A stretch of 64,000 bases of DNA from assembly GCA_016800925.1 (NCBI GenBank), contig JABCPU010000013.1:62001-126000 (forward strand), read 5' to 3'. Source of the DNA: Suillus spraguei (Eukaryota > Basidiomycota > Agaricomycetes > Boletales > Suillaceae). Both the position numbers and the translations under genes were made by a program. Position 1 is the first letter of the stretch. Every line of letters starts with the position of its first letter. Of this stretch, positions 1 to 64,000 are shown one piece after another. The notes below the pieces were generated by a model, which made no database searches, was not told the origin of the DNA, and was given only the letters and a program-made list of their open reading frames with translations.

Positions 1-961
1 AAGTGACGATCGATGGCGCAAAGCGCTTGGTGTAAAAGATCGATGGAATTAAAATGCAAATTCTATTTGATTAACCGTGAAGTCAACTCACTGTAGGTGG
101 AATATATATCTTGTTGACGAAGCCGCCTTATAAGGGCGCTGATTCGAAAATTCACCTTGTATCTATGTTCTCTTTCTCTTTCTCTATGTGACACCCCCCT
201 TCCCTTCCCTCTGTTCGTAACGCCTATCAACAGCCTCCCATCGATGTTGCTCTCGGATATTAAAATGCAGTAAGCCAGCCTATCCAGTGATGGTGACTAG
301 GCAACATCATCGGATACGCTGGCTTCCCGCCGGCGTCTCAACATTGTCGAGGCTCGATGGACGGGTAAGATGCTACGCACTTGACGAGTCGTACAAGGGT
401 CAAGTCGAGCTTCACTATACTGGATTTAAATTCTGATCTTCGCTAAAGTCAGGCGCACATTCAAAACCTTGTGCCGGTGAGCGCCTCACTTTGCTAATAA
501 AACATACGGACCACATACTTCCTCGCATGAAGATTCTCGCCCTGTTAGGCCACAAGAGCAGAGTGCAGACCATCAGCTCGTTTCTTAAGCTTTTTCCAAG
601 CCTCAAAGTACCAATTTCATTTTTATTCTTGGGATTGCATTCAAGCCACCACACCAGTATCCAAATTCTCATTAGGAGCAAATAACGGCGTGGGTCCTGC
701 TAGACGATGTCTACCACTTTCAACCTTAATGTTAGGGCCTGATCAACAATACCAGACTCCAGTAGATCACTTAGGACGTGAATAATATCCTGCAGTCAGC
801 CATTATGCACAGCTTGGGCGTGACAGCGTATTTTATGTAATTGCATTATGTTTAGCTCGAATAAGAAACCCAGGGGCCAGAGTGTAATCATGTGACCAAA
901 GCAATAAAGACATTTGTTTATTGTACGCGTCTTTTCCAATAGAACCACATCATCGCCATCA
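1..961. other. Unassigned stretch before the CDCA7-like gene
   Basis: I found no gene I can support here. A minus-strand open frame of 88 codons (415-681) has no splice partner and no recognisable motif. Polypyrimidine-rich sequence lies near 160-215. The stretch probably holds the end of a neighbouring locus and the 5' flank of the gene that starts at 962. Confidence 0.4.
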
Positions 962-3702
962 ATGGCAGGCCAGCCAAAGGGCATCGTAAGGCGTCTATCT
1001 CAAGTCTTTGTCGAAATTCCTTCTTCCGCGTTGCATAAGCCTAGTATACCAGCTCCTGGCAACACTACGCACGCTGTGTCCAACCGCAAAGAAAATGCGT
1101 TGCGTGCATCCATCTCTCAAAACACCATCATGAACAAGTCATCCAAACGCAAATCAGACGAAAGTCTTGACAAGCCGGCAAAAAAATTAAAGCCTGAAAC
1201 TGCAGTCATCAAACCAACCGCTACGCGTCGTCCCCTCCCGAACGCTACTCCTGACTTTCCGAACGGCTTTGTTTATTGTCATCAATGTAGCAAGAAGCGC
1301 GATGCAGCTCTCGCCATCCAATGTACGCGCGAAGACGCGAAATCTAAGCGACGGTGCAACACCAAGTACTGCGGCCCCTGTCTCAAGAATCGCTATGGAC
1401 TCGCGCTTCAGGACATCTTGTCCACCAGTACTGTCCCAGCAGCCGAGATAAAACGGCATGTATCGGGCGAGGGGTACTTTTTCAAGTGCGTAGTGACTCT
1501 AATACTTGTATATGCGCTTAGTACTGACTATATGCGTGGTTTTCCGTTTTGGCTTGGGCTCGTTTAGGTGTCCTCGATGTGACGAAACCTGTAACTGCGT
1601 CCACTGCAGGAAGGCAAAGGGCCTTCAGCCCACGGGGTGTGTACCACGCGTTACGCCACGACTTCACTAATTTTATCCCCACATAGGAACCTCACCGTCG
1701 CAACGCGTAAGTCAGGGCTCCAGTCAGCCGCGGAACTTCTCCTGCAAGATCCAACTGCGGCCGTATGTGTCCATATCAGTCCTAACCTCCTGATGCTGAC
1801 AAGTGCACAGGGCCCGATGTCAGGGAAACATATCGCGGAGAAGAAGTTGAGAACAACCAAATCTGCGCTCCAGCGCACTCCAAGTGCAATCAGTAGCGCC
1901 AAGTCCAGATCGACCAGAAATCCCGCGCATATCACCACTGCTAAACCCCTTCCAGCCCCCAAACCCCTTCCTAGAGCTCTCTGGACACCGGTCCGCACCC
2001 ATCTCTCCCTGCAGGGGGCGGAAGCCCGCATCTATATCCGTGAATTTGCACTACGATTCCTCCCCCTGTCACGTACACACCACGACGAGCTCGAGGTTCT
2101 CTCCCGCTCTCGACGAGATTTTGACGATGACGACGACGAGGATGGCGATTTAGAACCTTGGGTCTCAGAGGGATGTGTGAAAGCACTACTGATTGCATTG
2201 TTAGGCATGATAGAAGTAGACGCTAAGGTGTGTTCCAGTCTTCTCCGTTCTATCCTTTTCACTCACTATTCTGGTTCCCCCGACAGATCCTCTCCACAAC
2301 AGCAAACGCGCTGCATCAACATGCGTTCCTCTTCAAAATCGTTAATACTCTGAGCACCCTGAGCACACTCCCTTTCCTCGCTCTCCCGTCTCCCACGCCC
2401 GCCCCTGAGCACTTCCTTCAGAACGCGCCGATCATTAGAACCCGTTCCACCCGTACTTCATCTCATGTCAAAGAAATGGGCAAGGAGACAGACTGGCCCG
2501 AAGTAGTCCGCACCTCGCAACTCATACCTGTTATCGGTGTCCTTGTAGACCATGCATCACAAGGGCAGGTGGTCAGAAATGCATTAGAGGAAGGTGTAAG
2601 AGATGCGAAAGAATTAACGAGGGAAAGTCTAGAGATGAAGAGAGCTGTTGATCGGGCTGAAAAAGAGAGAAAGGAGAGGGAGAAAGTGGAGAAGGAGCAG
2701 AAGGCTAAGGACATGAAAGTACAGGCCAAGGATAAGAAGGCGAAGGGGAAAGGAGGTGCTAAGGAAAAGGAAGAGGAGAAAGACGGTGCCAATGTCCAGG
2801 AGAAAGAGAAGGATGCAGAAGACTTAGAGGAGGACACACCAACGCATATACTAACCCCCCAGACAGCCCTGGCCCTTGCCTTGTCCTCCTGTTCTCAGCG
2901 CATCATACCATTAGGTCGGGACTCAGAAGGCAGGGTATACTGGGCTCTGACGCCAGGACGAGGAGAAAGAGACACTTCACGCGATTACCTTACCTCCAAT
3001 ATCGAAGTTGGGGAACGGGACGAAGGTGCCAAAACCAAGAGCCTCAAAGCCAAGTCTAGATCATCATGGACTCCTCCCTCCCTTTCAGAACGTGCGTCGC
3101 ACAGACGATGGAGCTGGTTCATAGCTGTATGGGGCGTGCGGCCAGGCGTTGAAGAGAGAATAGATCCGCCAAAGGATGAGGACTGCTCAGAAGACGATTC
3201 CGAGTCTGAGTCCGACCTTGATGCTGAATCGGATGAGGACGAAGACAAGAAGCTACAGAAGATGAAGGCCGAACGTCCTAGATGGTATGCCTTCTCCGAT
3301 CCCGCAGAAATAATGAAGCTTGCCGAGTGGGTCGAGCGGAAAGCTGGGCTTGAATCGCGTTCCAGTTCGGAAAAGTCAAAACCGCGACCCGTATCAGCCT
3401 TACGTGCAGCATCTGCATCGACATCCCATGGGGTCTTGTCTTCAAATACCCACACGTCAGCATCCACTGCAGCTTTATCCTTCAATTCGTCCTCCAATAG
3501 ACTTAGCAAAGCCTCAAAAATTGCCGCCGACGAGTCAGAATCCAGCAATGAAGATCAGAGCGAGAATGATGGTAACAAGCGGGATGATGACATGGACGTG
3601 GATTTACCCGTAGACTTCGATGACACGCCGCGTACGCCCCAGTTACGGTCACTCGTCCGTGAACTCCGAGCATATGCTATGCTATTGAAGGAACGAGCAT
3701 AG
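962..3702 (+). CDS. CDCA7-type zinc-finger (zf-4CXXC_R1) protein with DDT and WHIM-like regions
   Basis: Five exons can be joined in frame: 962-1485, 1568-1636, 1687-1762, 1811-2227 and 2287-3702, giving 833 residues. Residues about 103-205 carry the cysteine-rich zf-4CXXC_R1 pattern (CHQC, CNTKYCGPC, CPRCDETCNC, CRKAKG, then PTG), the domain of CDCA7/JPO proteins. After it comes a DDT-like stretch (YIREFALRFLPLS) and, past an acidic and Lys-rich linker, a WHIM/WSD-like core (RIIPLGRDSEGRVYWALTPG). The C-terminus is acidic and Ser-rich. CDCA7 proteins work with the HELLS/Lsh remodeller in DNA-methylation maintenance; DDT and WHIM modules occur in ISWI-type remodeller partners. A nuclear, chromatin-bound role is inferred. 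The ATG at 962 (MAGQPKG) was chosen over the in-frame 914 ATG because the product starts without an odd leader. Family is fairly sure; function is inference. Confidence 0.82.
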
Positions 3703-5115
3703 GCATAGACTGGGGCGTTTTTTGGACTTCGCCGATGCACTGTTTCGGCTGCCCTCCAACTGACATTGTTCTCTGTCTCTTCATCTCCCTCTGTAACATG
3801 CACCGTTTCTCTCCGCCATAATAATTGGTTGGCGTCTTATTTTTACCCCCTTACAACTAATTGACTCTTACTCAACCATTTGTCCCTATTCGTCATATCT
3901 TACGAGACTGCGCATCCGCCGCCGTCTTTTAGTTGTCCGTTGACTTTGCATCGCCTCGCATAGACAGCGGGGGTACGCCTGATTATATTTTACATTGTAC
4001 AGACTTGGGCGTGTAGAGTCATTTTTCTGTTCATGTTTAGACATAGAATATCGTGCTACTGTCGGGCGTTGTTTACCTTGCTTGGGGACATAAATTACGA
4101 GCCTAGAACATTAATAATATCTATTGAGTCTTCGGTCAGCTCGAAGCTTAGGCCAGAGTGCAGGCGATGATACAGTTTAGGGTTAATTACTAAGCTAGAT
4201 CAGGTTTAACTGCAGGAACCAATGTAAACCTTAGGTGACATACTTACCAAGCACTTAACTCAATACTTGCTGGCACTTGATACTAAACTCATAGATAGCT
4301 TTGACCTTGGATTGTCACGTGCCGCAACACCATCATATCAAGAACAGTTACCTTCTCGACTCACTCAGGCTAGCACTCGTCGATGTCATGACCAGTGTGA
4401 CTGTCGTACTGCTAGACACTGGTCGCCGACTCCATAGACCTTCCCACGTGTGACAATCAGATAAGACCATTAGTAGTAGTGCATCATTACTAATGATCCT
4501 TTCAAAGATTATGATCCGAAGTCTGATATCTTGGCGGCATTCCAGAGTAGGGCACCCTTGATTGTTCGAGATGTGCCTCCAAGCTCCAACGGGACCGATT
4601 GCACCTACAATTCATTTAATCTGACAAGTTATTAGTACTTGGTAAGTTCTAGGATCATATCGATCGACTATTCAATGACTATTTAACGCGTGACCAGGTT
4701 CGCGGAGTGTCATACCTTCGTGTCGTCGCACGGCATCCCTGCCTGAACTTATCCATTACCGTCATATTCTAATCTGTGACAGTTCTGCTACAGCGTACCA
4801 TAAAAGTGAGTATGGAAGTGGAAGTGGTATAGGGCCGCCGCTAACATAGGGTCCAAAGGACGATAAATTTGATTGTTTTTGCCGAAAAAAGCGACATCAT
4901 CTACTATCCGCATAATAGGTACCACAGGACACCATACAGGTCACGAGTCAAGTCAGTCTGCATAACCCTGCAGGTTATCTTCTCTGGCTAGAAATGTCGT
5001 GTAAAGATTTGTTACGGAGGCATGTATAAACGGTCTTCCTGCGTCACATATAAGGTTAATCTTTCAAAGTGTGTCTGAAGCTCACCCTTTCCTTGTCTAG
5101 TATCAGACATATCTG
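3703..5115. other. Intergenic region without recognisable gene
   Basis: It includes the 3' flank of the CDCA7-like gene. No open frame with matching splice sites or motifs was found on either strand. The sequence is AT-rich and not visibly repetitive. Confidence 0.4.
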
Positions 5116-6365
5116 ATGGCACAGTTAGTTTACTACCCAACTAGCCTGATCGGTGAGTGGAAAGGAACTTGCACATACTATGTTGTGTGTTTATGTGTAT
5201 CACTACTTGCAAAGTCGCAGGGTCGGTGTCCCACAGCATTGCTATACTATGTACCATCGCTAGGCTTTTTTACAGAGCTTGGATGTCTCGCTTCTGGTGG
5301 GAAGATGCATGGGCGGCAGTTGCACTGATAGCAGACGGTAAATTTTCTTGTATGTCCCCTTGTTCGGTAAAGTAACCGCATCTTCCCAGTTCTTTGTCTG
5401 GCATGTCTCTGGCTCGACTTGTGGTTAAGATGTAAGCACTTGATTTCGCACTCTAATATTAATCGCGTGTTCATGTCAATCCCAGCCTGGATCCTCTCAG
5501 TAGCATTTACCTCCGTCCCGTGGTATGTATCATAGTTCACTCAGTTACATCCAAATGTCACTCGCTTATCTAGGGCTGCGCGCATGAGCATCATTTTCTC
5601 CGTTATCCGCATCACCAACTATTCGGGTTGCAAGATCCATAAACAGATCGCGTATCTCATTGCAGTGTCCTTCGTGTGTATGTGGGCCGCGCTGATCGCC
5701 CAGAAGTTGAGCGTGTGCGAACTTCACTCTTGCATAATGCCGTTGTCGGTGGCTTTGTCGCAACTGATCAGTCAGTACCTCTTTGTACTTTCTGTAGCTA
5801 GGATGGCCCTCAATTTATTTTCTTTGCAGCGGATGTCATCGCGGACATTTCCCTCGTTGCTGCGCCGCTGTATCTCTGGAAAAACGTAGGACTCTCGCGT
5901 AGCAGACAAATATTAGTCCAATCAGCATTCTGCGCATCTTTTCTAATCACCGCCATTACCATCCCCTACTCTATATACCTCTCTATGGGTCACATATCGA
6001 CCACGCTCATCCTTGCGTACGTCAAGGTAAGCACGCATTCGTCCTCGTACTACCCTGTGAAATCTAACAGAAAATAGGCTGCTCTCAGCCTCTTTATCTG
6101 CAACCTCCTGGTGATCGTGACCTTCTTATATCGCATCTGCTCGAAGGAAACCGTTGATCTCGACCAACAATTTACATCTCATCAGGTCTTCACGAGCGTC
6201 ATCCTGATGCAGATGCCCAATGGCACGAACCCCGAGACATCACCCTCTGTACAAGTGGGAACAACTTCTAGACATAAAACTGTAGTGCAGACCGGAGCAA
6301 TGAAGCCGAAGCATGAAGGCGCGAATATGCGTTGTGCCGAAGAGGGCACCAGTACCGACGAATGA
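5116..6365 (+). CDS. Multi-pass integral membrane protein, Agaricomycete family, function unknown
   Basis: Seven exons join in frame: 5116-5152, 5221-5337, 5390-5431, 5486-5522, 5574-5770, 5830-6026 and 6078-6365, giving 304 residues. At least six hydrophobic segments are visible, including AAVALIADVLCLACLWL, AYLIAVSFVCMWAALIA, DVIADISLVAAPLYLW and AALSLFICNLLVIVTFLY. The run RFWWEDAWAAVALIAD in the first third and WAARMSIIFSVIRI in the middle resemble signatures I associate with a large mushroom-specific family of about 300-residue seven-helix-like proteins. The hydrophilic tail is rich in Thr/Ser. No catalytic motif is seen. It stands alone with no operon-like or paired neighbour. It might be a receptor-like or sensing protein, but nothing in the sequence proves this. 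Confidence 0.75.
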
Positions 6366-7104
6366 CTAGAAACATTAGAATATGGCAAGCAATGATCGAT
6401 TAGGAGGGAAGTTACGAAGCACGCATTTCCATGTTTTCATGTACATAGTGTAGAATTGAACTGGAGTATCTTTACGTGATCAGGGGCGGGGCTTAGTAGT
6501 GGACCGACTCTGCACCACTCCGGATGTTTCCGACCAGCCCAAACAAAAAATAAGATTCTGCATAATTATGAAAAGCGCTAACTGAAACTTTGACGTAGCC
6601 TCACATGTTCTCTGTCCGACGGCTTTCTGTCCTGCCTATGATATTGCATCGCAAGCTGCCCTAACGAGCGCTAAATCACGAACCCTACCATATCCTGCAC
6701 CGCGAACAGCCATTGTTGTGAGCATTGCTACTTTTGGTGCAGCCACTAGCGTTTGGAAAAACTGGAGGGCACAAACATCGTTAAATATTTTGGCTTCCTT
6801 CCTCGCTCCAGTCGTCCAGCATATGTCATGAGATCAAAGAGGAGGTCGTACTGGTTCTTGTTGATGTGTTGAGTGCGGCTTCCTTCGCTGATCTCACGGC
6901 ACGCAAGTCAATGTTGTCCTAGGTGTGGCGGATAGGGTTTTCAGACTTGCTTATCGATCGCTTGGAGTAGTCCATAGTAGCCGTACCTGAAAGATGCAAG
7001 CAGGCTCACAGGCAGAACAAAGAACAATCAGGTTCACTGTTGAAGCAATTTAATGCTGAGATCATTTCGCAATGGCCTAGAGTGGATTGTTCATGCTGGC
7101 ATCT
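6366..7104. other. Intergenic, nothing recognised
   Basis: No gene or repeat was supported here. The stretch lies between the membrane-protein gene and a repeat-derived segment. Confidence 0.35.
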
Positions 7105-7109
7105 CGGCG

Positions 7110-7195
7110 TTGTACTTCCAAGACTTCCAGTTCTCAGAACCTCTCTAGTAAGGTAAGTGTTTCCATTGGCCTCCGAACGCCCTGTGCGACCATCC
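7110..7195 (+). repeat. Dispersed repeat copy, related to the inverted repeat at 52.1/58.0 kb
   Basis: This segment matches both arms of the long inverted repeat bounding the alpha-kinase/integrase locus. Shared blocks are TTCTCAGAACC, CTAGTAAGG and TTGGCCTCCG followed by CGTGCGAC-like sequence, at roughly 80 percent identity by eye. Homology ends near 7195. It is a solo copy without neighbouring kinase or integrase sequence. Confidence 0.7.
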
Positions 7196-7218
7196 TAATG
7201 TGTCATGTAAATTTATTC

Positions 7219-7790
7219 CCGCTACCATAAGGGAGCGGGTTGTTTTCCCACTGGGACCTCACTCAAATCGGTCGTCTTCCTGTGTCTGTTGCTTTTGACC
7301 TTGATCCGCATTCTCCTTTGGTCTCTTCTTTGATTGGCAGTGCTCGTTCACTCGGCCATTTGAGCCCAAGTTCACGTTTCGCTGAAATTTTCATGGCCTC
7401 GGTAATTCATTGCTGTACGCTCACTACCGATGTCGAGTTCGAGGTCGCATGTGGTCTCGACGTTGTGTTTGGGATGAACTGCGTTGCTGCGTGGCCACCG
7501 TTTTGTGGGAAGACGAGACTCCTGTTTCCAATCCTCCATGTCTGGCCTTTAAGGTGGTAACAGTCTCTCACTGTCCTCGTTTTTGATATCCACTGAATTC
7601 CTTCTGTGTTTCTAGAAACTTTATGTATACTTGGTGGTAATGTCAATCACATTGAACCTACTGATGATGACAAATTAGAATTATCTCAGTCTTTGTCCCT
7701 CGTCGGGGCAGTTTTATTATCTCGTAGACGTTCAAACTCGAACTATATTGTCCATGTCATCTTTTTCGGATGTTATTGGGCCCCATAGGT
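7219..7790 (+). pseudogene. Fragment of a probable transposon-associated protein
   Basis: An open stretch of 106 codons (7240-7560) is followed after a short gap by another of 60 (7606-7788). The first reads as a protein-like segment (LPVSVAFDLDPHSPLVSSL, then VACGLDVVFGMNCVAAW), which recalls proteins linked to repetitive elements in mushrooms. There is no full-length frame, no clear start and no downstream continuation. Directly upstream lies a copy of the dispersed repeat also found at 52.1 and 58.0 kb. I read this as a degraded element; the assignment is from impression only. Confidence 0.3.
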
Positions 7791-7834
7791 TTTCGACTTA
7801 GGAGGTCCCGTCAAGTGGATGAGATAAAGTAGCC

Positions 7835-7919
7835 TAGCCAATGTGGTTACCACAACGGAATCAAAATCCGTTTCGATGAGACTACGCAGGTTCGAAACCT
7901 GCTGGATTGCAGGTTTTTT
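7835..7919 (+). ncRNA. Class II tRNA-like unit 1 (CAA in the anticodon position)
   Basis: An A-box-like TAGCCAATGTGG lies at 7835-7846. A perfect six-pair anticodon stem (AACGGA/TCCGTT) flanks the loop ATCAAAA with CAA at 7862-7864. A long variable region follows, then a five-pair T arm (GCAGG, TTCGAAA, CCTGC at 7886-7902) that gives a B-box-like GGTTCGAAACC. Six Ts at 7914-7919 could end Pol III transcription. I could not form a seven-pair acceptor stem, so a working tRNA-Leu or tRNA-Ser is doubtful. It resembles a tRNA-derived unit or pseudogene. Confidence 0.55.
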
Positions 7920-8430
7920 CCTGTTGGAACAGACTTTGACATTCATTCATGGATAGTTTCTTTAGGAGTTCACCGTAACTGGTTTTAACCAGGTGGTTGG
8001 AATCAAAATCTGTTTCTCTTGGACTGCAGGTTCGAAGCCTGCCGCTGACGAGATTTTTCTATCCGAATACACCTTGATACTCACTTATGGATTGGTTTCT
8101 CTAGAAGCTCACCGTAACTGGTCTTAACCAGGCGGTTGCTACAACAGAATCAAAATCTGTTTCTCCTGAATTGTGCAGTTTCGAAACCTGCCGACAATCC
8201 AATTTTTTTCTATCGGAACACACCTTGATATTCACTCATGAATGGTTTCTTTAGAATTTCACCGTAACTGGTCTTACCCAGGTGGTTGCTACAACAGAAT
8301 CAAAACTGTTTCTCATGGAATGCGCAGGTTCGAAACCTGCAAACGACAACGTTTTTTTTCTATCGAAAGACACCCTGACATTCACTCATGGATGGTTTCC
8401 TTAGAGGTCCATAACTGGTCTTTAGCCTCC
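7835..8430 (+). repeat. Tandem array of four tRNA-like units, 140-149 bp period
   Basis: The TTCGAA T-loop core recurs at 7891, 8031, 8180 and 8329. Each copy has the AATCAAAA anticodon-loop block and ends in a run of 5-8 Ts. Between copies lies a shared spacer (CTATCGGAACACACC, TTCACTCATGGATGG, TTTCTTTAGAA, CACCGTAACTGGTCTTA). Copy 2 lacks about nine bases before the anticodon stem; copy 4 lacks one base after the loop. A fifth spacer without a tRNA-like body ends near 8430. A SINE-like or tandemly duplicated tRNA pseudogene origin is likely. Confidence 0.75.
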
Positions 8431-9083
8431 TGTGCAATTGTTGTTGCAACATTAATGTTTACTCCATGGCGAGTCGTGCCTTCAGACACACGTTAGAAAC
8501 GCTCATTATATTGTGCATCGTGAGGCTGCCACAGGTTTTATGTAGTTCCTCTTCGGGCTCAGTCAATTGCATATTGGTTGATTTGATGTCTATAGACGTG
8601 TCTGCAATATCAGGCATTAATCTGTGGACCACTGCACAGAGTACTTGTGATTTAGAATGCACTCGCGATCAAGAAGGACATTGCAGGTAGAGAGACCTAT
8701 TTTTATTTTGAATATACGAAGGTGTGTTTCAATCATTGCAATCACTGTTCGTCAAGGTGGAACATAAGTATGTTGCTTCTGTATCTGTTTGACATTTTGT
8801 GTCTGCCTTTGATCTGGAACGCGATGATAACTTATGTACTTAGCGAGTCACTCGTTTGTATTGTACCATACCCTGTGTATGTTGCTAAATCCTTAAACTT
8901 TGGCTGAAATACGAGCGTGTCCGTAGGTTTTTTCACCAAGAGGACTCGGGGTTTCGGGCGCGCAGTCACCGGTATTCAAAATTTGGACAAATATAGTAAT
9001 ATTTTGATCAGTGATGTTTGGATCAAAAGCTCTTGCCAAACAACACCTCAAACCTGTTTTGGAAATGACCAGATCGTCCAGTA
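8431..9083. other. Intergenic between tRNA-like array and TRM11
   Basis: Short open frames (8466-8690 and 8722-8907 on the plus strand) have no motif, splice partner or homologous feel. Nothing else was supported. Confidence 0.35.
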
Positions 9084-10921
9084 ATGGAGTACCTCTTCGT
9101 ATTCGCTCAATCACATGAAGAATTTCGTGTGCCAGAGCTCCTCTCAATATCTGAGCTTCATGGATTTACAATTGGCTTTGATCGCTACGCCAACGTCTTC
9201 GACAAGGCCATCAAACGACCATTCATGATCCTGATGCTAGACAAGGAAGAGCATGCACATATTTTGGCGCAGAGATGCATCCTGATAAAGTATTTTTTTT
9301 TACTACACTCACCGACTGTCTACTCAAAAGATATCAAATTAGGTCTGTTCATGAGTTCTACGCCGAGGGCACATCCTACGAGATATTGCATGAACGAAAT
9401 AGCCGAGCTCGTCCGCAATGGGAGCGATACATCCCGGATACATCGTTCAAATTTTATGTTCTAGGATATAATTTCACCATCAGCCAACGTCGCCAGCGTC
9501 AGATCATCGAAAGCTTCGCATACATGGACTTCCTGGGTAAAATTGAGATGAAGAATCCAGAACTTACTCTTACAGTTTTTGAGGAGTGTATGTTCTCCAT
9601 GCCTTTATGCAGCATTTCACATAGTTTAAGCTAAAATTTGCGCATGATCATCAGACGAGAGTGGTCGAGCGCCCGATGGTGGACTGCACAAGGATGGGGA
9701 GTTCACCCAAGTCTACTTCGGCAGGTTGGTGCGTTTCACGCACCTTTCACCTGTTCGTTAGCTGAATTGTCGTTCATCGTTAGATTATAGATGGAACTGC
9801 ACGCTCACTGATGGGAATATTCGACGTTAAGAAACGCCAGTATTTCGGAAACACCAGCATGGAGGCAGAGATTTCCCTCTTGATGGCGAATCAGACGCTA
9901 GTGTGTTTGTCTTGCGCTTGCTTGTGATCGAACTTACACAACCGCTAGGCATCCCCTGGCAAACTGATCTACGACCCATTTATTGGCACTGGTAGCATGG
10001 CATATGTTGGTCAACTACACTTCACGCAGCTCACCCCTGACAATTTCATCAGACCACAGCCTACTTTGGCGCTTTCGTCTATGGTTCAGATATCGATGGA
10101 AGACAAATGCGTGGAAAGGGTATGTTTACTGTTGGAAGTATCTTTGTGTACCGACACTGTCCCGCAGATAAAACTCCAGGCATCATTCGGGCTGCTGCAC
10201 AGTACGGCGTAGCCTCCCGTATCATGGATCTTTGCACGTTTGACATCACAAACCACCCGTGGCGTTGTGGCAGCTTCTTTGACGCCATCATAACGGATCC
10301 ACCATGTATGCTCCTTTCTAATCGATGGTATCAGTTCCTCTCACAAGGGCGTATTGCAGATGGCGTTCGTGCAGGAGCAAAACGCCTCGGACGCAAAAAG
10401 ATCCGTGAAGATCGGTCCCAACCCGCTATTCCACGACCGTAAGTTCTCAGCCTACAATATTCCCTAGGCTCACTAGAATATGTAGAAATGAACCTTATAT
10501 ACCCCCAACGAAGCCCTACGAGCTTTCTCAGCTCGTCACAGATCTTGTTCTCCTTGCGCGATATCTCCTCCGCCCAGGCGGACGTCTCGTGTTCTTCCTG
10601 CCTACGGTAAGCGACGAGTACGCCCCGCCTGATATCAACACGGTGTTGTGCGAGGGGATGGAACTTGTAGCAAATAGTTTGCAGGATTTTGGAAACTGGG
10701 GACGGAGGGTAAGCTATGGGCCTCGTTGTATTTGGGATGTTTGTGATATTGATGCGCTTGAATAGCTTATCACGATAAAGAAGACTGCGCATGCTGACTA
10801 CCCACCTCCATCTTTTGATTCCGTGAGGGAAGCGGAAGAAAGCAAGGACGCGCACATACCAGCGCACAAAGATTTCAGAGAAAAATATTTCCAGGGTTTC
10901 AAGCGGGACAGCGAGAGATAA
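9084..10921 (+). CDS. TRM11: tRNA (guanine-10-N2) methyltransferase catalytic subunit Trm11
   Basis: Ten exons join in frame: 9084-9289, 9343-9587, 9655-9728, 9784-9900, 9949-10009, 10060-10119, 10168-10305, 10360-10438, 10486-10708 and 10766-10921. The product is 452 residues, the size of fungal Trm11. The N-terminus (MEYLFVFAQSHEEFRVPEL) is typical. The methyltransferase core shows the SAM-binding motif YDPFIGTGSMAY, VYGSDIDGRQMRGK, and the catalytic motif ITDPPYGVRAG, whose Tyr codon is split by an intron. The end carries YIPPTKPYELSQLV and FGNWGRRLIT. Trm11 with Trm112 methylates G10 of tRNAs in the cytosol. The partner gene TRM112 is not in this window. It follows a tRNA-like array, probably by chance. 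All splice junctions restore family motifs, so the model is firm. Confidence 0.95.
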
Positions 10922-11270
10922 GCTCTGCTGGTACACTGAAGTCGAGCCCTTGAAATAATTGCTACTCAACTGTTACTAATGCTAGTTGGCAATGCCGAGA
11001 TCTGTCTTGCGACTGGATCAATCATGAAGCAAGGAATCTGGTGAGTCAGCGACTAGTAATCCTGGAGAAGCGAAGGTCCTGCAGGACAAACATTTGATAC
11101 TATTTATCACAATGCGCTCCTCGTACATCATCTCAGTTCCACACAAGTTTAATCTCGTAGAAAGCCACCAACGCATGATTATAAGGCCATATAGGCGAGT
11201 AACATACAAAAATCTCTACAGTCACAGAGCAACAGTGGAAAGGTAGATCTGAACGCTCAAGGAGAAAATA
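10922..11270. other. Convergent intergenic spacer
   Basis: A 349-nt spacer between the 3' ends of TRM11 and the first MFS gene. No further feature was seen. Confidence 0.4.
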
Positions 11271-13660
11271 TCATGAATCTGATAGTTCAAGAGTCTCGAT
11301 CACCTCCACCCTGATATCATCTTTTTGGTCAGGCAGGATCGCCGGGATATTTCTACCCCGTATCGATCCACTCTCCTCCTTTTCTATGGACCTAGTGAAC
11401 TGACCCAAATGAGCCGTGGCTAATGTATCCATTTCCATCATCTCCATACACCGGTTTGACTGTAGGTGTTGCGCCATGCGCTCGTCCATCTCCCGCCGTG
11501 CCTGCTTTGCGTGTAGGAACATCACGCTCGCGCCCACCACAACCACCACCACACCGTGCAGCACGAACGCCCGGTGCATGTTATATGGTGGGGATGCGGT
11601 CGCTGATGCACGGAGGGCGCCTTCCGCTATACGTAAAGGATGTCAGGATCGTCGCTAGATTGGGGTGGGTTGGACATACCGAGGACAAATATGATGCCGA
11701 ATGCATTGCCTCTTGTGAAGGGCACGAGTGAGCATGGAGGTATGGAGTATAATAGATAAGAAAATACGACTTACGAGCACCATATAATAGCGGCACTGCC
11801 GTCTGAATTTCGGGTGACCTCGGCTCCCAACTCAAGGCCGACTGGGAGCATGATGAAGGAACAGATACCGATGACAGCCATGATAGCGAAGAGACCACCT
11901 GTATTATTTGGTTTTACTTGGGAAGGATCAGCTCACGTGTTATCGAAGACAGAGTGCATAGAAGGTGGTCGACACGAACTTGCCACGTTACCGCGGGCCG
12001 ATCATGCACAAGACAGGACCAAAATACAAATTATTTATGAAATGAATAGAGCCGCACTCACCAGCCCAGATCAAACTCAACCACGCTCCTGCAGCAATCG
12101 GCACGAGAACCCTGAGTGTTATGCCCAGATGGTGGGTCAATACCCGATCAAACAGAGGAGCGGTGATAACACTGGCAAAGATCCCACTGAGTAGGAGGGT
12201 AGCCCCAAAGAGGCCTGATATGGTGTCGCTGTACCCCTCAGGTGACTGTGTGTGTCATGTCTGGTAATGGTGTTTGGTACTGAGAAGAAAGACTTACGAA
12301 ATATTGCGCAGAGAGGATGCTGAGTGCGTTTGCCCTATGCAAGTCTCGTATCCGTGCTAATACAGTGAGGTAAAAACACGTACGTGCCAACGAGTACACC
12401 AAAAATCGAAAAAATGATAAGGAAATCCAGCCTTTCGTGAGGAGTCATGTAAGCAGGATCGTCGGGGCGAACTTTCCCGACTATTGCACATAGGAGGGAG
12501 TGGAGTGATTGTGGGGCCTTGGAGCCTGCATATGCTGTTTGGGAAAGTGAGTAACAGGAACAACGAAACGATGTGAGGCACGCCAGACGTACTGGGTGGG
12601 CTTGGTGGCTTACTCTCTATGAGAAAAAGGGCCGGAGCGACTACCGTGGATATGATGGCTAGGACCAAAATCTGTCCCAGATAGAACAGAATGAGTCACA
12701 CAACAATAGAAAGTTTTTGGGGACTCGCAGATTGCCTTGCAGTACCAAGCATGGACTCAGTAATTGACCAACTGCGCTACCTACAGGGTTTGCTGGCAGT
12801 CCTAGTTGAAGACTATGATTTCAAAAATTGACAAAAAAAGGCTCACCGACGGCAATCACCATTGTTGCTGTCGTTCGCCCTTTAAGGTCAAACCACACTT
12901 CGGAATATTTCGGACCGAGGATTTGGAAGACAGGTTGAGATATTGCCGAGAAAGACTGCATGGGATGACCCAGTGCAGATAGGAGGGATTGAGTGATATT
13001 GAAATATTAATATTTAAGAAAGAGGAGCGCACCTGACCGAGGATGAGGAGCGCATAAGCGCTCTCAGAGGACAAGGATGTGATAGTTCCCGCGTAGCGTA
13101 CCCAGCCTGATATGAGAAGCATCACTACACCGACTTCAACCTTTGAGAAAGTTTATGTTAATTGAAGCCTGATAAGCGGAAGGGACTCACACAGCGGCGA
13201 ATGCCGAAACGCGTGCAAAAAATGGGAACAAGGAGGGAAACAGGGAGGAAGACACAAGCTACAATATTACCAAGCCAGTTCACCTGGTAAATGGAAATGT
13301 CAAAGGCCTGAGCAGCTATTAAAGACTATCAGGTAACGTATCAGCACTGAGGATGAGTACGCACCTTCATTCGATATTGGCCCAAACCATGACCAGGGTG
13401 TACCGGTCACGATGGCGAGTAAAATCTATGGCGCAATGAGCATCTCAAGTATGAAATGCGGTAAGACTCACAAAACCAAAAAGGCCAGCGAAGCGGCGCT
13501 TGTATAAACGGTAAACGGGGAGCTGCTCTTTGTCGTCTTTCAACGGTTCTTCGACGGTGACGCGCTGATGGGAATGAGTGAATTTTGGATCTGGGTATAA
13601 TTCAGAATGTAAGTTTGAGATGATGAGTGCACGGTGTGGTTGGAGAGTCTCTGTGGCCAT
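11271..13660 (-). CDS. MFS transporter, SLC49/FLVCR-like (paralog A)
   Basis: A twelve-helix-type transporter split into many small exons. Readable pieces in order are RLYKRRFAGLFGF, ILLAIVTGTPWSWFGPISNE, QVNWLGNIVACVFLPVSLLV, LLISGWVRYAGTITSLSSES, PVFQILGPKYSEVWFDLKGR with TTATMVIAVANPVG, ILVLAIISTVVAPALFLIES, HHLGITLRVLVPIAAG and the C-terminal VLHGVVVVVVGASVMFLHAK. GPKY..WF..RTTAT and NPVG match the FLVCR/DIRC2 branch of the major facilitator superfamily. Substrate is unknown; heme, choline or similar solutes are transported by animal relatives. The start (MATETLQPH) aligns with that of paralog B. The copy has a one-base deletion near 12752 and a GC instead of GT at the same exon's end relative to B; an upstream GT (after SPCL) keeps the frame while losing about six residues. 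Confidence 0.75.
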
Positions 13661-14619
13661 AAGGTTCGCTGGAGTATAGTAAGATACAAAAGGAGTTCCC
13701 TGGAGTTGAGGGGATGGAGGACTTGAAACATGTATTGTCGGCGTGAAATAGACATGCAACACAGTGCGGTATCTATGACAGTGTATGACAAGTTGGTGAC
13801 AGTACCCCTGACTTGAAGGAAATACCGGACCTGAAATTAGTATTATTAAACTTCACAACGACTTAAGCTTACCGTCCACGTACCCGGTCCATAAACGGAA
13901 ACTAGAGTGGGGCCAAATTTCCATCAAGGTTTTTGTACGAAAAGTCCATTAAAAGACGACAGGTACTGACATTGCAACACCACCTACCGCAGGGCTTAAG
14001 AAGGCGAGGTTTTGATCATTGATGACTGAACACTTGATGACGGGGAGTAGAAGATATCTATCCATGGAATAGTTTCCCATGTGTAGATTAAGATACTACC
14101 ATGTCATTGTCAACCTTTGTGCTTGCGCACAATGGTGCTGCAGATATCTTAATAAATATTTTTTGGAAAAATTATATAAATCAGAAGACAAAGTAATCAA
14201 ATGATGAGACTCCAATTCTGAAGTTTTCGCAGGTCTTGTAACTTGGCAGATACAGACCAAATGGAACGTCCAGTTACCTCACGCCCATGTACTTTTTCTC
14301 ACTAGCAGACTCAATGCATCACCCCTACAGGTACTTGTATCTAATTGATGAGCTAGAAAAGCTCCTGCAGTACGTGCTCAATGTTTACATTGAGGTGGGG
14401 TACACAATTAGGGGTAAGATTATTATGGAAATGCCCGGTGGATTGTAGGTGTGGACTATAGTATTACATTGTGTTATAGTGTGAACGAATGACTATATAA
14501 ATACATAAAAGGTTGTCTAAGAGAAGCGGCCTGACTTTTTACAAGAGGCAACTATTTCACGCGCACACGATGGTGCCTAGACGGTTAGAGCTTACAGAGC
14601 TCTCCCCACCTCCGTGGCG
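13661..14619. other. Spacer between the tandem MFS paralogs
   Basis: It contains the 5' flank of paralog A and the 3' flank of paralog B. No coding or structured feature was supported. Confidence 0.4.
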
Positions 14620-16976
14620 TCAGGAATCTCTTTTGTCAGGCAGCTGTATCGAGTCATCTCTATCCTGTATTGATCCGCTCTCCTCCTTTTCTATCGACTT
14701 GGTGGACTGACTTGAATAAGCAGTGTCGAATGAATCCATCGGCATTGCCTCCACACATCGGTTCGAATGTAGGTGCTCCATGCGCTCGTCCATCTCCCGT
14801 CGTGCCTGCTTTGCGCGCACAAACAGCACGCTCGCACCTATCACCATTACTAACACCCCGTGCAGCACGAACGCTGCGCGCATGTTATATGGCGGGGATG
14901 CGGTCGCTGATGCGCGGAGCGCGCCTTCCGCTATACGTAAAGGATGTAAGAAATGCCACTCATCGCGGAATTGGGTGGTGAGACATACCGACTATAAATA
15001 TGATACTGAATGCGTTACCTCTTGTGAAGGGCACCGAGTGAGTATGAAGATATGGGTCATAATAGAGAAGAAAATAGGACTTACGAGCACCACAGAATAG
15101 CGGCACTGCCATCTGCATTTCGAGTAACCTCGGCTCCCAGCTCAAGACCGATTGGAAGCATGATCAGAGAGCAGATACCGATGATGGCCATGATCGCGAA
15201 AATACCACCAGTGTTATTTGGTATGACTAGGGGAGTATCAGCCCACGTGCATTGAAATGGGATGCATAAAAGGAGATTGCCACGATCATCAGAAAGTGAT
15301 CGACGGCGAACCTGCCATGTCATCGATTTACTGCGAACCAATGTACAAGACGGGAAAATTGTCTGTGAAGTGAATGAAGTCGCACTCACTAGCCCAGATC
15401 AAACTCAGCCACGCTCCTGCAACAACCGGGACAAGAATCTTTAGTGTTATGCCCAGATGGTGGGTCAATACCCGATCGAACAGAGGAGCAGAGACGATGC
15501 TGGCCATGACCCCACTAAGCAGAAGAGTTGCACCAAAGAGGCCTGATGTAGAGTCGCTGTACCCTTCAGGTTCCTGTACGTGCCAAGTTCAGTAGTGATA
15601 CTTGGTGTTGAGAAGAAGGACTCACAAAATATTGCGCGGAGAGGATACTAAGTGCGTTTGTCCTATGCAAGTTTCGTTTCCGCGTCCATAAAGTGAGGTA
15701 ACAACACTCACGCGCCAACGAGTACACCAAAAATTAGTGTATCGATGATAAAGTCCAGCCGTTCACGAAGGGTCATGTAAGCAGGGTCGCTGGGGCGAAC
15801 TTTTCCAACCATTGCACATAGGAGGGAGTAGAGCGATTGTGAGGCCTTGGAGCCTGCGTATGCTGTTTGAGATACTTAGTAACAAGTACGCCGTAAACAA
15901 TCTGAGGTACGCTAAACACACTAGGTGGGATTGGTGGTTCATTCTCGATGAGAAAAAGGGCCGGAGCAACTACAGTAGATGCGATCGCTAAGACCAATAT
16001 CTGCCAGGCAGAATACTATCAGTCACACGACATTAGAAAGTGTTAGAGAACTCACAGATTGCCTTGCAGTACCAACTAGTGGACTAAGCAATTGACCAAT
16101 TGCGCCACCTACAGGGTTGGCTGGCGGGTCTTGGTTGAAATATGGTTTCAAAACTAGACAAAGGGGGCTCACCGATAGCGATCACCATTGTCGCTGTCGT
16201 CCGACCCTTGAGGTCAAACCACTTCTCGGAATATTTTGGACCGAGGACTTGGAAGATAGGTTGGGATAATGCCGAGAGGAACTGCATGTGATGGCCCAGT
16301 GCAGGAGCGATTGAGTGACATGGGAATATATAAGAAAGAGGCACGCACCTGTCCGAGGATGAGTAGCGCATAAGCGCTCTCAGAGGACAAGGACTTGAGA
16401 GTACCCGCATAGCGCACCCAACCTGATATGAGGAACGTCACCACACCAAATTCAGCCTTTGGAAAAGTTCATGTTAGTTGAAGCGCAATAAGTGGAAGGG
16501 TCTCACACAGCGACGAATACCGAAGCGCGCGCAAAGAACAGGAACGAGGAGGGAGACGGGGAGAAAGACACAGGCTATGATATTACCAAGCCAGTTCACC
16601 TGGTCGACGGAAATGTGAAAAGCCTTGGAAGCTATTGAAGACTGTTGAGTAAAATATTAGTATTGAGGACGAGTACACACCATCGGTCGATATCGGCCCA
16701 AACCATGCCCAGGGCATACCGGTCGCGAGGCCGAGTAAAATCTGTGGCGCAATGAGCACTACAAGGTGTTACATCACGAAAACTCACGAAACCGAAAAGG
16801 CCAGCGAACCGGCGCCTGTATAGGCGATAAACAGGAAATTGCTCATTCTCCTCTTTCGGCTCAAGTTCCTCGACATTGGTGATACTGACTTTTGTATCGG
16901 GGTATAATTTAGAATGCAAGCTTGAGGTAGTGACTGTACCGTGTGGTTGGAGAGTGGAAACATCCTCTATGGCCAT
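14620..16976 (-). CDS. MFS transporter, SLC49/FLVCR-like (paralog B)
   Basis: Tandem paralog of the gene at 11271-13660 with the same exon layout and strand. It starts MAIEDVSTLQPHG and shows RLYRRRFAGLFGF, LLISGWVRYAGTLKSLSSES, ILGPKYSEKWFDLKGRTTAT, AIGNPVGGAIGQLLSPLVGT-type sequence, LVLAIASTVVAPALFLIENE and the final VLHGVLVMVIGASVLFVRAK. Its exon after SPLVGTARQS ends at a normal GTGAGT donor where paralog A has GCGAGT. The cytosolic tail (KSIEKEESGSIQDRD) is acidic and shared with A. A plasma-membrane or organelle solute carrier is inferred; the substrate cannot be read from the sequence. Being the intact reference copy, this is probably the more conserved of the pair. Confidence 0.78.
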
Positions 16977-17804
16977 TTGAACGTTGAGTGGAACTGTCAA
17001 CAGTCGCTGCAGGACTATCGTACAAAGGGAGTCCACTCAATGTGATGGGGTTATAAGAAACGGGAATCAATCAATTAAGAGGACTTGAAACATGTATATA
17101 TGGTCAACCCAGTAGGGTGGAAGATCCAGTGTAATTTTGGGCAACGCGATGCAGTGGTATCTATGACAGTCTTAGTCTATAAGCAGCTGTCAATCCCGAG
17201 GTTTAACCCAAGGTTCACATCTAAACCGAGTTAGGTACAAATACCGGACCCGAAAGTAAAGCTCACGAGATAAACTTCCGTGTCTCACACAATAATACTC
17301 CTTCAGAGCCAAGGGATGGAAAACGGACCTGGCCGAAAACGGTATTATATGTTGCACGCTATTGTAGATTGCTGCGGTCACCTGATAACACTGCGCATGG
17401 TTGACATCAAATTAGAAGGTACTTTTGAACTGCGGACTCGAGACTAACCAATGTTGCCTGGATATTTTCATACCAAATGGCCCATACTAGTAATGTCATA
17501 TCAGCGGCGGAGTTGCTTTTCCTGGCGTACTCTGCGAAACTGCCTGTGTAATGCAATGCTTCCTGTGTTTTGGGTAGTCTGTTGTATTCTGCTAGTAAGT
17601 GAAACCCATAGCACGGCATGGTGAACGTTATCATTCAAATTCAAAGGTTAACGGACTACAGTCTCCTATCATTGTATTCTTAGACCATCGGGCTGTTTAC
17701 ATGGTAAGTCCATTCACACGCTAGGAAGTCAATCGGTGCCGATGATATCTCCACAATCTCAATATAGACATTACTTAACAGGTAGGCAGAACTCAGAAGG
17801 ATCG
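16977..17804. other. Intergenic, nothing recognised
   Basis: It holds the 5' flank of MFS paralog B and the 3' flank of the R3H-associated gene. A 75-codon minus-strand frame (17407-17634) has no supporting motif. Confidence 0.35.
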
Positions 17805-19298
17805 TCAGGCAAACAAATAATCATAGAACGTCCCCTTCCCTGCCTTATTTCCTGTTTTCTTCCCCTGTTGCTTCACCGCCCTTCGCATAGGGAGTGGTCT
17901 CCTCGCAGGGGACCTTGATGGTGACGACCCACTCCGAGGTTCGTTCCACGCACTAAATCGAGTACGCGCATTCCGCACGTAAACTCCGCCGCTTCCTCGT
18001 ACATCAGCTGCGCGTGGGGTCCTCTCCAAATCATGAGCTTCCGCATCTAGGGAGAGCGACTCTACAGACGCTGCGAACCCTTCGTCAAATTCAAAGTCTG
18101 ATCCACCGATCACAGACCATGCCGCGGGGGATGAAGGTGCCTCCGAAATCGCTGAGAGTCCTCCAGCATGTGCTTCATGTTCTATGTCGGATGCAAAGTC
18201 CGACTCCAGGTCAGAAGTGTGAATGTCAGACACGAAATCTGATTCGGTATCAACTTGGGAAAGGTCTGTTGCAGGGGGCGTGTCGAGTGCTGAGGTCATG
18301 GCTTGTGTGACTCGGGGTCGTAGTAGATATGTCAGGCGTTGCCCGTCGACCTCTTTACCTAGATAAGAATAATTCAGCTGACCAAAATATTTAGGGCCTA
18401 GTTAATAATAGCTTACTGAAGCTGACAACCCCATACCACCGAGCCAAACAATGTACTACATACCTCTCAAACGCACCATCCGCACCATCTTTTCCTACAA
18501 CCCACACAAGACCAAGCGCACGTCTGCTTACCTCTAGTACGTCTTCCCTTCCTCCCACCTTTTCTCCGGGAAAAACTATACCCTGATCCTCTCCCGGGTA
18601 TGTCCCTCCCTCAAGCCAGGCGCACAAATGACCCTCAATCGCGTCTACTATATTCCGGGCGCCTGGTCTGGCTCTCAACGCTCGTCGAGCACCCTTCAGT
18701 GAAAGAGAAAATAGTCCAGCAGAGGCACTCGCAGGGTCCCGAGAACCAGGAACACTAGACGGTAGCACCGACGAGCGAGGAAGATACGGAGGTAGTGGGA
18801 CGGGAAAGGTGGGGAGCTTCGAGGGGATCGGCACTGCATGATCGCCACGCGTGGGCGGCATGATATGAGGGTTGTCCGCAAATTTAGCTACGAACAAAAG
18901 AAGAGAAATGACAATGTGTGCCTTGCATGTGAATAGCGACACGACGTACCATTTTCCCTCCTTCGTATCCAGCGCTTCCCCTCATGTTCGTCCCGGCGTG
19001 CTTTAGAAATTGAGGACTTAGGGGGCGCAGTTCCCGAGCGCTCGCGGAGATGAGCATATCGGTCCGCGAGCTTCGGGTTGCGCAGGATTGCAGGGAACGA
19101 GAGCGGAACGGGGCTATCATCTGCCAGCGCCTGGGCCTCAGAAGGTTTCTGAGATGAAACGTCATCTATTGGCATTGCACCTGGGAGTGCAGATGACGGT
19201 GCGGTCATTGACGGAAGGGGTAACCCTGCAGCTGCAGGTTCCGAGTCATCTACGATAGGGAGTGGGACTGCGGTAGTGCTCGCTTCGAATTCGGCCAT
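17805..19298 (-). CDS. R3H-associated N-terminal domain protein
   Basis: Three exons (19298-18950, 18887-18417, 18358-17805) give 457 residues, with both junctions in frame. The N-terminal third is Pro/Ala/Ser-rich. It is followed by NPKLADRYAHLRERSGTAP and a basic run ending RRRENAKFADNPHI, a pattern I recognise from fungal proteins with the R3H-associated N-terminal domain. A folded region follows (AIEGHLCAWLEGG, RYVVHCLARWYGVVSFSKEV, GQRLTYLLRP), compatible with an R3H-like single-stranded nucleic-acid-binding fold. The C-terminus is acidic, then basic (RRPLPMRRAVKQQGKK). RNA or ssDNA binding is inferred from the family. No tight neighbour suggests a pathway. Confidence 0.65.
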
Positions 19299-22200
19299 AC
19301 TGACAGTGCTGGATTGTTACTTGGTTAAGAACTGAGCGCAACTAGATGATATTCGTTTTAGACTCACTATTTCAAATTTATAACTTCAGAGTTTGCAAAC
19401 GAGCTCTGTAAAATTGCAGCGGAACCGTACGTGGTGAGTCAAACACAGTCCACGAGATAAGATTGGATATAGCTTCGGGTGCAATTGCACGTTCACTAAG
19501 CGGCGTAAGCCATTAATATTACTATATTCAAACCAAACAACATCAAACGCTCGTTGGGTTCTCGCCTATTGATCCTGCCAAACGCTGACACGCGAAATAT
19601 CTCATCTGGGCAAATGATCCTGTTGGATAGTTTTCATCCTTGGCATGCGTTGCCGCATGTCTGCGCTGGCTGGTGGATGTACAGCAGGACGATGTCCCGA
19701 ACAGGACTTTTATAAGAAGATCAAGAAGTGATCACTGATGAGTCACTTGATTTAGACCAGTGCATATGGGGCACGATCTCCGGAATCCTCAGGAAACTCA
19801 ATTACTCCATCATCAGCGCAGGCGAGGTCTTTGAGTTCGCCGTCGCTTGGAAGTCGAGAGTAATATCGCTTGTCCAGAACAAATGACCAATACCACGCAT
19901 AGCCTGGGAGAGCTGATGGGGGCGCGAAGGTTGACGACCAGATCAGGCATATGGCTGAAAGTCGTTCTTCATTTTCAGCAAAGATGGGGACAAGGTGCCT
20001 TTTGCAACCAGTGCTAATCGAAATCTCCGACATTTGAATTATGCTCAATAAGTTGCTTGGATCATGCGCGTGAGTGCTGGCTCAGCGAAGATTCGGAAGA
20101 CGACTATTAGATTGGTTTCAGCAACAAGTCAGTCCTCAATGCACTATGATTATGATACTTTAGTCTACTTTAGCGTGATTCTCACACCTTTCCCCGATTT
20201 CCAAGTGATCGTTATAGTCTATAACAACTGCTGGGAAATGGGAGAAAGGTAGCGGACGTGGTACGCCACTGTGACTACGAAGGAATCTAGGGATGAAAGG
20301 TCCAGCTGTGATGCTGTATACAGTGAGCGTCAAAAGTCAAAGGCGAAAATTTGGAGCATGCCTATCAACCCTTTGTTTTGCCACTTTCTAGTATCGAGTC
20401 ACGACATTTTGATAACAAAGGAACGTGCCATGCCCCTTTGTTAAAAAATGTCATGCCTACGTTCAAAATAAGATCTCCCTTTGATGTCCTCCGGCATTTT
20501 AGTCGTAAGATACTGGACAGACGAGAACGTGGAAGACAAGGATCCTTTGTACACAAGAATAAGCACGGATATCATGATGGTGATCCAAATGATGATCCCT
20601 CAATCAAGGGTATCGCCGGTGCGCTCGGAGAAAGCCGCCATGAAGTCGGACCGCATACATTTGACGGAGCTGGCCAAAAAAACAACTTCCTGTTCAATCT
20701 GCTGTGCCACCAGATCTAAGTCCTGTGGCCACGCCGACAACTCGGCTTGTTCTGTTTGAAATTTCCACTTGAAGCATAGGTGCATCTATTAAGTAGCGCC
20801 TGTAACTTGATCATATGTATCCTCCTTCGCATCATGTCGTCAAGTCTGCAGTGTTGAGGTTAATCATAAGCGCAACCAGGTAGTACCACATTGTTCACGC
20901 AAATGATACAGGTGTAGATTGACTCTGATCACACGAAGTGCGACATCTTCAGTAACCTCAGGTTTTGCATCATCCAACTAAGGGTGTCAGGTTCTGTAAG
21001 ACTCAGTGATTTAGACTATTTGACACTTTCCTAGGCCTTGGCTATCTTTACTGCAATACAAGGGCTATCAAAGCCGTGCCACGCGTGGTGATTTCATGCG
21101 CCAAGGCCCGACTGACATCAGTGATGGAGTGCCACCTTTCCGAGATAAGGTTGAATATTAAAAATAAACATCAAAAGGTCACAGCGGGACACACACAGGA
21201 TGACGTGCGCTCCACAAAATGCGATTCATGGTCACAAACAAGCTTAGCGCCTCAGCTCCATGTACAGCATTTGTCTCCCCTGGCTAGATCAAAAGAAAAA
21301 AAAAGTTGTTCCTGCTGTCTGTTGTACAGCCTAAACAAAATCATCTTTGAAATGAACGTAAATGATGAAAAACCAGTTCAAACGTCCAGTATACTTATCT
21401 TTGAATTGACAAACGTCCCCTGTGCCTCGCATCCGCGAGCCAGTCCATTTAAGAGCCAATTCTCACAATTGTTGGATGAAAGCTGAGAAGATGCGCCCAG
21501 TAGTTCATTAGGTCTTCATTCCCGCAGAGTACATCAGCGATAAAGCCCGGAAAGTCGAGGGGCACCCATTTCATTGATGACATCCAAAATATGAAAGACG
21601 GATAGTGGGTGATGACTTGTTTACACGAGTCGCTATAAGTATGGGACTTGAAGGGTGGGAAATAGATAAAGAAGAGTGGCGGGACGAAGGAGGTGTAAAT
21701 GTGTAGACCATAGCGTTATTCTCGGACGGTAAGAAAGAAGTTTGCGGGAGTGAACAGTGGAGGGACGTTGTCGGACAACGGCGTAGGCCATGCCATCGCG
21801 AAATGTATAGGGCATACCAAGGAAGTGACATCTGGCTGGAGTTAGGAGGACCGGCGAGTGTTAAGCGCATGCCGCACTACATGCGATATTCACTGACATC
21901 AAATCAACGTCAAGTGCCGACTGAGTCCCTCGGCTCAAGCACCACAAAATGACAACCTGTCGCGATCGCTATTACACGCGACAATTTGATAAGGGTTGTT
22001 AGGACCCAGGAGGGATTCTGGGATGAATTTTCCCAGTACAAATTGGAATACATCACATCACGTTAATCATACGTCGCAGTTGATGTTGCGACTACCCCAC
22101 GCAGGGGACTGATGAGAACACAGGATAAGTAACATTGCATATTTTGGGCCAGACGACACTCGTCGTTCCTGTGCACAAAAAAGAATCAATGTAAGCCAGT

Positions 22201-22382
22201 CGACTAGTATCGAGAAAGAGTCATGCCTTCATGGTGACAACAAGCAATGCTAAATCAAAATAGGCCGCACGGTTCCGATTCCCTTTCTACGTTTGCAAAG
22301 AGTTAACATACGTACAAAGTGAAACTACATTACAGACCTTGAAAAAGAAATCCGGCACGGACTAATCCTCTGAAATCAACAA
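19299..22382. other. Gene-poor 3.1-kb stretch
   Basis: It holds several short open frames without motifs: minus 19752-20048 (98 codons), plus 20351-20719 (122 codons), minus 20600-20785 and plus 21076-21486 (136 codons). None has a matching splice partner I could defend. The minus frame at 19752-20048, ending ELKDLACADDGVIEFPEDSG, is the most protein-like but unrecognised. Confidence 0.35.
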
Positions 22383-23474
22383 CTAACGTCTCGGGGGTAG
22401 TTTACGTTTGCGAAAGAGACTCGTGGGCGCTGGAACCTCTAGAGAAGGCGAAATCACTTCTTCCTTTTTGACGGGTTCTGATGGTATTGCAGGCTCTGGT
22501 TCGATTTCGGCATGAAGGGCCTCTTCTTTAGCAGCCACAGACTCCTCGGGTTTCACCTCTGGAACATCTTCCCCGCCAGAGTCTGCCTTCACGCTGTCAG
22601 GGATAGGCTCGTCGGCTGCCGGTTGAAACGCTGCACGTTTCCACGCTATTTTCACCTTTGCATCGGCAGGTAGCGCGTCCTGAGCGTCCGCTTTGATATC
22701 ATCGACAGCGGTCTTCGATGAAGCAGGCTGCGGTTCCACCGATTCCTCTTTCTTCACTTTCAGCTTGATAGGTATAAGTCCCGGATCGTATAGTTCTCCC
22801 AATCCAATGTCGACCGTCTTCTTCCTCAGTTTGAAAGCACGCTCGTCCTCGAAATCGTCTACCGGTGCTTCACGTTTCCTGTCACCCTCAGAAGGCCCTG
22901 CCTCTCTCCGTTTGCATCTTCTAACACGTTGAAACCTCGCTCTGTATCGGTGCAGGAGACGCCGATGATAATTCTGAACGAATTGCCACTCTCCTGCGAC
23001 GCCCATCGTCTGCCTCATATCTGCTTCTGCCTTAGCTCGCTCAGCATCAGGATCAGCAAATCCCAGAGATGCAGCCGTTGAGTAGTTGGCATACGGGTTG
23101 CTTGGTTTCGTTGGAGGTTTCTTCGGCGCAGGTGCTGCAGCGGGAGCACTACGTGAAGACGAACCGACTCCCCCAAGCCCAGCACCTACATCTTGCGCAT
23201 ATGCTGCGGCCGCGACCTAAAATATAAGTTAGCAAATGGATAAGGAAATTGCATATTGACGCACTTTGCTAATCCTCTCCATCTCGCGCTTCTCCTCGTC
23301 CCTATCCTTCACAGCTTTCTCGCCAGCTTTGTACAGTCCACGCACAAAGCGTTCGACATTGCCCTTATGGCGCATTCCATTCTCGTGGTGTTGCCTAGAT
23401 GGAACATCGTCTGCTATATAAATGTTGCAGTACTTGCAATGATAACGTTTATGCGACACCCAGTATTCCGACAT
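22383..23474 (-). CDS. U1-type zinc-finger protein, WBP4/FBP21-like splicing factor
   Basis: Two exons (23474-23265 and 23216-22383) give 347 residues. The first 35 residues form a U1-C/matrin-type C2H2 finger: MSEYWVSHKRYHCKYCNIYI, then H-x5-H in RQHHENGMRHKGN. RFVRGLYKAGEKA follows. This N-terminus is characteristic of WBP4 (FBP21), a component of activated spliceosomes that binds U1 snRNP-associated proteins. A long Glu/Lys/Pro-rich, probably disordered tail ends in a basic KRKLPPRR. I do not see the WW domains of animal WBP4 in this model, which is common in fungal versions. Nuclear pre-mRNA splicing is the likely role. It is divergent from no neighbour and lies just downstream of the chitin synthase gene on the same strand. 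Confidence 0.8.
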
Positions 23475-23630
23475 TGCGGTCGAGAATGAAGCTAAAGTGA
23501 CAAGACACCGCGTGACATTGCGTGACAAACCTCACCCTGCCCGATGATTCCACTTTAGTTTTCCGCACAGAAACACGATTTAACTATATATTCGAATAAT
23601 AATGATACACCTTGTATAAGATCCGCTTGA

Positions 23631-26600
23631 TTACGCGGTAAATATCCTAGTCAGTAGATATAAGGTTGAGCCAATCAGGCGCTGTAATCCAAATTTGAGT
23701 TTTCGTCCAGTCAGGCGAACATGGAAGACACACCACTGAATTAGTGATCGCCGCAAACGCAAGGATAAATGTAAGATATGCCTTCGTTCGTGATGCGCCT
23801 GCGTCGGGATTGAAAGTACTTGATGAATCGGAACCAGAGAGAATGATGAGCAAGAGTACGCCCTGCCAGGAAGACATCTCATCAACATATGGTCTAAATT
23901 TCGCTTCGGCGGACTCACATTCGACAGCACCCAAGCCAAAGTACCTATAAAATATTAGCCTTTACTTTCTTAAACCAATGAAATCAACGCACATTGGTTC
24001 TGACATTGGCGTAGTAGTCGATAGCTACCATCTCTCGCTCTCGCTCTGTAATTACCTTACCCTTGTCTTTATTTGCGGGTTTTCGGTATTTCAGGTTATC
24101 AATTGACTCCTCGTAGATACCGTTCACGTCCGCAGCTTCGGCAAGCATAGCAATATCGACTTGAGAATGAGAGTCCTGTACTGCGGCACCAAGGTCCGCA
24201 TCTGGAACCGCATCTTGTTTCGTTCCCCATGATATCTAGGATGCCGTCAGATTATATGTCCGACTAATGCAAACTCTAACCTACATCATCAAGGTTCGAG
24301 AATGCATATCTTTTAAATGTGTTAGTGATTATTACGCTCACAGTCCAGTCAATGAAAGACGACATACATGCTCAAGATGTTTATGTATGTCGGACTTAAT
24401 AGAAGGTATTGCACAAAGCTGGTAAGCATATGCCATGGATCGAACGCCAGGAGGCTGCTCAGTATATACACTGTGTAGATCAAAGTTGATCACAGGTGAA
24501 AAGACACCGTAGCAAATGATACTCACCTCCGTAGGTTACTGCCACGCTCAGAAGGACCACGCCCCCACCAGCCTGGCTATATGCAGCTATACCACATAGT
24601 GCAGATGCAATAATGAGGTACACCATCAGGACCGCAAGGAACAGCGAGGCTAGCAGGTATTTGCGATGAGCCCTGTCTAGACGTCAATATCACCATAGCT
24701 TGAACGTCGAAGGAAACATCTACGCTTTAGGCTTGTTCCCCATGGACAGAAGGAAGCAGGCAATAATTATCGAAGCCAAAAAGTACTGAACTATGGCATT
24801 AAAATATTTGATGGAGGGCACACCAAAGGACTTGTCTTCTAGTGACGAGCTCAGGACGACCTGCGAAAAGTACTCAACCTCTGCACCGATCATAAACGAC
24901 CTTGAAACTGACGAAAAACAGGTAAAAGTTTCCCTGATATTTGTCAGTCGATTTCATCCGAGCAACTATGAAATACTCACAATCCCAAACCATGAAAATA
25001 CAATGTTGATGATATTATAAACGGTTTCGATCATGAGTGTCACCTTTCGACTGAAACTATGCCCAGACTGCATAATTTGCCCTACGTGTGCTATAGCATA
25101 TACCGCCGCAAAAAATGAGCCATTTAGCCATCGCCGGCGCTGGCTGATGAACTCTGGTAGCGCATCTGGTACGTCGGTTTCACCAATGGCACCCTTGACA
25201 TACTTCAACACCCTGTTGAAACCAATTAGTTAGGAGTAAAAAGCCGTGACAGGCCGAGCGTTACCAGTTGGAATTTGCTTTTGCTATAAGCTCGAAACAA
25301 AGGATACGCTGGGGATTGAAGTAATCTCAGTACATAGCATCATCGGGAAGCAGGGAGGCATACATCTTCTGCAAGATCTGCATGCGAACATTAGAGAAGT
25401 TGCAAAAGGAGCCTAATGCGAAGACATACACATGTTTGATGTGAATATGTCGGTGTCGTGGCCATGAAGAACTTCGCCTTTGAAATAAGAAGCCAAAGGA
25501 CCTGTTCCGTCCTTGTTATTTGCCAAGGCGATATACCTATGGAAAGCTATAAGATAGACATCATTGATAACTGGTAACTTCAGTGTACCTATAAGCAGAA
25601 AAAGCGCCAGGCTGTGGCTATTAGCTATATTATTCGCGGTAGACTCAACACATCAGCATACCAGGACACTGATGTAACCAAACATGCTTTCCGTTGGCTT
25701 ATCCAAAATATTGCTAAGCTTGTACTCAAAATTTTGAGCTGCGACTGGGAAGACATTAGATGTCAAAAAACAACACCGTCAAATGAAAGAAACCCCAAAC
25801 CTAGGGGATTCAGCAGGTATTGCCAGTTCTTGCCCTTGTATACTGCGATCTCACCACAAGCGCCACCAACGTTCGAGTTGACGTCAAATGTTTTCCACAA
25901 CCGATATATACTATTATTGCCAGGGCGTGTTCCAACATCCAGCAACACGCAGACATTAGGCTGAGGATACAATGAGTTTAGCACTGTTATTAATGACATC
26001 ATCGCTTACCTGTAACATGGGTGCAAAGGCATTGAAGAACCATCGATGACTATTGATCTTTTTCTGGTTCTTCTCCTTCATGCAAAACATAATTTGCGTT
26101 GGCACGATGCCCTTATCTGGATACTTGAAGTGAAGGTTTGGATCCAATGCAAAGGAAGTCGTATACTCGAATAGATGCGCAGTGACTTCCTTGTCATTAA
26201 CTTTGTTCTTCATGTGATCCCCAGGCTGGTAAACTCCGAGGAGTGTCAAACAGTCAAGCACACGCGGGTGAACCTTCTTGCGGCCATCCGCTACAATACA
26301 AACGACAACCTGGAGGGTGTGAAAAGGGTAAAGCAGCATGGGACAGCAGAATGATCACCTTTTTCCAGGCATCAGGTCCCCATGTCTGTGAATTCTTGCG
26401 CGAGCCAAGATGCGCTATATTGCGCATCACTCCATACAAGGTCCTACAAAAGAGGACCTCGTCTTCCTGCAATAACAGGTTTAAAAAGTATATGTCTAAA
26501 GTGTCCTTGAACTCACGTTATACATGGTGATAACAATAAATAATTCAGTCGTGCGACCATTTTCGTTCTGTCGTAGAAAGAACTTCTCTTTCTCGAAATC

Positions 26601-27761
26601 GTCAGGATCACAAGTGACAGCTGTGTACCGCGTCTTAGTCATCTCTGGCTCTCCCCTGTAGGGGAGGACGAGTTTTGGAGGTACATTAAGGTCTACGACG
26701 AGGTTGCCGTTTGTCAGTTGTACCCGTTTCTTTTTCAGGCGTCTACGAACGCGCCCGACGGGTGCAGGTCCAAAGTGACGGGTCTCAACAGGTGTCTCTG
26801 ATTCTTGATACCCAACTGAAGCATCAGGTGTCTTTTCGCCATCATCATAGTACTCTTCGGTGCCGGGAACGTCAGCATACTGCGAGATATCATACTCGTC
26901 ATTGTACTCTGTCTTCTCGTCTTCGTAAGGGTTATACTCGCGAGCTTGGGAGTATCCTGTATAATGGGTATTGTTATTGGAATCCAGTTTGTAATCTTCA
27001 TCCATGAACGGAGTGGGCGACCGTGATCTCGGGGTACGGCAGGAGGAGCGAGTGAAGTTTCCCGATGCATATGCTTCTGTGTCGTGCTGGAAATGATCGA
27101 CGGAGCTATTGAATTCAGGGGATGGACCCGCGCCATAATTCGAATAGATAGTGGGTGTAGAGCTGAAAGGAGTAGCGATGAGGTGTTCGTGTGATGTATT
27201 TGATTGCGGTTGAGGAAGTCCCCGTGCAGGGGACAGTTGAGTGTAGGGAGTTTGCTGATGGAGGTGCGTGGGAGCGTGGTGGTCTGAAAAAGGGTCATGA
27301 CCCTGCGAAGACGTAGGTTCATCAGCAGTGTATGAGTCCTCAAGGTCCAATGTTTCTCCGGTCATTATCGTTGGAAGTAGCTGCCCCGGTTGATACCTTT
27401 CTGGAGGTGGACGAGAGTCGGAAGAGATAGATCTGTTTGTTGTCGCACTTTGCTCAATGTATACTTCGCTGATTTCGCGCACTGTCAGAATGTGGCTCAC
27501 ATATAGTACGACGCTATGACATTACCTGTTTGCAGATTCGTGCGAACTAACTGAATGGCGAACGAGCGTTTTATCCACTTGTTGATTAATAGATGCAGAT
27601 GACGCATCCACACTGCCACATGCATCAATATATTCTTCGTTTGTTAGCGCACTGAGCACTCACGAGTTGTTTGGACTTATGAATGGTCGTTCACAGTCGG
27701 CATCCCCGCTGACGCAATCTGATACACTTGGGACTGGTTTTCGCGGAGTTGCGCGCTTCAT
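23631..27761 (-). CDS. Chitin synthase (division 1, class I-III type)
   Basis: The gene is cut by many introns. The catalytic core reads, in order, [114 protein letters not shown] and [28 protein letters not shown] and QRRRW are the hallmark motifs of chitin synthases. Transmembrane segments follow, and the product ends in [13 protein letters not shown]. The enzyme makes beta-1,4-linked GlcNAc polymer from UDP-GlcNAc at the plasma membrane. A disordered Ser/Pro/Glu-rich N-terminus of about 250 residues precedes the core. I place the start at 27761 ([12 protein letters not shown]), because two upstream exons splice in frame to the main N-terminal exon; an internal ATG at 27365 is the alternative. 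Confidence 0.93.
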
Positions 27762-29568
27762 TCCTATTAATGGTCGTTGAGCTGTTAAACCAAAATATGC
27801 GCTGTGGTGCAAATGTTCAAACGTTCAAGGAGATGTAACGATAGGATGTAACGTGGGTGTGACAGGTTCGTGTCGCGTCTTGATCACGTGCTCGCAAGTA
27901 AGCTGCGCTAGTTTTCATTGGTACTGCCACTACTTAGTAGCGGCTGGCCGCGCTCACTCATCCGAATCGACACATGATTCAAATTTGTGTTCTTTACTCA
28001 TAGGTGCTTATATGTGTTCTCTGTGCTCCGTCATCATCTTTTACTGGGATGTGGATCCTTGCTCGGGGCAAGCTAAAACTGGGGCTACTTTGAGGTTCTC
28101 GATTTGTCACGAGCACCCAACTTTCAAGATTTTGCTTCACAAACATCATCCGATTTACTTGTAATTCAAGTCGACCACCTTCTTACTCACTGGTTACCCC
28201 GCTCGAGGACTTCCTTTGTGTATGCGGGTGGCCACACAACATATGAGCTCTTCAAGCAGGCTTCTAAGTTAGCACGGACCGAACTGCTATTGATGAAGCA
28301 GCAAAAGAGTCACAAGACCTACGAACGCGATAGAACGAGATGGTGGTTAAAATATGTAATCTTCAGGGTTTCTCGTGACTCCTGTTTCCGCTGTCGTATC
28401 AAGAGTTGCAAACGGCGAGACGTCCGAGTGATAGCCCAGCCATCATCCTCATTGCGAGTCGGTATTCGTGCAATGCCATCATCGTCCCGACATCATGAGA
28501 GCTTCATCACGTCCCTTCCTATCTCTCACTCTCGCAGATCTCAAGAAACTCAAAAACGACTTCGCGAAGGCAATATGGCACACAGCTATTATTGCTCCAA
28601 TGGAACCAAGGACGGAGCTGATAGCACCCTTGCGGATTATATGGGGCAAGTTCATGATACCAATCGTCAACGCACGCACTCTAGCGAGATCTGAAGTTGG
28701 GACCCCCGCTCTTGAATCCGGCTGTCCAACAGCAGCCTTACTTCCATTTCACCCATCTTGAACGAGGCCAGATCGCTATGGGCGGGAAGACAATTATGTC
28801 TGCTCTTACACGCCCACACTCTTGGCTCTGATCAGAGAACAACAGGCGATAAGACATGTATGACTCCGTTATTTGTAGGAGTCGGCCAAAGCACGACGCT
28901 CGCCGTTGTGGATGAGGTCAAGTTCGTTAATAAACTTGTTCTTCCCATTGTCAAGTTCACCAACATGTCTGGTGACGAAGCCAGGCACACTAGAAGTTTT
29001 GTGAAGTTACACCTGGCAGACCCGACGAAGTCGTCCACTTCGCAACTGGTTTGCAGTTTTCCAGGTTCAAGAGCGTCATTGGGTTGACAATGCTATCACA
29101 AAACACGTCGTCAGCTTTCTATTCAATGATGTATCATGGACTGTACAAAGGCGTCCTTGGCACGCAAATAAGTATACTATGTGTGATGTGAAGATGTGCC
29201 ACTCGAGTAAAGAATCAGTCTGGTGACTCGTCATATCGGTGTATAGCTTTCAAGTGTTGGGGACAGTTCCAAAACTTCTACTTAGTCACCTAATATTTAT
29301 TTATTTAGTTTCAATTTATGTCCTATTTGAGAGTATACTCTATGGTACACCTAATAGTTGGTATCAATTTATCTTGGTATGAAGATTGCAATAATATTCA
29401 CACGTGTGTGAAAGATCACAACCCAGCATTAGTGACAACAAGTGAAATATGGCGTATTCGAGGTCCCAAACTGCAAAATAAAATACAATAAAAATCATAT
29501 CGGTCCGATCAGGGTGTTTCCTGAGGAAGTAGGCAGAGGAAGAGCAGACTGGAACTGCAGGCAAGATT
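27762..29568. other. Intergenic 1.8-kb stretch with unassigned open frames
   Basis: Overlapping plus-strand frames at 28104-28694 (196 codons) and 28468-28761 (97 codons), and one at 28758-29087 (109 codons), lack motifs and consistent splicing. They may be decayed coding sequence. The AT-rich end (29270-29560) is probably the 3' flank of the giant gene that ends at 29569. Confidence 0.35.
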
Positions 29569-32500
29569 TCAGTTCCAAAACTCAGGACGGTTGGAACGCA
29601 TGCTTACTGGGTTAAATCCGGAAGGCCCATGTACCGCAGATGCCAGGACTCCAGAACTTGGTGCGGAGGATCCAAGTCCTACGGTTATGGCTGACGGTAA
29701 GGGAACTGATGCAATCGAACCACCAAGCGACATTGTCGCTGTCATTGACTGGCCTGCTAAAGAAAGGTCCGCAAGACTGATGCCGAGGTCATACGAGGCA
29801 GTGACATGATATTGATTGATATGAAGCCATGGAATCTGGTAACCACCACTGCCCACACTATCGTATACTGTTGGTCAGTGCGATTTCACATGTCCTTGTT
29901 ACGCGTCGACACTGACCTTGTCGTTGCTACACATTGGATGTCCAAATAGCCCAGCGGAATGATGGGTAGGGATGCAAGGGCACCCTTGACCAGCTTAACA
30001 TTTCCGAACTTTCCACTGTTGACAGTCTGTTTCGGAGGAATTACAAATGAGCTGAATGCCTGGTCCAAATGCGCATAAATTTCTCCGTTGATCAAACCAT
30101 CAGCCTGCACAAATGAGATCTCGAGTTCAGCATCGAGTGGATTTGTAACCTTGCATAGTGTGAGTTTTATATCCAAAGCACGCGTGAAACATTGGGACGT
30201 ACGTCAAAGCTAAGATTGATTTCGTTGGTCAGAAGTGTGGCTGGGGTGATTTCAGGGTATAAGTGGGAAATAATTGGAGCGACGTTCAAGCCTGTGACTT
30301 CCATGAGCGATGAGGAGTGTGCAGATGCTATTTTACTCACCCGTGACACTAGTTGTCAAAGTCAGGCCTTCGAGTGCTGGTTGGAGTGAAGCAAATGGTG
30401 TACTCGCAGAATCTCCTTGAATAGTAATCGAAAGGCTATTGCCAGTTTGCAGGAAACTAGTGAGGAAGGCCTACGTCACAGAAATCAATGACCAGGTCAG
30501 AATAAGGTCCATGACACCAACCTCAGCTATGGTGTCATTCGGATTTGCAGGCTCGTAATGGAACTCTCCTGGCATCATATCCTCTCCTGGGACCAAGTTA
30601 AAGGACTTAACGAAAAGTTCAGCTAGTGCCAAATCCATTTCAATCACTCACGCACATTGAATGTTGCTCGACCAATCATGACATCTTGGTAATACACTGG
30701 CAGGGCGATGTCAATTGTGTCAAGTGAGACGTTGGACGGGTTGTTCATCGAAGACGTGAGTGGTGAGATGATATATTGATTCCCACCGTTCCCACCACTG
30801 CCAGAAATCGAGATGTTGGTTATCGTTGCCTTGCCATCAAAGGAGTTTATACCTAACAGTTTTCAAGTATGAATGGAAGCTGGTTCATACTGAAACTCAC
30901 CAGCTAGGCTTGAAATGACATCGAAAGCAATTCCTGAGATAGGAATATCACCAATGGCAGTCTTGGCAGTCACATCAGCAGTTCCGCTCAATCCCAGGTC
31001 TGCCGAACTCTTGTCCGTCACTTGAGCGAACATGGCTTCGAAGGCAGCATCGTTGACTGAAGTTAATGGGACATTATGGAAACTGATCGGTAACGTAGCA
31101 AGATTCCCGGTTGACACCCCTCCAATATTGTCGGATTGAGGAAGATTCAACTATAAAAGGGTCAGTGACATCTCGTATGGACCACTAACTAACCTTACCT
31201 GAGCTGCAGCTGCACCTCCATAGTTGAGGTCCATGTTGACAGTAGACTGAATCACCTGTAACGAGAAACCGAAGGGGTTCTTGTATTGTGCTATGGTATT
31301 ATTAGAACCTGATAATGGAGAAAACGCCTGGTCCTGGCTCTGCACTGTCAAGCTCAAATCCAAGAGTGCGATGGATTGAATAATCTATTTTCATTAGCAC
31401 AATTTTCTCCTGCGCAATTGTCAAGGAACTTACGTCAAACTTCTTTCCAGGCAAAGTGACATCGAGTGTAAGAGTTTTAAAGGCTGTACTAAGCCATGTT
31501 ACTGGTCCGTTTGCACCTGGAGGCTGAACAGTGTCGCATTGAACATTCAGCGTGATATTATCTGCAGCCAGGTATTCCGAGAATAATTTGCCAACAGTGC
31601 TCAGACCAGAGCCGCTTTGAGGTATCATCTGTCCACTGAGGTGGGATGTCACTGAAACTCAGGTGGTAGGACGAGGTTACTGGCGGTAAGTGCTATAAAA
31701 GGCCTTAGACAACGTTTCGATTACATCAAATTTTCACTCACGTCCAATGCGTGTATTCTCGAAGTAGGCTTGGAATCCAACATTTCCGAGGTCGATGCCA
31801 AGTTCTGGGAGAAGAAATCAGAAAAAAAAGAAGGGATAGCAGAAGGAATTATACAAACGAGCAGGGGAAGGAATGATTGAGTCTGTCGATATCGTAATTC
31901 CCCCAGCTGGATCGTCGGAGGGAAGTTGGAAGTTACTGATCGTGACGCCTGGGAGACCATTAAATGCTTTCAAGTGACCGTCTTTGACAATGAGACTCCA
32001 TTGAAGATTGTTCCTAGAGCAGTTAATTTGAGGGAGGAAGTAGAAATTGTCCAGTCAAAACTTGGATTGTGTAGCAAATACGTCGCAAATGAAGTGAACC
32101 TGATACTTTTGTCAGCATCTATAAAAATGTCGCGAATACAATTCTGCTCACTGGATTTGATCCGTGATCACCAGCTGGCCTTGTGTGTTGTAATTCGGCA
32201 CTCCGATATTTGCGGCAGCACATACTATGGATCACAGTGAGCATTCCGCGTGTGATCTGCTTTGACCAGCTCACCTGGAGGCAGTGCAATGGTCGCAATA
32301 TCATGGCCTTGCCATGTTACCCTGTCCGACATCAGCGCCTGCACACACAAACTGGGCGAAGACATACGTCACTGGATCAACAAACTCAATCAAAGCGTCT
32401 AGAGGGCCAACGTTGGTCAAGGACCCTTGCAAGGAGAGCTGGAAGCCCTCGTTTGTGATATCCCTATCCCAACCATCAATAACCAAATTAGATGTTAATA

Positions 32501-35500
32501 AGTGGTCGAAGCGTACGTGATATTTGCTTGGTTGAAAGCTAGTGTAGCGCCGTTGACGAGATCTTGGGTAATAGGACCACCCACCGCACCGATCAGATAC
32601 AAAGATGTCTTGTCTGTCTGTAATCAATCGAGTGATAAGCGTCGAAGCAAGTAGAATTTCCAGACTTACAATAGCCGAAACCCCATACTGATTGAAAGCA
32701 AGATTCGTTGCGTCTAGTGAATCACTAAATTTACTGAACAACCCACAGGCAAAGCTCTTACAATCATCAAGTTTGACGGAAGAATCCACGGCAAGTGTGA
32801 CTTGTAAACCATTCAATGCGTTCAAAATGGCGTCGTTGATATCGAACTGATTGCCGCTAATGTTTTTACGTCAGAGAACTGTAGGCCTGGAAAGACGTTG
32901 TGGTCATACCTGACGCAAGTTGGATTACTTGTATCCACTGATGTATTAACCTTGAAGAAGATGTCATTTAGGTATCGATCTAAAAAGAACTGAACTTACA
33001 GGTGGGTGGAAGCTCGGGTTATCAATAACCAACTGGAACAAGCTCGTCAAAGGACCGAGGTTGACATTGTGCTCTTGAGCGGAAGTGGTGATCAACCCAA
33101 TGATGGTCAATGGATCAAGGTTGAAGTTAAACGGAAGCACGGGCGACGTAATATTGGAATGTCCATTGGCATGGATCGGGTTCGAAGACATTTGAACATG
33201 ATCAATAGCGCCGAGGGTCAGGTTGTGGTAGGTTGCGATTGCGGTGACTTCAAGCAGATTGATGCTGGCTGTGAACGGATTTGCCAAAGTGAAAGTCGTT
33301 GATGCTACGCCAGTTTGAACGATATTAGTTGGAAATTCCAAGGAAGCGCTGCCAATGAGGTTCTGGTGCAAGGCTGGGATAGTCACTGGTGACAAATTAA
33401 TCTGTGCAAGAGCTGGTTCCAAGGAACTAATCGAAGTGGAACTGGAGGTCCCCATAATGGTTGTTTGCGAATCAACGCCCTGGAGGTAGTTCTCGAGCAT
33501 TGCTTGACCTGCCGCTGTTTGTGCAGCTCCTTGAGGGGAGTAATGGACATCTAATGGATACATAAGCAAGGGTATACTCTCAGAGCAAGGGCAAATACCA
33601 GTAGGATAGGACACGTTCCCAGGCTGAATGATCATGTTGCTCTGCAGATGAGAGGTAAACGTCAAATGGAGGATCCGCGAGGTCATGAATACCCACCAAG
33701 TCGGCAGTACCAATGACTTGGTTTCTATTGACGGCCGGTCAGTGCGTATTTCATAAGAATTAAGGAAGACACTCACTCGAACTGCAATGCAAATGAGACA
33801 TCGCCAGTACCTAAGAGCAAACGTCAATAGTAGCAACAATCAAAAGGGTCTGCTGCTCACCAATAGTCAGGTTGCTACGAGCGAGTAAAGACGCATTGAT
33901 ATCGGACTTGTCTTCATAACACATGTTACGTACCTTGGGTTGAAAAGTGAAGTGTCCAACGTAATTAATAGATAATCTGAATATCCGTGATTGACATCCA
34001 AATTGGCAACGGAGGCAGGCTTCGCCTTGAGCCCTTGTAATCCCGCGATCGTAGATTGGACAGAGAACTCGATGTCCACTAGAGACAAGACGCCAACCGC
34101 CGTAGACGCATCAGCATTCGCAGCGCCCGACAGTGTTAACATTTGCGAAGATCCTAGCGTCGTAGCAGCTATGAAATTCTGGAAAGTTTCATGCTGGTCA
34201 GAATACACAGCAAACGAACATTGGCAAACATCAAGTAAATGATACGATTCTGAACGTCGGTCTTGCTGGGGCTCCGTGGGATCACCAGTTCAGCAAAGGA
34301 TTGACCATTATATCCAGCAGTAATATTTTGTGCAAGCGCCGTGATATCGATTGGGAAGCCGAAAGGCAGAGTGAACGCGGCAGTGGTCAAGTTGCTGCCT
34401 GACACTGGATCATATGCCATGGCCTCGGTGAACATAAGAGACAGCTGCTCGAGATTAATCGACTGGATGATATCAAGCTTTCCTTTGTTCGGCAGCGATG
34501 TCACAACCTGAAGGGTTTGTATACCTTCGTTTAGCCAAGTGACCTGTAGGTGTGATCAGCAAGCACCATTCTGATGAAAACAAGTATCTCACATCGCTCG
34601 GGCCAGCACCAGCGCCATAAACGGTGACCTGACTGTCCAAGCCATGAATGTAATTGTTGAAAATGGCGGAAACAGTTGCGAGCCCTTCTGAAGAGTTCTG
34701 CGGAATGAGCCGACCAGCTAGCCCAAGTGATGAGGTAGAGTTTGGCGCTAGCGTGACAGTCGAAGTTGAAGAGACTGGAGCTATCTCAATGCCGTTGGCA
34801 TAGGTGTTGAATGCAATAGAGCTGAGTTCAATGCCAATTTGAGAAGGCTACAACAAAAGATACGTGAATGAGGCATCAAGGTTGAGTAACGAAAACATAC
34901 ATTGATGACTTCTGAATCAATCGTCAGATGGATTCCACCAGCAGGGTCGTTGGACGGGAGGTCGAAGGAATTGATGACCACGCCATTCTTAAGACCATTG
35001 AAGCCTTTTAAGGTCACAACTTTAGAAGGAAGAGAGATGCCGGATACTTCGATACCTTGGAGCGTGTCAATAATATGGTACCGAGCTTCCACCGAATTAA
35101 CATACCAAGAGCACTGACTATGTATCCGCCAAAATATTCGTAAGTGACAATACAAGTTGTACCTAGTATGAACGTACCAGTCAAGTTATCGCCGGAAATA
35201 TCCCATTCAAACGATTCGTCATTTAGCATAGCCTAGAGACGTTGAGGCAAAATACAATGTATGGGATGATGTTTCTCCCACCTTGGTAAAGTTGGCCAAA
35301 TAATCTGCGTTTGCGACTTCAAATGTAGTTTGCACGTTGAGAGTAGCTCCGACATCACCGACGACATTAACGGGGTCCATCTTCATCACGCCAATGGGCT
35401 GACCGTCCCACGAAACAGTGAGTCCGTTGTTGAACGTGATTATCGCGTCAACTGTCAAAATGAAGTTCAACAAGTATGCACTGAGAGGAATAGGAGGACA

Positions 35501-38500
35501 AACAAGGCCCAGCGTTCGTGATGCTTCCGTTCAATTGCGTCCCTATAGAACTCTGGTAAGATGCGTAAGGCATCGCACTCTGACACATACCAAACATCGT
35601 CTCTTGAGGGTTAGTGATAAGAACTGATTCCACACTGCAACACGATTTCAGCAAAAGTTAGCTCCAAAGCAATCAATGTCAATCACCTCAGGATGCTGCC
35701 ACTGACGATCTTCTGAACGATAGGTTTCGCCAAGATGGGCAGGATTAAGTGAGGCTGCTGTCCGTGGAAATGGGGACATCAGTCTGAGTGTAACTGAGTG
35801 TCGTTGCATAGTCCCCTGCACAGTACTACTGTGAGCAATCAAAAGCAAATTCCAGCAAAATTCGAACCAATCGTAAGCTGTGAAGATAGCTCTATGTCGC
35901 TCCTCAATTGTTTGAATGCTTGGTCAACAAAATTCGGTAGATTAAATCCCCTAAACAGTTTTATTTAGTGTCAGAAGCGGAAAGAAATTGTAGAATTTAC
36001 GTGTATATGTTGGCTCTCCGTTGCTGCTGAGGAACTGACTCAGAGTCCGCCGTCGTGGCAGTTACATACTGATAATCCCCAAGAGCTACAATTCCGTCCA
36101 GTTGTATGGGATCAAACCTGCCTGTACGGCGAGCACGCGAGTCAATGTGAAAAGCATTGGCGGATCGTAGTTCATGGTCATATTGAGAACCGGAGACTTC
36201 GTAGTCGATTTCCCTGCAGAGTTGAAATTTGTGGCAGTATTGATGGAACCGAGGTGCAAGCCATGCGAGGTTATATTGGATGAGATACTGGTGATGTCGA
36301 AGCTTGCGGTGAAAGGATTGACGAGCGCCACGGTGACCTGGCTGATGTTGTTTGTGACAAAAGTGGTAGGAAGGACTATTCAATCGTTTAACAGGTTGGT
36401 CCGAAAACAAGTAATTCAACTTACTCTCCAAAGAACCCGTCGACAAAAGACTGGAGTTGAGGCCAGGAAGCGTAGTGGTGATGCTCATACTTTCAAAGGC
36501 CTCTAGGAGAGAAGCAACCTGTGTGCTCCCACTGTAGCCCACGATATTAAGCTCCACGTCTGGTGACCTAATTATTCCCTCTCTTGAAGGCAAAGGTTCA
36601 ACACATACCTTGACCGCCAACAAACTGGCTGAGTGTTTGCAATCCTTCGGGTGAGTTGTTAGGCTGTAAACGTGGTTAACGGATAAATGGGGCATATAGG
36701 CGGTAGACGGCGTACATCAAAAGCAGATGTCGAGCGAACCGAGTTATTCCCCATGTTCAGTGTCAAATTAGGCATCAATGCTGTTCCGAGGATTGCACCA
36801 TCGCGTTGCAGCTGAAGTTCTGTGGCAAGAAACATGTCAGTTTCAAATCCTTAAGTTACAAACAGCTACTACAACTGACGTAGGTCACCAGTAGCGAGAT
36901 CAAGATTGGAAGGGTTATAGATGGACACTAGGGATGAAGTCAGCCACAATTTGACAGCACTAAAAAAGTTTTCTTGCCATCGATGCTAAGATTAAGGGCC
37001 TGCTGAGTCCCGCCCATAACGTCGACAGCCCCAATAGTAGTATACCCCTTCAGACCTTGCAAGCCATTGAGACCGGTCGACACGTTAACCTTGATAGGGT
37101 CCAAAGTAATTTGACCGATGCTCGTATTCGCGACTGCGCGAGAATTGCCGACCAGCAGGAAGTCAGTCGTGGTAGAATCCGTAAGTTCCATGTCTGCAAA
37201 ATATACAATTACCGATCGCACCATTTGAAAACAGCACACTTACTGAATGCAGCGAAACTACTATGCTCCGGATCTGTAGCATTCAAAACGCTATTTAAAA
37301 TGGTTATGTTAATAGTGCCCTCAGTGTCTGTCGGGCTCAGCACAGTGATTGAAGACGTCGATGCACCCAGGGGCTGCGTGGCAAGACGGTTACTGACAAA
37401 TTGCAGATGTAGTGGAGGACCATACCGTATTCAAGCCCGCTACATTCGAACCATTTTTGACAATTACAAACTCATTCTGGATCTGATCGATAGACAACCC
37501 AAACCCAAAAGGCAATTCTGTTGTGCCAAGTAAGACATAATAACACTGCTTTTAACCCAAATCACTCACCCATGGTCGCATGAACTGAGTTACTGTCCAC
37601 TTGTGGGGTCCATGCCGTCTCTGGAGTGAATGCGAGTGCCATACTCCCTATCTGGATAGACCGAATTGGGTTGATCGGTGTGGTTGACTTGAAGGGCACT
37701 GTTAGCTCGAGGCTTCGCAACCCCTGGCTAAGCCAAGATATCTGTGAACCGTCAGGCTGCAGTGTTGACTTGCCCACTGCAATGACAGGCGAACTTTCGA
37801 AATTGATATAATTGGTGAAAAGCTGTGAGACCGTCGCAAGGTTGGCAGGCGTCGTCTGGGGTACCAGAATACCGTTCAATGTGATGTTGTTAGGACCAGA
37901 GACCTGAAGCAAGTTGAGACATCGGAATCGAGAAATTAGAACGTAGGACCTACGATGTTGGTATTGAACCCTGTTCCAGTACCAAGATAAACGTTTTGGT
38001 ACATGAGGTCAAAAACTACTGTTCCCAACCCCAGCGTGAAAGGGCTACACCAAGCGATCAGGTCAAAATGCAATGAAGACTTTAGGTCGAAGAATACCTT
38101 GTATTGTTTAACTGCGTGATCGCCACGAAATTAATGCCTCCACAGGATTGTCACTAGGTAACTGCAGGTCCTCGAGAATGACATTGCCGGCAAAATTATT
38201 CGTGCCTTAGCAAGACTCCTCGTCAGTTGCACCGAAATCGACATGAATATGAAAATACTGCACCATTTATGGTCACCAGCTTCTCGAATGAAATACCATG
38301 CGCGGTGGGGAACTTCATCGCCTGGACATTCAAATTGGAACTCTGTAATTTCCAAGTAAAATTTTGTGAAGTAATCATTGCGCTTGTGAAGCGGCCGAAG
38401 GCATCTTGATCTGTAATGTAGAAGGTCGTGGTATCATTGATCGTTGCCTGTTTATTAGAAGCATACAGAGTCGAAAGCGACATATAGCCGAGGGGTACTT

Positions 38501-39199
38501 CAACACTGCCATTCATCCAGCTCACGTTTACTGGCTGCGAGAAGGACACTCTGGCGGAGAAAATACCAGTATGAGATACCTGAAACCGATTATCAACGGA
38601 TACGAGCACAATGCAACGCAAATACCTACAACGCCTAGCATTGCCAAAGTGAAGCTGCACGATAAATAAATGAGCGCATTTACTGTGCATCACAATGGAG
38701 GCTTACGACGTATTTGAAGGGGACAATATTGCCGCCCGTTGGATATTCAATGTGGATCGGTTGATTATATACTGAACGATTGCGCGGAGCACAGGAAAGA
38801 GGATGATGAAAAGCAACGCGATGCCCAAACAAACGCCAACGATTGAAGTGATTATAAACCATTTTCGTTTGTATAAAGGAGGTTTAAGGGCAGCAACAGG
38901 CACTGCCGCTGTGTCTGTATCTGTTGGTTGACACTCTGATTGAGGAACATGAGCCTCTGTTTGATGTGCAGGGACGTTTATTTCATTCCAGCAGTCCTAG
39001 CGAAGGGATCCGCGAATGGCTCTAGCTCTAGCTCTAGCTTAGGACCAGCGGGGCCGGTTCCTGCAATTGGGGCAGCATGGCCTGTAATGTAGAGTTATGT
39101 CCGACTAAATTATAGACTGACAAGAGCTACATTACCTTTCAACGACAAGGTTGAGCAACCACCCAGAGTGTGGGTGCTACTGTCAAATTTTTCCTCCAT
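29569..39199 (-). CDS. Giant DUF3712/LEA-type repeat membrane protein, Tag1-like
   Basis: A single long gene with about 30 short introns, covering roughly 2,600 residues. Near the N-terminus a basic stretch (KPPLYKRKWF) precedes one transmembrane helix (IITSIVGVCLGIALLFIILF), so the bulk is predicted to lie in a lumen or outside the cytosol. The rest repeats a module with phrases such as IGQITLDPIKVNVSTGLNGL, LQGLKGYTTIGAVDV, LTLSGAANADASTAVGVLSL and TFTLANPFTASINLLEVTAI. These resemble DUF3712 and LEA-2 type beta-sandwich domains, as in yeast Tag1, a vacuolar membrane protein involved in ending autophagy. It is far longer than yeast Tag1 (about 600 residues as I recall). The start is uncertain: ATG at 39199 (MEEKFDSSTHTLGG) needs a weak donor or a skipped exon to join the transmembrane exon. 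The last exon (ending RSNRPEFWN) is also tentative. Confidence 0.65.
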
Positions 39200-40454
39200 C
39201 TGTTGGCGAGGGAATGTAAATGTAACACGGCCAAAGGGTTACCTCAAGACAACGATAAGCTCAAAAACGAAAGATCGGAAATCAGACAGGCGGGTATGTT
39301 GGAAACCCCAGGAAAACGTAGCAGACGACGGGACTTTCGAGAGAAGGAACGTTATGGATATGGAATGAAACTTCGCATGGCGTTTGTTCAAGATTGTTTA
39401 CCCTTTAAATAATGACATGGAGCCATTGCATAATTGAATATTGGCGCAAATTGGACGCGAAGATGATTTAGCAAAGCCATATTCCGTGACTTTGATCTAG
39501 AAACGAGTATGCGCGCATCATTGACACGTAACGGAGAAAAAGATCTATACTTTCCCTAAATTTTATCAAATACTATCGTTGGCTGCTGTTCAACACGCTC
39601 ACTCACATTGCAATGAATTTCTTCGCAGATCACAGTCCAAACACTTCAAGTTGGTCCATGGTCAATGGGATAGGATGGCCGAAGGGCCGCAGAAAACAAG
39701 GGTACATATTATTGAGCTAGAAACGAGTAGAAGGAACGTGCCATGAACCTTATCATAAATCACTGCGACTCAACGGAGAAACAAATGACACGGGTCTTCG
39801 ATGAAGTTTTCAATCTGGGTACAATTGTAACTTGCATGGAGGTCAATAGTGATATGAATATGATACGCACCTACTACATGTACACCTGGACCTGTTACAA
39901 GGTCCGTCACTTTCCGGTTTCTGAGATCGTACCGTGAACGAACTTGAAAGTCTTGGCACATCACATGAACGGGTTTTGATATACTCACACGGTACGTCGG
40001 AATCACTGGCATGACGTATTGAAAATTGTTCGGTACCCCCTCACTCCAGTTTTCACTGGGAGTGACAGGATAAGCCTGGATCTTACCTACAATATACATA
40101 TGTACTGCGACTAGATGTACTGACGCACTGGTTTGCTTTATGTTTTGTGGTAATACCGTACACTGCATGATTGGCCCGATCCGAGACACGTTCTCCGACA
40201 ACGTGGTGCCGTGGGTCACTGTCGTATGTTCACGCCCTGGCACAGTTCGGCTCCCTTATCCATGCTGGCTAGATTTCCAAACCTACCGGCCCATTTCATT
40301 TGTTAGTCTCAGATGGGCCTCCCAACGTTTCCTAGGCTATCCCAGTGACTGAATCAAGCGTCATTTTTGCCAGGTGATACTCAAGTAATTGATTCTCAAT
40401 ATCCTCTCCGTCTGTACTGATTGTAGACTCAGAGGACATTGAAGAATGTGTACA
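39200..40454. other. Flank of the giant gene with part of a duplicated segment
   Basis: The stretch 39330-39490 is shared with 50320-50480 (see repeat entries). A minus-strand frame of 157 codons (39770-40243) is open but unrecognised: it has no motif, no splice partner and no transmembrane helix. I do not call it a gene. Confidence 0.4.
39330..39490 (+). repeat. Duplicated segment, copy A1 (partner 50320-50480)
   Basis: Shared blocks include GTTATGGATATGGAATGAAA followed by CTTCGCATG, TACCCTTTA and GACATGGAG-CATTGCATAAT. Small indels separate the copies. A1 lies just upstream of the giant gene's start, while its partner lies just after the plus-strand GTPase gene. Confidence 0.75.
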
Positions 40455-41420
40455 AGATATCCAAGTCGATTGGTGTGGATTTCTTCGATAGATTCATGAT
40501 GCCTGGTTTTTGATGCTACCGCAATTTGAAGGTGAATGATTTCCTTGATCAATGTTTGCTACAAGCGTTACTAAAAATGAAAGAGACTGACTAGGCTAAT
40601 AGATCGTGCACCATCCATCATTGCAATACGAAAACACTTGCAAGTACTTCACCTGTCGCATGATTGCTCCTTTGATTTGAACGGTCTACCTCTAGTACGT
40701 ACTATCTCCGCATTTTTCAAGTTTAGGTTGTCAGACGCAGTCTTTCAAGTTGTGGGGCAGATCTCCTCCGAACCTGAGACTTTCCACAACTTATTTGTTT
40801 CACCCGGACTGTGCGGCTACATCTACATATATATTGACGACCTTCTTTTAGAAGTTATGTTCGAGTTGGCTGCATATCCACTCGTCGGAATTAGTGGACT
40901 CACCTACAGTTACGTTCCACGGACTATTCGCAGCACTCCCTTCATATCCCCACTTGCATATGCTATGCATATCAACGGACGACGTCATCGATGTCGATCC
41001 TGCAGCCGAGACATTTCAATGTATCATCTTACAAGAATTGTACTTGGCTCAGCCTGATGTAGCAGGTGCTAAAGCTGTCGCTCACATCATCTTTTTCGTC
41101 CTCCCTTGCATCGACTGAATTCTAACCCGACGAGATCATTGGAACGCTGGAATGATCTTCCAGAAGAAATAGATGAGGTGGACAGGCATCTCGATTACCT
41201 TAAATCTCCGCTACACAGTAATATCACAGCAACAGTCGCGGAGTCCTGAGTGTGGGAGACACTCGTACTCGGGGAATTGTCCGAACTGTCCTCTGCCCTA
41301 AATGCGCTATGTTTTAACGTTGCGCTGAACTGCATGCGATTTCGACTGTGTTGTACTAGTAACCACTTGCCCACTAAGACCAACTACATAGATGAGCCTC
41401 TGAGGAAAGCATCCATACAT
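40455..41420 (+). repeat. Duplicated segment, copy A2 (partner 51040-52010)
   Basis: Nearly 1 kb shared in the same orientation with 51040-52010. Blocks include TCTTTCAAGTTGTGGGGCAG, TTTCACCCGGACTGTGCGGC, TACAAGAATTGTACTTGGC and TGTGGGAGACACTCGTA. Broken frames (for example CFTRTVRLHLHLH and LQELYLAQPDVAGAK in the partner) suggest a decayed gene, but no family could be named. The similarity looks like roughly 85-90 percent by eye. Confidence 0.8.
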
Positions 41421-42064
41421 GCATAAGAATTGAGTCAACTTGAATCTCGAACGGTGTGTTTCAATAGAAAGACTTGTCATTTGGCAGGTTCCGAAGTTGC
41501 ACAGTCGAAAAGAAACAGATCTTCTTGATTCTGTCACGGAGACTACTTGACTAATTAGACCAGTCCGAGTGAATGTCAAAGTGTGATATTGGAGACATTT
41601 GTCGGCGGGTTGTACCGGCACTTTCAAGTTGACGGTCAAAATTCAGCCCGAAGTACTTAGTTTTGCGCAAGATTTCTAATCTGTTCTAATGCCAGTTGGC
41701 TATGACTACTCAAGATAGAACTTAAAGCATCCATCCAGAGTGAACGTTCAAGGCGTGATAAAAGGAAAAAGATTTTTAGATTTCTGTCTTGTCACACTTA
41801 CCACTTGACTAAGATTGGTCAAGATAGAGACGTTTGTAGTCGAAGAATATTGACGGTAAAATCACATAGGATTAGCAATCATTTACCAACACAGAATGAA
41901 AAATACGAATATGCCAGAAATAAGTGAGTCGGGAGCTGGGACCAGCAGCGTTATGGTTATGTCGCTAATAGCTAAAGTTCTCGAAAATTGCTATAAATAA
42001 CTTTCTCATCTGTTCACCAGTTCAAGCCAATGCTGCATAACATATATGAAAGAAAAATCAAGTG
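41421..42064. other. Intergenic, 3' flank of the minus-strand GTPase
   Basis: AT-rich sequence without a supported gene. Confidence 0.4.
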
Positions 42065-45000
42065 CTACGCCGTCTTCTCGACTTCCCATGGTTCATCTGC
42101 CGACAAACCCACAGGCGGAATCTGTGCCCGAAGTGCAGATATCTTGTCTGCACCGATGCTGTACAGCTGCATGAGTTCGATGATTTTATCCAACGTGTGG
42201 CAGTCTACGCGTTCCTGGAGCTTCAATTCCCTATCATACTTCTGAATCCGGGTATGGACTTCTCCGCTGATTGGGGAGGCATGATAAGAAGCGAGTGCGA
42301 GCTTGATAGCCCTACGAGATAGTTCCTGGCTTTCCGACACAAGATACAGTGTTTGCAACACAAGTGTCAAGTCGATGATGTATGTCATGAACCGCTGAAG
42401 CGTCACGTGGCTGATAAGGTGTTAATATTACTTCGCTCAAGGACAAATAGTGATACGTACGACATCTGGTACACATCGCGAGCCCATACAGCAAGTACGA
42501 CACTTGCCGCGATCGGCACCACAATGGGTGCCGCAGGTCCTGCCAAAGCAGACATGATCCCCGCGATAGTACCCACAATAGAGAGTCCCACAGTACTATA
42601 AACAACCAATGAAATAAGAATTTATCCACCGCATAAGAGATTGGCCCACATGGTCTTGTTGGGATCAGATGCATGTTCACCGTCTGATTTATCAACCATG
42701 TTCATCATCAATGTCCTGAACTCTGAGCTGTACAAGTACTGCGCGTAAATCATGTCAGAATAAATGCGGCGATAACAAAGAAAGATCCATTACACAATGA
42801 GGTCATGGAAGTTCCAGACGGCAACGATGTCAGTGTGCAGCACATGCAGACATTCCCGTATCGTATGATTCTTGAACGCTGCACTTGATGCCAGTGCATT
42901 CCAATATCCTGTAGCATACGAAAGCTCAGTTGTACTCAGGATCACGAACATGAATCATGACAAACTTCTCTTGCCAACACTGACGACACGTAAATTGTGA
43001 GATAAGAACGAGAAAGTACTAAAACTTACTCGATCGATGCATTCATCTTGAGTCCAGGATCTACTCGTTGGGCTATGGAGGTCATTATCGACGCTTCGGG
43101 CGCAAGATGTCGACGGACGAGGTTTTCAGTCACCTGGATCAAAGTGGCAAGGGTTTCCTTATGATCTTCTTTGGATGTGGTAGCATATAGTTCAGAGGCA
43201 AGCATAAATTGGTCAGACTATTGGCACTCACTAGATACCGCAACGTGGAGTATATCACGCCCGGCGAATTTCTGTAAGGGTCGGATGCAGATATCCTTTA
43301 GCTCCGCATCTGCCTTTTTCTTGATCAGTTTCTTGATGGCGTCATCATCCAACCTTGTGAGCAATGAGTCACTCAGAGTACGCTCCACGCGATCAGTGAG
43401 CATATCGTATTTGGTAAGAACGGCGACAACAGGTACTTAAACAAAAAGGGTGAGTTGCTACCTGCGCGGAGTGAAAACATGGATCGACGTACTGTTTCCT
43501 AACTTGCCGTTGCGCTTCAATGTGAGGAATGCCTCCGTGCCAGTCTCTAGTAAACGCCCACCCGCCCAGGGTATTTCAAAGCAGAGCCTTTCGTGTATGT
43601 TGTCAGCGTGTCATACACTCATCAGGACGGAGGTCATACCAAACAGCATGCAACTGATCTTTTAAAGCAGGCTCAGATCTCCGACGTTCAATGAAATTTT
43701 GGACTATTTGGAGGTTGTTTTCTCCCCCTGGTTCAAAACCTTTGCTATCATGGACAACAAACCTGTCGTTCTGTTTTGAGATGAACTCGGTGTCGATATC
43801 AGCCTCGCCCGGCTTATCATGCGAAGTGAGCTATGGATACAAAATCAGTGTCTTGCAAGTGCTTTGATGTCGTGAGTAGCTCACCGCTTCTTCCACTCCG
43901 AATGTCTGATTAATCAGTGAAGACTTGCCAACGCCGGTCTATCAAAACCACATTGTTAACACATGCATAAGATCAACGAGGATTTGATACCTTTCCTATA
44001 ACCAGAATTCGGAATCTTGGAAGCCATTGGTGTCAGCAGGAGAATGGTGGAGCTATGATGTGATTATCCTAACTCACCGAGGACAATTCCGAATGATCTC
44101 CTCAGTAGTGGACTGGAGCTTTGGGTTTTCACAAGGAGAAGTCGCTGTCTGTTCAGCTTCCTATGTAGTAATGGCTCAGACAAGTTCTGAAAGTAAAACA
44201 TGGATTCTCACTTTAGTTGATGTTGATGTATTCCTGGAAAGCTCGATGGTGATCTTGATTTTTTTATGAAACTTGACGTATTCTGTTGAGTACGTGAGTG
44301 ACCAATAATATGAGAGCGCAACAATCACTGCTTGACCTTGTCTCTCGACACGGACAATATCACCGGTATCGAAATCAACGTCTTCATGCTCAGCCTTCAT
44401 TCCAAGCCAGCTCTTGTGGCGCAGATCTAAGGAAAATGAATCTCCAAGAGCAAGCTCCCTGAGAAAAAAAACAATTCAGACGGGCACATTCGTCTAGGAG
44501 GTCAAGCCCTTATTACATGGGTGGATGAAACGTCTGTCGTAAAATCTTTCCTGCTTCACGATCACGTTCAATCAGCGTGTGCCGCAACTGACCGATCCGT
44601 ACTCCAGCAGACTCTACATTCTTGCCTGACTTGCTGAAATCAACAGAGACACCTATTGGATGTATTATTCAGTTGAATGGGTCATCCATTAGAGGCGAAA
44701 GCTAAGTACCAGATATGTGGATAGGATGGTGAACAGGTAATGTGCGGAAAGAGTCGGCCATTCTAATTCGAGTTGGGGGGAAATCATCGCCTTCTGACTC
44801 GAGATTTATGTGGAGCGTGCAAGGAGCGTGGCAGGCTAAGTCAGTCAGCTGTGCCTCTGGAGTGAGGTTAGATCTTACGCCACTACGCAATAGACCGAGT
44901 AGAAGGCTTCAAGATCCGGTGATTGATACATACATACTTCCTCGTGCTTGCTGGTGCACGATGCGTTGCAGATGAAATTTGATTTATGATTCGGATACGT

Positions 45001-45130
45001 GTGGGTAACACGCACAGAATTTGGTTCAAACGAGTCCATCTACTCTGAGTTGCCAGGGTGTGATCTTACATACCGCAGGCCCGAGGCCTGCCACCATATG
45101 AACGTTGAATTCATCTTCGGATCGGCTCAT
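42065..45130 (-). CDS. P-loop GTPase with N-terminal C2-like region and C-terminal membrane segment
   Basis: Exons read, from the N-terminus, MSRSEDEFNVHMVAGLGPA, a divergent beta-rich region (CTLHINLESEGDDFPP, GMKAEHEDVDFDTGDIVRVE), then EEIIRNCPRFRILVIGKTGV joined to GKSSLINQTFG (G1), HDSKGFEPGGENN (G3) and VPVVAVLTKYDMLTDRVERT (G4, TKYD). The C-terminal third has a hydrophobic run (TVGLSIVGTIAGIMSALAGP plus AAPIVVPIAASVVLAVW), likely membrane-associated, and ends WEVEKTA. This is the AIG1/dynamin-like 'G domain' type that is expanded in mushrooms. The exact role is unknown; membrane-linked GTP switching is an inference. It is transcribed divergently from the GTPase at 46212, sharing about 1.1 kb of upstream DNA. 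Splicing in the C2-like region was not fully resolved. Confidence 0.72.
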
Positions 45131-46211
45131 TCGAGTCACCAACAATTCGTGGTATTGTGATTTGGAAGACAGCCTGACAGTGAAGTGATTCACAGTGAAA
45201 AGACCCCGGGGTCGCTATTTTACTCAACTCGAGGAGCAGGCCAGGTTAGTTCAAACTCATCTTGATTAGGGTACAGGGTCTTTTCACAATGGTCACCGAT
45301 AAGCACAGCAAATATTGTATCATTGAAACACTGTTTTAAATCTAAACATGTTCTAAACGTCTCGTGTCGACGTACCACTGTCAAATGTCGGTCTTTTGTA
45401 AGTCCGCATGTCAGTTCTACTAGGTCATCTCGAATAAGATGATATGTTCTTCTTGCTCGCCAGCGTGCGAGGCGTTCATATTATGATTCTTCGGCTCACG
45501 ACTGCACCAAGATGCCTTATATAGTTGATATAGATCAGCATCGTTGTTGTCTATGTTTAGGTTTAGAACGTGTATCTAAAACTAAATGCATTTGGTGTGC
45601 GGTTTAGAACATGTTTCTAGATGTTGATGTACTTCCTAATCCCCGTGCCAATACACCTTGGAAGGCTTGGTACTTGGCTCGCAATGATCTATGCAAGAGT
45701 CAATCATACCAGAGGTTTCCAACATCTTCGCGGTGTCTGAAAGCCATTAATATTTAGAACATACGATTTGAATCTAGAAACGGGGTCCTACCCTCCCTTC
45801 TAGATATCAATCTACTATTGAGCCGACGAATAAGATTTAGAACGATATCTAGGATTCCAAATGCTGCGGGAAGCCATCCATTGGGCCGATCAGCAAAAGA
45901 CCAATAATTTTCCCTTGTCAAAAAGAGGTTTGATGCTTACAGCGCTGGTGATGGAGCAACTTCTAGAATTTACTTTGTGAAATGTGAATGTCGCAAGATT
46001 CCGCACACTACCTCGTTTGCGCCTCATGGTGATGTAAAGCTATTCGAGGCTTATGCGGTCATCACCCCAGATTGACTCTTTGATCGTTCGAGTCCATTGG
46101 CAGACCAATACATAGAAGGAAGACAGTCCTTCTTTCCTTCTATAAAACCGACTCACAAAGCTCACACATCTGCGCTGAACGTTCCCCAGGCTATTTCATT
46201 TACCTTCCTCT
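45131..46211. promoter_or_regulatory. Shared intergenic region of divergent GTPase genes with palindromic motif cluster
   Basis: Five related motifs built on TTTAGAAC occur at about 45340-45358 (inverted), 45562-45580, 45603-45621, 45752-45780 and 45835-45853. The second, TTTAGAACGTGTATCTAAA, is a near-perfect inverted repeat. A TATA-like TATAAAA lies at 46141-46147, about 65 nt before the plus-strand ATG, with CCAAT at 46104-46108. Together they suggest a bidirectional control region; no factor is named. Confidence 0.5.
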
Positions 46212-49200
46212 ATGGCTTCTCCAGTGACAAAAGAAAGGTTCGGTCGCTTCCGAGTCCTTGTTATCGGAAGAGCGAATGCAGGAAAAACCACCATCCTCCA
46301 GAGAGTTTGCAACACCCGGAAGAAGCCAGAAATATATAACAGCTCCGGGAAAAAGGTGCGGAGCGATAATAGTAGCCTGGCAGTGACGACTGACACAAGA
46401 CCGATTCATCAGATCAGTACCACTGTTTTGATGCCGTCTAGAAAGGTGAGGTGTACTATTTGTATACCTTTGGTAGTCGACAATAAGACTTGACGCGTTC
46501 TCAGCGCGGAGTCCATGACATCGAAAACGAAATGGTGTTTCGACACAGCCCAGGATTTGTCTTCCATGACTCTTGCGGTTTTGAGGCAGGTGGGGAATCC
46601 GAATTCGAGAAGATGAAGACGTTTATCAGCGACCGATCTAAGGCAACCAGTCTAAAGGATCGAATCCATGTCATATGGTAATTTGTCAAGTTGACGAAAT
46701 GCGTTGACTCACTTCTTAAACATAGGTATTGCATCCCGATGGACGAAGCAAGCAGGTCTTTTACCGAAGGGGAAATCAAATTTTTCTCTCAGTGTGATAC
46801 CGGAAGCAGTAAGCTTTTGCATTCGACCATCGTTGATCGACTGATCCACAATTCTTAGTACCAGTGATAGTAGTATTTACCAAATTTGACGCCCTGTACG
46901 ACGTCGAGTATGCACAGCTCAAAAGGGACGGCGCATCGAGGGAGGACGCTAAAGAACTGGCCCCGAAGCGTGCTGAGGAGTCATTTGCCAACGGGCCACA
47001 ATTAAAGTTTCTATACGACCCCAAGGTCATTCCACACCCTCCAAAATGTCATGTATGCCTTCCTAGTAAGTGGATCGTTGGATTGTGATAGATAATGGTT
47101 GTTAATCTACACCCATTAGACATGAACACCGATGATGCCAATTGCGGGCCTCTCATCGACTGCACTGCTGGAGCTTTGGATGATGAAGCTCTTAAACAGT
47201 TGCTTATCTCATCTCAGCAGACCAACTTGGAGCTCTGCATGAAGTATGCGGTCGAAAGGCAACTGTCCAGAATTTTATTTGAAAGTTGCGAATATTAACA
47301 ACCGAAACTGTCCAGAACACTTGTGATATTTGTGGGCGCTGCCCATAGCATCTCATTCAACATACCTGAGGATCATGAGACGATGATAGCCTACTTGGGT
47401 GCCTGGTTTCCACATGTTTGGGTGAGATCATTGGAATATTAATATTTGAAAATTGCTCTCATTCATGATGGGCAATGCCTGCAGCCTGTGTGTTTATTGA
47501 CACTCTCTTGCATACTGATCTAACACATCGTCTATCCATTCACAGGGTGTGAGTGTATTGATCCTCTGAGCTCGAGTTATGCTGATTGAACCCATTGCTC
47601 GTTGTTCATAGTATGTAAGTGTGTCGATCCTCCTTCAAGCTCGAGTTATGCTGATCGAAGTTCAAACTTATTACTCACTGTTCACAGATTGTGAGGATAG
47701 TTATCCCTCTTCAAACTCGAGCTATGCTGATGGAAGTCATCACTCATTGTATCCAGGGTGTGAGTGTGTTGAATCACCTGCAAGCTTGAGCAATGCTGAT
47801 TGAAGTCCAAACTCATTACCTATTTTTCACAGCATGTGAGTGTGCTGAACCTCCTTCAAGCTCAAACCATGTTAATCAAAGTCATTGCCCACTGTTCATA
47901 GTATGTGAGTGTGTTGAACCTCCTTCGAGCTCAAGCCATGTTAATCGAAGTCATTGCCCACTGTTCGTAGCCTGTGAGTGTGTCGAACCTCCTTCGAGCT
48001 CAAGCCATGCTAATCGAAGTCATTGCCCACTGTTCGTAGGATGTGAGTGTGTCGAACCTCCTTCGAGCTCAAGCCATGCTAATCGGAGTCATTGTCCGTA
48101 GCTTGTGAGTGTGTTGAACCTCCTTCGAGCTCAAGCCATGCTAAGTCATTGCCCACTGTTCGTAGCATGTGAGTGTGTTGACCCACCTCTCAAGCCATGC
48201 TAATCGAAGTCATTGCCCACTGTTCGTAGCATGTGCGTGTGTTAATCTTTGGGCTCGAGCACGTTGATAGGAGTCATTGTCATTCCCAACTGTTCATAGC
48301 TTGTGAGTGTTGATCCTTCGAGCTCGGATGTTAATTGAAGTCATTGCCAATCTGTTGTCAGACGGTGAGTATGTTGATAGTGTCTCTCGGAGCTATGCTG
48401 ATTAAAGTCATTGCTCACTGGTCACAGACTGTGAGTGTATTGATCCTCGTTCAAGCTCGAGTCATACTGATCGAAGTCATTGCGCATTGTTCAGAGTGTG
48501 AGTGTGTTGACCCTCCTTTGAGCTCGAGCTATACTGATTGAAGACATTGCCAATCTCTTGTCAGAATGTGAGTGTGATCATTATTCGTCGACGTCGAGCC
48601 CTCAACTCACCAATGAGTCTGCCGGCATGTTGACAGGCCGTGAGTGTGTTCATCATACATCGAGCTCGAGCCTTGCTGATTGAACAATCTGCCAGATTGT
48701 GAGTGATCCAGTCTTGAGTCATATTCGCTAATGCAATCGTTGATATGTTAACAGCGAGTATGTTGATTCCTCATCGAGCCTGAGCTTTGCTGACTCAAGC
48801 CATTGTACGTTCATTGACAGAGAGTGAGTGTATGGATCATTAATCGAGTTCGAGCCTCCCTGACCAACTTGGATGAAATGGTTCATTCATCGGCAGGAAG
48901 TAAGTATATTCATCCTTAAGCCATACTGAACGAAGAAATTACTGATCCATCGACAGGTCGTGAGTATGCATCCTCTGTCAACCTCCCACCTTACTCACTG
49001 AAGCAATTACTGGTTTATTGCTAGGATGTGAGTGTGTTCACTATCTGTCGACCTCGCGCCATGTTCACCAACATGATTATTGAGTCATTGATAGGTTGTA
49101 AGTGGCGTAATCCACCATTGACCCTGAGCCATGTTGACTGACGACATCACCGATCCGTTTACAGCAAGTGAGAGCACTGATCCATCAAGCTCGACCATTG

Positions 49201-50119
49201 CTGACTGACGAATTTGCCAATCGCTATTGACAGGTTGTGAGTATTCATCCATCGTCGAGCTCTAGCCTTACTGATTGACGATGCTACCGATCTGTCGACA
49301 GTCAGTGAGTCTCTTCATCCTCATTTCAGCTTAAGCCTTACTCACTAAGACATTACTCATTTCACCAGGAAGTCAGTGTGTTGTTCTCTTTCAAGCTCGA
49401 TATTTGCTCACCACTGAAGTGGTGCATCCCGTAACAGACTGTAAGTGTTTGATGCTCAAGCGATTGCTCACCGACGACGTTGCGCCGATCTATTCATAGG
49501 ATGTGAGTTTCTTTATCGACTGTGAACTTTGAGCCATCGTGTTGACCAAAGATGTTACTCGTTGATAGCGTGTGAGTGCATTGAACAGCAAATGTGGTTG
49601 ATTTTCAACGTTCCATCATGACTTCAGCTTTACGATGAGCAACGTACAGAAATGCTGTCTAGGATACTCTCTGAGGTATGTTCAATTTGCCGCACGCTGT
49701 ATACACAATTCCATGTTGAAAATATGACAGGTCTCTGCCAGTGCATCACCATTGGAGCGAATTCTTCAGCTCAGTTGTGGTGAATTTTCAGGCCACGTTG
49801 CAATGAATTTACTTATATCAATCATTTAGCTGTTGTCATTATTTTGGAAAGCTCTTTCTATCTTTTCGACCAGCGACGCAATCTTCGGCTCCAGCTGAGG
49901 TCTTCCCGCAGCCCTTTGGATACCGCGCTAGAACGGTACATGGCGTCCCCGCATGCAGCTGCTGTCAGGGAAGCTGTGAGCACTGTCGTCCACACATATC
50001 AAGGGAATTCCTCTACTTGGAAAGCGATGCTAGGTCTTGAAAGTTCAGGGAGCAAGTTGATCAAAACAATTCTTGAAATTGCTTTACAGCATCGCTTGCG
50101 TAGGTTTCAACTCTCGTGA
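46212..50119 (+). CDS. P-loop GTPase containing a 32-microexon array
   Basis: The N-terminal G domain shows FRVLVIGRANAGKTTILQRV (G1), FVFHDSCGFEAGGESEFEKM (G3) and VIVVFTKFDALYDVEYAQL (G4). Leading exons are 46212-46355, 46413-46445, 46505-46677, 46726-46808, 46859-47065, 47120-47258 and 47316-47421, followed by 32 exons of 3 nt, then 49628-49675, 49731-49779 and 49830-50119. The total is 1,368 nt, or 455 residues plus stop, in 42 exons. The intron 47259-47315 starts with GC and has a TATTAAC branch-like site; without it a TAA would end the frame. The C-terminal part (SCAVVIILESSFYLFDQRRN) holds a short hydrophobic segment. It is the divergent neighbour of the GTPase at 42065-45130, with a different C-terminal architecture. 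Biological role unknown; the family is a mushroom-expanded GTPase group. Confidence 0.82.
47422..49627 (+). other. Array of 33 short introns separated by 32 three-nucleotide exons
   Basis: Starts and codons: 47485 cct, 47546 ggt, 47612 tat, 47688 att, 47757 ggt, 47833 cat, 47902 tat, 47971 cct, 48040 gat, 48102 ctt, 48166 cat, 48230 cat, 48300 ctt, 48362 acg, 48428 act, 48495 agt, 48565 aat, 48637 gcc, 48696 att, 48755 cga, 48821 aga, 48897 gaa, 48957 gtc, 49025 gat, 49095 gtt, 49165 caa, 49234 gtt, 49302 tca, 49369 gaa, 49438 act, 49500 gat, 49569 cgt. Every codon follows AG and precedes GT; 22 donors are GTGAGT, 4 are GTAAGT, and the others GTGTGT, GTGAGG, GTGCGT, GTATGT, GTGAGA and GTCAGT. 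Introns are 56-73 nt. Most have a CTAAT/CTGAT-like branch site 25-40 nt before the AG. The codons give PGYIGHYPDLHHLTTS then NAIRREVDVQVSETDR, joining HVW on the left to LYDEQRTEMLSRILSE on the right in phase 0. Confidence 0.88.
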
Positions 50120-50319
50120 TTGTAGCAATCCCGCTGATCTGTTTGTCTTCAGCCAGAACTTAATACATTACCACGTCACGATGTTTGGAGTTGAGCTCAA
50201 GTATTTTGGTGGTGAATGTCGGATTCTTGAATGGTCCGCTGAGATGGTTCACGGGTGTGGCAATGTATCGAATGGTGTACGGATCAGGATATTTAAGCAT
50301 CGACGACGTGTCTAATAAC

Positions 50320-50480
50320 GCGAAGGGTTTCGAGAAAAGAATGTTATGGATATGGAATGAAACTTCGCATGCCATGCGTTTGTCCAAAGCTGTCTACCCT
50401 TTATGTAAATCGTGACATGGAGTCATTGCATAATAAAATATGAAGGTGATTAGCAAAGTCCGGTTTCGTGGCTTTGACCT
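50320..50480 (+). repeat. Duplicated segment, copy B1 (partner 39330-39490)
   Basis: It begins about 200 nt after the GTPase stop codon and shares GTTATGGATATGGAATGAAA and flanking blocks with 39330-39490. Confidence 0.75.
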
Positions 50481-51039
50481 TTGTATTCAGGCGTAGTTTG
50501 AGAGAGGGACGGATGTAATATTCGTCAGTTCAAGACCATGCATAGCGCGAGAGTTAGAGTGAAGCTAGATGAAGAGTGAGTGAAGTTGGTGAGTTATGAA
50601 ACGCATATTACTCTCGGGAAGGTGAGAGGAGACTAAGAGAGTTGAGATCTTATATAAATAAATCAAAGTGGAGGTTGTCCAGTTTAAATTCGTTGTATGT
50701 CGAAAGGTCTGGCCAGTGCAGGAAGGCAGGGTCTGGGCGAGGCGCGTGGATCCCGGGAGAGGATTTGGAATCGACAAAAAAAAAACCTTTGGAGCGTGTT
50801 GAGTCCGAAAAGTACGCAGACCGAAAAAAAACGGGGGGCGACGGGCAAAAGGAGGCTCAAGACGAATCCTTTTGACAGGGGCGAACTCGGACGTTCACGG
50901 TGCTTCATCAATGCTTCACTAGCAAGGAAGCACGCAAAAGGGGCGAATCTTCATGTGACTGCTTACAAAGGCAGGCTACCAAACAGAAATCATCATCGAC
51001 ACACGGTGGATGTTGGCTTGGTTCCGGCACGTGAATTTG
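50481..51039. other. Unshared segment between the two duplicated blocks
   Basis: It differs from the matching interval at 39491-40454. It includes homopolymer A runs (50776-50785, 50825-50832) in a GC-richer context. Open frames here (for example 50697-51080) have low complexity and no motif. It may be an inserted element, but no terminal repeats were seen. Confidence 0.35.
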
Positions 51040-52010
51040 GAATGAAATACTCAAGGTGGACTTCTTCGACAGATTCATAATGCCTGCTTCTTGATGCTAC
51101 CGCAATTTGAGGCTGAATGAAGGTGAATGGAGGCGAATGATTTCCTTCATCAATGCTTGCTACAGACTGACCAACACCATTCATCATTGCAATACGAAAA
51201 CAGTTCAATTTCACTTGCAGGTACTTCGCCCGTCACACGATTGCTCCTTTAATTTTAACGGTCCACCTCTATCTCCGTATTTTTCAGTTTTAGGCCGTCG
51301 GACGTAGTCTTTCAAGTTGTGGGGCAGGCCTCCTCCGAACTTCCCTGACGACTTTCCACAGCTTCTTTGTTTCACCCGGACTGTGCGGCTACATCTACAT
51401 CTACATTAACGACGACCTTCTTTTGGGAGTTATGTTCGAGTTGGCCCCATATTCCCTCGTCAGAATCAGTGGACTCACAGATGGGCCCACCTGCAGTTAT
51501 GTTCCGCGGACTATTCGTAGCACTCCCTCCATGTCCCCACTTGCATATGCTGTGCATATTACTGGACGCCGTCATCCGTGAATATCGATGTCGATCCTGC
51601 AGCCGAGACAATTCAACGTACCATCTTACAAGAATTGTACCTGGCCCAGCCTGATGTAGCAGGTGCTAAAGTTGTCGCTCGCATCATATTTTTCATCCTC
51701 CCTCGACCGAATTCTAACCCAACGATATCATTGGAACACTAGAATGATCTTCCAGAAAGAATGGGACAAGGTTAACAGGCATCTCGATCATCTTAAATCT
51801 TCTGCGGTTGTTGGTGGCGATAACCCACCAATAGTTCCGAAGTCCTAAGTGTGGGAGACACTCGTATTCGGGGAGTTGCCCGAATCTGTCCTCTGTCTCA
51901 GATGCGTCGTGTTTTAACGTCGCGCCAAAGTACATGACCATGCGCTCATGTGTCAAGTATGATTTGTTGGCCAATAGACCTACTATTTCGCCACTAAGAA
52001 CTGCGGCGAC
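51040..52010 (+). repeat. Duplicated segment, copy B2 (partner 40455-41420)
   Basis: Same-orientation duplicate of 40455-41420. Reading frames are interrupted in both copies, in different places. The end of this copy lies about 90 nt outside the left arm of the inverted repeat at 52096. Confidence 0.8.
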
Positions 52011-52095
52011 CACAACGTCATGGCGTGCACGGCTGCATCATTGCGGCGCTCGCTTTTCCTATTTCCTAAAGCCTTAACATCAGGTGGTGTGTAGA

Positions 52096-52365
52096 AGTTA
52101 ATTTATGGAAAGCCAGACCACCGTGCTCTGTTTCCAAGTCTTCTACTTCTCAGAACCTTCCTAGTAAGGCAAGTGCTTCTGTTGGCCTCCGGACACCCCG
52201 TGCGACTCATCGACTGTTCAAAAATCTGAATTTTAATGACCTTTAATTATGATGCGTGCGCAAGAGCTTCGGCTGCAAGAAATATGTTTTGTGAGAACAA
52301 ACGATCAACAAATACAGTACTAAGTATCGTGAGTTTCATCTACAGAGTCGGCTGACTGAAACTTC
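52096..52365 (+). repeat. Left arm of long inverted repeat
   Basis: Matches the reverse complement of 57781-58034. The outer 180 bp are about 95 percent identical by eye (for example GGAAAGCCAGACCACCGTGC and TTGGCCTCCGGACACCCCGT); the inner part is more diverged. The alpha-kinase stop codon (52320-52322) and its last coding bases lie inside this arm. Confidence 0.85.
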
Positions 52366-55087
52366 TCTAATCCAACCCATTCACAATAATCATTGCAGAC
52401 GTGCTGCGCCTCGAACATGGTGACCGCGACTTCTATGTTCCCTTCACCAAAGATATCCTGTCCATCGCTGACCGAGCTGATTATAATAGGATGTCAACAA
52501 CCACTGGAGCCGGAGATCGAGAGCATACGCACGGGTCTGTCAATATTTGAGGGTCAGTCAGTAGTGACGTGCTTCCTGAGGGTCAACGAGTTTTGTGAGC
52601 ACAGGATTGTCATTAAGGAGAGATGCATACCTTGGTAGTCAGATATGAATGCTAAACCACCAGTCTTCACATATTGAACATGTTGAGTGAATGCGAAGAA
52701 TACCGCTAAATCATAGCCATAGTCAAGTTCGTCGAGCAAAGGATCAGCGTCCATGTTATGAATGAATTTGACAAATGCATCGTCACCGCCGTCAATGAGT
52801 TCTTTGAGCAGATAAGCTGCTCGAATAGGGCAGGGCTTCAACCCTGGCATGATGCTTTTTGAGCCCAGTTTGCCAGAGGGAGCCGCTATGACTGCTTGAC
52901 CTTGCACAAATGCTAATGCAAGGCCAGCTTGCACAAATCGTACTCGTGGTACTGGGAACGGAGGAGGACAATAGGTAGCACGTCGATGGTCGATGAAGTC
53001 GTATGTAAGTTGTAAAAGGGAGCTTGCCCAGTATAGCACGTTGGCTTCTCGAAAAAGCTTTGGCAATTCATCTACGACGGGAAACCTGCCGATCTTGAAG
53101 GCTTCAGTCGACCCGCCAGCCTGTGAAAAAACTCTGTGAAAGGGCCGTTTGACCACGATTTCGTCACGCGGAACTGAACCAAGTCCGGAAACTGGAGGAG
53201 GAGTGAGGGTGAGCCATCCTGGATGGGCCGTCTTGAACCCACCCATCCCAATAGTGCTGTCATGGGATATGTCAACCATCAACTGGCCAACATAAGACTC
53301 GGCAGTGTCGAGCGTAAATGAGCGATAATCCTTGTTTCGTAAGATCTCCATTAGAAGGCGATTAGGGATGGGGTAGAAATGTATAGTTTCACTCTGTCTT
53401 TCAAATACTAGGTACAAACACCATCCATTAGTTCATGGAAGGATATAAGCGTAGAACTCTTACCTTTCTTCACATTGAGATTTGCGGTACCACCTGACTT
53501 AAGGGCCGCTTTCAGGTCATTACGGTCGGGCGAGTGAAATATAACTGCTGGCGCAATCTTTTTGAGTGGCGGAGATGGAGGTAAAGCATTATGACTGCTC
53601 TCGGTTCGTACATGAGTCCGCTTAGTAGACAATATAGTCTGAGCTGCAGACACATCGCCCTCGAAGGCTGCACTAGTCTAGAACACATGGTTAGTTTCTC
53701 TCAGAGCTCTGAAACAGAGTGGGATTTCACCTGCTGAGCTTGTGTATAGTCATATTGCAGGGGTTCATCGTCCCCGGTTGCATCACTCTGCATGGTATGG
53801 CTCAAGGTATGACTGGTGGTATGACTGGCGGTATGACTGGCGGTATGACTGGCGGTATGACTGGCGGTATGACTGGTGGTACGACTGGTGGTACAATCGG
53901 TGGTACGACCAGTAGTATGGTTGGTGGTACGGCTGGTAGCAGCCTAAAATACATCTGATTAAGCAACCGGTTGACACGCAGAATAAAACATGATACTTTA
54001 CCTCTTCTGCAACTCGTTCCATCCAGTCTTCATATTCTAGCCAGCGTGTTTGAGGTGCGACTACCATTAATGAGAACTGTTTTGACTTGAAGATCACTGG
54101 CTTCGAAGCTTTGCGACTTGCTTGTAAGCATTGATCGAGGAAGTAAGGTTGTCCGGCCTGGTGAGTGGAGAGATCTACCCATTTTCCATCCCGCACAACA
54201 AACTCGTTGTCATACCAGACAAAATCAGAACAAAAAGTCCGGATCTTTGGCAGGATGGTATCAAGTGCGATTGTTATAAGTCCAGGTGCATCGATACGAG
54301 CATCGATATCCTTTAGGCCCTCACAAATGTTCTAGAGATATATCATTAATAACCAATCCACAATTCTGAAGATAAAACACATACCCCAATAGTAATGCCA
54401 CGACTACCCTTTCGCCTGACCCCGCCCTCATGAACAGCCGAGATTTCCAGAGAAATGGTCTGTGCTGCTGGTATGGCATACGAAAGCTTAGCCCAGCGCT
54501 CGCATTCGGACCCATAATGAGCATGGTGTGAAGAGTAACCAGAGGCCCGTGAGCCCATAGCCTGTGAATTAGAACTGGAGGGTTGGATCGGACGCTGCCA
54601 TGTTGATGGCACATTGACATTGGGACCCATGGTGGAGCGTGCCATGGCCACCACAGGTGGTGGGTTAAGTGTTGCTGAATAACTGTAAGACTCGTATGAT
54701 GTAAAATGCTATCGGTCTACTTACACTTTCGTTGCGCAGCATTGACAGATTGTCGGATAACATGTGGATCTGGCAATTCACGGTTTGACATCATGTCTCG
54801 TCCTGCAAGTGACAGCCAAGCAGACTTATCAGTGCCAGACTTCAAGTATAAGCGGTAGAAAACTCACTGTTAGTTGTGGGTCTCACGGACGTAGCTAGCT
54901 TCCCTCGGTACCGTTCATGACAAGAACTGCAGACATTACGACCTGGTTTCCCAGGGTCTATAGTGCCCACATAAAAACAGGGGTCACCCCTGAAAATCAT
55001 GGCACCGCAGGCAGGACGTTCGCATACTTGATCCTTCTTCGCAAATGCATCTTCGGTGAACTGAGATACTAATTCAAACCCAGACAT
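52320..55087 (-). CDS. Alpha-type protein kinase with N-terminal Cys-rich region
   Basis: Nine exons: 55087-54868, 54802-54725, 54674-54385, 54331-54002, 53943-53731, 53677-53464, 53407-52631, 52575-52533 and 52476-52320. All junctions are in frame, giving 773 residues. The N-terminus has paired cysteines (QVCERPACGAMIFRG, NVCSSCHERY), probably zinc-binding. A middle linker holds a Thr/Ser/His repeat. The C-terminal kinase domain shows GMGGFKTAHPGW, DEIVVKRPF (likely the ATP-binding Lys), GLAFISDYQGSTSLLTDPQI and the alpha-kinase zinc signature HVCNDYC near the end. Alpha-kinases are atypical Ser/Thr kinases related to MHCK/eEF2 kinase and are greatly expanded in mushrooms. The gene appears intact, which is notable for its position inside a long inverted repeat. 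Substrate unknown. Confidence 0.85.
53808..53905 (+). repeat. 12-bp tandem repeat inside an alpha-kinase exon
   Basis: Repeats of TATGACTGGCGG and close variants, about eight copies. On the minus strand they encode a Ser-His-Thr-Ala/Thr pattern (SHTASHTASHTAS) in the linker between the Cys-rich region and the kinase domain. The period is a multiple of three, so copy-number change keeps the frame. Confidence 0.9.
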
Positions 55088-55180
55088 TGTTGGGGTTGAG
55101 CAGAGGTGGTGAGGGATAGCAATAAAACTTGGGTACCAGAGAACGGCCCATTAAATACAAAATCTTGCTTTGACGCTTTA

Positions 55181-55600
55181 CTCTTCAGGGTAAGTCAGCT
55201 TGAACATGGTGCAGAGCAGCGCAGTGAGGATAGAGGATCAGTGAGACTCGGCCCGATTTACTCTTCAGGTAAGAACATAGTCCTGGAGATAGAGGATTCA
55301 GTGAGACTTGGCCCTTAATCCAGCGATGCCTTTGCAAGACTTGGTGACATTGTGCCTTCAAACTTCATGATCAGCCAAAGTAGATAGCTTAATTTGCATT
55401 TCAATTGTGAAAAGACCTGCTCGTCGGGTGACAAAAGTACTAGCGGAGATAGAGGATCCGGTGAGACTCCGCCTGATTTACTCTTCAGGTAAGTCAGCCT
55501 GAACATGGTGCAGAGCAGCGCAGTGAAGATAGAGGATCCAGGGATCCAGTGAGACTCGGTCCGACTTGAATTTACTCTTCAGGTAAGAACATAGCCACCG
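55181..55600 (+). repeat. Duplicated blocks each ending TTTACTCTTCAG|GTAAG
   Basis: The block GAACATGGTGCAGAGCAGCG followed by GATAGAGGATC, GTGAGACTCGG and TTTACTCTTCAGGTAAG occurs in two main copies (55199-55280 and 55500-55590), with partial copies at 55181-55200, 55285-55315 and 55445-55500. Four CTCTTCAG(G)GTAAG junctions result, at about 55190, 55268, 55490 and 55582. Each combines a pyrimidine tract, an acceptor and a donor with no exon between, or one base in the first. It lies in the leader region of the integrase gene. Confidence 0.75.
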
Positions 55601-55778
55601 ACATTCTCAACTCTGAAGACAGGAATCTCACCAGCTGCGGACACGTAATTATTGTTCTCTGGCTTGGAGCCTCAGTCGCTGCAGATATGCTTCGTCCTCG
55701 GTGGCCTTGGGAACTAAACGCTTTAAGTATTTTGTGTTTCTCCTTAGTAGTATTAGCACTGGCTGATTCATACCAGGT

Positions 55779-57690
55779 ATGCCCAACCAATACAAACCAA
55801 CTCGTGCGTATCTTTTTGATGATTTCAGACTTCGTCATTGACAATCGGCCCTAGCACCCCTTGATGAGATTGCACCTCACATCCTTCAGTTATGGAAGGC
55901 ACGTCAAACAGACAAACAGATTGTAGATGGTTTGCGGAAACATTTTGACACTGAACGTTATGGACTTGGGTGAGTACTTTCTACACTATCTCAGACATTC
56001 CAAGTCACAGCACTGACTCGCTCGCTCAAGGCTTACAAAATTTGTAGAGATCCGTCTTAGCATGGGTCTTCGACGAACTCGTCAGCAAGGGCACACCATT
56101 GAATCCATTCGCGAAGCCATGCTTGACCTACGTCAATTTTATCCCAACGCCGGAGCAAGGGAGATGATCAGCCTCCTGTTCCATGAAAAAGGCATGAGTG
56201 TAGCCAGGTACATATGTTTCGTTTTTTGTCACTTCAATGGCAGCAAGCGCAACTCATTTGGAACTTATACAGGACTGTAGTACGAGCTTATTTCGCAGCT
56301 TATGAGCCAGACCTTGTGCGGGAGCGGAAGGCACAACGTTTGAAAAGGAAACGTTTTTGGGCTGCAGGGGTCAACGACTTATTTGCCGTAGATCAACATG
56401 ATAAATGGTTAAGATTCGGTCTCGCACTGCACACTGGAATTGAGCCATTCTCAGGGCGCATCCTCTGGATCCGTGTCTGGCATTCTAACAGGAACCCACA
56501 GCTTATCCTCAGTTACTACTTAGATACCATTCAGACTCTCGGTCGTAAGTATTTCTATCCTATTAGTCACTTGAATGATTCACAAGATTATTTTAGATAT
56601 GCCTATGGTAACACAAAGCGACCCAGGTACTGAGAACTACGGTATTGCAAATGCCCACACCATGCTACGGCAATGGCATGACCCTGCATTGCAAGGCACA
56701 CTTCAGCATCGTTGGATGCGAACGAAGAAGAACGTAATGCCTGAGATTACATGGTCGCAGCTACGTAGACGTTTTACTCCCGGCTTCGAATCAATACTGG
56801 ACCGAGGAGTCAATGAAGGTTGGTATGACAGTAGCAACACGCTCCAAGTGTAAGTTTTCTGTTCATGATGCTGGTGATATATTAAATATTAATCATTGCC
56901 ACTTCAGAATGGTATTCCGTTGGGTCTTCATTCCTTGGCTACAGCGCGAACTTGATGCATACCGGGACCGCGTGAACAACACAGCGAAGCGGCGTGATCG
57001 CAACAAGGTACTTCCCCATGGTGTCCCCAATCTCATCTACAACACGCCCGAAGATTTCGGGGCTCTTGACTTCAAGGTACGTCATCATGTATCCTCCTTC
57101 TAGGTTTCTTTTCCTCACGTTTTTGTTATCATCAGATCACTGTCGAACAAGATGCTATTGACCACGTTCGGGGAGTCTACATTAATCCAAGCCATCCCGT
57201 CTTTGACCTTGTGCCTCCCAACCTGAACGATTATATCCAACTGTGCTATGAAGAAATAGGCTGTCCCATCGTTGACCGTGACTCAGCATGGACTGTCTAT
57301 CATGATTTGCTCGATAAGCTCCAGCATGGCAACAACTCCGCGCTCCTTGATGTCTCTGATGAATATTCAGATGAGGAACTGGAGGATTTACCGCTGCTCA
57401 ATAACCATCAAGATCTGCCATTCAACGAGGATGGCTACTATATGGGTGGTGTTGGCGGTGGATTAGGGCTGGGTAAGACACTGCATGACTCTCCTTTCGA
57501 CACTCTCAATTGACATCTCATATCAGATACGGTACACCATCAACAGTTGGATAGCCTCATCGAAGAGGATGAGCCTGATGTTTCTGTTGATGGAGATGTC
57601 GACCTTATAGGGCTCGATCACAATGGTCTTGTTGTTTGGGATTTCTCCGATAACGAAAGTGATGAGATTAGCATCGCTGATCAATGGTAG
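55779..57690 (+). CDS. Integrase core (rve-type, DDE) domain protein
   Basis: Eight exons: 55779-55803, 55855-55969, 56031-56207, 56273-56544, 56597-56849, 56908-57076, 57136-57472 and 57527-57690. They sum to 1,512 nt, 503 residues. The 51-nt first intron (GTGCGT...CTAG) removes a TGA at 55839. An N-terminal helix-turn-helix-like region (HILQLWKARQTDKQIVDGLR) precedes the core. Candidate catalytic residues are Asp in LFAVDQHDKW, Asp in VTQSDPGTENYG and Glu in KKNVMPEITWSQL. This spacing recalls retroviral-type integrases and Ginger/IS3EU-like transposases. The C-terminus is acidic (DEYSDEELEDLPLL, ending ISIADQW). Such proteins are common in mushroom genomes. The gene is intact and may encode the transposase for the surrounding inverted repeat; that link is an inference. 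Confidence 0.82.
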
Positions 57691-57780
57691 CCTACAGACT
57701 ACATTTTATATATAAATCTACATCATGTGACGCACTAAATGGACGCACAGGGTGTTCGCGTGTTTGTGAATGGCTGGTTT

Positions 57781-58034
57781 GAAGTTGATTCTGTAGATGA
57801 AAGTTACGACACTGAGTGCTATGTTTGTTCATCGTCTGTTCTTATATTTCTTGCAGCCGAAGCTCCTGCGCACGCATTATAATTAAAGGTCGATGAAATT
57901 TAGATTTTTGAACAGTCGTGAGTCGCACGGGGTGTCCGGAGGCCAACAGAAGCTACTTGCCTTACTAGGAAGGTTCTGAGAAGTAGAAGACTTGGAAACA
58001 GAGCACGGTGGTCTGGCTTTCCATATTAATTACT
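57781..58034 (-). repeat. Right arm of long inverted repeat
   Basis: Reverse complement of the left arm at 52096-52365. Its inner part, read on the plus strand near 57760-57810 (TTTGTGAATGGCTGG, then GATTCTGTAGATGAAAG), resembles the last codons of the alpha-kinase gene (TATTGTGAATGGGTTGG, GACTCTGTAGATGAAAC) in opposite orientation. Confidence 0.85.
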
Positions 58035-58442
58035 GGGTCACGAGTTTGAAAGCAGAGATCGAGCCCTCTCGCTTCAAGTAGTGTGTATGAGTGTGACGAG
58101 GACTTTCCGCCAGGACCTAGGTTAGTGATTGGCAGGAACAGTCTGCCCGTCGTCTAACAACTGCAGACATCCAGGTGCAAAAAATGGCAGTGGGCGTTGT
58201 GTATTGCGTGTACTTTAATCGCCGTCGTCGGAACAAGGCCAGTCAGTAGATGTAGTGGGTGCCAGCTGGTGCCGTTGAACGCGACTCCACATTCCGCTGA
58301 CTCGATAATTGCAACAGACCTGTGACCATTCTCAAAGTCCACACTTGAAGTACTGCCAGTACTACTTAGTTCAAGCACGATGTGAATTACAATATGGTCA
58401 TTATGCATCGTTTGATTAACGTGAATTTTGATTAAGACAGTA
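58035..58442. other. Spacer, 3' flank of the TPP1-like gene
   Basis: A 107-codon minus-strand frame (58154-58477) is present but has no motif. I see no supported gene. Confidence 0.4.
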
Positions 58443-61158
58443 CTATGGATGATCAGACATAATGTAAATACTCCCATCTTTGGTCACCTTGTCGCCAAGC
58501 GTCCGTATTCTTCCAGTTCGCAGTAACATGTTGCGAAAACGTGACATGTTCATCATAGGACTTGGAGATTCACTTTTGGCAGGAATATTCTCAAAGTCGA
58601 CCTCGTAGCCCATTAAACGTGGCCTGCGCTTCTTGTCAATGCTCTGGGAGAGCGACGCGTCCAGTATTTTGCTTGAATCTTTGGATGTCCTACGCGAAGA
58701 TGATCGCCTGATGCTTGGACCCTCTTCGTGTGACTCCCTAATATTCAATGCGACGGCGTGGTTCCTCTTGCCATTTGGGACGGAGGATCTTACTCTTTCG
58801 TCTTTATTGACGGGTCTTGCGGGCCCAGGTTCCAGTGCTTCATCCGCCACAACTTTCCTGCGCTTGTGAGAAGCGAGTGGAGACGAAGATGTGGGCGATT
58901 CCCGTCTTCTTTTATGCGTCTCGGATGTCTTGTCAAGCACTTCTGTAGCCTTGCCTTTGCCCTTCCAAGAGTTCATGAAACTAGGTGCCTTCCAAGCCTC
59001 TGCATCATGTGAAGGGGCCCGGCTTGTTGGTTCGCCTGGAGGTGGGGTTGTTTGTATAACAGAGGGTATGACTTCGGACTGGGATAATGAAAGACTAGGG
59101 GAACCAGAGAACAAGGAATGCATAGATGAATTGGAGGGTTGTGGTGAATTATTCCTTGTGGGCCTGTATTCGTCCAATGAGTCTTCGGGTGCTTGTGAGG
59201 GTGTGGTATGCACGGGAATTTCGACATTATCGACCGCATCAACATCCATCACATCCGTATCTTCAGCCGTCGATGGTCGAAGGACTCGGAGCGCATCTGC
59301 GTTGGTGTCGGACGGTTGATGATCGCCGTGGTCAAGTCTCTCATGAACGTCCCAGTTGATGACACCTGGAGAAGAAGCACGATCACCGCCCCAATGACTC
59401 TCGAGTTGGTCACCTGGAAGCATCAGCGAAGCTCCACGACCTGTGACAACAGCGGGTGTCGACGTTGGTCCTGGCTTGAATTCTTGCGTCAGCTGGGATG
59501 GAAATAGGGGTCGATGTGACTGTGATTGAGAGAGTAGTTGTGATGGAGGTTCCGACCGTGGTTGAGATTGAGACTGAGATTGAGTTCCCGAAGTATCAGA
59601 ATTGGGGACGAGAATTTGAGTTGGACCTGAGTGATCGGCAGGTAATGGAGGCACACCAGGATGAGGAACTCTTCGCTTTATGTTTATACGAATGGGAATA
59701 GGAATTGAAGAAGGTGGCACAGGCATGGGAGACGAGTCTAAAGAGGATGGAGGAAGAATCGGCCGTCTGATGCGCTGCGCGGGTGTGGGCGGGCGAAGTG
59801 GCGAAGTAGTAGGGGGTGTAGATGGTTCGTGGAGGAAACCGTTTTCCCCTGCCGAAGCTTTTACGTTTGCGTGGCCGTTTGGAAGGTTGTCATCTCCGTC
59901 ATGCGCTGGAGATGGCAGTACTCTAGCAGGGCTTCCGGGTGCAGATGAAGGCCATTCTGAGATTCCGGGTGTAGTCTGCTCATTTATGCCTCGCTCAGGT
60001 GTGCGTGTGCGTGGCGGGGTACATGGTTGAGACCTTGCGACTGCATTTCGGTGAAAGTCAACGCTCTGATACATTTTACTTGTAATGTGAGACTTACCAA
60101 CAATCACATTATCAGCAGATCCACGCTCTTCGACAGGCAGCTGGCCCATTTGAGGTTTTCCTACGCATAAATTAAGCATATGGGAAATTTATTGAGCTGC
60201 ATACGTACCACCGGCAAATGTTTCCACTTCGTCATCAACGCAAGGCTTCATTGTACATGTCCAGATGTCTTTCTCGGCACGCTGACAAACATAGTTCAAT
60301 GAATGGATTTTCACGAACTTCACATACTTACCGCCCAGCGCTTGCGATATTCCCTCATCAGATCGACCTTTCGAACAGGAGGTTCCGGCGTAATATGAGG
60401 TGGATTGCGTTCTGGTTCCTGAGCCTGAATTATGGGAGGTGCTTCCACATGGTCGATGGCTGGACAGATTTCTTGGAGTTGCGAATCTGCTGCATTTTGT
60501 TTATCACGCTTTAAAACATCCCTGTTGCATTTCAGAGAGTGCTCATACAAAGATTTATTGACACTCACCCGCCATCGCCACCTTGTCGGAGCCCGCGAAC
60601 CCATGCCTTTACTCGAGAGTTCGTTTCAATGTCCTGCGGGGAGCTGAAAACGCCTGAACCAGAGCCAACAAACTTGACAACACCAACTTCTAGAGCTATA
60701 TGAGGTTCTTCGCTTAGATTCGAACGATTATTCCCAACGGGAATTCGTACGAAGATAGGGCGAAATTGTCCTATTAAAAAAATGGCGTGCTTTGCTTCTG
60801 TGAGCCTGCGACCTTGGAAATCCCTGCACCAACACGTCAGACAGCAGTCAGCAAGAGCCAAGTACGAAACTCACTTCATATACTGCAACACAGCGTCTTT
60901 AGTGAAACACACAGGAATCCTGTATTCCTTGTCGGACACTCTCCCCATATTACTGCGTCTGCGTTGTACGTCAAAAACTGCAGCAGTCAGTACTGAGCAT
61001 AGAAAATGAGTAGAAGTACGTACATCGATTATTTGAACTCTCTTTTTCTTGCTAGGTGAAATGGTTTCGATAGGGACATCAGTAAATGACTTTCCGCATG
61101 TTTCGGCGACTTTGATGATGTACTGCGATATCCATTGGGCAGGAATGGACTCGGACAT
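58443..61158 (-). CDS. Shelterin TPP1/Est3-like OB-fold protein
   Basis: The start is placed at 61158 (MSESIPAQWISQYIIKVAET). N-terminal exons give SPSKKKRVQIIDV, FDVQRRRSNMGRVSDKEYRI with PVCFTKDAVLQYMK, GRRLTEAKHAIFLIGQF and IALEVGVVKFVGSGSGVFSS. The order of strands and the LEV..F.F.GS ending resemble the OB fold of TPP1/Est3 proteins, which tie POT1 to telomerase at chromosome ends. The following 578-codon exon region (58443-60179) is disordered, Pro/Ser/Thr-rich and basic, and ends with FENIPAKSESPSPMMNMSRF and IRTLGDKVTKDGSIYIMS, which may be a short partner-binding segment. A nuclear telomere role is inferred from the fold alone. An intron near 60979-61021 was placed by frame (joins IIDV to LFDV). 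Confidence 0.55.
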
Positions 61159-63311
61159 CACGGCGCGAAGGGTGAGACCTTTGGGCTTCTAGGGGAAATT
61201 GACTGAGCAACACAACGCGGTATGTCACGCGTGTTGTCACATTTTGTCACGTCGCCTGCGTCCACAACCACAAGTTACCGGCCACTGCGACCACTCAATG
61301 ATATAGTACCTCTATACCCTTTTCTTTGTTTACCGAATTCACCGTATAATAGGTAACATTGATTTCGTGACGTTGCTTGAGAGGCACGAAAGCCCCAAAT
61401 TCTCAGCAGTCAACCGGAGTGGGCCAGTGACAGAACTTAAGTTCCTCCGAGTCCTTTCCGAGCGTCCAACAGAATTCAACAATCCAGGAATACTTTTGGC
61501 TGTTGTTCAGCTGATCCTGTTGTCCTCCACTGATTCTGCTTCCATGTCATAAAATGGTATTCTTAATAAAGTATGAGAGGTGTGCCATCGTGACTCGTGA
61601 GTGACTCGGAATGCTTTCATTGCTCTCCCCAGCGTGGCACGTTCACCATGCACGGTGGTTATACTGACTTTAATATCCGGATTGTTATGGTTTTGACCCT
61701 TGGAAGTTTCACATACGACTATGCTTTCAGTGCCATCTCCGATACCTTCCAAGGACAACCTGGTTTTCTTTAGGACAATCTCGCAGATACTGCTCTTGTT
61801 TGCATCTTTGGCAGAGCGCTTTATTTTTCAGGCAGAAATATACTTTTTCCCTGTGGCCTTCTTGTCGGCCAACGTGGTATTCATCATTTTATTGCCCGGA
61901 CCGATCATCTGACCTGATACAAGGGGCTTGGAGGATCGTTTTCGACTGCAAGCTGGGTCGGTGTAAAGACTGTTTATTCCAATCTCAGTTTTCAGCGGTG
62001 CTTCCCTCTTGGTTTCCCGAGTTCCCGCAGTGGTGTAAGGATCATTACGTATTTAAGATTCTCCAACTGACGATTTCATCAAGCACTCACTGGGATCTTC
62101 GCCACACACATCTGCCCGCAGGGAACGGCGTTCTCAAGGATCGACGCGTTCCTTTCGACTGTGGCGTTCCTGCAAGCAGGGCCACCTGCGCTCTCCACTA
62201 TCAGATTGTACTATTGAGTACGTGATACTTATCTGCCTAACTACGGTTCATATTACGACTCTATGGCATTCGCCCGAGGTAAACCTACCGCGTTCAAATG
62301 TCTTTACCGCTGGACTGTTTTACGACATAGACGTAGATGAAGGGGCTTTCACTTGAAGAAGGTTTGGGGATGATGTGGAGGAGGAGCAGGCTCGTGACGA
62401 ACTTATGAATCAAACATCACTGTAGAGAAGGAAGGTATCTAACGCAGAAGATATTTAGTACGGCCAAGTCACAGTACCGGCAACTTATGCGAAGTCTAGT
62501 CATTCTTTCAATCGTGGTATTGACATATCGGAACAACGCAAATTAGATCAGGTCATGTCATTTACTGCATGCTTGATGTGTCCAGTTCAAAAAAAAAAAA
62601 TTTCCACCAGTGATGCTTCTTACAATGCGTATTGTTGTCAGTGATAAAATGAATATAACCTACACTGGAAAGTGTGCCCTGAACACCAGTAAATGAGCAA
62701 TAGGCAGGGCTGATTCCTCGGGACACGAGTATCAGTTGTGAACCCTGGGATTGTGATCATAGATTATCACTACTCCCTTCGATAAATATTGAATGAAAGA
62801 AGAGTCAGAGTGCCGCAAAATATAACTGTGAACATTATTCAACAATAAGGTGCCACAAGACCGACCACTGCCAGTGAGGAATTGACGGCTCGTTGATTTG
62901 GAAGGAACACTGCGTCCTCTTCAATGAATGCGGCAGATGGAGACGACAGCAGTACATACCTCTGTAGATGGTGATACATATGGAAAGTCATCGTAGTCGA
63001 ATCACGAAAGCTCGAGATGCAGAAATGGTACTTGGTTGCTGTGGGTAATCCATCCAGAATCGTGCACTTCTCCCCCATTCGTAAGCATATGCAAGTGGGG
63101 ACATCGACTGTGTGCTGCAAATCACTCGTGGGATGCCGCAGGTGGGGATGTAAGGTGAGTATTGCATCAACAACCGTTTGCAATGAGGTCCTCATGAACA
63201 GACTGACATGTTGATGGCCTTGTTACCTATCTCTGAGCCCCCGGCAGAGTTTATATCGGCACGCCCAGAGTTGCGACAAGATAATAGATCAATGTAATAG
63301 CAGTAGTTCGA
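61159..63311. other. Intergenic 2.1-kb stretch with unassigned frames
   Basis: Short frames at 61507-61758 (minus, 83 codons), 61700-61912 and 61800-62225 (plus) and 62839-63195 (minus, 118 codons) lack motifs and splice partners. An A-run lies at 62589-62600. The stretch 63083-63103 shares a 21-nt match, inverted, with the duplicated segment at 51533-51553. No gene is supported. Confidence 0.35.
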
Positions 63312-64000
63312 TCAATCTAGAACTGCGTACTTCCTCAGACTTTCTGGTATAGCATCTCCTAGCCCTTTTGACTCCAACCATTTCTTGGAGAACAAACGGC
63401 TCTGGTATCGATATGCACCGTCGCAAAGTACAGTTACAACTTTGGAACCTGACAGAGCTTCAACTTGGGCGGTGAAATGTAGTTGACCTCCGTACTTACC
63501 CTTGCCTAGCTTTTGAGCAAGTTCTACAGCTGCAACAACATTCAGCGCTGAGGAAGCGCCCAGGTACAGGCCTTCGCTATCAAGAAGCTGATACACCATG
63601 GATATTGACTTCTCGTCTGATATGTGCAGAGCTCCCGACAAGTCATTGATAAAAATACCCAGGTTATTTGTGATACGGCCTTGACCAATACCTGTGCGAT
63701 TGCAAAATAGAGCGTTCAGCTATGTTGACTCGCGGTAGATAGAAAAAGTTCAACCTTCTGTGATTGAACTTCCACCACGCTCAATGAGTTTTCCACCGGA
63801 AGAGACATATTTGTACAAGACACTGCCAGGCGGATCGGCAAGCCATACCTGCGTCTTAGGGCTCTTTTCCTTCAGAAACTTGCCAACTCCAGCTAGAGTA
63901 CCACCTGTACCAGTTGAGCAAATAAAACCGTCGATGTCACCCTTCGTCTGTTCCCATATTTCGGGTCCAGTAGAGATGTAGTGCGCGTACGCATTGGCGG
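63312..64000 (-). CDS. Cysteine synthase-like PLP-dependent enzyme (3' part only)
   Basis: The gene runs off the window's right end, so only the C-terminal half is seen. Readable parts are [80 protein letters not shown] and [30 protein letters not shown] is the glycine-rich PLP phosphate-binding loop of the cysteine synthase/cystathionine beta-synthase fold, and [12 protein letters not shown] is the substrate-loop region near the C-terminus. It ends RKYAVLD. The enzyme would make cysteine from O-acetylserine (or a related substrate) and sulfide. One intron lies at about 63691-63756. The active-site lysine lies in the missing N-terminal part. Confidence 0.88.

Follow-up and report, generated by a model that had tools for sequence, protein, structure and literature searches.

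One-codon exon arrays in a Suillus GTPase gene family and the hypervariable peptides they probably encode

The 64,000-nt stretch of Suillus spraguei DNA analysed here (the window) carries a GTPase-type gene interrupted by a run of short introns lying one codon apart, which raises the question of whether such a gene is spliced one codon at a time. Judging from sequence, we consider it very probable that this gene is a member of a Suillus GTPase family in which an array of one-codon exons encodes a hypervariable peptide, predicted to lie after the GTPase domain and ahead of the C-terminal region.

The intron array within the window gene

The gene and its array comprise the following features.

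46212..47421, + strand: seven ordinary 5′ exons covering the GTPase domain and running as far as ..LGAWFPHVW (gene model, translation), at 46212-46355, 46413-46445, 46505-46677, 46726-46808, 46859-47065, 47120-47258 and 47316-47421
47422..49627, + strand: intron array, 33 GT-AG introns of 56-73 nt each (chain search)
47485..49571, + strand: 32 one-codon exons of 3 nt each, spelling PGYIGHYPDLHHLTTSNAIRREVDVQVSETDR (chain search), starting at 47485, 47546, 47612, 47688, 47757, 47833, 47902, 47971, 48040, 48102, 48166, 48230, 48300, 48362, 48428, 48495, 48565, 48637, 48696, 48755, 48821, 48897, 48957, 49025, 49095, 49165, 49234, 49302, 49369, 49438, 49500 and 49569
47569..48551, + strand: more alike part of the array, a 69-nt repeat in 14.4 copies with 73% matches (Tandem Repeats Finder)
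48821..49571, + strand: last 12 one-codon exons, REVDVQVSETDR, at the position of the tail-motif site in paralogous arrays
49628..49675, + strand: 16-residue exon LYDEQRTEMLSRILSE directly after the array (paralogue comparison)
49731..50163, + strand: three 3′ exons (49731-49779, 49830-50099, 50153-50163) encoding the C-terminal region, ending ..IALQHRLPRT*

A chain search bounded by the donor at 47422 and the acceptor at 49627, in which GT and AG are required by the method, confirmed what an earlier note had read from this locus: 33 GT..AG introns follow one another in phase 0, with exactly 3 nt between neighbours and no stop. When the spacing was fixed at 1, 2 or 4-9 nt, the same search found no chain between these two sites. 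The codons of the array are in frame with both AWFPHVW upstream and LYDEQRTEM downstream, and the 5′ exon lengths total 885 nt, so that the array starts in phase 0. The earlier count of 22 GTGAGT donors was borne out, with a denominator of 33 rather than 32; the gene, previously put at 456 codons, comes to 452 residues plus the stop in the revised model, whose sixth intron has a GC donor. Furthermore, the branch-point-like motif CTRAY occurred in 19 of the 33 window introns, compared with a mean of 5.9 and a highest value of 14 in shuffled segments. Zero-nucleotide AG/GT ratchet points were absent from the window chain, where the sites read AG-NNN-GT with 3 nt between them.

Alternatively, the array could be a minisatellite within a single 2,206-nt intron that is removed whole, its inner splice sites being relics of tandem duplication of an intron together with a flanking codon. 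The 69-nt repeat found by Tandem Repeats Finder is in keeping with this reading, as is the coding sequence, which stays open with the microexons left out; however, the 33 introns and 32 exact 3-nt exons form an unbroken chain despite a mean pairwise intron identity of just 59%. Taking this together with the family-wide evidence below, we regard the minisatellite reading as very unlikely.

The domain and homologue queries were built from an earlier gene model, which read through the first intron (as did the exon-1 query) and lacked five residues before exon 7. With this query, which for Pfam stopped at the tail exon without the C-terminal region behind it, MMR_HSR1 was matched at E 1.3e-4 (22.5 bits against a cut-off of 21.9); the six Pfam families returned at E up to 0.1 were all GTPase-type, with no NACHT or ankyrin domain among them. 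Solved structures gave one weak match, over 26 profile positions, to GTPase Der. The homologue search returned 1405 database matches, and among the 120 listed all named ones were from Suillus; homologue P0001 was 92% identical over 78% of the query.

Paralogous arrays and mRNA-like relatives

A search pattern that required two introns in a row, both with a 3-nt exon and a GTRAGT donor behind them, gave 338 matches in the 86.2-Mb S. spraguei genome (places were listed for about the first 100), whereas the reversed-pattern control gave none. Counting the window, one-codon exon arrays were annotated at 15 GTPase-family loci; the number of microexons per array ranged from 15 to 88. A search with exon 1 gave 17 matches in the genome, all but those on C360 and C280 being followed downstream; the annotated set does not include C1120, an array near 120.4 kb on C158, or the weak matches on C747, C1091, C702, C773, C423 and C1113. 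Neither array nor tail motif was found at C814, nor the anchor exon at C567, and the C453 chain begins after its first microexon owing to the start of the stretch taken.

Pooled counts were made over 14 arrays, one near-duplicate of the 15 being omitted. Exactly 3 nt was the size of 477 of the 491 microexons, with 12 of 2 nt and one of 5 nt. The array introns had a GT donor in 504/505 and an AG acceptor in 503/505, figures that the chain method favours, and CTRAY in 399/505; they thus have the features of U2-type spliceosomal introns, namely a GT donor, a branch-point-like motif and an AG acceptor. Against the minisatellite reading, the 477 codons held no stop compared with 9.6 expected (the lowest of 2000 shuffles held 2), and the tail motif [DHN]ELG[VIL] was retained in 9 of the 14 arrays. 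DELG was spelled across four codon exons in six S. spraguei arrays; the last 12 one-codon exons of the window array had no match to the tail motif. Two truncated array copies, C326 and C339, in which no GTPase motif was found, contained more defects than the other arrays (9/50 versus 8/386, p 2e-5; versus 16/491, p 1.6e-4). C326 by itself showed the excess at p 0.004, and the two copies are not an independent control because they share ancestry.

Some database proteins on contigs of 0.96-2.6 kb look like spliced mRNA, a cDNA origin that we infer because their reading frames are unbroken, and have one contiguous variable peptide at the array position; P0034, P0121, P0122, P0136, P0137, P0126 and P0085 are the mRNA-like relatives that speak for codon-by-codon splicing. 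The earlier note asked whether homologous proteins have a contiguous segment at the array position, and took its absence as counting against splicing of the single codons; a segment was found in some relatives and not in others. P0034, P0121, P0122 and P0136 have a contiguous peptide of 24-37 residues between WFPH(I/V)(W/G) and an xxxEMxSRLLSV-type exon, which speaks against removal of the array as one intron, and two mRNA-like relatives with such a peptide keep the DELG motif. Conversely, mRNA-like P0127 has just 8 residues at this position, and four genome-predicted models from other Suillus species omit all (P0024) or nearly all of the array (P0020, P0029 and P0041, one to four residues), as the minisatellite reading would have it. 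The public gene models examined miss the array in one of three ways: by ending ahead of or within its first intron, by skipping it, or by translating its introns. Outside the array, most paralogues read xxxxxxxDMxSRLLSV or xxxxxxxEMxSRLLSV at the LYDEQRTEMLSRILSE exon, and the C-terminus of the window gene resembles the ends of P0034, P0121 and P0122 (..HRLPRP or NRLPRP). Counting against the one-codon reading, matches between mRNA-like peptides and S. spraguei tails were modest (p 0.005 for P0137, 0.03 for P0122, 0.07 for P0136), and the peptides of P0034, P0121 and P0127 had no match to these tails; pooled matches numbered 26 against a mean of 20.7, with 27 in the top shuffle. Overall, one-codon-at-a-time splicing, as the earlier note proposed, is well supported for the GTPase family and predicted for the window gene.

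A further possibility is that the array is not intronic and instead comprises tandem 23-residue coding repeats, X-VSVSILLRARAMLIQVLAHSSQ, each of which has a single hypervariable residue. The commonest intron of young arrays is indeed 66 nt and open in frame, and 58 of the 89 introns of C392 have a length divisible by 3 and contain no stop. Such pieces also occur in 19/166 retrieved proteins and 0/166 reversed ones, by a motif written after seeing examples; 18 of the 19 are named records, from 13 Suillus species. In the window, however, just 2 of 33 introns are both divisible by 3 in length and open, and C392 itself has introns of 65, 67 and 74 nt, which disrupt the frame. Moreover, the peptides of P0034, P0121, P0122 and P0136 lack 22-residue pieces, and P0130 holds exactly one, placed between D and Y and resembling a complete 66-nt array intron, as expected from a retained intron. 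P0016 has 23 residues and then VSFF, matching how an array intron would begin; both proteins are what partly spliced transcripts would give. We therefore consider tandem coding repeats extremely improbable.

Variable codons between alike introns

In young arrays, variation sits in the codons and not in the introns, which again disfavours a minisatellite. Among unit pairs within one array that have an identical following intron, the codon differed in 733 of 926, and in 11 of the 12 arrays tested no intron column was more variable than codon positions 1 and 2, the window and C669 having too few alike units for this test. Codon differences within arrays were nearly all nonsynonymous (3200 pairs versus 3 in C392, 87 versus 0 in C888b), these being counts of related pairs rather than a formal test.

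Two pairs of near-identical loci allowed the same comparison between arrays, and neither pair showed clean codon changes, which counts against the main reading. C432a and C888a differ at 8 intron positions and at 0/46 codons. C922 and C1100 differ at 6 of 2815 intron bases and at none of the 42 codons whose length is 3 nt at both loci; 5 further codons differ (5/47), each with a 2-nt form on one side, which looks like consensus error at the only variable sites, so that the array sequences may hold mistakes. Of the 12 exons of 2 nt, 11 fall in four arrays whose units are nearly identical (C333, C922, C1100 and C522) and the other in C669; given this distribution and the C922/C1100 pattern, we set aside pseudogene status as their explanation.

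The codon differences might also arise from a mutational process acting at those two or three bases, be it a hotspot, templated diversification or an intron-like mobile element inserting repeatedly between codons, rather than from selection on the peptide. Near-identical introns do adjoin fully different codons, as with GAA, TTG and AGA in C888b, and the C922/C1100 codon differences, unless they are consensus errors, would point the same way. Four-codon words were repeated without significant excess in five arrays (p 0.1 in C392; p 1.0 in C158a, C922, C432 and C453), which also fits such a process. Yet in C392 every one of the 14 CGT codons comes after an intron that shares one 8-nt insertion, and CTT follows each of the 7 introns with TTTGCAG at the end, indicating that those codons were copied with their upstream flank. 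The codons shared by C432a and C888a despite their intron differences argue against a very fast codon hotspot, and the missing stops fit selection on protein. Overall, a purely mutational origin appears unlikely. The word counts also led us to reject block duplication as the main mode of array growth.

Proposed mechanism and comparable systems

For one-codon-at-a-time splicing, we propose that the array introns would be recognised individually, by intron definition, and taken out one after another, so that the upstream exon lengthens by a codon at each step. Codon-plus-intron units may be gained, lost and exchanged through unequal crossing-over and short gene conversion; these would keep the introns alike, whereas the codons would be held apart by selection favouring different amino acids. 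By analogy with the variable repeats of fungal nonself-recognition genes, the variable peptide may be a recognition surface. Since the microexons are in phase 0, any of them can be skipped without loss of frame, and such alternative splicing could widen the peptide repertoire. Tentatively, and with somewhat less than even confidence, we suggest a dedicated Suillus system in which the introns serve as recombination padding between single codons; a receptor-like GTPase family could thereby change a recognition peptide of 15-88 residues one codon at a time, in the genome through conversion between near-identical introns and perhaps a second time in RNA through codon skipping.

The earlier note knew of no described example, but there is a precedent: NACHT-ANK genes of Tuber melanosporum contain multiple 3-bp microexons, according to a 2012 study as cited in PMC4986451 and PMC10197012, which also mention alternative splicing as a diversifying step. 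As far as these citing papers describe the truffle, both fungi are ectomycorrhizal, with serial 3-nt microexons in an expanded paralogous family that has a nucleotide-binding domain and a proposed role in sensor diversification. Tuber, however, is an ascomycete with NACHT and ankyrin domains, whereas Suillus is a bolete, in Basidiomycota, with an MMR_HSR1-type GTPase domain. Relative to the precedent as cited, the Suillus arrays are thus new in phylum, in gene family and in having codons that are hypervariable in the DNA itself, between homogenised introns, with 15 to 88 microexons per array.

In the HNWD genes of Podospora anserina (het-d/e/r WD40 repeats), units are described as homogenised by exchange within and between loci, with four codon positions each under diversifying selection, in nonself recognition (PMC2873952). 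The Suillus arrays resemble this account in that units are homogenised and variation is concentrated at specific codons; the homogenised part is a WD40 protein unit in HNWD and an intron in Suillus, where nothing but the variable codon would end up in the protein. Schistosoma micro-exon genes likewise have strings of tiny in-phase exons and variable proteins, although their micro-exons are longer than one codon and belong to secreted animal proteins. Introner-like elements of fungi, as outlined in PMC4457414, supply many near-identical spliceosomal introns in one genome; unlike them, the near-identical Suillus introns examined lie in arrays within one gene family or its fragments, one codon apart. 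Among the open-access papers searched, we found no report of one-codon exon arrays in Suillus.

Joining up to 88 successive 3-nt exons within a single gene would show how far exon recognition and splicing fidelity can be pushed. Codon diversity between homogenised introns makes noncoding and protein-coding DNA comparable at one-codon resolution, and suggests how fungi may maintain variable peptides in very large numbers. Separately, the array GTPase family is large in Suillus, a mycorrhizal genus. Suillus genes termed 'GTPase P-loop' are mentioned in PMC5065116 among those expressed in particular pine pairings, and are candidates for a tie to the array family.

The one-codon exon chain and its relatives in the genome

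Guided by homologues, we modelled the exons of the gene as follows:

46212 to 50163: GTPase gene of the window, 43 exons, 452 residues

The earlier note had read 33 consecutive GT-AG introns of 56-73 nt within this gene, and a chain search recovered them from 47422 to 49627 with a spacing of exactly 3 nt; between these positions, no chain with another fixed spacing was found (1 to 9 nt tested). The protein is a GTPase in its N-terminal region; an earlier version of the gene model matched MMR_HSR1 at E 1.3e-4, narrowly clearing the curated cut-off. Among proteins retrieved from the database as relatives of the gene (P numbers), the best match was P0001, from Suillus spraguei, as is P0044. A GTPase-gene intron at 47259-47315 has a GC donor (GCAACT..CAG).

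Searching the genome for two introns in succession, each with a 3-nt exon and a GTRAGT donor directly behind it, gave 338 matches against 0 for the reversed-pattern control, and exon 1 of the gene had 17 genome matches, the window counted. The arrays characterise the whole GTPase family: those of 15 to 88 microexons were annotated at 15 of its loci, named here by contig (C numbers), with a and b for the two arrays on one contig:

Window: one array
C158, C432 and C888: two arrays each
C392, C333, C751, C922, C669, C453, C1100 and C522: one array each

The chains were anchored in 13 of the 15 loci by the upstream WFPH exon and a tail exon of the form xxxxxxx(D/E)MxSRLLSV or similar; those of C453 and C888b begin at the earliest donor in the sequence that was fetched. 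Pooled counts use 14 arrays, omitting C888a as a 99.5% copy of C432a. Among 491 microexons, 477 measured 3 nt, 12 measured 2 nt, and one each 5 and 9 nt, with GT donors at 504/505 and AG acceptors at 503/505 introns. Furthermore, none of the 477 one-codon exons was a stop codon, against 9.6 expected when bases were shuffled within codon position and array (lowest of 2000 shuffles, 2). A query with the conserved C392 array end returned 16 long matches.

Array-type peptides in related proteins

Several database proteins come from short contigs (0.96 to 2.6 kb) and continue unbroken across the intron positions of the S. spraguei gene; because of this continuity, we infer that they derive from cDNA. 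On the earlier note's reading, homologues would carry a contiguous peptide at the place of the array. Between WFPH(I/V)(W/G) and the tail exon, such a peptide is present in P0034 (ARYYYDDVRDLDVLDLLRDLDVLLLLKREK), P0121 (ADGFRRDDLRFVSSIRFLSDDRFSLSRDLRFDFKREE), P0122 (VWDHHRRGIIDRDELGIQFTKRDD) and P0136 (VYEEEYRRDRWWWRRRDELGISGTED), with a short one, AIEFQREN, in P0127. Counter-evidence comes from the genome-based models P0020, P0024, P0029 and P0041, which have 0 to 4 residues there. At the place of the P0137 peptide QELDVDDRKMER, C158a encodes HELGVDRRKIDN, one residue in each of twelve separate exons. A shuffle test of tail similarity gave p 0.005 for P0137, 0.03 for P0122 and 0.07 for P0136, and no signal for P0034, P0121 or P0127. 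The motif [DHN]ELG[VIL] occurs in 9 of 14 arrays (6 with DELG); among these 14, it was absent from the window, C432a, C432b, C888b and C522.

In P0016, 23 array-type residues are followed by VSFF, where the protein stops, the outcome expected if an array intron beginning GTGAGTTTYTTY were retained. In P0130, one 22-residue piece resembling a whole translated array intron is flanked by single residues. Further counter-evidence is that pieces resembling translated array introns occur in 19 proteins among the 166 retrieved, and 18 of these are named records that come from 13 Suillus species. In P0149, P0150, P0151, P0154, P0161 and P0164, from other Suillus species, apparent array introns form 22-residue repeats, mostly spaced by one or two residues, which is likely an annotation artefact in the genus.

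Codon variation between alike introns

Consecutive 66-nt introns are near-identical in C888b, C432b, C158a and C392 while the intervening codons differ, in C888b at all three positions. Variability at codon positions 1 and 2 equalled or exceeded that of every intron column in 11 of the 12 arrays tested, the exception being C432a; the window and C669 did not offer enough similar units for this test. Pooled over 14 arrays, codons differed in 733/926 unit pairs with an identical following intron and in 645/945 with an identical preceding one. By pair counts, with no formal test, differences within arrays were nearly all nonsynonymous. Upstream flanks of C432b and C888b are 96.8% identical over 1,392 nt, yet the arrays hold 31 and 15 codons; their neighbours C432a and C888a have all 46 codons in common. 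C392 and C333 hold 88 and 27 codons, and their longest aligned stretches, array parts included, are 95-97% identical. Within C392, each of the 14 CGT codons is preceded by one of the 15 introns that share an identical 8-nt insertion, and each of the seven introns ending TTTGCAG stands before CTT (9 CTT in total); therefore, these codons were copied together with their upstream flank.

Clean codon changes were absent in both near-identical locus pairs. Between C432a and C888a, 8 intron positions and 0/46 codons are different; C922 and C1100 show 6 differences in 2,815 intron bases and 0/42 where both codons are 3 nt. Five further codons differ by a 2-nt form, in C1100 (four) or C922 (one), which we read as consensus error from confusing reads of alike units, and thus as a warning that array sequences may contain mistakes.

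As cited in passages of PMC4986451 and PMC10197012, codon-sized microexons occur in Tuber melanosporum NACHT-ANK genes (Iotti et al.), and passages of PMC2873952 describe, for Podospora HNWD genes, units that are homogenised while codons within them undergo diversifying selection. Set against those passages, the Suillus arrays, which reach 88 codons, join truffle-type microexons with HNWD-type variation in a different phylum and a different gene family. Our search of open-access papers found no account of one-codon exon arrays in Suillus.

Truncated arrays and other repeats

Fetched stretches of contigs C326 (L043) and C339 (L044) carry truncated copies of a C432-type array, and neither a GTPase motif nor a tail motif was detected in these stretches. 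The copies show GC as well as AT donors, exons of 1 nt and one TGA codon. Defects number 9 in 50 units against 8 in 386 in genes (p 2e-5), or against 16 in 491 once later-added arrays are included (p 1.6e-4); the two arrays are related (86% identical), and C326 alone gives p 0.004.

Two other tandem repeats lie in the window:

7843-8405: 150-nt unit, 3.8 copies
53806-53937: 12-nt unit GGTATGACTGGT, 11 copies

tRNA gene calling over the whole window returned none. The 150-nt repeat holds a stretch resembling a tRNA T-arm, GCGCAGGTTCGAAACCTGCCGC, and, by eye, a piece like its end sits upstream of the L043 truncated array.
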